Shown in pieces: positions 1 through 33,803 of a stretch of DNA of 33,803 nucleotides. Source of the DNA: a virus; the IMG/VR virus record IMGVR_UViG_3300017773_000062, positions 1 to 33,803 of that record. The stretch is one strand, 5' to 3'. The notes beneath the pieces are model-generated. The model saw only the letters and a list, made by a program, of their open reading frames with translations, did not search any database and had not been told where the DNA came from. Made by a program: the position numbers and the translations under genes. The first letter of the stretch is position 1. Each line of letters starts with the position of its first letter.

Positions 1-22
1 TAATCCCCATATGGAGAACTTT

Positions 23-799
23 ATGGCAACTTTAGAAGATCAACTGGCACTTGAGTTACAGATGTGCCAAGCAGGTGAGGAAAGATACGACAAACAGGTG
101 GCCGCACTCACTGATAAGGGTGTGGAGAGCAGGGCGCAACACGGGAAAGCCATCATTGGTAACGTGTTGACCCCATTGTCCAAGGCCATCGCAGAGTTTT
201 GCACAGGTGAGACTTCATCGAACCGCAGTATCGCCTACGGGAAGATCAAGCACCTAGACCCCGACCGATTGGCAGTGCTGTCCTTACTAGGTGCTATCGA
301 CAAGATCAGTCAGCGAGTCCCTCTGATGGCAGTGGCACGAACCATCGGTCTGTATGTCGAGGATCAAGATAGAATTGAGAAGTGGTTAGAAGGCGACAGG
401 GATGTCGCAACTACCATCGTAAAGATGGCTCAGGAGAAAACCACATACCGCCACCGCAGATCAGGGGTCATTCATAAGATGAATAATGATGGGTACTACG
501 AAACGTCATGGACTAATGACGAGCGTATACACGTTGGCCTGAAGATGATTGATCTGATTATCACCAACACTGGTGTACTAGAATTGGTACGGGTCAGGAC
601 ATCACGGACTAAGACTACCACCTACCTTGTGGCACAGGAGTCAACACTGGATTGGGTAAAGGGATTCCACGCATCCCATAGGTCTGCCCGTCCACGCTAC
701 GCTCCCTGCGTGATACCTCCGAAACGATGGGAGGGTTTGTTTGGGGGTGGATACTACATTGATGAACTTAACAATCTACCACTGGTGAGGATGCACTAA
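23..799 (+). CDS. T7/SP6-type RNA polymerase, N-terminal fragment
   Basis: This is the N-terminal promoter-binding domain of a single-subunit phage RNA polymerase, encoded here as a separate 258-residue protein. It aligns with the N-terminus of SP6 and T7 polymerase: a start like SP6 (MATLEDQLALELQ), an IHVGLKMIDLI segment, and the signature YAPCVIPPKRW..GGGY. It stops just after LVRMH, where T7 polymerase continues with LVRTHSKKAL, at roughly T7 residue 300. I chose the ATG at 23 because GGAG (13-16) lies 6 nt upstream and the product then begins where SP6 polymerase begins. An in-frame ATG at 11 has no visible ribosome site. The stop overlaps the next start (TAATG at 797-801). The catalytic domain follows, so the two proteins probably act as one enzyme. 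Confidence 0.9.
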   Translation: MATLEDQLALELQMCQAGEERYDKQVAALTDKGVESRAQHGKAIIGNVLTPLSKAIAEFCTGETSSNRSIAYGKIKHLDPDRLAVLSLLGAIDKISQRVPLMAVARTIGLYVEDQDRIEKWLEGDRDVATTIVKMAQEKTTYRHRRSGVIHKMNNDGYYETSWTNDERIHVGLKMIDLIITNTGVLELVRVRTSRTKTTTYLVAQESTLDWVKGFHASHRSARPRYAPCVIPPKRWEGLFGGGYYIDELNNLPLVRMH

Positions 800-2475
800 T
801 GAGAAAGAGAACTACTGAGTATTTCACAGAGTTAGAGAAGTGCGATATGACTGAGGAGTTGAAGTGCGTGAATGCGCTACAGGAAACACCTTGGCAAATC
901 AACAAGCACGTTCTGGCAGTACTGCGTCAGGCATGGGACAGTGGACAGACTTGGGGAGGGCTACCTGCAAGGGATGATGTCCCGCTACCTGTCTACCCGT
1001 TTGATTGTGAACCTAGTGAGTTAAGCCCTGCACAGCAGGAGGAGTTTAAAGCATTTAGAAAGAAACGTGGAGCAGTCCACGCTCACAATAATACGACAAT
1101 GAGTTTGCGTATCTTGATTGAGCGTACCATCCAAGTCGCAGAGCAGTACGCCAATGAGGTTGAGTTCTTTTATGTCTGGCAGTTGGACTTCAGGAGTCGT
1201 AAGTACCCTATGGAATCATTCTTGTCACCGCAGACGGGTGATGCAGGTAAGGCACTGCTCACATTCGCATACGGAGTAGAGATCGAGTCACCAGAGGATG
1301 CCAAGTGGTTAGCTATCCAAGGTGCGAACGTCTACGGCAATGACAAGGTGACGCTAGAGGATCGTGAGTTGTTTGCCTACATGAACACTGAGATTGCACA
1401 GGCGGTAGCTGATGATCCGTTCAGCGAGACTATCTGGTTGGAAGCTGATAAGCCGTGGCAGTTCTTAGCGTGGTGCTACGAGTGGGCAGGGTACACGAGA
1501 GCCAGAGACTCAGGAGAGAACTACGTTACCACACTACCCTGCTCTGCTGATGGATCGTGTAACGGCTTACAGCACCTGTCAGCTATCCTACGGGACAGGG
1601 AGGGTGGTAGAGCAGTCAACCTGACCAAGACAGAGTTACCGCAGGACATCTACGCTGATGTAGCTATCAAGGCCATGGATCGTATCCGCAAGGATGCCCA
1701 AGACCCTGAGAACACGATGGCACACCAGTGTTTGCAGTTTGGTATCACCCGTAAGGAAACTAAGCGATCAGTAATGATCGTACCGTATAGCGGTACACGA
1801 TATGCCTGTCGGGATTACGTCATGGAAGCATTGAAGGAACGAGTAAAGAAGCAGGGACATAACCCTTGGGGTGACGATCTATATCTGGCGGCAAACTATA
1901 TGTCTAAACACATATGGGAAGCTATCAGTGACAGTATAAGTTCAGCACGTATTGTCATGGATTACATCAAGTCGGTTGCTGAAGTGTACGCCAAGCACAA
2001 GCAGGTCATGCAGTGGTACACCCCCACGGGTATGCTGATCTGGCAGTGCTATAGCGACATGAACAAACGTAGGATCAAGACCGCTATCAATGGGTCTGTC
2101 GTGAAACTCAACTACCATTCACAGATAGATGACACTGTAAGCCGTTCTAAGACGTTATCAGGGGCATCCCCCAACATGATACACAGTCTAGACGCATCGG
2201 CTCTGACGATGACAGTGAACCGCTGTGTGGATGTAGGGATTACTGACTTTAGTATGGTGCATGACAGCTACGGCACTCAGTCACCCTATATGCCCACGAT
2301 GGTGAACATCATTCGTGAAAGTTTTGTAGATATGTACGAGCAGAACGATGTCCTACAACAATTGTACGATCATGCGGTGAAGGTTTTACCTGAAGGCGCA
2401 GAGATTCCCAAGCCACCGGAGAGAGGTGACTTGAGTTTACGAGAGGTATTGCAGTCTGAGTACTTCTTTTCCTAA
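799..2475 (+). CDS. T7/SP6-type RNA polymerase, catalytic fragment
   Basis: This carries the thumb, palm and fingers of the phage RNA polymerase (558 residues). Visible active-site elements are D251 in ADGSCNGLQH (T7 D537), R318, K322 and Y330 in ITRKETKRSVMIVPY (T7 R627, K631, Y639) and H488-D489 in VHDSYGT (T7 H811-D812). The promoter-specificity loop should lie near residues 411-440. The C-terminus SEYFFS matches the aromatic foot of the family (T7 DFAFA). The start has its own ribosome site, GGTGAGG ending at 790, and overlaps the stop of the upstream fragment by one base. Nothing appears to be missing between the two pieces. It would transcribe middle and late phage genes. Its stop codon lies inside a repeated 18-bp promoter-like motif. 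Confidence 0.95.
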   Translation: MRKRTTEYFTELEKCDMTEELKCVNALQETPWQINKHVLAVLRQAWDSGQTWGGLPARDDVPLPVYPFDCEPSELSPAQQEEFKAFRKKRGAVHAHNNTTMSLRILIERTIQVAEQYANEVEFFYVWQLDFRSRKYPMESFLSPQTGDAGKALLTFAYGVEIESPEDAKWLAIQGANVYGNDKVTLEDRELFAYMNTEIAQAVADDPFSETIWLEADKPWQFLAWCYEWAGYTRARDSGENYVTTLPCSADGSCNGLQHLSAILRDREGGRAVNLTKTELPQDIYADVAIKAMDRIRKDAQDPENTMAHQCLQFGITRKETKRSVMIVPYSGTRYACRDYVMEALKERVKKQGHNPWGDDLYLAANYMSKHIWEAISDSISSARIVMDYIKSVAEVYAKHKQVMQWYTPTGMLIWQCYSDMNKRRIKTAINGSVVKLNYHSQIDDTVSRSKTLSGASPNMIHSLDASALTMTVNRCVDVGITDFSMVHDSYGTQSPYMPTMVNIIRESFVDMYEQNDVLQQLYDHAVKVLPEGAEIPKPPERGDLSLREVLQSEYFFS

Positions 2476-2488
2476 TGGCCCCCTAATG
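2471..2488 (+). promoter_or_regulatory. Candidate phage RNA polymerase promoter, copy 1
   Basis: The sequence CCTAATGGCCCCCTAATG occurs exactly twice in the window, here and at 10695-10712. Each copy contains the stop codon of the upstream gene, and each lies just before a new gene block (here SSB, start 2533). The motif is itself a direct repeat of CCTAATG with 11-bp spacing, about one helical turn. Position and repetition suggest a promoter for the phage polymerase. It does not resemble the T7, T3 or SP6 promoters, so the assignment is inference. Confidence 0.5.
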
Positions 2489-2532
2489 CAGTAAGGGCTG
2501 AAAAACTTAATCAACAGAAAGAGACTATTAAT

Positions 2533-3171
2533 ATGGCTAGACAAGACTTTGAAAGAATGAACATCAAAGGTAAAGCAATGTGGTGTAAGGTGTTAGAACC
2601 TGACACTAAATTTAACCCTGACGGTGACTACTCCACTGACATCTTATTGTCAGAGGCAGATGCCGCACCGATATGTGAGAAGCTAGATAATGCAATCCAA
2701 GTTGCATTTGACAATGCGATCAAGGACTCACCTAAGTTAAAGAATGTCCTGTCCACATCCTCCCCGTACCAGACTGTCTACGATAATGAGACAGGCGACC
2801 CTACTGGGGAGATCAAGTTCAAGGCAAAACTAAAGGCTGTCTGGAGAGCTAGAGACGGACGCTTTGGTGAACAACGTCCAGTTGTGGTGGACAGTAAGCT
2901 AAATCCTATCGACAAGCACATTGCTATTGGCAATGGGTCTGACATCAACGTCAATGTTGAAGTAGTACCCTACGTCATGCAGTCTACTAAGTCAGTGGGT
3001 GCAAGTTTACGACTGAAAGGAATCCAAGTCGTTAACCTTGTTGAGTACGGTAACAACGCTTCAATGTTTGGTGAAGTGGACGGTGGCTTTGAAGCACCTC
3101 CCGCACCAGAGAATGACACCATTCCTTTTGAAGTGGAGAGCAGTGATGACAGCGACCAAGGGGACTTTTGA
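2533..3171 (+). CDS. Single-stranded DNA-binding protein (T7 gp2.5-like)
   Basis: The 212-residue product is the phage ssDNA-binding protein that coats unwound DNA and contacts the polymerase and primase-helicase. It has the length and layout of the gp2.5 family: an OB-fold-like body and a strongly acidic tail ending in an aromatic residue (SSDDSDQGDF). That tail is the known docking peptide for replisome partners in T7. The gene follows the first 18-bp promoter candidate after a 57-nt leader. Its 3' end overlaps the endonuclease I start by 26 nt, so the two are probably translated from one message. Assignment rests on tail, size, composition and position in T7 order. Confidence 0.85.
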   Translation: MARQDFERMNIKGKAMWCKVLEPDTKFNPDGDYSTDILLSEADAAPICEKLDNAIQVAFDNAIKDSPKLKNVLSTSSPYQTVYDNETGDPTGEIKFKAKLKAVWRARDGRFGEQRPVVVDSKLNPIDKHIAIGNGSDINVNVEVVPYVMQSTKSVGASLRLKGIQVVNLVEYGNNASMFGEVDGGFEAPPAPENDTIPFEVESSDDSDQGDF

Positions 3172-3514
3172 AGCAAGGGTGGTTAGTGATTTGAATAACC
3201 GCAGTATTGCGTTCGAGTATGAACCTGAGAAGTTGCCATACACTGTTCAACGGAACTACATCCCTGATCTTCGGATCGGGGAGATGTATGTCGAGGTCAA
3301 GGGTTACTTCAGGCAGGAAGCCCAACGCAAGATGCGTAACGTCAGAGAGCAACACCCAGAGAAGGACATTCGATTTCTATTTCAGAGATTGGACAGTCCA
3401 GTGCAAGGCGCAAAGAAACGAAAAGATGGAAGTAAGATGACCTGCGCTGAATGGGCAGAGCGTCATGGCTTCCTTTACGCAGAGAAGGAGATACCCGATG
3501 AATGGATTAACTGA
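3146..3514 (+). CDS. Endonuclease I, Holliday junction resolvase (T7 gp3-like)
   Basis: This is a 122-residue T7 endonuclease I homologue. In T7 the enzyme resolves branched DNA before packaging and degrades host DNA. The catalytic set is complete: E9 (in TFEARVV), D41 (YIPDLRI), E50 and K52 (VEVKGYF), matching T7 E20, D55, E65 and K67. REQHPEKDIRFLF and a C-terminal IPDEWIN also match the family. It is shorter than T7's 149 residues and lacks the basic C-terminal extension. I chose the ATG at 3146 because GGAG precedes it at 3135-3138 and the product then begins close to the first catalytic residue. It overlaps the SSB gene by 26 nt and the primase gene by 17 nt. Confidence 0.92.
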   Translation: MTATKGTFEARVVSDLNNRSIAFEYEPEKLPYTVQRNYIPDLRIGEMYVEVKGYFRQEAQRKMRNVREQHPEKDIRFLFQRLDSPVQGAKKRKDGSKMTCAEWAERHGFLYAEKEIPDEWIN

Positions 3515-5120
3515 GGAGTCGAGTAGTGAGTTCTTATATCACGAGGCTTGCGAGAAGTGTGGGAGCAGTGATGCTAAAAGTGTCTATGATGACGGTCATT
3601 CCTATTGTTTTAGCTGTACTCATTATGAAGTGGGAACTGACACAAGCACTCCGACACTACAAGCAGTCCCAAGTACACCAAAGGGTGACTTTGTATTGGG
3701 AGAATCTATCGCACTTGGTAAGCGAAAGATTAATCAAGCCACTGCAAAGTTTTGGAACTACCAAGTGGGAGAATATAAAGGAAAGACTGTTCAAGTAGCG
3801 AACTACAAGGATAAGAACGGACAGCTAGTATCACAGAAGATACGATTCCCAAACAAAGATTTCCTGAGTGTAGGAGATCACAAGAAAGCACAGCTATACG
3901 GACAGTGGCTGTGGCGTGACAAAGGGAAGATGGTCTGCGTGGTGGAGGGGGAGTTGGACGCTCTCTCTCTATCGCAAGCCTTCGATAACAAGTGGCCTGT
4001 AGTGTCACTTAGGAGTGGTGCGGCTTCCGCTAAAAAAGATATTGCGGCAAGCTGTGAATGGCTAGAACAGTTTGAGTCAGTCATTCTCATGTTTGACAAC
4101 GATAAGGTTGGACAGCAAGCGGCCATTGATGCCGCCTCCGTACTCTCTCCATCGAAAGCTAAGATTGCAAAGCTACCGTTGAAGGATGCGTCTGAGATGG
4201 TTCAGGCAGGTAGAGTTAAAGAACTGATAGATGCAGTGTGGGCGGCTAAAGCATTTCGCCCAGACGGTATACTAGATGGGGCTGATCTTTGGGATGTGGT
4301 CACTGAGGTGCAGGATGTAGAAAGTGTACCGTATCCATATGAAGGTCTTAATGATGTTACTAAGGGGTGTAGGCGTGGTGAGATCACTACGATTACAGCA
4401 GGAAGTGGTATCGGAAAATCACAGTTGACCCGTGAATTTGCGGCTCACTTGATTAGACAAGGAGAGACGGTGGGCTACATAGCCCTTGAAGAGTCCGTCA
4501 AAAGAACTGGGTTGGGTTTGATGTCAATTGAAGCAAACCAACCTTTACACTTAGGAACAGAAAATATCACTAAAGAGGAAATGAAACGTGCTTTCGATAA
4601 TACCCTCGGCACTGGTCAAGTATTTTTGTATGACCATTGGGGTTCAACTGACAGCGATAATCTTCTCTCTAAAATCAGATACTTGGTTCGGGGATGCTCT
4701 TGTAATTGGATCATTCTTGACCACCTTTCCATTGTTGTATCTGGTATGGGAGATGGCGATGAAAGGCGTTTAATTGACAACACCATGACTAAACTGCGGT
4801 CACTCACTGAAGAGTTAAACTGCGGGATGCTACTGGTAAGTCATTTGAAACGTCCGTCAGGCGACAAAGGCCATGAAAACGGGGCAGAGACATCTCTGTC
4901 CCAACTTCGAGGATCAGCCGCTATCGGTCAGCTAAGTGATATCTGTATGTCCCTTGAAAGGAATCAACAGGCTGTACAGGGTGCAGACATAACAACAGTA
5001 CGGGTACTGAAGAACCGTTGGTCAGGGGAAACGGGCATTGCCTGTCACCTTGAGTACAACAGGGACACTGGACGTATGACTGAAGTGGCCGCACCAATAG
5101 AAGCAGAGGAGATGTTCTAA
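3498..5120 (+). CDS. Primase-helicase (T7 gp4-like)
   Basis: This 540-residue protein unwinds the replication fork and lays down RNA primers. A zinc-binding domain has four cysteines, C18, C21, C37 and C40 (CX2C-X15-CX2C, as in T7). The TOPRIM primase core shows VVEGELD (E150, D154) and MFDND (D200, D202). The hexameric helicase domain has Walker A AGSGIGKS (301-308), catalytic E331 in ALEESV, Walker B WIILD (D408) and LRGSAAIGQLSD near 470. The C-terminus is acidic and ends in Phe (EAEEMF), as in T7 gp4, where it contacts DNA polymerase. The start at 3498 has AGGAG 7 nt upstream. No clear internal start for a helicase-only form is visible. Confidence 0.96.
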   Translation: MNGLTEESSSEFLYHEACEKCGSSDAKSVYDDGHSYCFSCTHYEVGTDTSTPTLQAVPSTPKGDFVLGESIALGKRKINQATAKFWNYQVGEYKGKTVQVANYKDKNGQLVSQKIRFPNKDFLSVGDHKKAQLYGQWLWRDKGKMVCVVEGELDALSLSQAFDNKWPVVSLRSGAASAKKDIAASCEWLEQFESVILMFDNDKVGQQAAIDAASVLSPSKAKIAKLPLKDASEMVQAGRVKELIDAVWAAKAFRPDGILDGADLWDVVTEVQDVESVPYPYEGLNDVTKGCRRGEITTITAGSGIGKSQLTREFAAHLIRQGETVGYIALEESVKRTGLGLMSIEANQPLHLGTENITKEEMKRAFDNTLGTGQVFLYDHWGSTDSDNLLSKIRYLVRGCSCNWIILDHLSIVVSGMGDGDERRLIDNTMTKLRSLTEELNCGMLLVSHLKRPSGDKGHENGAETSLSQLRGSAAIGQLSDICMSLERNQQAVQGADITTVRVLKNRWSGETGIACHLEYNRDTGRMTEVAAPIEAEEMF

Positions 5121-5359
5121 TGAAAACAAGGATACACGTTAATCAGCACAACATAAGGGCAAACCTAAAAGGTCAAGACCTGCCCGTGATTACTGTCAAA
5201 GATTACAAACAGAACAGGAAAACCAATACTGCCCAGATAGTGAAAGACGGTGAGGTTATATGTGAGGTGGTGTATTCACCCGACAAGCCACTGTCCTGTG
5301 GTGCAAAGGTGTGGATAGAAACTGACTTGGAGGTGATTACTGATGGCACTACCAACTGA
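5120..5359 (+). CDS. Small conserved phage protein, function unknown
   Basis: A 79-residue protein starting MKTRIHVNQHNIRAN and containing YSPDKPLSCGAKVWIET. The HVNQH start and the PLSCGAxVWIET block are typical of a small protein found across many phages, whose function I do not know. No membrane segment or catalytic motif is evident, and the composition is mixed beta-like. The gene starts on the last base of the primase-helicase stop codon (TAATG), so it is probably translationally coupled. Its 3' end overlaps the next small ORF. Position in the replication operon suggests an accessory role in DNA metabolism. Confidence 0.8.
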   Translation: MKTRIHVNQHNIRANLKGQDLPVITVKDYKQNRKTNTAQIVKDGEVICEVVYSPDKPLSCGAKVWIETDLEVITDGTTN

Positions 5360-5504
5360 GAACCAATTAAGGACGATGTACATCAAGCACATGATCCACC
5401 TGTACATTTTAGAGATGGAAGAAAACATAGACTTGGGTGACTACCCTACCTACGAGGACTTTCTACTTATGTACAAAGAGGAAATGCAAGTTGCAACAAA
5501 CTAA
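5343..5504 (+). CDS. Small hypothetical protein (53 aa)
   Basis: The ORF encodes MALPTENQLRTMYIKHMIHL and continues to YEDFLLMYKEEMQVATN. It is supported by a strong ribosome site (GGAGG at 5329-5333, 9 nt before the ATG), by filling the gap before DNA polymerase, and by the 17-nt overlap with the upstream gene that is usual in this operon. The product is Met-rich and probably helical, acidic in its second half, with no recognised domain. I do not recognise the family. Confidence 0.7.
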   Translation: MALPTENQLRTMYIKHMIHLYILEMEENIDLGDYPTYEDFLLMYKEEMQVATN

Positions 5505-5525
5505 TCACTCCAACGAGAGGATGTT

Positions 5526-7241
5526 ATGAGACTACTATTTGATATAGAGGCCAACGGCCTATTGAAAGAAGCCACGAAAGTGTGGTGTCTGGTCACAAGA
5601 GACTTGGACACTGGTGAGGTATCGGCTTACGATCCCTTTACACTGGACGCAGGTTTGCAACACTTAGGTGAAGCAGATGTTCTTGTCGGACATAATATAA
5701 TCGACTACGACTTGCGCCTGTTGGAGAAACTCCACGGGTTCAGAACCAACGCTACCTTAGAGGATACTCTAGTATGGTCACGGACAATCTTCCCTGACAT
5801 ACGGGAGCAGGACTTGAAACGTCTGAATGCCAACAAGGTAATGATCGGCAGTCACTCACTCAAGGCATGGGGAATACGCCTAGCAATACACAAGGGTGAC
5901 TTTGGACAGGCTGATGATGCGTGGGACAGGTACACACCAGAGATGTTGGAGTACTGCAAGCAGGACGTAGAAGTTAACTACAAGCTGTACCAGAATCTAG
6001 TGAATAAGATTGCGGAATGGAAGCCTTGGCCTGAAGTACTCAGGTTTGAGACTGAGGTCCACAAGCTACTACAGGATCAGACCACTAGAGGTTTCCCGTT
6101 TGACGTTACTAAAGCTGAGAAGCTGTACAGCGAACTGGCGGGGGAGAAGGCTGTGCTAGAGCAGTCACTGGTGTCTAACATTGAGCCAACTGTGGTTCAG
6201 CTTAAAACTAAAGAGAAGGTGATACCCTTCAACCCTGCATCTCGACAGCAGATAGCAGATCGACTAATGAAGCGAGGTTGGGAACCAGAATCATTTACAC
6301 CATCTGGTGATCCAAAAGTCGATGAAGATACGCTCAGTAAGATTGATATGCCAGAGGCTAAACAACTGTGTAGATTCTTATTACTGAATAAGCGTATCGG
6401 TCAACTCGCTACAGGTAAGCAAGCATGGCTCAAGGTTCAACAGGACGGGCATGTACATGGCAGGGTCAACCACATGGGGGCAGTGACATCTAGGTGTACG
6501 CACTCTGACCCTAACGTGGCTCAAGTACCTTCACTTGGCGCAGAGTACGGTAAGGAGTGCCGTGAGTTATTCCATGCGCCTGAAGGTTACTCACTGCTAG
6601 GTGCTGATGCGTCTGGATTAGAACTACGCTGTCTAGCGGCTTACATGAAACCTTATGACAATGGTAATTACGTTGAGGAAATACTGAATGGTGACATCCA
6701 CTCAAAGAATCAGGAAGCGGCAGGACTTGCAACGAGGCCACAGGCAAAGACGTTTATCTACGCATTTCTGTTTGGCGCAGGAGACGAGAAGATCGGAAGC
6801 ATCATCGGTGGAAGCAAAGGCGATGGTAAAAAAATCAAAGCCCGATTCTTAAAGCAGACTCCCGCACTCAAGATACTGAGAGAGAAGGTCAGTCAGAAAG
6901 CTAAAGGCGGTTACATCAAAGGAATTGATGGCAGACGTATACCTATTCGCCACCCCCATGCCGCACTCAACACCCTACTGCAAAGTTGCGGTGCTGTGAT
7001 TTGCAAGAAGTGGTACGTGGAGATTCACAAGTTGTTTCGTGAAGCAGGTTTAACAGAGAGCGATGCCCGTATCGTGGCATTCGTACATGACGAGGTTCAG
7101 ATTGTCGTGCGTAACGGAATGGAGGAACAAGTCGGTGAAATTACCTTACAAGCAATACGAAATGTGGAAAGACACCTCGACTTTGGGTGCAGACTCGATG
7201 CCGAATACAACATCGGACAAAGTTGGGCGGCTACCCACTGA
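5526..7241 (+). CDS. Family A DNA polymerase with 3'-5' exonuclease (T7 gp5-like)
   Basis: This 571-residue replicative polymerase has a proofreading domain (D6 and E8 in FDIEANG, GHNIIDYD near 55-62, D147 in CKQDVEVNYK) and the pol A palm-fingers: motif A GADASGLELR (D361), motif B AKTFIYAFLFGAGDEKIG (K408, Y412), motif C VHDEV (H521, D522) and C-terminal WAATH (T7 WAICH). T7 gp5 is 704 residues. Most of the difference is between ELAGEKAV and IPFNPASR, where the roughly 76-residue thioredoxin-binding insertion of T7 is absent. Tyr412 sits at the position of E. coli Pol I Phe762, and Phe416 at that of Tyr766. A GAGAGG ribosome site precedes the start. Confidence 0.97.
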   Translation: MRLLFDIEANGLLKEATKVWCLVTRDLDTGEVSAYDPFTLDAGLQHLGEADVLVGHNIIDYDLRLLEKLHGFRTNATLEDTLVWSRTIFPDIREQDLKRLNANKVMIGSHSLKAWGIRLAIHKGDFGQADDAWDRYTPEMLEYCKQDVEVNYKLYQNLVNKIAEWKPWPEVLRFETEVHKLLQDQTTRGFPFDVTKAEKLYSELAGEKAVLEQSLVSNIEPTVVQLKTKEKVIPFNPASRQQIADRLMKRGWEPESFTPSGDPKVDEDTLSKIDMPEAKQLCRFLLLNKRIGQLATGKQAWLKVQQDGHVHGRVNHMGAVTSRCTHSDPNVAQVPSLGAEYGKECRELFHAPEGYSLLGADASGLELRCLAAYMKPYDNGNYVEEILNGDIHSKNQEAAGLATRPQAKTFIYAFLFGAGDEKIGSIIGGSKGDGKKIKARFLKQTPALKILREKVSQKAKGGYIKGIDGRRIPIRHPHAALNTLLQSCGAVICKKWYVEIHKLFREAGLTESDARIVAFVHDEVQIVVRNGMEEQVGEITLQAIRNVERHLDFGCRLDAEYNIGQSWAATH

Positions 7242-7545
7242 TGATGCAAATCGTGTTGGTGATATTGCTGAGTTTTATGCAGTCACTTACCTGTGGGATC
7301 ACGGTTATGAAGTGTTCCCTAACGCAGGATGCACCGGAGCCATTGATATAGTGGCAATCAAAGGTGACGAGATCAGATTGATAGACGTTAAGACGGTATC
7401 TGAAACCACGCAAGGCGGGAAGATGCTGACCACACTCCAAAAACAGATGGGGGTGGAACTTCTGTATTTCGATTACCACACACGCCAACTCAGTTGGGAC
7501 AGACTGATGATTAAAGGCATTCAAAAAAAGAGAGAGACTATATGA
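7198..7545 (+). CDS. Small PD-(D/E)XK-type nuclease
   Basis: A 115-residue protein with the layout of a small restriction-like or Holliday-junction-type nuclease: GDIAEFYAVTYLWDHGYEVF, then AIDIVAI and IRLIDVKTV, giving the D...(D/E)-x-K motif (IDVK) with an upstream Glu. The family cuts DNA; the substrate here is unknown. The gene overlaps the DNA polymerase end by 44 nt and its stop overlaps the exonuclease start (ATGA), placing it in the replication operon. The start at 7198 is chosen because the nuclease fold begins soon after it. Its ribosome site is weak and an ATG at 7162 is a possible alternative. It is distinct from the endonuclease I encoded at 3146. Confidence 0.75.
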   Translation: MPNTTSDKVGRLPTDDANRVGDIAEFYAVTYLWDHGYEVFPNAGCTGAIDIVAIKGDEIRLIDVKTVSETTQGGKMLTTLQKQMGVELLYFDYHTRQLSWDRLMIKGIQKKRETI

Positions 7546-8267
7546 ACACACTACTAATTGATGGAGACATCGTAGCGTACAGGGCGGCAACAGCCTGTGA
7601 GCAACCTATAGATTGGGGTGATGGTCACTGGACACTTCACGCTTTCGAGCATGAGGTTGAGCAGAACATTGACCACTTCATGCAAGGTTTAGTTAAAGAG
7701 AGTAAGTGTAAAGATTGGATCACTTGCTTAACTGGAACTAAAAACTTCAGGAAGGATGTAGACGCTACTTACAAAGCTAACAGGACTGACAAGCGTAAGC
7801 CCATGCTCCTACCACACGCTCGTGCCTACTTGGTCAACGAGTGGAACGGTAGAATTGATGAAGGCATTGAGGCTGATGACACACTAGGCATTCTAGGTAG
7901 CAGTGATGATGGTTACATGATCTGGTCAATCGACAAAGACTTGATGACCATTCCTGCCTACCACTGGAAGGACGGTGAGGTTGTAACCGTAACTGAAGAA
8001 GAAGCTGACTACTGGTTCTACTACCAGACGTTAGTGGGCGACACGACTGACAACTACAAAGGTTGTCCTAGCGTTGGTGACAAGAAAGCCAGAGCCATGC
8101 TTGATAAAGACTGCTCATGGCAGACAGTAGTTACCGCCTTTGAGAAGGCAGGGCTATCGGAAACGGTAGCACTAGAGCAAGCCAGACTAGCCCGTATCTT
8201 ACGGAACGGTGAGTACAACTTCGATACAAAGGAGGTGTCCCTATGGGAGCCAGACGCAAATCAATAA
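7542..8267 (+). CDS. 5'-3' exonuclease (FEN-like, T7 gp6-like)
   Basis: The 241-residue product belongs to the flap endonuclease/5' exonuclease fold that removes RNA primers and degrades host DNA in T7-like phages. Metal-binding acidic clusters are visible: IDGDIVAYRAA at the start, EGIEADDTLG near 110, SIDKDLMTIP near 130 and GDTTDNYKGCPSVGDKKA, the helix-hairpin-helix-like DNA-binding part. Its start overlaps the upstream nuclease stop by 4 nt, and its end overlaps the DUF3310-like gene by 25 nt. Order after DNA polymerase is as in T7. Confidence 0.92.
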   Translation: MNTLLIDGDIVAYRAATACEQPIDWGDGHWTLHAFEHEVEQNIDHFMQGLVKESKCKDWITCLTGTKNFRKDVDATYKANRTDKRKPMLLPHARAYLVNEWNGRIDEGIEADDTLGILGSSDDGYMIWSIDKDLMTIPAYHWKDGEVVTVTEEEADYWFYYQTLVGDTTDNYKGCPSVGDKKARAMLDKDCSWQTVVTAFEKAGLSETVALEQARLARILRNGEYNFDTKEVSLWEPDANQ

Positions 8268-8593
8268 ACGATGCCACTCCTCAAGAGTGGAACAAAGTGA
8301 CTGCAAAGCACACAACTAACGGAACTGTATGGACAAAAGGCTCTGACAAGAAAGAGCCAGATGTAGTCAACAGTCCTGCCCACTACACCAACGGTGAAAT
8401 AGAAACCATAGACTACATTGTCGATGTCTTAGGTGTATGGGGTGCGATTGAGTACTGCCACGGTAACGTCCTCAAGTACACAGGCTCACGTATGTTTAAC
8501 AAAGGCAAGCCAGTACAAGATGCCAAGAAAGCAGTCTGGTACTTAAACAAGATTATAGAACTAATAGAAGGTAATAAGGATAAATTCATATGA
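8243..8593 (+). CDS. DUF3310-like protein (T7 gp1.7 C-terminal-like)
   Basis: A 116-residue protein whose second half, PAHYTNGEIETIDYIVDVLG..AIEYCHGNVLKYTGR-like and AKKAVWYLNKIIEL, is the DUF3310 pattern. That domain forms the C-terminal part of T7 gp1.7, a nucleoside monophosphate kinase acting on thymidylate and guanylate derivatives. The first 40 residues are polar and unrecognised. Placed directly before ribonucleotide reductase, a role in nucleotide supply is plausible but not shown by sequence. Start is supported by GGAGGTG at 8231-8237. The stop overlaps the next start (ATATGA). Confidence 0.8.
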   Translation: MGARRKSINDATPQEWNKVTAKHTTNGTVWTKGSDKKEPDVVNSPAHYTNGEIETIDYIVDVLGVWGAIEYCHGNVLKYTGSRMFNKGKPVQDAKKAVWYLNKIIELIEGNKDKFI

Positions 8594-10482
8594 CAAAAGT
8601 AAAGATGGACGAGTACCAATCATTCATACACAAAAGCCGATACGCCCGATGGCTTGATGACAAGGGCCGTAGAGAAACATGGGAAGAGACTGTACAACGG
8701 TATGTAGACTTCTGGGTTAACAGGGGGCAGATTGACAGTAAAACTGCCAAGAAAATGTATACTACAATATACAATCTTGAAGTAATGCCTAGTATGAGAA
8801 ACTTAATGACCGCAGGAGAGGCGTTGGATAAAGACAACGTAGCAGGGTTCAACTGTAGCTACCTGCACATTGACTCACCCCGTAGTTTCGATGAACTCAT
8901 GTACGTACTGATGTGTGGCACAGGTGTCGGGTTTAGTGTCGAGCGTAAGTTTACTGACAAGTTACCATGCGTAGCTGACAGCTTCCACCCCACCGATACT
9001 ACCATCATTGTAGGTGACAGTAAGATAGGATGGGCTTCAGCCTTTAGAGAACTGGTAGCCATGTTGTATGCAGGTAAGATACCGCAGTGGGATGTCAGTA
9101 AGGTACGTCCCGCAGGAGCAAGGCTTAAAGTGTTTGGTGGACGAGCCAGTGGACCAGAGCCGTTGGTTTCCCTATTTGAGTTTGCCGTCAAGTTATTTCA
9201 AGGTGCAGAGGGCAGGTCACTAACAACCCTAGAGTGCCATGACTTGTGCTGTAAGATTGCAGAGGTAGTCGTAGTCGGTGGTGTTAGACGCTCCGCATTG
9301 ATCTCTCTCAGCAACTTGACTGACAACCGTATGCGTAAGGCCAAGTCAGGCGCATGGTTCTTAGAAGAAGGTCAGCGTGGCCTAGCAAACAACTCTGTGT
9401 GTTACACCACTAAGCCAGACTTTGCTGACTTCCTTGCAGAGATGCAATCACTACACGAGAGTAAAGCAGGTGAGCGTGGGTTGTTCAGTCGCCCTGCGGC
9501 TCAGAACATTGCGGCACGTAACGAGCGTAGAGACAGTTCACATGACTTTGGTACGAACCCATGCTCTGAGATCATCCTACGCAGTAACCAGTTCTGTAAT
9601 CTTTCGGAGATTGTGGTCCGACCAGATGATGATTTAGCTTCGTTAAAAAGAAAGTGTGAGATGGCGGCAATCATCGGAACACTACAGGCTACCCTAACAG
9701 ACTTCCGCTATCTTCGTTCTATCTGGAAGAAGAACACAGAGGAAGAAGCACTATTAGGTGTAAGCATGACAGGCATTATGGATCATTACCTACTTGGCAA
9801 CACATCACCTGACTTACAGAAGTGGTTAACGGAGTTACGTCAAACTGCTATTGATACTAACAAGGAGTGGGCATCTAAACTGGGCATTGCACAGTCTGCG
9901 GCTATCACATGCGTTAAGCCTAGCGGAACAGTGTCTCAGTTAGTGGATAGTGCCAGTGGTATACACCCAAGGTTCTCTAAGCAGTATGTACGCACCGTCA
10001 GGTCTGATAAAAAGGACCCCCTAGCACGATTTATGCAGGACAACGGGTTCCCTTGTGAGCAGAACATCACTAGCCCAGAGGGTTTGGTGTTTAGCTTCCC
10101 TGTACGATCACCTAAAGACGCAGTAACGGTTAAAGATGTAGGTGCAATGCAACAACTAGAGTTGTGGAAGGCATATCAGGACTTCTGGTGTGAACATAAG
10201 CCATCCATCACCGTCTATTACACAGATGACGAGTTCTTAGACGTATGTTCGTGGATTTGGAAGAACTTTGATATGTGTTCAGGCATCTCACTACTGCCTT
10301 ACAGCGATCATGTGTACCCACAAGCCCCATACACTGACGCATCTGATGAAGTACTCGCTATTTTAGAGGATCAGATGCCTAAAGATGTGAATTGGGAAGG
10401 TTTGAAAGCCTATGAACAGGAAGATAACACTATCGGTAGCCAAGAACTAGCCTGTACGGGCGGGGCTTGCGAGATCGTATAA
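8590..10482 (+). CDS. nrdJ: Class II (adenosylcobalamin-dependent) ribonucleotide reductase, monomeric type
   Basis: This 630-residue enzyme reduces ribonucleotides to deoxyribonucleotides. It follows the monomeric Lactobacillus leichmannii RTPR type: SRYARWLDDKGRRETWEETV near the start, GVRRSALISLSN, and NPCSEIILRSNQFCNLSE, giving N323, thiyl C325, E327 and C336 in RTPR spacing (C408, E410, C419). C89 (FNCSY) corresponds to C119. The C-terminal shuttle pair C622-X4-C627 (CTGGACEIV) is present. Cobalamin dependence follows from the family. No small radical-generating subunit is encoded nearby, as expected for class II. At 630 residues it is shorter than the roughly 740-residue Lactobacillus enzyme, probably lacking part of the regulatory region. 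It sits between the replication operon and the virion genes and ends at a strong terminator. Confidence 0.95.
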   Translation: MTKVKMDEYQSFIHKSRYARWLDDKGRRETWEETVQRYVDFWVNRGQIDSKTAKKMYTTIYNLEVMPSMRNLMTAGEALDKDNVAGFNCSYLHIDSPRSFDELMYVLMCGTGVGFSVERKFTDKLPCVADSFHPTDTTIIVGDSKIGWASAFRELVAMLYAGKIPQWDVSKVRPAGARLKVFGGRASGPEPLVSLFEFAVKLFQGAEGRSLTTLECHDLCCKIAEVVVVGGVRRSALISLSNLTDNRMRKAKSGAWFLEEGQRGLANNSVCYTTKPDFADFLAEMQSLHESKAGERGLFSRPAAQNIAARNERRDSSHDFGTNPCSEIILRSNQFCNLSEIVVRPDDDLASLKRKCEMAAIIGTLQATLTDFRYLRSIWKKNTEEEALLGVSMTGIMDHYLLGNTSPDLQKWLTELRQTAIDTNKEWASKLGIAQSAAITCVKPSGTVSQLVDSASGIHPRFSKQYVRTVRSDKKDPLARFMQDNGFPCEQNITSPEGLVFSFPVRSPKDAVTVKDVGAMQQLELWKAYQDFWCEHKPSITVYYTDDEFLDVCSWIWKNFDMCSGISLLPYSDHVYPQAPYTDASDEVLAILEDQMPKDVNWEGLKAYEQEDNTIGSQELACTGGACEIV

Positions 10483-10486
10483 CAAC

Positions 10487-10510
10487 AGTGGCCCTTCGGG
10501 GCCGCTTTAT
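10487..10510 (+). terminator. Rho-independent terminator after ribonucleotide reductase
   Basis: An 8-bp stem, AGTGGCCC pairing with GGGCCGCT (one G-T wobble), encloses a TTCG tetraloop at 495-498 of this block (10495-10498) and is followed by TTTAT. It starts 5 nt after the reductase stop and closes the DNA-metabolism block. Confidence 0.85.
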
Positions 10511-10528
10511 TAATCTAGGAGATTATTT

Positions 10529-10699
10529 ATGACTACCAAGACAGTTAAAAAGCCAAAAACACCCCCAGAAAGCGACCAAGACCTACTATGTCTCACCCAT
10601 CTTTTCACCGCTTACTACGCTAAATCAGGTAATACTGAGGTTGCGCTCCAGAATTGCGTACATACCCTTGGAATCCTAAAACAAGCGTGTAAATCCTAA
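10529..10699 (+). CDS. Small hypothetical protein (56 aa)
   Basis: The ORF encodes MTTKTVKKPKTPPESDQDLL followed by CLTHLFTAYYAKSGNTEVAL and ending KQACKS. AGGAG at 10517-10521 lies 7 nt before the ATG, and the ORF neatly fills the space between the terminator and the second 18-bp promoter candidate, whose first bases include its stop codon. The start is Lys/Pro-rich and the rest looks helical with three cysteines. I do not recognise a family. Confidence 0.65.
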   Translation: MTTKTVKKPKTPPESDQDLLCLTHLFTAYYAKSGNTEVALQNCVHTLGILKQACKS

Positions 10700-10712
10700 T
10701 GGCCCCCTAATG
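10695..10712 (+). promoter_or_regulatory. Candidate phage RNA polymerase promoter, copy 2
   Basis: Second exact copy of CCTAATGGCCCCCTAATG. It lies 11 nt before the small gene at 10724 and upstream of the gp7.3-like and portal genes, where T7-like phages carry late (class III) promoters. Bases after the repeat also partly agree with copy 1 (CAG versus TAG). Transcription would begin close to the start codon, so the exact +1 is uncertain. Confidence 0.5.
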
Positions 10713-10723
10713 TAGGAACGAGT

Positions 10724-10906
10724 ATGAAAGTATTAAATAAAGACTATAGTATTTCTAGACCCCTTGTAGAGTATCTCAAGGGTCTTTTTCCCAGTAAACT
10801 CCCTAATAACAGGGACATAACCCTAAACGATGTCTCATTTCTCCAAGGTCAGCAGTCCGTGATTGCTAAATTAGAGGAATTGTATGACCAAGAATTTGAG
10901 GAATAA
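10724..10906 (+). CDS. Small hypothetical protein (60 aa)
   Basis: A 60-residue acidic protein starting MKVLNKDYSISRPLVEYLKG and ending AKLEELYDQEFEE. Its second half looks like an amphipathic helix. The middle (LNDVSFLQGQQSVIAKLEELYDQE) resembles small proteins encoded before the portal gene in other T7-like phages, but I cannot name a family with confidence. A GGAACGAG segment upstream may act as ribosome site. It is the first gene after the second promoter candidate, so it would be transcribed with the late virion genes. Confidence 0.65.
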   Translation: MKVLNKDYSISRPLVEYLKGLFPSKLPNNRDITLNDVSFLQGQQSVIAKLEELYDQEFEE

Positions 10907-10912
10907 TAAATT

Positions 10913-11140
10913 ATGTGCATGAAACAAAAGGCTCCAAAAGTAATTGCCCCCGCCAAGGTTGCCGCCCCTGCAAAACAGCAGACAGCGGAACTAGATATGA
11001 ACATGACTGACGCTGAAACTGATGCAGAAGTAAAGAACAAGAAGCGTAGAGGTAAACAAGGTCTAACAGTAGCCCGTACTACTGGTACTCAGTACTCAGG
11101 TGGCGGTACAGGACTGAACATCCCAACAAGATCAGCTTAA
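10913..11140 (+). CDS. gp7.3-like virion protein
   Basis: A 75-residue protein with a Lys/Pro/Ala-rich start and a C-terminus RRGKQGLTVARTTGT..GGGTGLNIPTRSA. T7 gp7.3 ends in GGKKSLSVARSSGGGINI and lies directly before the portal gene, as this one does. In T7, gp7.3 is a small virion/tail protein needed for normal adsorption. The match covers only the C-terminal third but is in the right place. Ribosome site is weak (GAGG 11 nt upstream). A second in-frame ATG two codons later cannot be excluded. Confidence 0.75.
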   Translation: MCMKQKAPKVIAPAKVAAPAKQQTAELDMNMTDAETDAEVKNKKRRGKQGLTVARTTGTQYSGGGTGLNIPTRSA

Positions 11141-11150
11141 TAGGTGACGT

Positions 11151-12725
11151 ATGAATGAGGCAACTTCGGTAGCTAATCGCTATCAACAACTAGAAAGCAC
11201 TCGGAGTTCCTTTCTTTCCCGTGGACGAGAAGCGGCTAAGTTAACCATCCCGACACTACTGCCCCCTGACGGGCATAATGGTAGCACTGAGTACTACACT
11301 CCCTACCAAGGAGTAGGCGCACGGGGCGTTAATAACTTAGCATCTAAACTACTGCTATCACTCCTTCCACCCAACACGCCATTCTTCCGCTTGATGATTG
11401 ATGACTTTGATCTGGAAAAGATACAGGCAGGTAACAATCGTGGTATGGTAGAAGAAGCGTTATCTCGTATTGAACGAGCAACGATGGGAGAGATTGAGGC
11501 AGGTGCTGTTAGGGTTCCCGTGTTTGAAGCCTTAAAAAGTTTGATTGTTACAGGTAACGCACTTGTATATATGCCAAAGAAAGACGGCATGAAAGTATAC
11601 CGAATGGATCGGTATGTAGTTGCTCGTGACACTATGGGCAACGTGTTAGAAATTATTATCAAAGAGAGCGTAAGCCCTTTGATGCTATCCGCACAAATGA
11701 AAGAAGAATTGGCTGACAAGATCGACAATAATGCGAAAAGCATCGACTTGTACACCAAGGTTTGTCGCAAGGATAAGAAGTGGGAAATTTATCAAGAAGT
11801 GGCCGGTATGATCGTGCCAGAAAGTGAAGGGACTTTTCCCTTAGATAAATCCCCCTTCATTCCTTTGCGTTTTATTCGTGTCGATGGTGAAGATTACGGA
11901 CGAGGTTTCGTTGAAGAATACTTCGGTGATCTTAAAAGTTTAGAAGCATTGACTAAAGCAATCGTAGAAGGTTCTGCGGCATCAGCTAAAGTTCTGTTCA
12001 TGGTACGCCCGAACAGTACAACTAAGTCTAGAGTGTTAGCTGAGAGTCCAAACGGAGCGATTGTGGCAGGAGATGCAAATGATGTGTCTACACTCCAAGT
12101 ACAGAAGCAAGGTGACTTTAGAGTCGCTATGGAGACATCCCAAGTTATCACTGAGCGTCTATCGTATGCCTTCTTGCTTAACTCAGCCGCCACACGTAAT
12201 GCGGAACGAGTGACAGCAGAAGAAGTACGTTACATGGCTCAAGAACTTGAATCAGCACTGGGCGGTGTCTACGCTATGCTATCTCAGGAGTTCCAACTCC
12301 CTCTCATTACCCTGCTCTTGCACCGTATGGAAGGAAGTGGTAAAATGCCTAAGATGCCAAAGGGGATGGTGAAGCCCACTATCGTCACTGGTATTGAAGC
12401 ACTTGGTAGAGGACAAGACCTGAATAAACTGGCGATGTTCTTACAACACATTCAACCACTAGGTCCAGAAGTTATCGGATCACAACTTAATGTAAATGAC
12501 TACATTGCACGATTAGGCGCATCCCTTGGCATTGACATGGGAGGTCTGATAAAATCTCAGGAGCAGTTAATGCAAGAACAACAAGAGGCGCAAATGCAAG
12601 CACAACAGATGCAAGCGCAACAAGTCGTAGGTGACATGGCTACCAAAGCTACACCTCAGATTGCACAGGCCGCTATGGATAACCCAGAGATGGCGCAAGA
12701 AGTCATTGAGCAAATGCAACAATAA
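11151..12725 (+). CDS. Portal protein (head-tail connector, T7 gp8-like)
   Basis: The 524-residue product forms the dodecameric portal through which DNA enters and leaves the head. It is close to the T7 length (536) and starts with the family pattern ATSVANRYQQLESTRSSFL..GREAAKLTIPTLLP, then YTPYQGVGARGVNNLASKLLLSLLPPNTPFFRL. The C-terminal part, from about residue 465, is very Gln/Met-rich (QEQLMQEQQEAQMQAQQMQA), the usual low-complexity tail of these portals. AGGTGAC precedes the start. The gene follows the gp7.3-like gene after 10 nt and is followed by scaffold after 18 nt. Confidence 0.96.
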   Translation: MNEATSVANRYQQLESTRSSFLSRGREAAKLTIPTLLPPDGHNGSTEYYTPYQGVGARGVNNLASKLLLSLLPPNTPFFRLMIDDFDLEKIQAGNNRGMVEEALSRIERATMGEIEAGAVRVPVFEALKSLIVTGNALVYMPKKDGMKVYRMDRYVVARDTMGNVLEIIIKESVSPLMLSAQMKEELADKIDNNAKSIDLYTKVCRKDKKWEIYQEVAGMIVPESEGTFPLDKSPFIPLRFIRVDGEDYGRGFVEEYFGDLKSLEALTKAIVEGSAASAKVLFMVRPNSTTKSRVLAESPNGAIVAGDANDVSTLQVQKQGDFRVAMETSQVITERLSYAFLLNSAATRNAERVTAEEVRYMAQELESALGGVYAMLSQEFQLPLITLLLHRMEGSGKMPKMPKGMVKPTIVTGIEALGRGQDLNKLAMFLQHIQPLGPEVIGSQLNVNDYIARLGASLGIDMGGLIKSQEQLMQEQQEAQMQAQQMQAQQVVGDMATKATPQIAQAAMDNPEMAQEVIEQMQQ

Positions 12726-12743
12726 TTAGCTGTAGGAGGCTAT

Positions 12744-13532
12744 ATGAGTACAGAAGCAACAAACACTTTTGAAGAACAAACTGAAAGCCAAGATCACATT
12801 GATACAATGTTGGCAAAAGCAGATGCCCTAGAGAACGCAGGGCAAGAGCGACCTGAATGGTTGCCAGAGAAGTTTAGCAGTGCAGAAGAGATGGCACTTT
12901 CGTACCGTGAATTAGAACGGAAACTTTCCTCTGGTGACTCCCCTAATAATCCCGACAAGGATGAGGCCCAAGAGGGGGTTGATGACCCCGCCCCCGTAAA
13001 TGAAGAGGCCAGTGATGTAGAGCAGTACCTAGATGGCAAAGGTATTGACTTTGAATCACTACAGGACACTTATGCAGAGACAGGTTCTATTACAGAAACA
13101 GATTACGCAAGCCTAGAAGAGGCAGGACTCCCCAAGAGTGTTGTTGATGCTTGGATTGCGGGACAAGAAGCAGTGGCAGAACAGAATGTAAATTCTATTA
13201 TGGACACTGTGGGCGGCAGGGATTCATACAATGATATGACATCTTGGGCGGCAGATAACCTATCAGAGATGGAGATCGCTTCGTTTAACAAGGCGATTGA
13301 CTCTGGTGATAGAGACATACAGATCATGGCGATAGAAGGTATCCAGAACAAGTATCACGCTGTAGAAGGGCGACAACCTAACCTTATGCAAGGTCAGGCC
13401 GCACCTCAAACAGGCGGTGGTTTTGCATCAGTGGCTGAACTCACTGCGGCAATGTCCGACCCTCGATACGGTAAAGATACCGCATACCGCCAAGAAGTTG
13501 CGGCTCGTTTAGCGAAAAGCAACATCTTATAG
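12744..13532 (+). CDS. Capsid assembly scaffolding protein (T7 gp9-like)
   Basis: A 262-residue, very acidic protein that guides procapsid assembly and is then removed. It has the family layout: acidic N-terminus, RPEWLPEKFSSAEEMALSYRELERKL, an Asp/Glu/Pro-rich middle, and a conserved C-terminal segment VAELTAAMSDPRYGKDTAYRQEVAARLAKSNIL that in relatives binds the shell. TAGGAGG 8 nt upstream gives a strong ribosome site. It is shorter than T7 gp9 (307). A strong terminator follows immediately. Confidence 0.93.
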   Translation: MSTEATNTFEEQTESQDHIDTMLAKADALENAGQERPEWLPEKFSSAEEMALSYRELERKLSSGDSPNNPDKDEAQEGVDDPAPVNEEASDVEQYLDGKGIDFESLQDTYAETGSITETDYASLEEAGLPKSVVDAWIAGQEAVAEQNVNSIMDTVGGRDSYNDMTSWAADNLSEMEIASFNKAIDSGDRDIQIMAIEGIQNKYHAVEGRQPNLMQGQAAPQTGGGFASVAELTAAMSDPRYGKDTAYRQEVAARLAKSNIL

Positions 13533-13547
13533 TCTCCTAACCCTTAT

Positions 13548-13571
13548 AGCCCTCCTCGTGAGGGCTTTTTT
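13548..13571 (+). terminator. Rho-independent terminator after scaffold gene
   Basis: A 7-bp stem (AGCCCTC with GAGGGCT) encloses loop CTCGT and runs into a run of T at 13566-13571. It would separate the portal-scaffold message from the capsid message. Confidence 0.85.
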
Positions 13572-13715
13572 ATAACTATCGAAAAGTCAAGACTACTAAC
13601 TAATTACCTTTAACCCTCTACGGAGGACAATTTGAGCGAACGGGAAAGTGGTTAACGCTGATTAGAGAGTAAAAACTTTAATTAACTTAACTATATAACC
13701 AAAGGTAAAATCAAC
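13572..13715 (+). promoter_or_regulatory. Capsid gene leader with possible promoter and mini-ORF
   Basis: A 144-nt non-coding leader between terminator and capsid gene. Because a terminator precedes it, a promoter is expected here, but the 18-bp repeat is absent. CTTTAACCCTCTACGGAGGA (13609-13628) resembles the T3 promoter core (TTAACCCTC) only in its first half. GGAGG at 13622-13626 precedes a TTG-started reading frame of seven codons (13632-13655). The last 40 nt are AT-rich (TTTAATTAACTTAACTATATAACC), like the T7 gene 10 leader that boosts translation, and end with the ribosome site AAAGG. Confidence 0.45.
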
Positions 13716-14732
13716 ATGGCATTTCCAACTGACCAAACTGTCTCACGATTGGGGCAACAAAACGCAACAGGTGACGCACGAGCGTTATTCCTGAAACTAT
13801 ACGCAGGTGAAGTACTGACGGCATTTGAAGAGAAGAACATCTTTATGCCTCTGCACAGAACTCGCACAATCAGCAACGGTAAGAGCGCACAGTTCCCTCT
13901 CACAGGGGCCGCATCTGCCAAGTATCACTCAGCAGGTGAACTTATCCAAGCTGACGCAATCAAGCACGGTGAGCGCACTGTAACTGTAGACGATCTTCTG
14001 ATCTCTGCTCAGTTCCTCTCCAACGTAGATGAAGCAATGAACCACTACGATGTACGTTCTATCTACTCTAAAGAAGCAGGTTTCGCTCTATCTAACACTG
14101 CTGACAAGAACATTGCACGTATCATCGCAACTGCCGCTAGTATCGACAACGGCACGAAAGCGGCCGCACAGTTCGGTACTGCTTTCGCTGATGAAGTCTA
14201 CACTAGCAACGTAACTATTGGCGCAGGTTCTGCCGCTGATGTTGCTAACGGTGGTAAGATTGCACAGTCTATCTACGATGCTCTTAAAGAGTTCGACAGC
14301 AAAGACGTAACTGGCGAGAAAGTATGTGTACTTCCTCCTGCTCAGTACTACGCTCTCTTCGGTGCTAACTCTGATGTAAACAACCTTGCTTACATGAACA
14401 AAGACGTAGGCGGTTCTGGTAGCATTGCTACTGGTGCGGCTCCAACAATCGGTGGTGTTAAGATTCTGATGTCTAACCACATCCCTACCACTAACGAGAC
14501 TGCCGCTAACCCACCTTCTGGTACTACCAACACTGGTGCTTACAACGCTGACTACTCTAAAGTCCGTGGACTAATCTTCAGTGCTGATGCGGCCGCAACT
14601 GTTAAGTTGCTTGATCTTGGTGTTGAGTCTGAATACCAGATTGACCGTCAAGGTACTTTGATGGTTTCTAAGTACGCAATGGGACACAATGTACTACGTC
14701 CTGCTTGTGCTATTTCGTTACTGTCTGCATAA
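13716..14732 (+). CDS. Major capsid protein (T7 gp10A-like)
   Basis: This 338-residue HK97-fold shell protein shares blocks with T7 gp10: ALFLKLYAGEVLTAF (24-37), SNGKSAQFP (53-61), VDDLLISAQF (91-100) and DEAMNHYDVRS (105-115). Length is close to T7 gp10A (345). Codons look optimised for strong expression, with frequent C-ending Asn, Tyr and Lys AAG/AAA choices unlike the fibre genes. It is transcribed as its own unit between two strong terminators. No slippery site for a longer gp10B form is visible before the stop. Confidence 0.97.
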   Translation: MAFPTDQTVSRLGQQNATGDARALFLKLYAGEVLTAFEEKNIFMPLHRTRTISNGKSAQFPLTGAASAKYHSAGELIQADAIKHGERTVTVDDLLISAQFLSNVDEAMNHYDVRSIYSKEAGFALSNTADKNIARIIATAASIDNGTKAAAQFGTAFADEVYTSNVTIGAGSAADVANGGKIAQSIYDALKEFDSKDVTGEKVCVLPPAQYYALFGANSDVNNLAYMNKDVGGSGSIATGAAPTIGGVKILMSNHIPTTNETAANPPSGTTNTGAYNADYSKVRGLIFSADAAATVKLLDLGVESEYQIDRQGTLMVSKYAMGHNVLRPACAISLLSA

Positions 14733-14739
14733 CCACTCT

Positions 14740-14769
14740 AGGGGGGAACTTCGGTTCCCTCCTTTTTTT
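14740..14769 (+). terminator. Strong rho-independent terminator after capsid gene
   Basis: A 10-bp stem (AGGGGGGAAC with GTTCCCTCCT, one G-T wobble) closes a TTCG tetraloop (14750-14753) and is followed by seven T. It matches the position of the late terminator of T7 and is the strongest hairpin seen in the window. Confidence 0.92.
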
Positions 14770-14783
14770 CATTTGGAGATATT

Positions 14784-15365
14784 ATGACCCCCTTAACCGA
14801 ACTAGAAGCTGTTAACATTATGTTGTCAGCGATAGGTGAAACGCCTGTCAACTCGCTTACATCAGGCTTAGTTGAAGCTGAACTAGCGGAAACCATCCTT
14901 GAGCAAGTAAGCCGATCAGTACAGACACAGGGGTGGAGTTTTAACAGAGATATTGGAGTAGAGTTATCAGTAAACTCTAACGGTGAAGTACCGTTACCTA
15001 ATAACGTACTCAGTGCTGATAGTATTAATGTATACAACAGCAGAAACCTTATACAACGAGGACAGAAGTTCTGGGACAGGAAAGAACTGACCTACATTAT
15101 CAATGAGTCTGTTAAAGCTGACTTAGTGTATGAACTAACATTCACAGACCTCCCTCCCATTGCACGGTCTTACATTACAGTAAGAGCCGCACGAATATTC
15201 CAAGACCGTATTGTAGGTGCAGATACCCTACACGGTTTTCAAAAGACTGATGAAGATCAGGCACTCATTGCACTTAAAGATGCAGAAGCAGAGATGCAGG
15301 ATCACAACATATTTAACAACTACGATGTCTTTAGAGTTATAGACAGAGGTATTAACGGAGCGTAA
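14784..15365 (+). CDS. Tail tubular protein A (T7 gp11-like)
   Basis: A 193-residue gatekeeper ring protein that joins portal and nozzle, almost the T7 length (196). Family blocks are ELEAVNIMLSAIGETPVNSL at the start, QTQGWSFNRDIGVEL, and ARSYITVRAARIFQDRIVGA near 130-150. TTTGGAGA gives the ribosome site. The start lies 15 nt after the capsid terminator, so expression depends on read-through or a promoter that I cannot see. Confidence 0.94.
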   Translation: MTPLTELEAVNIMLSAIGETPVNSLTSGLVEAELAETILEQVSRSVQTQGWSFNRDIGVELSVNSNGEVPLPNNVLSADSINVYNSRNLIQRGQKFWDRKELTYIINESVKADLVYELTFTDLPPIARSYITVRAARIFQDRIVGADTLHGFQKTDEDQALIALKDAEAEMQDHNIFNNYDVFRVIDRGINGA

Positions 15366-15367
15366 CA

Positions 15368-17704
15368 ATGGCTATTGAACTACTCAGCAGTTCCATCCCA
15401 AACCTGATAAACGGAGTAAGCCAACAGCCACCTGCTTTGCGTCTACCTTCTCAGGCCACAGAACAGATCAATGGGCTGTCTAGTGTAGTGAACGGTCTGT
15501 CCAAGCGTCCTAACACCCACTTAATTAAAAGATTAGGCAATGCTTCTGAATTTGCTAACTGCTTCATACATACAATGCAGAGAGATAGTAATGAATTCTA
15601 CATTCTCGTTATCTCTACAACAGCGATACGTGTGTTTGACCAGTACGGGGTTGAACGGACTGTCAGCGGCAGTGCCAGTTACTTATCTGGGGTAACTGAC
15701 CCCGCACGACAGTTATCCGCAACAACTGTAAATGACTTTACCTTTATTGTTAACAAAAATAAGACAGTTTCTAAGATGTCGGGAGTTTCGCCTAGCAGGA
15801 GTCCTGAAGCACTGGTTTATATTAAGAAGGGTGAATACAGTACCGAGTATAAAATAAAAATCACAAAAGCAGGTTCAACTTACAACAGTACCTACACTAC
15901 TATGTCGAGTACTCAAAGTTCCGATTCTGCAACACAAACAGCGGAAAGTAGTATTCAAACCACTAATATCAGAAACAACCTTCTTACTTTCCCCTCAGCC
16001 CCTGCAAACATAAGTATGACTACTTATGGCAATGTCATACACTTTGAGTCTACCGATGGTGTAGATTTTGAGATTGAAACAGAAGATGATGTTGGCGATA
16101 CAATACTTCTTTCATTTAAAGATACAGTAGCTGACTTTAAAAAGTTACCTCCAGAAGGACCTACTGGATTTAAGATTGCAGTGGTAGGTGACAACACCAA
16201 AGGCCAAGACGATTACTATGTAGAATTAAAACAGCCTGAGTCTAATGGAGGTCAGGTATGGAAAGAAACACTAAAGAGTGGCATTCGACGTGGCCTTCTT
16301 AATTCAACACTTCCTCACAAGTTAGTCAGTAACGCAAACGGTACGTTTAGCTTTAGTGCTTTAACTTGGAACGAAAGGAAGGTAGGCGATGACGATACTA
16401 ACCCATTCCCTAGTTTTGTAGACCAAAAGATTAATGACATATTCTTTTATAAGAACCGCCTCGGTATGCTGTCAGGCGAAAATGTTATAATGAGTGAGGA
16501 CGGTTCGTTCTATAACTTCTTTACTAAAACAGTACTAACCACACTAGACAGCGCACCGATTGATGTTGCCGTATCTAACAACCAAGTGTCAGTACTCAAA
16601 CATGCAGTACCGTTTGATTCATCGCTGTTACTCTTTTCTGATCTTAACCAGTTCAGGTTAGAAGGTGACGGTATACTTAGTAATGAAACTATATCCGTAA
16701 ATGTCAGCACATCATTTGAAGCTGACTTAACAGCCAAACCAGTAGGTGCAGGTAAGAATGTTTATTTTGCTACAAGTCGTAACTTCTTCTCAGGTATACG
16801 TGAATACTTTGTAGACTCAGAAGTTGAAACAAACGATGCCGCAGATATAACAGCACACGTACCTAAGTACATTTCAGGTCAGGTAACAGACCTAGCGGCT
16901 TCCTCTAATGAGGACATGCTGTTAGTGAAAGGCTCTGAAAGCGCACAGACAATATATGTGTATTCTTATTACTGGCAGGGACGAGAGAAACTACAGTCTG
17001 CTTGGTCTAAGTGGACTTTTGCAGGTACAGTAAGAAACTTCTTATTCAATAAATCTGACATTTACATAGTTACTGACGATGCCCAAGGTGGTACAGTCTT
17101 AGAAAAGATTAGTCTTAATGAAGTAGCAGGTTCTACTAACGCAGTCACTAATGCTACTAAACCTTTCATACCGCTACTAGATCGCCTCCACAAAATAGTA
17201 CAGGCTGATTACACTAACGGTGTTTTTAACCCACCATACGCTAACAGTTCTTCTGTTATTGTCGGTAATGATGGCTCGTTCTACCCAACCGTGGCTCAGT
17301 ACAATGCTAATGTACCATCGTCAGGTACGTTTTATTACGGAGTCCCGTTCCAGTTTGAGTACACATTCTCTCCTATTGTGATGAAACTGGCCGAACAGCC
17401 AGTGACTGACGGTAGATTGCAGTTACGTAACATGACGATTGCTTTTAATGATGTAGGTACATTTGAAACAGTCGTTACACATAAAGCACGTAACCCAAGA
17501 GAAACCACTTTTAACGCTAACACATTAGATAGTGTATCATCACAGCTAAACACAGTGTCTATAGGAAGCGGCTCTTACAGGTTTAGTGTATTAGGTGATG
17601 CGTCTAATGTTGACGTTATCCTTAAAAACAATTCCTACACCCCCTGTACTTTCCAATCAGCAGAGTGGGAAGGCATATTCAATACAAGAAACCGGAGAAT
17701 TTAA
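15368..17704 (+). CDS. Tail tubular protein B (T7 gp12-like)
   Basis: This 778-residue nozzle protein (T7 gp12: 794) begins with the hallmark SIPNLINGVSQQPPALRLPSQ and continues NGLSSVVNGLSKRPNT. Further family features are the KINDIFFYKNRLGMLSGENV-like block at about 360-380 and a late beta-rich part ending in EWEGIFNTRNRRI. It forms the tube through which DNA is ejected. GGAG precedes the ATG and it starts 2 nt after the tail tubular A stop. Its own stop overlaps the next start by one base. Confidence 0.95.
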   Translation: MAIELLSSSIPNLINGVSQQPPALRLPSQATEQINGLSSVVNGLSKRPNTHLIKRLGNASEFANCFIHTMQRDSNEFYILVISTTAIRVFDQYGVERTVSGSASYLSGVTDPARQLSATTVNDFTFIVNKNKTVSKMSGVSPSRSPEALVYIKKGEYSTEYKIKITKAGSTYNSTYTTMSSTQSSDSATQTAESSIQTTNIRNNLLTFPSAPANISMTTYGNVIHFESTDGVDFEIETEDDVGDTILLSFKDTVADFKKLPPEGPTGFKIAVVGDNTKGQDDYYVELKQPESNGGQVWKETLKSGIRRGLLNSTLPHKLVSNANGTFSFSALTWNERKVGDDDTNPFPSFVDQKINDIFFYKNRLGMLSGENVIMSEDGSFYNFFTKTVLTTLDSAPIDVAVSNNQVSVLKHAVPFDSSLLLFSDLNQFRLEGDGILSNETISVNVSTSFEADLTAKPVGAGKNVYFATSRNFFSGIREYFVDSEVETNDAADITAHVPKYISGQVTDLAASSNEDMLLVKGSESAQTIYVYSYYWQGREKLQSAWSKWTFAGTVRNFLFNKSDIYIVTDDAQGGTVLEKISLNEVAGSTNAVTNATKPFIPLLDRLHKIVQADYTNGVFNPPYANSSSVIVGNDGSFYPTVAQYNANVPSSGTFYYGVPFQFEYTFSPIVMKLAEQPVTDGRLQLRNMTIAFNDVGTFETVVTHKARNPRETTFNANTLDSVSSQLNTVSIGSGSYRFSVLGDASNVDVILKNNSYTPCTFQSAEWEGIFNTRNRRI

Positions 17705-18156
17705 TGGAACCATACTACCGCCCCACACAGCCAGAGGACCTAGAGCAACTCGCACCTCGTATGAGAGAATGTGATGTTAACGAGGTAAAAGCGTCCAATG
17801 GTGTCACCCCCTTACAAGCCCTCCAGTTCTGCGCTACAAGTGAAGAATGCAACTCTATCGTACACGAGAACCGTATCATAGGGATGTTTGGATGTGCTGA
17901 CATGGGTGATGGGGTTGGTAGTCCGTGGTTACTAGGCTCCGATGAAATACCAGATATTAAAGAACACTTCCTCCCTCAATCAAAAGAATGGGTTGAGAGG
18001 ATGCAGGATCAATACAAGGTTCTCATTAACTACATTGACGCTCGTAACTCTTACGCTTTTAAGTGGCTCAAGTTTCTAGGCTTTGAGTTTACTAAAGACG
18101 TACCTGATTACGGTTATGAGAAGAGAACATTTATAGAATTTATGAGGACAAGATAA
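17704..18156 (+). CDS. gp13-like core assembly protein with GNAT-like fold
   Basis: A 150-residue protein in the position of T7 gp13, which helps assemble the internal core. The C-terminal part (INYIDARNSYAFKWLKFLGFEFTKDVPDYG) matches the T7 gp13 block VWVGNTSHIRFLKTIGAVF and has the look of an acetyltransferase (GNAT) fold. Acetyltransferase activity is not implied, because phage members of this fold are often used as assembly factors. The start overlaps the preceding stop (TAATG), and so does its own stop with the gp14-like start. Confidence 0.82.
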   Translation: MEPYYRPTQPEDLEQLAPRMRECDVNEVKASNGVTPLQALQFCATSEECNSIVHENRIIGMFGCADMGDGVGSPWLLGSDEIPDIKEHFLPQSKEWVERMQDQYKVLINYIDARNSYAFKWLKFLGFEFTKDVPDYGYEKRTFIEFMRTR

Positions 18157-18719
18157 TGTGTTTACCACAAGTAGCGGCCGCATTTACCGTAATAGCAGGA
18201 ATTGGTGAGTACCAAGCCGCAAGTGAAGCAACAAAACAGCACAACAGGAACGCTGATGTAAATAACAAAATTGCGGCAGATGCTAGAGATTTAAAGATAC
18301 GTCAGTTAGACGGCCAAACCCAAAAAGACCTGATGAACCTAGAGCAGGAAAAGTTAGATAACGCACTAGAAATGCTACGTCAAACTGACGAGGCTAGAGT
18401 CAAAGGAGCAGAGGCAGGTATCGCAGGTAACAGCCTGAACACTATAACCAATGAGTTCATGCGTAGAGGTTTAATGTCAAATACTGCTCGTGGTACTGAG
18501 CAAGATTTCCTTTACGCATCACAGGCTACGCAGAACTTAGGATATGAATCAGAAGCACTAGGCCGCTTGATGCAGAAGAAGGCTAAACCAAGCGCACTGT
18601 TCCATGCAATTAAAACAGGCGTTAGTGCTATGACAGCGTACAACGCATTTGCGGCTCCCGCAGGGGCAACAGCTAAGGCCCCTATTGTAGATAAAAGCAC
18701 TATAGCACCAAAACCATAA
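18156..18719 (+). CDS. Internal virion protein, gp14-like
   Basis: A 187-residue core protein (T7 gp14: 196) that is ejected and inserts in the outer membrane in T7. It starts MCLPQVAAAF with a short hydrophobic, Ala-rich segment, then a long helical region rich in Gln, Glu and Arg, and ends in an Ala-rich stretch with APIVDKST, closely matching the KAPIVA element near the end of T7 gp14. Size, position between gp13- and gp15-like genes, and both ends agree. Confidence 0.88.
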   Translation: MCLPQVAAAFTVIAGIGEYQAASEATKQHNRNADVNNKIAADARDLKIRQLDGQTQKDLMNLEQEKLDNALEMLRQTDEARVKGAEAGIAGNSLNTITNEFMRRGLMSNTARGTEQDFLYASQATQNLGYESEALGRLMQKKAKPSALFHAIKTGVSAMTAYNAFAAPAGATAKAPIVDKSTIAPKP

Positions 18720-18735
18720 ATACAGGATAACTAAC

Positions 18736-20418
18736 ATGGCTAAAAGATTACAAGTACAGGGTCCAAACGTAAGAGGGCAACAGATAAACGCTAATGTCCC
18801 TATCGTTGATACCTACTACCGCCCACAGGAGGGTGAAAACAAGTACGCTGAGTTATCCAAATTCCTTAGTGAGGTTGTACCTGAAGCAAATAAACTAATG
18901 GTTCAAAAGGACAACGAGCGTATCGAAAGAGAAGTCGAGATGCTAGGTGAGATTGCGATTAGTAACCTAGACGGTAAGACTTACCAAGCAGTTGTTGAAG
19001 AGATGGGCCTTAGAGATAGTCACGCCTCTCATGTAGCGTTCAATTCAAGATTGGGTACTGAAGCAGGTAAAGATGCGGCCCAACAAGTACAATCATGGTG
19101 GGCAGAAAACCAAAGGCGTTTCTATGAAGCTGAAGATAAAACACTCTTTGAAACAGAAAGAGAAGCGTTACAGCAAGAGCTTTTCCCGAAAGGAAAGAAT
19201 GGCTTAGGTTATGCCAGTGCATACAACAAAACTGTGCAAGGTACATTCGCTACAGTTGATCAAAACTTCTACGCATCATTCACTAAAGAAAACCAAGAAC
19301 ACAAAGCCAAAGGACTGACAGATACCTTCTCGATTTATATAGATCACTTTGATGATGAAGGGATGAATAAACATAAAGAATTTGTAGTCCAAGAAAAGAT
19401 GTGGACAGGTGAACAAGTAAGGGACATAACCAACGGTTCCTTTGCCCAAAACTTTGCGTTAGTCGAAACTGTAGAAGGTGCTGATAAAATACTAAACACC
19501 TACAAGAAAATGAAGAGTGGATCAGGCATGATGTTTGATGTGTTCGCTAACAAAGTGTTTATTTTAGATGAATACAATAAAGCACTGACCCGTTTGGCAC
19601 AGGAAGAGTCCAGAAACAAGACAATGCAAAACATGATGGAAACTGAAGTAGGAGATCAAATTGCAAACATCTCTAATAAATTAATAACGGAAGGCAAAGA
19701 GGTCACTGAGGAAGCTATCATTGCTGAGATAGGCGAAGATAACTTTAACGCCCTTGGTGAGGATGTTAGAACACGAGCGATGCTTCAAGGTATAAACTCT
19801 GGTAACAGCTTCTTGGTGTCTCAAGAGACAAGTCTTAATAAGTACGAAAGTATTAAAGAACAGTTTGACGAGTTGCCTACTAAAGAGGACAGGGATGCAC
19901 TGCTCGGTACACTACTCTTAGATCAAAGTACTAGCCAAGGCAGAACACTTGTAAAACAAATCTACACTCAAGCCAATCTGCCTGAGTCTAATCAGATAAT
20001 GGTTAAGAGCAAGTTACGTATTGATGCTAAGTACGGTGTATCTGAAAACGTAAACCCTACAACTACCGATCAACTTATTGCTAAAGCAAGGGCCGCAGAA
20101 CTGTTACAACGTGTAAAAGACTATTATGTAGCAGACCTCATAACAAACCCTGAGATACCAGTTGCAGAGCATGAGGCGTTAATTAATGAAAAGATTGAGG
20201 AATTATTATTATTAACAGAGTTTAATCCTACATCTAGCGACAAGCAATTCTTTGACCCTGATGGGACACAATTATCTAATCAGCCCCCTGTTTCCGTTAA
20301 TCAACGAACAGTTAATAATACTCCTGTAGGAACAGGTACTAATTTTAACATTAACCAACAGGGACTCATAACGCTAAACTCAGGCCGTGCGCCAAACATT
20401 ACAGTAACAGGCCCATAA
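18736..20418 (+). CDS. Internal virion protein, gp15-like
   Basis: A 560-residue, mostly helical and acidic protein in the position of T7 gp15 (747 residues), part of the ejected core complex that forms the channel across the periplasm. An early motif is NVPIVDTYYRPQEGENKYAELSKFL, widely seen at the start of this family in other phages. The last 60 residues are low-complexity (Asn, Thr, Pro). ACAGGATAA gives the ribosome site. The shorter length is common in non-enteric relatives. Confidence 0.85.
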   Translation: MAKRLQVQGPNVRGQQINANVPIVDTYYRPQEGENKYAELSKFLSEVVPEANKLMVQKDNERIEREVEMLGEIAISNLDGKTYQAVVEEMGLRDSHASHVAFNSRLGTEAGKDAAQQVQSWWAENQRRFYEAEDKTLFETEREALQQELFPKGKNGLGYASAYNKTVQGTFATVDQNFYASFTKENQEHKAKGLTDTFSIYIDHFDDEGMNKHKEFVVQEKMWTGEQVRDITNGSFAQNFALVETVEGADKILNTYKKMKSGSGMMFDVFANKVFILDEYNKALTRLAQEESRNKTMQNMMETEVGDQIANISNKLITEGKEVTEEAIIAEIGEDNFNALGEDVRTRAMLQGINSGNSFLVSQETSLNKYESIKEQFDELPTKEDRDALLGTLLLDQSTSQGRTLVKQIYTQANLPESNQIMVKSKLRIDAKYGVSENVNPTTTDQLIAKARAAELLQRVKDYYVADLITNPEIPVAEHEALINEKIEELLLLTEFNPTSSDKQFFDPDGTQLSNQPPVSVNQRTVNNTPVGTGTNFNINQQGLITLNSGRAPNITVTGP

Positions 20419-20420
20419 TC

Positions 20421-20436
20421 AAACATTACGATGTTT
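20421..20436 (+). other. Small hairpin between gp15- and gp16-like genes
   Basis: AAACAT and ATGTTT form a 6-bp stem around a TACG loop, a stable UNCG-class tetraloop, followed by AATCTTTAAATC. The stem is AT-rich, so at best a weak terminator or RNA processing/stability element. It fills most of the 44-nt gap between the two genes. Confidence 0.4.
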
Positions 20437-20460
20437 AATCTTTAAATCAGGAAGTCGTAT

Positions 20461-20474
20461 ATATGTATACATAT
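20461..20474 (+). promoter_or_regulatory. Palindrome over the gp16-like start codon
   Basis: ATATGTATACATAT is a perfect 14-bp palindrome that includes the start codon at 20463. In RNA it could form a 5-bp stem with a TATA loop that hides the start codon. Whether it regulates translation is inference. Confidence 0.35.
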
Positions 20475-23400
20475 CAAATTGATAATTACACTCACAAATC
20501 CAAGAAAGAACTCAACGAAGTCGAGTTGCAAAACTTGGTACATGAAATTGAGTCTATGGACGGTTTCAACCCCGAAGCCAGAGAACAGGAAGAACGCTCA
20601 CGAGCAGTCAACCTAGCAGACGAGAATCTTCTGGAATCCGCAAGACGGTTTATGACTAAAGAAGATCAGGGTTTCTCACTAGACGGTGAAACAGATTACT
20701 ACAAGCTGTCTGATGAAGAAGTTATAGATCAGTACTACGAGCGTATGCGCCACTACAATGTCAACACTGGTAGTATCTTAAAGTTAGCCGCAGGGCTTAG
20801 TGGTGATACATACGATGAAGGTGATCGACTTGCCTTACGTTATATGTGGGATACTTGGGATAACACTGTTCCGTTCTACAAAGAAAAGGGGCAAATGTGG
20901 CAAGGTCTTGGTGATATAGGCGAGGCTCTTGTAACTGACCCTACTAACTGGGCAGGACTGGCGACTTTCGGTACAGCAACTGCTGTCGGTCAGTCAGGTA
21001 AGTTTGTTGCCCGACAAGGTGTAAAAGAGTACCTCAAAAGAACAATGCCTACTGCAATTAAGGTAGGTATGGCTGAAGGGGCAATCCTTGGAGGCTCTCA
21101 CGTAGCAGGTCAAGAAAGTGTCGAAGAAAGCATCGGCAGAGATGAATTCTCTTGGGGCGATGTTGCCAAGGGTGTTGGAATAGGGACAGTAGCAGGTGGT
21201 GGATTCGGTGCATTGTTCAGCGGAGGTACAGGATTGTTCCACGGGGCCAAGGTCAAATGGTCAAAGCCTAAGTCTGATGGCAAGAAGCTAACCCCTGAAG
21301 AAGTAGAGGCACAGATTGCAAAAGAAGTAAATGACGAGGTTAAAACAAAACTAGGATACGATGGTGACTTAGACGAGGTAGTTATATCAACATCTAAAAA
21401 TGCAGACGGCAGTACAGCCGTTAAGGTTTCAGATAAGGTAACACTAAAGTTATCACAGAACGGGAAGAAGTGGGAAGTCACTGATCCATCTAAGCCTAAC
21501 CAAAAACCTAAAGTGTATAACAGTAAGAAAGAAGCACTTGATCAAATCAACGATGATAAATTAAGTATTAAGACTTTACGTGCTACAGGTTTAACAGCAA
21601 AACAATTAAGAGAAAGTAAAGAAGCCCTCACTAAAGAATCAATGGGTGAGACTATAAATGCCGCAGAGCGTTTAGCGTTACAACAAGCTGATGAAACTCG
21701 TAAAGGCGTACAACGTCAGAGAGACTTTAAGGCGTTTGTTGAAGCTATAGATGGACGTACAGCGGCCGCCTATGCGGCTCAAGGTGCTTTAAAACGTACC
21801 AGTACGCAACGTGCATCAGATACAAAAGCGGCTCTGGCTAAATTAGACATCACAGCCGACAACTTTGATATTGATGATGTTATTAAGAAGTTAGTTATAG
21901 ATGGAGGCGGTTTAGACAAGTCTACAAAAGAACTAACAACATTTGGTATTCATGTAGAAGAAGTCGCTTTTCAGCGTTTGAAAGAAACGGCTACTAAAGA
22001 TGATGCACAATTTGCAGAGAACTTTGCCGCATACGTAGCCATTGCCAGTAAGAACAGGGCAGTCAGCCGTGAAGCAGGTAGTGTTCTACAACAGCAGGTC
22101 AATCGTCAACGAATGACTGTAAGTGAGCAGTTAGATTTTATTCAGAAAATTACAGATGCACCAGACTCAGCATCTGTGCAGAAGGTTCTCGATGAAGTTG
22201 AAGGCAAGCCTTTATCATTTAGGAAGAAGTTTATACACGGTGTTAACGAGTACTTTGTCCATAACATTCTAGGTGCAATGAGTACAATGGTAGTGAACGT
22301 AGGATCGTCACTGGCTAAAGGTACATTACGCAACATGGAACTAGGACTAGGCGGTCTTATCAAAGGTGATATAAAATCGGCACGTACAGGTGCAATACGA
22401 TTTGTATCTGAGGCTAGTCAAACACTGACTGCCGCTAAAATGGCTCTAAAGACAATGGCTGAGTCCCGTACTCAAACAGTACAGCGTAACTACACTGAAC
22501 TTGCCAATGACTCTCAAGATACAATCATAGGCCGTGACTATAAAGTATCAGAGGGCTTATCAACATTCCTCGCTCGTGAGAATGAGGCAGGTGAGATAGT
22601 ACAAGGTGGTATCATTACAGGCGTTGTTAACTTACTTGGAAATATGAACAGGTTTCTTGGTAAGAGAGTTATGTTTGCTACAGATGAATTTGTAAAGGCA
22701 TCCTCGTTTAACGGAAGTGTTCGTACATCTTATATCAATAAGTATATGGACGAGGGCATGAGTTTCGCAGATGCTTGGAAGAAATCAACATTAGACGTTG
22801 AGCAAACATATAAGCAACACTTACGAGATCAGGCTTCAGGTCTAAAACCTACAGACCCTATTGTTATACGTGCCGTTAATGATGCGAACACTAACACGTT
22901 CCAACAAGACATGGCTGACGATGTATTCGGTTATGCAGGTAAGTTTATTAACAAAGCAAGAGGCGAACACCCTTGGTTAACTGTCTTTGCTCCATTCATT
23001 CGTACACCAACCAACCTTTTATCTTATGTAGGTAATCGTACTCCGATATTACAAAACCTAAGTAAGACATTCCAAAAGAAACTCGACAGTAAAGACCCTC
23101 AAGAAGCCGCAGAGGCTATGGGTGCTTTGATGTTTGGTACAGCCTTTTGGGGAGGTGCGGCGGCAATGGCTACTAGCGGAAATCTGACAGGTAAAGGCCC
23201 TAAAGAAAAGGGACGTAGAAATACTTGGAAAACCGCAGGTAACATACCTTACGCTATTATTACAGACGATGGCACACAGATACCTGTATCTAGGTTAGCA
23301 CCCTACGCTAACTTCTTTATGCTCATGGGTAAAATACATGACGATATAGCTTACAGAAATCAAGAAGAGTCTGCATCGTTCTATGGAACTTTAGCATTAA

Positions 23401-24254
23401 CAACTGCAATGACTTTGTTAGAGCAACCACAACTGCAAGGTGTCTTAGGATTAGTAGAAACATTTACTGGTGATACAGGCACTGTTGCAAGTCGGTTAGA
23501 AAAGACAGGGGCCAAAACTCTATCAAGTTTCGCTCCTTTCTACCGTATCTATGAAGAATTAGTCGGATACGGATTCTTGGATCAAGCTAATATATACATA
23601 CCAGAGATGCATCAGATCACTCAGGCTTTGACACAAAAGCCTTCTGCTCTCGGATTGCTAAATGACGGGTGGAACCCTTCTGGTGATATGAAGCGCAACC
23701 CGATTACAGGTGAAGCCTTAGAAAAGGATAACCCTATTAACTCGTGGTATATCCCCGATGGTGCGCCTAATCATAACCGTGACATATCAGACGAAGATAA
23801 GGAAGTGTTCTATGAGATGAACCGTTTAGGTATGGCTGTACCACAACCGAGTTATCGTAGTAGTCACTTAGGTAATGTAGACATGCGTAAGTTTTATGTC
23901 AAAGAAGGTGTAACTAATCGCTCGGTCTACGATGTTTATCAGGAGTTAGTTGGTAAGGTCAAACTAGAAACTCCACAAGGGCCAATGACTCTAATGGAAA
24001 ACTTACACTTCACTATGAATACTGACTCTTACATTTACGATGGTACTGAAACTTTCAAACATGTTGGTGTTGCAGTACAAAAAGGCACTAAAGATAAAGT
24101 CTTAAAGTCAGTTATAGATCGCTACAGAATAGCGGCTCAACTAGAACTGAAGAGTATGTTAGGGCCTGACCATCCAATCTATGAACGAGAGATTAAGGCA
24201 AACGATGCCAAGACACGTTTTGAAGCTAATCAAATTTTTCAAGGAGGTAACTAA
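20463..24254 (+). CDS. Internal virion protein, gp16-like, without visible transglycosylase domain
   Basis: At 1263 residues this is the largest protein, close to T7 gp16 (1318), the core component that leads DNA into the cell. T7 gp16 begins with a soluble lytic transglycosylase domain (TESRF...GPLGMMQF). Here the first 130 residues ([35 protein letters not shown]) show no such motif. Gly/Ala-rich hydrophobic stretches occur near 150-260, around 610-640 and near 900-920, and could be membrane-inserting. The rest is largely helical. The C-terminal part has [19 protein letters not shown] is the ribosome site. The next start overlaps its stop (TAATG). Confidence 0.87.
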
Positions 24255-25333
24255 TGGCTTATAGCTACGTGCAATATACAGCAAATGCCACAACACAAAC
24301 ATTTGCAATTACATTCCCTGTAGATACCCCTAGTGAGATTGTAGTGTTTAAAAACGGGGTACAAGTACCGTCAGCGGAGTTAAGTGTAACCACAGCCTCC
24401 ATTTCCTTTGTAGGTTACTACCCTTTATCTGGTGATGTTATTAGGATCGTCAGGGTAACAGACCTATCTACAAGAGCAGTTGACTTCCAAGCAGGTTCAA
24501 TGATTAGAGAGGCTGACTTAGATAATTCTGCACAGCAGGTGTTTAAGGCCGTACAGGAAATCAAAGATGAAGTTGATAGAGGTATAACCTACAACTATCA
24601 AGGTCATATAGATGCTAACAACGGTAGGCTTATTAATGTTGCTGACCCTGTAGCTGACGATGATGCCGCCACGAAAGGTTGGGTCAACACATCTTCAGTA
24701 TCAACACTAGCCGATGCAATATCTGCTAAGAATGATGCAGAGACTGCGGCAACCAACGCATCCACCTACTTAGGTCAATTAACTAATCTTAACATTACCT
24801 ATAATGAGTTAGACCTTTCAATCAGTAGTACAGGCTATGTAACGTATGATGTTAATACAGGCACAGCCGCCTTCTACGTACCCGCAGGGCCTCAAGGCCC
24901 TCAAGGGTCACAAGGGCCGACAGGTAACACTGGCCCCACTGGTGCAACTGGTGGTGCAGGTCCAACGGGTCCTCAAGGCTCTCAAGGGCCAAAGGGTGAT
25001 ACTGGTTCAGCAGGTCCGACAGGTTCACAAGGCCCCACTGGTGCTACAGGTGCTACAGGCCCTCGTGGTTTAATTGGCCCTACAGGTCAAACAGGAGCCA
25101 CGGGTGCTACAGGTGCTACAGGCCCTCAAGGTTCTACAGGGGCGCAAGGCCCCACAGGAAACCAAGGACCCACGGGAGCGCAAGGTAACATGGGCGCAAC
25201 TCCACTTGGTCTTGCTTTTGGTAGAATGCAGATCACCAGTGCAGGAATACTACAGATGGAATACTACGGCAGTGCTAATGACAATGACTTTAGCATTAAC
25301 TCTTCTGGCATATTAACAGTAACAACGGTATAA
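24254..25333 (+). CDS. Tail fibre with T7 gp17-like N-terminus and collagen-like shaft
   Basis: A 359-residue fibre protein. Residues 1-150 are the T7-type attachment domain ([47 protein letters not shown]-like [18 protein letters not shown]) that binds the tail. After a short helical part come about 35 Gly-X-Y triplets (residues 212-316) rich in GPT, GAT and GPQ, giving a collagen-like trimeric rod. The last 40 residues are a small cap. There is no large receptor-binding domain, so the protein is probably an adaptor that carries other fibre proteins such as the next gene product. Confidence 0.9.
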
Positions 25334-25338
25334 AAATT

Positions 25339-26883
25339 ATGGGAACAATCAATATAGGTAAAGTACGTCAATCCTTTGAAGGTACGTACAGCGCAAGCAC
25401 CGCTTACGAAGTGCTAGATACAGTACTTCACAATGGTGAAAGTTACGTGTGCATCCAAGATACAACAGCAGGGACTGCTCCAACCAATACTACTCACTGG
25501 CAGAAGATTTCAGCTAAAGGTGACACTGGTGCAACTGGTGCTACAGGAGCAACTGGAGCCGCAGGTGCTGATGGTGCTGATGGCGCAGACGGTGCTGACG
25601 GTGCTACAGGACCTCAAGGTCCCCAAGGACCAATCGGTAACACAGGCGCAACAGGTGCTACAGGTGCTGATGGACCTCAAGGGCCACAGGGTCTCACAGG
25701 GCCTACAGGTCCTCAAGGTCCCGCAGGTGCTGATGGTGCTGACGGGCCTCAAGGTCCCGCAGGATCGTCTGATACTGCCGCACAAGCGTTAACAAAGATA
25801 CTGACCGTAGATGGTTCAGGTTCAGGTTTGGATGCTGATAAAGTTGATGGCTTAGAGGCAAGTCAATTCTTACGCTCTGATACGTCAGATGCGACCCTTG
25901 GTATGATTACTGCTCAAGGCGGTATAAAGACAGATACAATTCAATGTAGTACTGGACAGCAGTTAGTCCTAAACGCAGGTGAATCTGCGTCCCAAGCTAC
26001 AGGACAATCGGCTGAAAACGTATATATCAATGCTGAAGCAGGTTTAATAGTATCTTCACATCCTAATAACTGGACAGGAGGTTGGTCAGGACGATGGACT
26101 ACCACTATAGGTAACAATCAAGGTGATAGTTATTTCCCTAATGACATTTATGTAGCCGATCAAATTATCCACACAGGTGATACTAATACTTATATGCAGT
26201 TCAGTGCCGCTGATACGTGGCGAGTGGTTACTAACGGTATTCAACGCCTTTCTGTCAATAACTCTCTAGTGGCAATTGGAAGAGATGTTAATATTGATGC
26301 AGGTCAGAACTCAACCTTAAATATCATCTCTGATGATAATGGTAAATCCACAATTAATCTTTACGGAGGAAGTCAAGGAACAGGGATGGTGTTTGTTGGT
26401 CAATCTTCCAGCTATGGAGGGGGCATTGAGTACAATGGTGATAGTTCTCCTGCTACTTCTGGAGCCGGATCAGATCAAATTGCTTTATTTAGAAGAAATA
26501 GCAACACTGTCTCTTGGACTGCAAAGAATAGTGTTAACAACAACGATTGGAAATTCCGAGGCAACGTCACCGCCTACGCATCTGACGAGCGTTTAAAGGA
26601 TAATGTAACTACGATTGATAATGCTTTAGATAAAGTATCTCAACTACGTGGTGTAACCTATGCTTGGAAAGACGATGTAGAAGAAAAAGGCTTCTTACCT
26701 TCCATGAAGCATGAGACAGGTGTTATTGCTCAAGAGGTGCAGAAGGTTATACCCGATGCGGTTGTCCCTGCTCCATTTGATAATGAGTATCTAACAGTTC
26801 AACACGAAAAGATTATTCCCGTTTTAATCGAAGCTATTAAAGAACTTAAAGCAGAGGTTGAACAACTTAAAGGAGGTTCGTAA
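25339..26883 (+). CDS. Collagen-like tail fibre/spike with C-terminal S74 intramolecular chaperone
   Basis: A 514-residue protein. Residues 14-57 ([34 protein letters not shown]) resemble a small carbohydrate-binding (CBM5/12-type) module. Residues 61-144 are about 28 Gly-X-Y triplets. A beta-rich region follows (about 160-410). The C-terminus is a peptidase S74 chaperone: [46 protein letters not shown]. The catalytic pair should be Ser415 and Lys420, and cleavage before Ser415 would release a domain of 100 residues after trimer folding. It starts 5 nt after the first fibre gene and likely holds a receptor-binding part. Confidence 0.9.
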
Positions 26884-27497
26884 TGGCCCTACAATCATCA
26901 GGTACTATCTCAATTGGAGGTAGTACTTCAGGCAGATCAATCAACTTAGAGTTGAACAGAAGTGCCACAGCTACCAGTAGCCTCGACGAGTCAGCTTTGC
27001 GATCACTAGCGAACCGGTCATCAGGTTCAATCTCGTTAAGCCATTTCTACGGAAAGTCTAACGCCTTAGAAACCCAAGTTGTTAATGTTGGCTATCAAGC
27101 AGGTGGTACATACACTCCTTCATTTTATGGTACAGGCTTTTCTGGCATCGCTATAATGAATAATTCTCTTAGAGATACAGGAAACTGTACTGACGGTACT
27201 CTTGCAGTTAGAAGTAATAAGTACATTGTGAATTTACGTTGGCAAGGATCGGGTTCAAACGCACAAGTCCTTCTTCAGATAATGAACAATGGTTCTAACA
27301 TCACCAACGCAGGTTTTACGACCATGAACATTGCAGGAACTAGTTATCAAAGAAGCAGTGCTACCTTTGCCCACAGTACAGGAACTGGAGCAGGTACGTC
27401 AGCAGGTCAAAGTTCATTTACTTCTTGGACATGGAGTTCATCTTCTAACCCATTCGGTACAACTACTGGAGTCAACAAAACGGTGTCGTTCTCATGA
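26883..27497 (+). CDS. Putative tail-associated structural protein
   Basis: A 204-residue Ser/Thr/Gly/Asn-rich, beta-type protein. The start ([41 protein letters not shown]) and SGSISLSHFYGKS resemble an N-terminal segment seen in tail-tip proteins of aquatic phages, where a beta-sandwich domain follows. The rest (GYQAGGTYTPSFYGTGFSG..) looks like such a sandwich. The start overlaps the S74 fibre stop (TAATG) and its end overlaps the next gene by 4 nt, so it probably belongs to the adsorption apparatus. No enzyme motif is visible. Confidence 0.7.
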   Translation: MALQSSGTISIGGSTSGRSINLELNRSATATSSLDESALRSLANRSSGSISLSHFYGKSNALETQVVNVGYQAGGTYTPSFYGTGFSGIAIMNNSLRDTGNCTDGTLAVRSNKYIVNLRWQGSGSNAQVLLQIMNNGSNITNAGFTTMNIAGTSYQRSSATFAHSTGTGAGTSAGQSSFTSWTWSSSSNPFGTTTGVNKTVSFS

Positions 27498-28297
27498 TTA
27501 CAAGAGATTATACAATTAGAGCGAATGAGTTAGACCCTTCTGAAACATACGCTACTATAAATAAAAACAACACTTACTTTGAGGTTCCTAAAGGCAGTTT
27601 AAGTGAAGATGAAGTCCAACTTAATATAGACAACGCTCTTTTAAATAACGCCCTTACTCACTTTTATAAAACACAGTGTAGGGACGATGTGTACTGCGAC
27701 AAACAAATAGTTCGTCAAGACTATACTACAGGACAGCCTGAAGCACAGTCTCTTATAGAAAAGCTGCAAGAGGTGTTCCCTAATCGTGATGATTGGACAA
27801 GACATCTATACAATGTGGTTGGAGAATACACAGCTTACAGAGAGCCTTACAAAAACAACGGCATCAGCTTTTACAACTTTGGTGTTCAACCTAGTGAAGA
27901 GTTGCTGTTACAGTTTGGTACGTCTTATATGATGACCAACCTGTTAGATTGGTACGGGCTAAAGTTCGACCTTGAAACTAAAGATGTCATACTCAAAGTT
28001 GTTTTCCATGAATACGATGGCGAGTTACCCGAACTTCCTCAGAACCCTGCCAACTTCTTTGCCCACACGCATTATGAAGATGGGACAATGGATGATTGGG
28101 TAGACTATTATGCCTACGCAACTCCTAAACTTATTAGGCAGTTCTGTGAAGATAAAGGTTTATCCTATCCTCTACCGCCTACAACACATACAGAGTGTGA
28201 TGTAGTTTGGTGTTGGGGCTTTGTGTTCAATCGCAAGACTCTAGAATACGGTCCTGTAAAAGCCTACGCTCGTTACAACCTACCAGACGAGGCTTAG
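27494..28297 (+). CDS. Hypothetical protein in tail-fibre operon (267 aa)
   Basis: An acidic, Tyr/Trp/Cys-containing 267-residue protein that I do not recognise. It starts MITRDYTIRANELDPSETYA. It has several Cys and His residues (KTQCRDDVYCDKQ, FAHTHYEDGTMDDW, HTECDVVWCW), which could bind metal, but no known motif fits. It overlaps the preceding tail gene (ATGA) and precedes the lysis genes, so it may be a tail accessory or fibre assembly protein. It carries the only GCTGC found in the window (27763-27767), which hints at a different history from its neighbours. Confidence 0.65.
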   Translation: MITRDYTIRANELDPSETYATINKNNTYFEVPKGSLSEDEVQLNIDNALLNNALTHFYKTQCRDDVYCDKQIVRQDYTTGQPEAQSLIEKLQEVFPNRDDWTRHLYNVVGEYTAYREPYKNNGISFYNFGVQPSEELLLQFGTSYMMTNLLDWYGLKFDLETKDVILKVVFHEYDGELPELPQNPANFFAHTHYEDGTMDDWVDYYAYATPKLIRQFCEDKGLSYPLPPTTHTECDVVWCWGFVFNRKTLEYGPVKAYARYNLPDEA

Positions 28298-28298
28298 A

Positions 28299-28577
28299 AT
28301 GAATATGGATGATCTTAAACGACTCGATAGGATAGAAAACAAGATAGATAAGCTAGTGGAAGTTGTAGCTTCCCTAGCCCGTCTTGAAGAACGAATGGAT
28401 GCTGTTGTCCAACGTGTCGATAGACATGAGTATAGACTTGACGATCAAGAGCAACACACAGAAGTCTTGACCGAAAAGGTAAACGAAAACACATCATCTC
28501 GAAATGCACTTGAAAGGTTCGTATGGCTAGTCGTTGCCGCAATAGCATCGACAGTAGCTTATATGTTCCGAGAATAG
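28299..28577 (+). CDS. Coiled-coil protein with C-terminal membrane anchor (possible XhlA-like lysis protein)
   Basis: A 92-residue protein. Residues 1-70 have heptad-like coiled-coil character (IENKIDKLVEVVASLARLEERMD, then DRHEYRLDDQEQHTEVLTEKV), and residues 74-89 (FVWLVVAAIASTVAYM) form one membrane helix. This layout is like XhlA-type proteins that act with holins in host lysis. It sits directly before the holin and endolysin genes. Assignment rests on topology and neighbours only. A membrane-anchored structural role is the alternative. Confidence 0.65.
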   Translation: MNMDDLKRLDRIENKIDKLVEVVASLARLEERMDAVVQRVDRHEYRLDDQEQHTEVLTEKVNENTSSRNALERFVWLVVAAIASTVAYMFRE

Positions 28578-28586
28578 GAGACATCA

Positions 28587-28985
28587 ATGTTACAATCACT
28601 AATAGGCCCTGTATCGGGCCTTCTTGACAAATTTATAGAGGACAAAGATAAAAAGAATGCTATCGCTTTTGAACTTTCTACGATGGCTGAGAGACACGCT
28701 CAAGAACTTGCAAAAGCCCAACTTGAAGTTAATAAGACTGAAGCGGCACACAAGTCGCTATTCGTCAGCGGTTGGCGACCTGCCGTGGGGTGGGTGGCTG
28801 TACTTGGTATGGCGAGTAACTTCTTGGTTATACCAATGGCAAACTTTACGCTTGCTTTGGTTGACTCTACGATCACTGTCCCAATCCTTGATTTAAGTCA
28901 AATGATGCCAGTACTACTTGGTATGCTAGGTCTTGGTGCAATGAGAACCGCAGAAAAAGTTAAAGGAGTTCAAAGAGACAAATGA
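28587..28985 (+). CDS. Holin (GTA_holin_3TM-like)
   Basis: A 132-residue membrane protein. After an amphipathic start (LIGPVSGLLDKFIEDKDKKNAI) comes a helical, charged stretch (to about 55). Then the signature LFVSGWRPAVGWVAVLGMASN and a hydrophobic helix, a short loop, and a second hydrophobic segment (MMPVLLGMLGLGAMRTAEK). The F-x-x-GWRP-x-x-GW pattern is that of the GTA_holin_3TM family. It would make membrane lesions that release the endolysin, whose gene overlaps its stop by 4 nt. AGGAG is the ribosome site. Confidence 0.85.
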   Translation: MLQSLIGPVSGLLDKFIEDKDKKNAIAFELSTMAERHAQELAKAQLEVNKTEAAHKSLFVSGWRPAVGWVAVLGMASNFLVIPMANFTLALVDSTITVPILDLSQMMPVLLGMLGLGAMRTAEKVKGVQRDK

Positions 28986-29332
28986 GCAACTTCATATACT
29001 TTGACAAAGAAGATTTCCGTTGCATGGAGACAGGCAACAACGAGATCAAAGACGAGTTCATACATAAACTAGATACCCTAAGAGAAGTATGTGGCTTCCC
29101 GTTTATCGTAACCAGTGGCTATCGTGATCCCACTCACAGTGCGGAGCGACATAAGCCTAACGGTGGCGGTACGCATACCAAAGGGATTGCCGCTGACATC
29201 AAAGTGTCAGGAGGCGCACAGCGTATGAAGATCGTTAAGTTTGCAACATCTATGGGTTTCTCTGTAGGCGTAGCTAAAACATTTGTCCATGTGGACATCA
29301 GAGATACCGAAGCAATGCTTTGGTGTTATTAA
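28982..29332 (+). CDS. Endolysin, peptidase M15-type (peptidoglycan peptidase)
   Basis: A 116-residue zinc peptidase of the M15 family (D-Ala-D-Ala carboxypeptidase-like), which cleaves peptidoglycan peptides. The core SGYRDPTHSAERH..GGGTHTKGIAADIK supplies zinc ligands H65 and D72. FVHVDIRD supplies H103. There is no signal peptide, so release depends on the holin encoded just upstream (4-nt overlap). This replaces the amidase lysozyme (gp3.5) of T7, which is not found in the window. Confidence 0.93.
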   Translation: MSNFIYFDKEDFRCMETGNNEIKDEFIHKLDTLREVCGFPFIVTSGYRDPTHSAERHKPNGGGTHTKGIAADIKVSGGAQRMKIVKFATSMGFSVGVAKTFVHVDIRDTEAMLWCY

Positions 29333-29341
29333 GGAGTAATC

Positions 29342-29593
29342 ATGGCTAAGTTAAATAAAGACAGCCTCAAGGTAAACAAACCTAGAGCCACCCCCAGTCA
29401 CAAAACTAAATCTCATGTCGTTAAGACACGAGTTGGCGGTAAGTTAAAGATTATCCGCTTTGGTGAGCAGGGTGCTAAGACAAACAGAAGTGCCAAGCAA
29501 CGTAAGGCGTTTAGAAGCCGCCACGGTAAGAACATTGCCAAAGGTAAATCATCAGCCGCTTACTGGGCTAATCGTACAAAATGGAAGGGTTAA
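29342..29593 (+). CDS. Conserved small basic phage protein, function unknown
   Basis: An 83-residue, strongly basic protein (MAKLNKDSLKVNKPRATPSH, then SHVVKTRVGGKLKIIRFGEQ and RKAFRSRHGKNIAKG, ending AAYWANRTKWKG). The IRFGEQG...R(K/S)xFRSRHxKNIxKGKxSxAYWA pattern is widespread in tailed phages near packaging or structural genes, but I know of no function. Charge suggests nucleic-acid binding. AAGGAG gives the ribosome site. It starts 9 nt after the endolysin and ends just before the small terminase gene. Confidence 0.8.
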   Translation: MAKLNKDSLKVNKPRATPSHKTKSHVVKTRVGGKLKIIRFGEQGAKTNRSAKQRKAFRSRHGKNIAKGKSSAAYWANRTKWKG

Positions 29594-29594
29594 T

Positions 29595-29816
29595 ATGTCT
29601 AAAGATCGTGAAGTTATCGACACATTGCACGAGGCTCTCGCTAAAGACCTTCTCGTAAGAGTACAGTCAGGCGAAGCTACTGCATCAGAACTAGCCGTAG
29701 CCGCTAAGTTCCTTAAAGACAACAACGCTAGTCTCGACATTATCCAAGCAGAGTCCACGATGGGCAACCTGCTAGAGGCTCTACCGTTTCAACCAAAGAT
29801 CGTAGGTAAAGAATAA
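29595..29816 (+). CDS. Terminase small subunit (T7 gp18-like)
   Basis: A 73-residue helical protein starting MSKDREVIDTLHEALAKDLL and including ATASELAVAAKFLKDNNASLD, a pattern common in small terminase subunits of T7-like aquatic phages. It would recognise genome ends and load the large subunit. T7 gp18 is 89 residues. I chose the ATG at 29595 (GGAAGGG upstream) because it directly follows the previous stop and begins the helical region. Its stop overlaps the HNH-like gene by one base (TAATG). Together with gene order this makes the assignment good. Confidence 0.8.
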   Translation: MSKDREVIDTLHEALAKDLLVRVQSGEATASELAVAAKFLKDNNASLDIIQAESTMGNLLEALPFQPKIVGKE

Positions 29817-30040
29817 TGGCTAGAAATTACCGCAAAGAGTATGACAACTACCACAAGCAACCCGAACAACGCTTACGGAATGCCGCACGGAAACGTGCAA
29901 GACGTAAAGTGATCCGTGAGAAAGGTGAAGCGGCTGTACAAGGTAGAGATGTCGATCATGTAGATCGTAACCCAAAGAATAATGCTACTAGCAACTTACG
30001 CATTATGTCTAAGAAAAAGAATAGGAGTCGAAATGGCTAA
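29816..30040 (+). CDS. Small HNH-endonuclease-like protein
   Basis: A 74-residue basic protein. The C-terminal half has an HNH-like core: GRDVDHVDRNPKNNATSNLR. The first His (H48) and the NN..NL pattern are present, while the last position of the motif seems to be Asn rather than His (KKKNRSRN). HNH genes beside terminases are known in other tailed phages, and in HK97 such a nuclease assists cleavage during packaging. It lies between the terminase subunits, overlapping the first by one base. Catalytic competence is uncertain. Confidence 0.75.
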   Translation: MARNYRKEYDNYHKQPEQRLRNAARKRARRKVIREKGEAAVQGRDVDHVDRNPKNNATSNLRIMSKKKNRSRNG

Positions 30041-30161
30041 GAAAGGTTTATACGCAAACATTAATGCAAGAAAAAAGAAAGGTATCAGTCGTACAAAGAA
30101 GAACTCAACTGTATCTAATAAAGCCTACGCAAGCATGAAGATAGGCTTCAAGAAAAAATAA
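30033..30161 (+). CDS. Very small basic conserved phage protein (42 aa)
   Basis: The ORF encodes MAKKGLYANINARKKKGISR and ends KAYASMKIGFKKK. The MAKKGLYANIxAR(K/R)K start is very common in short phage proteins (DUF6321-like), whose function is unknown. GGAG lies 7-8 nt upstream, and the gene overlaps the HNH-like gene by 8 nt and ends 10 nt before the large terminase. It is highly Lys-rich. Confidence 0.8.
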   Translation: MAKKGLYANINARKKKGISRTKKNSTVSNKAYASMKIGFKKK

Positions 30162-30171
30162 GGAACTCAAG

Positions 30172-31851
30172 ATGAACACACAAATGCCTCAAGAGTTACA
30201 TGACTTCAGGAACTTCCTGTTTATTGTATGGAAGCATCTGGCACTACCAGACCCGACAGAAGTACAATATGACATGGCCGAGTATCTCCAGAATGCTCCT
30301 AGACGAGCAATCATTGAGGCATTCCGTGGAGTTGGTAAGAGTTACATCACTGCCGCCTTTGTTGTCTGGAAACTACTACTTGATCCTGAGATTAAGTTTA
30401 TGGTTGTCTCCGCATCAAAGGCTAGAGCAGATGACTTCTCCACATTCACCCAACGTCTGATTATGGAACTACCAATGTGTAGTCACCTAATCGCTAAAGA
30501 TCACCAACGGTGGTCTAAGATTGCATTTGACGTTGGCCCTGCAAAGGCATCAGGTTCCGCTAGTGTTAAGTCTGTCGGTATCACAGGACAGCTTACAGGT
30601 TCTCGTGCTGACATTATTATTGCCGATGACGTTGAAGTCCCTAACAACAGTATGACCCACATGATGCGTGAGCGTCTTGCAGAAGCTGTTAAGGAGTTTG
30701 ACGCTGTACTCAAGCCAGAGGGTAAGATACTTTACCTTGGTACACCACAGTGCGAAATGAGTCTTTATAATACACTCACAGAGCGTGGTTATCAAATGCG
30801 AGTATGGCCCGCACGTTACCCCACCGCAGAACGCGCTGAGAAGGCGTATGGGAGTCGTTTAGCTCCTATCCTATACGATAAGATGTCCTATAGTGACAAG
30901 CCGTTAGACGGCCAACCAGTAGACCCTAAGAGGTTCGATGCTGATGACCTGTTAGAACGGGAACTCAGCTACGGTAAATCTGGATTCGCACTACAGTTTA
31001 TGCTCGACACAAGCCTCAGTGATCTTAACAAATACCCACTGAAGCTAAGTGATCTTATGGTCATGTCGTGTGACGAGAAGAAAGCACCAGAGAAGCTAGT
31101 GTATGGCATTATGAAGGAGATTAAAGACCTCCCTAATGTCGGACTAGCGGGTGACAAGTACTACGCCCCAGAAGCCATTGTAGGAGACTACATAGACTAC
31201 ACTGGATCGCTACTGGTCATTGACCCGTCAGGTAGAGGTTCGGATGAAACCGCTTACGCAGTCGTTAAGATGCTAAACGGTTACTTATACGTGGTTGAGT
31301 GTACTGGCGTTGACGGTGGTTATAACCAGACTGCTCTACAGCATCTTTCCAATGTGGCGAAGAAACACCAAGTTAACGCTGTGTTGATTGAGAGTAACTT
31401 TGGTGACGGTATGTTTACAGAACTACTGAAGCCCATACTAAACAAGACGTACTCTGTCTCAATCGAAGAGGTACGCCACAGCAAGCAGAAAGAACTACGT
31501 ATCATCGACACACTAGAACCCATCCTGAACCAACACAGGCTCATTATAGACCCCAAGGTTATCCAACAGGATTACGACAGTGTACAGAAGTACCCCGCAG
31601 AACAAGCACAACGCTACATGCTTACCTACCAACTATCCAGAGTCACTAGAGACAGAGGTTCACTGGCACATGACGATAGGTTAGATGTACTAGCAATGGC
31701 TGTTAAGTACTACGTAGATCAAATGGCCGCTGATGTTAACTTAATGATGGACGAGCGTAAGGAAGAAGTCTTACGTCAGGAACTCGATAAGTTCATTGGT
31801 GGATTCAATATAGGCAACAAGGGTAGACCAACAGCCCTTACTGCATTCTAA
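30172..31851 (+). CDS. terL: Terminase large subunit (T7 gp19-like)
   Basis: The 559-residue packaging motor (T7 gp19: 586) has an ATPase with Walker A FRGVGKS (51-57), Walker B ADIIIADDVE (146-155), and a motif III-like YLGTPQ. The C-terminal RNase H-like nuclease has VIDPSGRGSDET (D351), LIESNFGDG (E407) and AHDDRLDVLAMAV (D501, D502, D505). It pumps DNA into the procapsid and cuts the concatemer. AAGGAACT is the ribosome site. It is the last packaging gene in the cluster. Confidence 0.96.
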   Translation: MNTQMPQELHDFRNFLFIVWKHLALPDPTEVQYDMAEYLQNAPRRAIIEAFRGVGKSYITAAFVVWKLLLDPEIKFMVVSASKARADDFSTFTQRLIMELPMCSHLIAKDHQRWSKIAFDVGPAKASGSASVKSVGITGQLTGSRADIIIADDVEVPNNSMTHMMRERLAEAVKEFDAVLKPEGKILYLGTPQCEMSLYNTLTERGYQMRVWPARYPTAERAEKAYGSRLAPILYDKMSYSDKPLDGQPVDPKRFDADDLLERELSYGKSGFALQFMLDTSLSDLNKYPLKLSDLMVMSCDEKKAPEKLVYGIMKEIKDLPNVGLAGDKYYAPEAIVGDYIDYTGSLLVIDPSGRGSDETAYAVVKMLNGYLYVVECTGVDGGYNQTALQHLSNVAKKHQVNAVLIESNFGDGMFTELLKPILNKTYSVSIEEVRHSKQKELRIIDTLEPILNQHRLIIDPKVIQQDYDSVQKYPAEQAQRYMLTYQLSRVTRDRGSLAHDDRLDVLAMAVKYYVDQMAADVNLMMDERKEEVLRQELDKFIGGFNIGNKGRPTALTAF

Positions 31852-31860
31852 GAGGACATT

Positions 31861-32334
31861 ATGGTAACTGAAATAGCACTGGCTGTAAAAGCCGCACACT
31901 CTAGTGTCCAATTTATCACTAAAGCGGTCAACGCAGGTCACGATGTAATGGACTTGACTGACCGCATCGGTGCATTCTTTGACGCTAAGGAACAAGTACA
32001 GGAAGCAGAGATAGCTTCTAAGAACCCATCAATAGCCGCTAAACTACTCGCAGGAGGTTCTGTAGAGTCTCAAGCGTTACAGATCACATCTGCCAAGTAC
32101 AAGATAGCAGAGCAGGAGAAACAACTTAGAGAGATCATTATGATCTATGGGGGTGGTGAGAAGTTCTACGCAGATATGCTGAGAGAACGTAGGAACATAC
32201 GTGAAAGACGACTGACTGCCGCACGTAAGAAGGCTGAAAGGAAGAAGATGATCCTTGATTGTACACTTATAGCCCTAGTGACACTGGCAGGTGCTACGAC
32301 AATCCCTGTGTTTACTGTGTGGTTATTGGAATAA
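31861..32334 (+). CDS. Membrane-anchored coiled-coil protein, function unknown
   Basis: A 157-residue protein. Residues 1-45 are helical and partly hydrophobic. The middle (YKIAEQEKQLREIIMIYGGGEKFYADMLRERRNIRERRLTA, given in parts: EKQLREIIMIYGGG, RERRNIRERR) is a charged coiled coil. The C-terminal 25 residues (LDCTLIALVTLAGATTIPVF) form one membrane helix. Similar proteins occur in several phages next to packaging or structural genes with no known role. A spanin-like lysis function or an inner-membrane anchor is possible, but I see no lipobox. It starts 9 nt after the large terminase and ends the late operon. Confidence 0.75.
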   Translation: MVTEIALAVKAAHSSVQFITKAVNAGHDVMDLTDRIGAFFDAKEQVQEAEIASKNPSIAAKLLAGGSVESQALQITSAKYKIAEQEKQLREIIMIYGGGEKFYADMLRERRNIRERRLTAARKKAERKKMILDCTLIALVTLAGATTIPVFTVWLLE

Positions 32335-32336
32335 TT

Positions 32337-32366
32337 TATCAACCCCAGGTTTTTGATAGTTATTTT
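32337..32366 (+). terminator. Possible terminator at the end of the late operon
   Basis: TATCAACC can pair with GG...TTGATA around a CCA loop with a bulge of three T, starting 3 nt after the last late gene. T-rich sequence follows (GTTATTTTC). The stem is imperfect, so this is tentative. Confidence 0.35.
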
Positions 32367-32528
32367 CTAAGGTTCCCCTATTAGTGGTGTGTTTATACAT
32401 ACATACAATAGATAAGCAGTGGTGGTAGGTCACTAAGGATACTAAAGTATACTTAAAGATGGCTAGATTTCCATAGGATACCACCCCCACACCCCCACAT
32501 TAAAGATTCTTGACGGTACTGAGGTATC

Positions 32529-32595
32529 GTTACTGCGGGTAACAAAGTGCTACGCAGAGACTTTTGTGTCTCCAACCTTCCCCCTAAGAGCGTAG
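32529..32595 (+). repeat. Cluster of three stems in the non-coding region
   Basis: GTTAC (32529-32533) pairs with GTAAC (32539-32543). CTACGC (32550-32555) pairs with GCGTAG (32590-32595) and encloses GAGAC (32557-32561) with GTCTC (32568-32572). The nested arrangement suggests a folded RNA or a DNA end signal. No match to a known RNA family is recognised. Confidence 0.45.
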
Positions 32596-32650
32596 TCGTA
32601 CAAAAAGCCCGTCCTTAATTTGGCAGAAAAATCTGAAGAGGTTATTCGCA

Positions 32651-32725
32651 CGGCACTGCCGAGGGTCTCCCCCATGCCTGATAGAGTACCAACACAAAAG
32701 AGGCCGGTGGTGGTCTCCAGTGCCG
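32651..32725 (+). repeat. Long-range inverted repeat
   Basis: CGGCACTG at 32651-32658 and CAGTGCCG at 32718-32725 are perfect inverted repeats 59 bp apart, with GGTCTCC repeated inside both shoulders. It could close a structured domain of about 75 nt. Confidence 0.45.
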
Positions 32726-32812
32726 CAAGCCATGCCGCATGATCTCCCTAGGGCGGTTTAGTGTTCACCATGCATGCGACTATTAATCTAGTGCTACCTA
32801 TCCGGTGGATTT

Positions 32813-32828
32813 TCTTTACATGTAAAGA
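32813..32828. promoter_or_regulatory. 16-bp palindrome TCTTTACATGTAAAGA, copy 1 (candidate operator)
   Basis: A perfect palindrome of 16 bp found three times in the window and nowhere else that I can see. This copy is 55 bp (centre to centre) upstream of copy 2, in front of the early promoter. Such sites usually bind a symmetric dimer, for example a repressor or activator. No such protein is identified here. Confidence 0.6.
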
Positions 32829-32867
32829 TTCTATTGTGTCTGTTTGTCTTTTCTATCGGTTGTTTTT

Positions 32868-32883
32868 TCTTTACATGTAAAGA
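32868..32883. promoter_or_regulatory. 16-bp palindrome, copy 2 (candidate operator)
   Basis: Identical to copy 1. It lies 22 bp upstream of the -35-like TTGTGT at 32906, a normal place for an activator or a repressor site close to the early promoter. Confidence 0.6.
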
Positions 32884-32905
32884 TTATTTAATTGTCCAGA
32901 TGGGG

Positions 32906-32935
32906 TTGTGTTTAGAATCGCTTTAGGTTTATAAT
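32906..32935 (+). promoter_or_regulatory. Sigma70-like early promoter
   Basis: A perfect -10 box TATAAT (32930-32935) is preceded by TTGTGT (32906-32911) with an 18-bp spacer. Transcription would start near 32942 and read the gene at 33011. Host-type promoters are expected upstream of the early genes of T7-like phages, because the phage polymerase is not yet made. Confidence 0.65.
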
Positions 32936-32941
32936 AAGGCC

Positions 32942-32964
32942 AATGGCGAGAAAAGCCATTTTTT
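32942..32964 (+). terminator. Hairpin with T run at the promoter start point
   Basis: AATGGC (32942-32947) pairs with GCCATT (32955-32960) around GAGAAAA and runs into TTTTTT (32959-32964). It looks like a terminator but begins almost at the expected +1 of the early promoter. It may stop transcripts arriving from upstream, or form a protective 5' hairpin on early mRNA. Confidence 0.5.
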
Positions 32965-33010
32965 AACCCTAAATGAGAATCATTATCAACTAACTTTAAG
33001 AGGCTACACC

Positions 33011-33604
33011 ATGACAACTTTTAACCTAGATACTGCATTGACTGCTACAACTGATACCAAAGAAATCGCAAAGCAGAAGCGCGATGTTAAAAAGACATTT
33101 AAAGCATTTGAGAATAGTGCTAAGAGCGCCGCTAGTGCATGCCAAATGTTGTTCGACAATTTCGCCCATTGCTTTGATGGGGAAGATCAGGCCAAACCCT
33201 TTACCCTTGCAAAGAAAAAATGGTTTGAGGCTACCGGCTTTAAGAATGCCGAGACTATGAAAAATGAAACCGGCTTAAACCTTTCGGCTTACTTCTCTAT
33301 GATGAAATGGGGAGCGGCTCAATTCGACCAAACTTTCACAAAGTTTAATGACCTACGCACTGCCTATGACAACCGTCCAAAGGTTAAACCAGTAAAGCCA
33401 TCAAAGGCCGGATCTGGTGCAGGTAATGGCGAAAGTGAATCAGCCGATCCAGTAGCCAACATTCCAGAAGTTACTGGCCTGCTACTGGAAGCCATCAACA
33501 AGGCTAGCCAATTGAAGCCAGACCTTCAGAATATTCTGGCTCTTGAAATGATGGAAGCCATCACCAAAGCGCAAGCCGATCTGAAAATTAAGAAGGCCGC
33601 ATAA
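33011..33604 (+). CDS. Putative early protein, function unknown (197 aa)
   Basis: A Lys- and Ala-rich, mainly helical protein starting MTTFNLDTALTATTDTKEIA. Residues 18-115 look like a helical domain (QKRDVKKTFKAFENSAKSAAS, in parts; WFEATGFKNAETMKNE; LSAYFSMMKWGAAQFDQTF). A Pro/Lys/Gly/Ser linker (about 118-147) leads to a short helical end (LLLEAINKASQLKPDLQNIL). I recognise no family or DNA-binding motif. It has its own promoter, an AAGAGG ribosome site 7 nt upstream, and copies of the 16-bp palindrome on both sides. Its DNA contains CCGG at a much higher rate than the rest of the window. Confidence 0.8.
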   Translation: MTTFNLDTALTATTDTKEIAKQKRDVKKTFKAFENSAKSAASACQMLFDNFAHCFDGEDQAKPFTLAKKKWFEATGFKNAETMKNETGLNLSAYFSMMKWGAAQFDQTFTKFNDLRTAYDNRPKVKPVKPSKAGSGAGNGESESADPVANIPEVTGLLLEAINKASQLKPDLQNILALEMMEAITKAQADLKIKKAA

Positions 33605-33620
33605 TCTTTACATGTAAAGA
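33605..33620. promoter_or_regulatory. 16-bp palindrome, copy 3 (candidate operator)
   Basis: Third identical copy of TCTTTACATGTAAAGA, beginning at the base after the stop codon of the early gene and 43 bp before the next start. As RNA it could also fold into a short hairpin between the two genes, but the identical copies in front of the promoter favour a protein-binding site. Confidence 0.6.
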
Positions 33621-33629
33621 AACCCAACC

Positions 33630-33643
33630 GGCCATGGATGGCC
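33630..33643 (+). repeat. Inverted repeat in the leader of the last gene
   Basis: GGCCAT and ATGGCC are separated by GG (effective stem GGCCA with loop TGGA). It is followed by TCATTAT rather than a T run, so it is not a clear terminator. It may be a leader hairpin of the next early gene. Confidence 0.4.
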
Positions 33644-33662
33644 TCATTATAGGAATAATACA

Positions 33663-33803
33663 ATGTCTCATAATCCATATGATCAACGCTTGACCAATTT
33701 AGAAGCCCGCTATGGTTCCGGCCTGCGATCTGCTTACGCATCCGAACTGCACAGCGATTTTGTGCAGACCATGACCGAACGCAAAGCGGCTAGATACCTA
33801 GCA
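33663..33803 (+). CDS. Partial early gene, cut by window end
   Basis: An open frame of 47 codons runs to the last base of the window: MSHNPYDQRLTNLEARYGSG, then LRSAYASELHSDFVQTMTER and KAARYLA. An AGGA ribosome site lies about 9 nt upstream. The visible part is helical and charged, with no recognised family. It follows the third palindrome copy, so it is probably controlled together with the gene at 33011. Confidence 0.65.
   Translation, partial: MSHNPYDQRLTNLEARYGSGLRSAYASELHSDFVQTMTERKAARYLA

Follow-up and report, generated by a model that had tools for sequence, protein, structure and literature searches.

T7 RNA polymerase serves as the model of a one-chain polymerase; its N-terminal domain binds and melts promoters and moves at the change from initiation to elongation. 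A phage-encoded single-subunit RNA polymerase (RNAP) is the hallmark of the Autographiviridae (PMC10134795). A two-piece enzyme has been described in phage N4, whose RNA polymerase II consists of two polypeptides, gp15 and gp16, that are encoded by adjacent genes and match T7 RNAP in regions without overlap; the thumb and the DxxGR motif are in gp15, and 24 heterodimers were counted among more than 500 homologues in a 2015 survey (PMC4496689). T7 RNAP also tolerates division into fragments that are expressed together, with breaks such as those after residues 67, 179 or 601 that are named in the text of PMC4299498. Here we describe a locus that very probably belongs to a further type, namely a T7-type polymerase split once into two chains throughout a marine T7-like clade, with co-assembly, activity, tail function and translational coupling predicted from the sequences.

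The window, a 33,803-nucleotide stretch of IMG/VR virus record IMGVR_UViG_3300017773_000062, opens with two overlapping ORFs, which the first-pass annotation had recognized as joined by TAATG and which can be read directly from the sequence. ORF1 extends from 23 to 799 and ends with TAA at 797-799, ORF2 runs from the ATG at 799 to 2475, and the stop of the N-half and the start of the C-half share one base. An in-frame ATG at 11 is a possible alternative to the ORF1 start at ATG 23. The features of the locus are as follows.

13-16, + strand: GGAG before ATG 23, seen in the sequence.
23-799, + strand: N-terminal subunit gene of a T7-type RNA polymerase, 258 aa, promoter-binding domain plus conserved tail (Pfam RPOL_N, PHROG 414 positions 2-265, T7 alignment).
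784-790, + strand: ribosome-binding site GGTGAGG for the second subunit, located within ORF1 (anti-Shine-Dalgarno duplex -6.4 kcal/mol).
797-801, + strand: TAATG junction, seen in the sequence and identical in five relatives (L001, L002, L003, L004 and L010).
799-2475, + strand: C-terminal catalytic subunit gene, 558 aa, with thumb, palm, fingers and specificity loop (Pfam RNA_pol, PHROG 414 positions 265-816, catalytic residues, predicted fold).
2471-2488, + strand: putative phage-specific promoter CCTAATGGCCCCCTAATG, 18 bp, immediately following the polymerase gene (repeated exactly at 10695; position conserved in relatives).
10695-10712, + strand: second putative promoter copy, upstream of the structural genes (exact repeat of CCTAATGGCCCCCTAATG).
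32367-32380, + strand: third, weaker promoter-like site CTAAGGTTCCCCTA (pattern CTAANGNNCCCCTA, 3 matches against 0.48 expected, the pattern having been chosen after the site was seen).

The two ORFs divide one polymerase between them. ORF1 matched RPOL_N with an E-value of 4.7e-14 and ORF2 matched RNA_pol with 2.6e-102, and together they cover the 816 positions of PHROG 414 (RNA polymerase) from 2 to 265 and from 265 to 816. Alignment to T7 RNAP placed the last residue of ORF1 at H300 and the cut between residues 300 and 301, in agreement with a joint proposed at about residue 300. ORF1 matches T7 residues from about 34 to 300, and about the first 29 T7 residues are absent from the N-half. 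ORF2 begins directly after the H300 equivalent, with about four extra residues relative to unsplit relatives; this continuity and the PHROG coverage bear out the earlier statement that no coding sequence was lost at the joint. The ribosome site attributed to ORF2 was likewise found, 8 nt before its ATG. As had been claimed for the catalytic residues in general, all tested equivalents (T7 D537, K631, Y639, H784 and D812, together with the DxxGR motif) are present, and they reside in ORF2 and in the C-halves of relatives. T7-like single-subunit polymerases, including those that mark the Autographiviridae, are one polypeptide, whereas the polymerase of the window, and that of every member of the split clade, is encoded as two.

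The TAATG junction recurs in the five related contigs named above. In a first survey, IMG/VR was searched with an alignment of the C-half and the best 80 of 536 relatives were kept; all 81 loci with both halves were split. The survey was then widened by searches for more distant relatives and of bacterial genomes, yielding 238 distinct C-halves, of which 109 are split at the same point, 117 belong to one ORF and 12 lack the N region. Duplicates were dropped only if the C-half DNA was identical, and near-copies therefore remain among these counts; 24 split representatives differ by more than 22%. The polymerase is one ORF in all 34 bacterial-genome matches and in the genes of LUZ100, BB8, YIMV22061, HTVC168P and S28-C10. 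Among the named phages examined, which are part of 2570 matching phage records, none had a polymerase split at T7 300/301, and the phage records searched held no cultured and no named phage of the split clade; all split sequences are thus metagenomic assemblies. Two further candidates were set aside. Salmonella phage vB_SalM-LPST153 has a T7-like polymerase in two overlapping ORFs, but the break lies elsewhere, at C-half position ~250-295, and is of a different and possibly artefactual kind, which may reflect a frameshift error or be a genuine split of a second type. For MedDCM S42-C7, the N-half match lies under no annotated gene but runs towards the end of a linear record and so carries no information on a split.

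The split sequences have one origin in the trees. FastTree, run on 236 sequences, united every split sequence in a single group (support 1.0) that contained no unsplit sequence, and IQ-TREE, run on 105 representatives, bounded the split group (24 sequences) by a branch with an SH-aLRT of 100, corresponding to one change of state. The sister of the split clade in the IQ-TREE analysis consists of unsplit viral contigs (L234, L264, L236, L277 and relatives), which carry ...IPMIKTRNREYLEEM... or a similar unbroken stretch at the homologous place. The first-pass annotation had argued for an originally continuous gene from the peptide DALMRK, which is encoded in the second frame just upstream of 799 and resembles T7 KALMRY. 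The continuous ancestor is shown by the phylogeny; the peptide is no evidence for it. Its likeness to T7 is a coincidence, as those bases encode the conserved ORF1 ending RMH-stop. Moreover, in the family alignment, TEYFTELEKCDM of ORF2 pairs with KGYLEELAEHDM of unsplit LUZ100, so that the MRK of ORF2 lies upstream of the T7 LMR. The ancestor of this large, integrase-bearing group of marine T7-like phages would accordingly have had an ordinary one-piece RNA polymerase gene, and a single event would have cut it at T7 300/301, immediately downstream of the conserved P-R-Y-x-P-C-x-I-P-P-K-x-W...G-G-Y stretch and immediately ahead of the thumb.

Although the cut point is constant, the junctions themselves vary. 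Among the 109 split sequences, the halves most often overlap by 4 nt (class -4, 70 sequences, overlap ATGA) or by 1 nt (class -1, 20 sequences, overlap TAATG or TGATG), followed by +3 (9 sequences), and classes +1, +11, +14 and +19 also occur. In four contigs, inserts of 211, 307, 921 and 975 nt with whole ORFs inside separate the halves, each large insert resting on one or two contigs. The 211-nt insert (L006) has a 70-aa ORF, the 975-nt insert (L017) several small ORFs, and the 921-nt insert (L020) a C5 DNA methyltransferase gene at L020:270-1208 (PF00145 2.8e-14, PHROG 363 1.9e-67); the 307-nt insert is in L018. Another contig, L021, shares the C-half N-terminus MQKNSKEY with L020 and has a plain TAATG at the joint and no methyltransferase, which indicates that the methyltransferase gene sits at a joint that tolerates it. 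Calculated Shine-Dalgarno strength at the C-half starts averaged -6.1 kcal/mol (n=109; -6.2 in 29 thinned sequences). The corresponding means were -2.1 for ATGs inside these genes and -1.2 for the homologous position in the 117 unsplit genes. Nine contigs of one subclade (L151, L154, L161, L171, L172, L174, L178, L188 and L189) have both halves in the same frame, with stop-GTT-ATG between them and an AGGA-type site. The overlaps of 1 and 4 nt make translational coupling plausible; it cannot be a requirement, given the relatives whose halves are set apart by a gap or by complete ORFs.

These data bear on the ways in which two ORFs might arise without two subunits. Taken by itself, the break in the window could be put down to a single-base error of sequencing or assembly, or to an inactivating frameshift that arose recently in one genome. 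The same junction, however, is found in contigs from other metagenomes, with a dS to the window of 0.11-0.24 for L010 and above 1 for L004 (dN at most about 0.06), and 109 distinct sequences of one clade have equivalent splits. Such an error or recent frameshift, which had been proposed as alternatives, is excluded for the clade, and for the window its probability is negligible. Because a large phage group has its polymerase cut at the same point, the two genes of the window are a real inherited arrangement. Alternatively, programmed recoding, by a -1 frameshift or by read-through of the stop, could join the ORFs into one full-length polymerase, so that the two would be separate in appearance only. 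Most junctions do share one frame relation (-1), and the nine same-frame contigs have only a stop and one codon between the halves; in that subclade, read-through could in principle give some fused polymerase. Yet no common slippery sequence is visible among the junctions listed, and all three reading-frame relations are found (gaps of -4, -1, +11 and +14; of +3; and of +19, +211 and +307), so that a single recoding mechanism is unable to bridge all junctions. Four contigs have entire ORFs between the halves, and the strong Shine-Dalgarno site at the second start, missing in the unsplit homologues, would be unexpected for a recoded gene. Raised earlier as an option for the window, recoding is excluded for the clade by the varied frames and inserted genes, and we regard it as very improbable overall.

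Two further readings accept separate proteins and differ in what the N-half does. It might be a separate regulator, leaving the C-half alone as a working polymerase to which promoter specificity has shifted. The C-half does contain the whole catalytic fold and the specificity loop, and other genes can separate the halves. The N-half, however, retains the full domain including its conserved tail, lies directly or closely upstream of the C-half in all contigs holding the region, and evolves under selection comparable to that on the C-half, dN/dS being under 0.1 for both in pairs with usable dS, a sign of purifying selection; T7, furthermore, requires its N-terminal domain for promoter binding and melting. 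We therefore give this reading little credence. Somewhat less improbable, though still unlikely, is an N-subunit that acts as a dissociable, sigma-like initiation factor, binding and melting the promoter with the C-subunit and then leaving, or being exchanged or titrated. In that case the phage would control its polymerase by the amount of N-subunit, for example in the choice between lysis and lysogeny, as opposed to the one-chain refolding of T7.

The naturally split, two-polypeptide polymerase proposed by the first-pass annotation is supported by its clade-wide conservation, the varied junctions, the inserted genes and the ribosome sites at the second start. Structure prediction is consistent with this arrangement. 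AlphaFold2 modelled the C-half alone with a mean pLDDT of 91.8 and a TM score of 0.88 to T7 RNAP (3e2e_A) over its length, and the N-half with medium confidence (pLDDT 75, 24 sequences as input) and a TM score of ~0.6 to T7 RNAP chains. The best-conserved stretch of the N-half (0.74) is its tail, residues 222-258 (37 residues, T7 ~267-300), of which parts 222-232 and 238-243 have a pLDDT below 50 in the single-chain model. A tail that is conserved yet modelled with low confidence on its own fits an interface, and the simplest reading is that it docks on the C-half. According to the mechanism we favour, the halves would be made as two proteins, presumably from a single transcript. Translation of the C-half would start at a Shine-Dalgarno site of its own, in most cases by termination-reinitiation where stop and start overlap by 1 or 4 bases. 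The two chains would then assemble non-covalently into a T7-type polymerase, in which the C-subunit would provide the whole active site and the specificity loop. The N-subunit, docked through its conserved tail of ~37 residues, would perform promoter binding and melting; since the T7 N-terminal domain has this role and moves, a separate protein would do so here.

Candidate promoters for such an enzyme accompany the polymerase gene. The 18-bp motif CCTAATGGCCCCCTAATG occurs exactly twice in the window, against 0.04 occurrences expected by chance. The same motif pair is present in L004 and L003 at a spacing of ~8.1 kb, the copies differing from the L004 version at 0-3 positions. In more distant members, CTAAAGTtgaCCTATAG[CG] follows the polymerase gene and recurs 8-8.5 kb downstream on the same strand; the reversed control pattern gave zero matches. 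The motif is nearly unchanged only in the nearest relatives of the window, whereas distant ones keep the position and the CTATAG core, not the sequence. This core resembles the T7 promoter TAATACGACTCACTATAG (PMC10134795). Separately, the perfect palindrome TCTTTACATGTAAAGA has exact copies at window positions 32813-32828, 32868-32883 and 33605-33620 (0.11 expected within 3 mismatches) and four exact copies in the L004 contig, at 254, 642, 1842 and 39126; these may be operators for a repressor, either the MarR-like one of the phage or another.

The genes of the window follow a T7-like order on one strand, with RNAP, DNA replication genes, structural genes and terminase. Its terminase (58.8% identical to those of LUZ100 and MedDCM S45-C18) and its capsid (45.8% to that of LUZ100) both have their closest counterparts in the integrase-bearing T7-like phages, and LUZ100 also has the closest polymerase among the phage records searched (39.7%). 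In L004, a 39.3-kb contig 91% identical to the window over both halves, the polymerase is preceded by a MarR-like regulator, a tyrosine integrase and a tRNA-Leu, a combination also found in phages of this kind such as LUZ100. The tRNA-Leu (L004:3926-4012, anticodon taa) lies between the integrase and the polymerase gene and may be the attachment site, by analogy with LUZ100 and S28-C10, where a tRNA-Leu is also near the integrase. A marine origin of the group is suggested by its relatives, such as MedDCM and Roseobacter phage kin, and we take the IMG/VR sample numbers to be marine. The window also contains two tail-fibre-like proteins with long collagen-like Gly-X-Y repeats (24254-26883) and, among the replication genes, a 630-aa ORF (8590-10482) that appears ribonucleotide reductase-like by eye.

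A whole marine clade with a two-chain enzyme, cut unlike that of N4, would mean two or more splitting events in nature, provided that the origins are independent, which the cut points suggest. Such a clade offers natural material for split-polymerase tools and raises the question of how the refolding from initiation to elongation proceeds when the mobile promoter-binding module is a separate protein. Annotation pipelines may overlook or misname such two-piece polymerases.

Among known phages, LUZ100, HTVC019P, BB8 and MedDCM S28-C10 resemble the split clade in gene order: a tyrosine integrase gene immediately precedes the RNAP gene, and those for ssb and endonuclease I follow it. A MarR-like regulator and a tRNA-Leu are likewise common to LUZ100, S28-C10 and L004. 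Unlike in the split clade, the polymerase of all four phages is one ORF. In the literature we found natural splits of the N4 type and engineered splits only. The laboratory-split T7 RNAPs are engineered, and the cut points named in the text of that report, which has five seams, differ from 300/301 (PMC4299498). Similar to the window, N4 RNAPII (Schitoviridae) uses two adjacent genes for one T7-type polymerase. The N4 cut, however, falls after the thumb and DxxGR and before motif A, with gp16 (404 aa) starting near T7 456 in our alignment, whereas the split clade is cut before the thumb, leaving DxxGR in a C-half that comprises 558 aa in the window. The N4 system also comprises the cofactors gp1 and gp2 and a giant virion RNAP; in the 33.8-kb window, which is part of a genome, no ORF exceeds 1263 aa. 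Because the split clade nests among one-piece Autographiviridae-type enzymes (in a tree without N4), its origin looks independent of N4. With the assembly and activity predicted here, it is a second natural two-chain T7-type polymerase, and it lies inside a group defined by a single-subunit enzyme.
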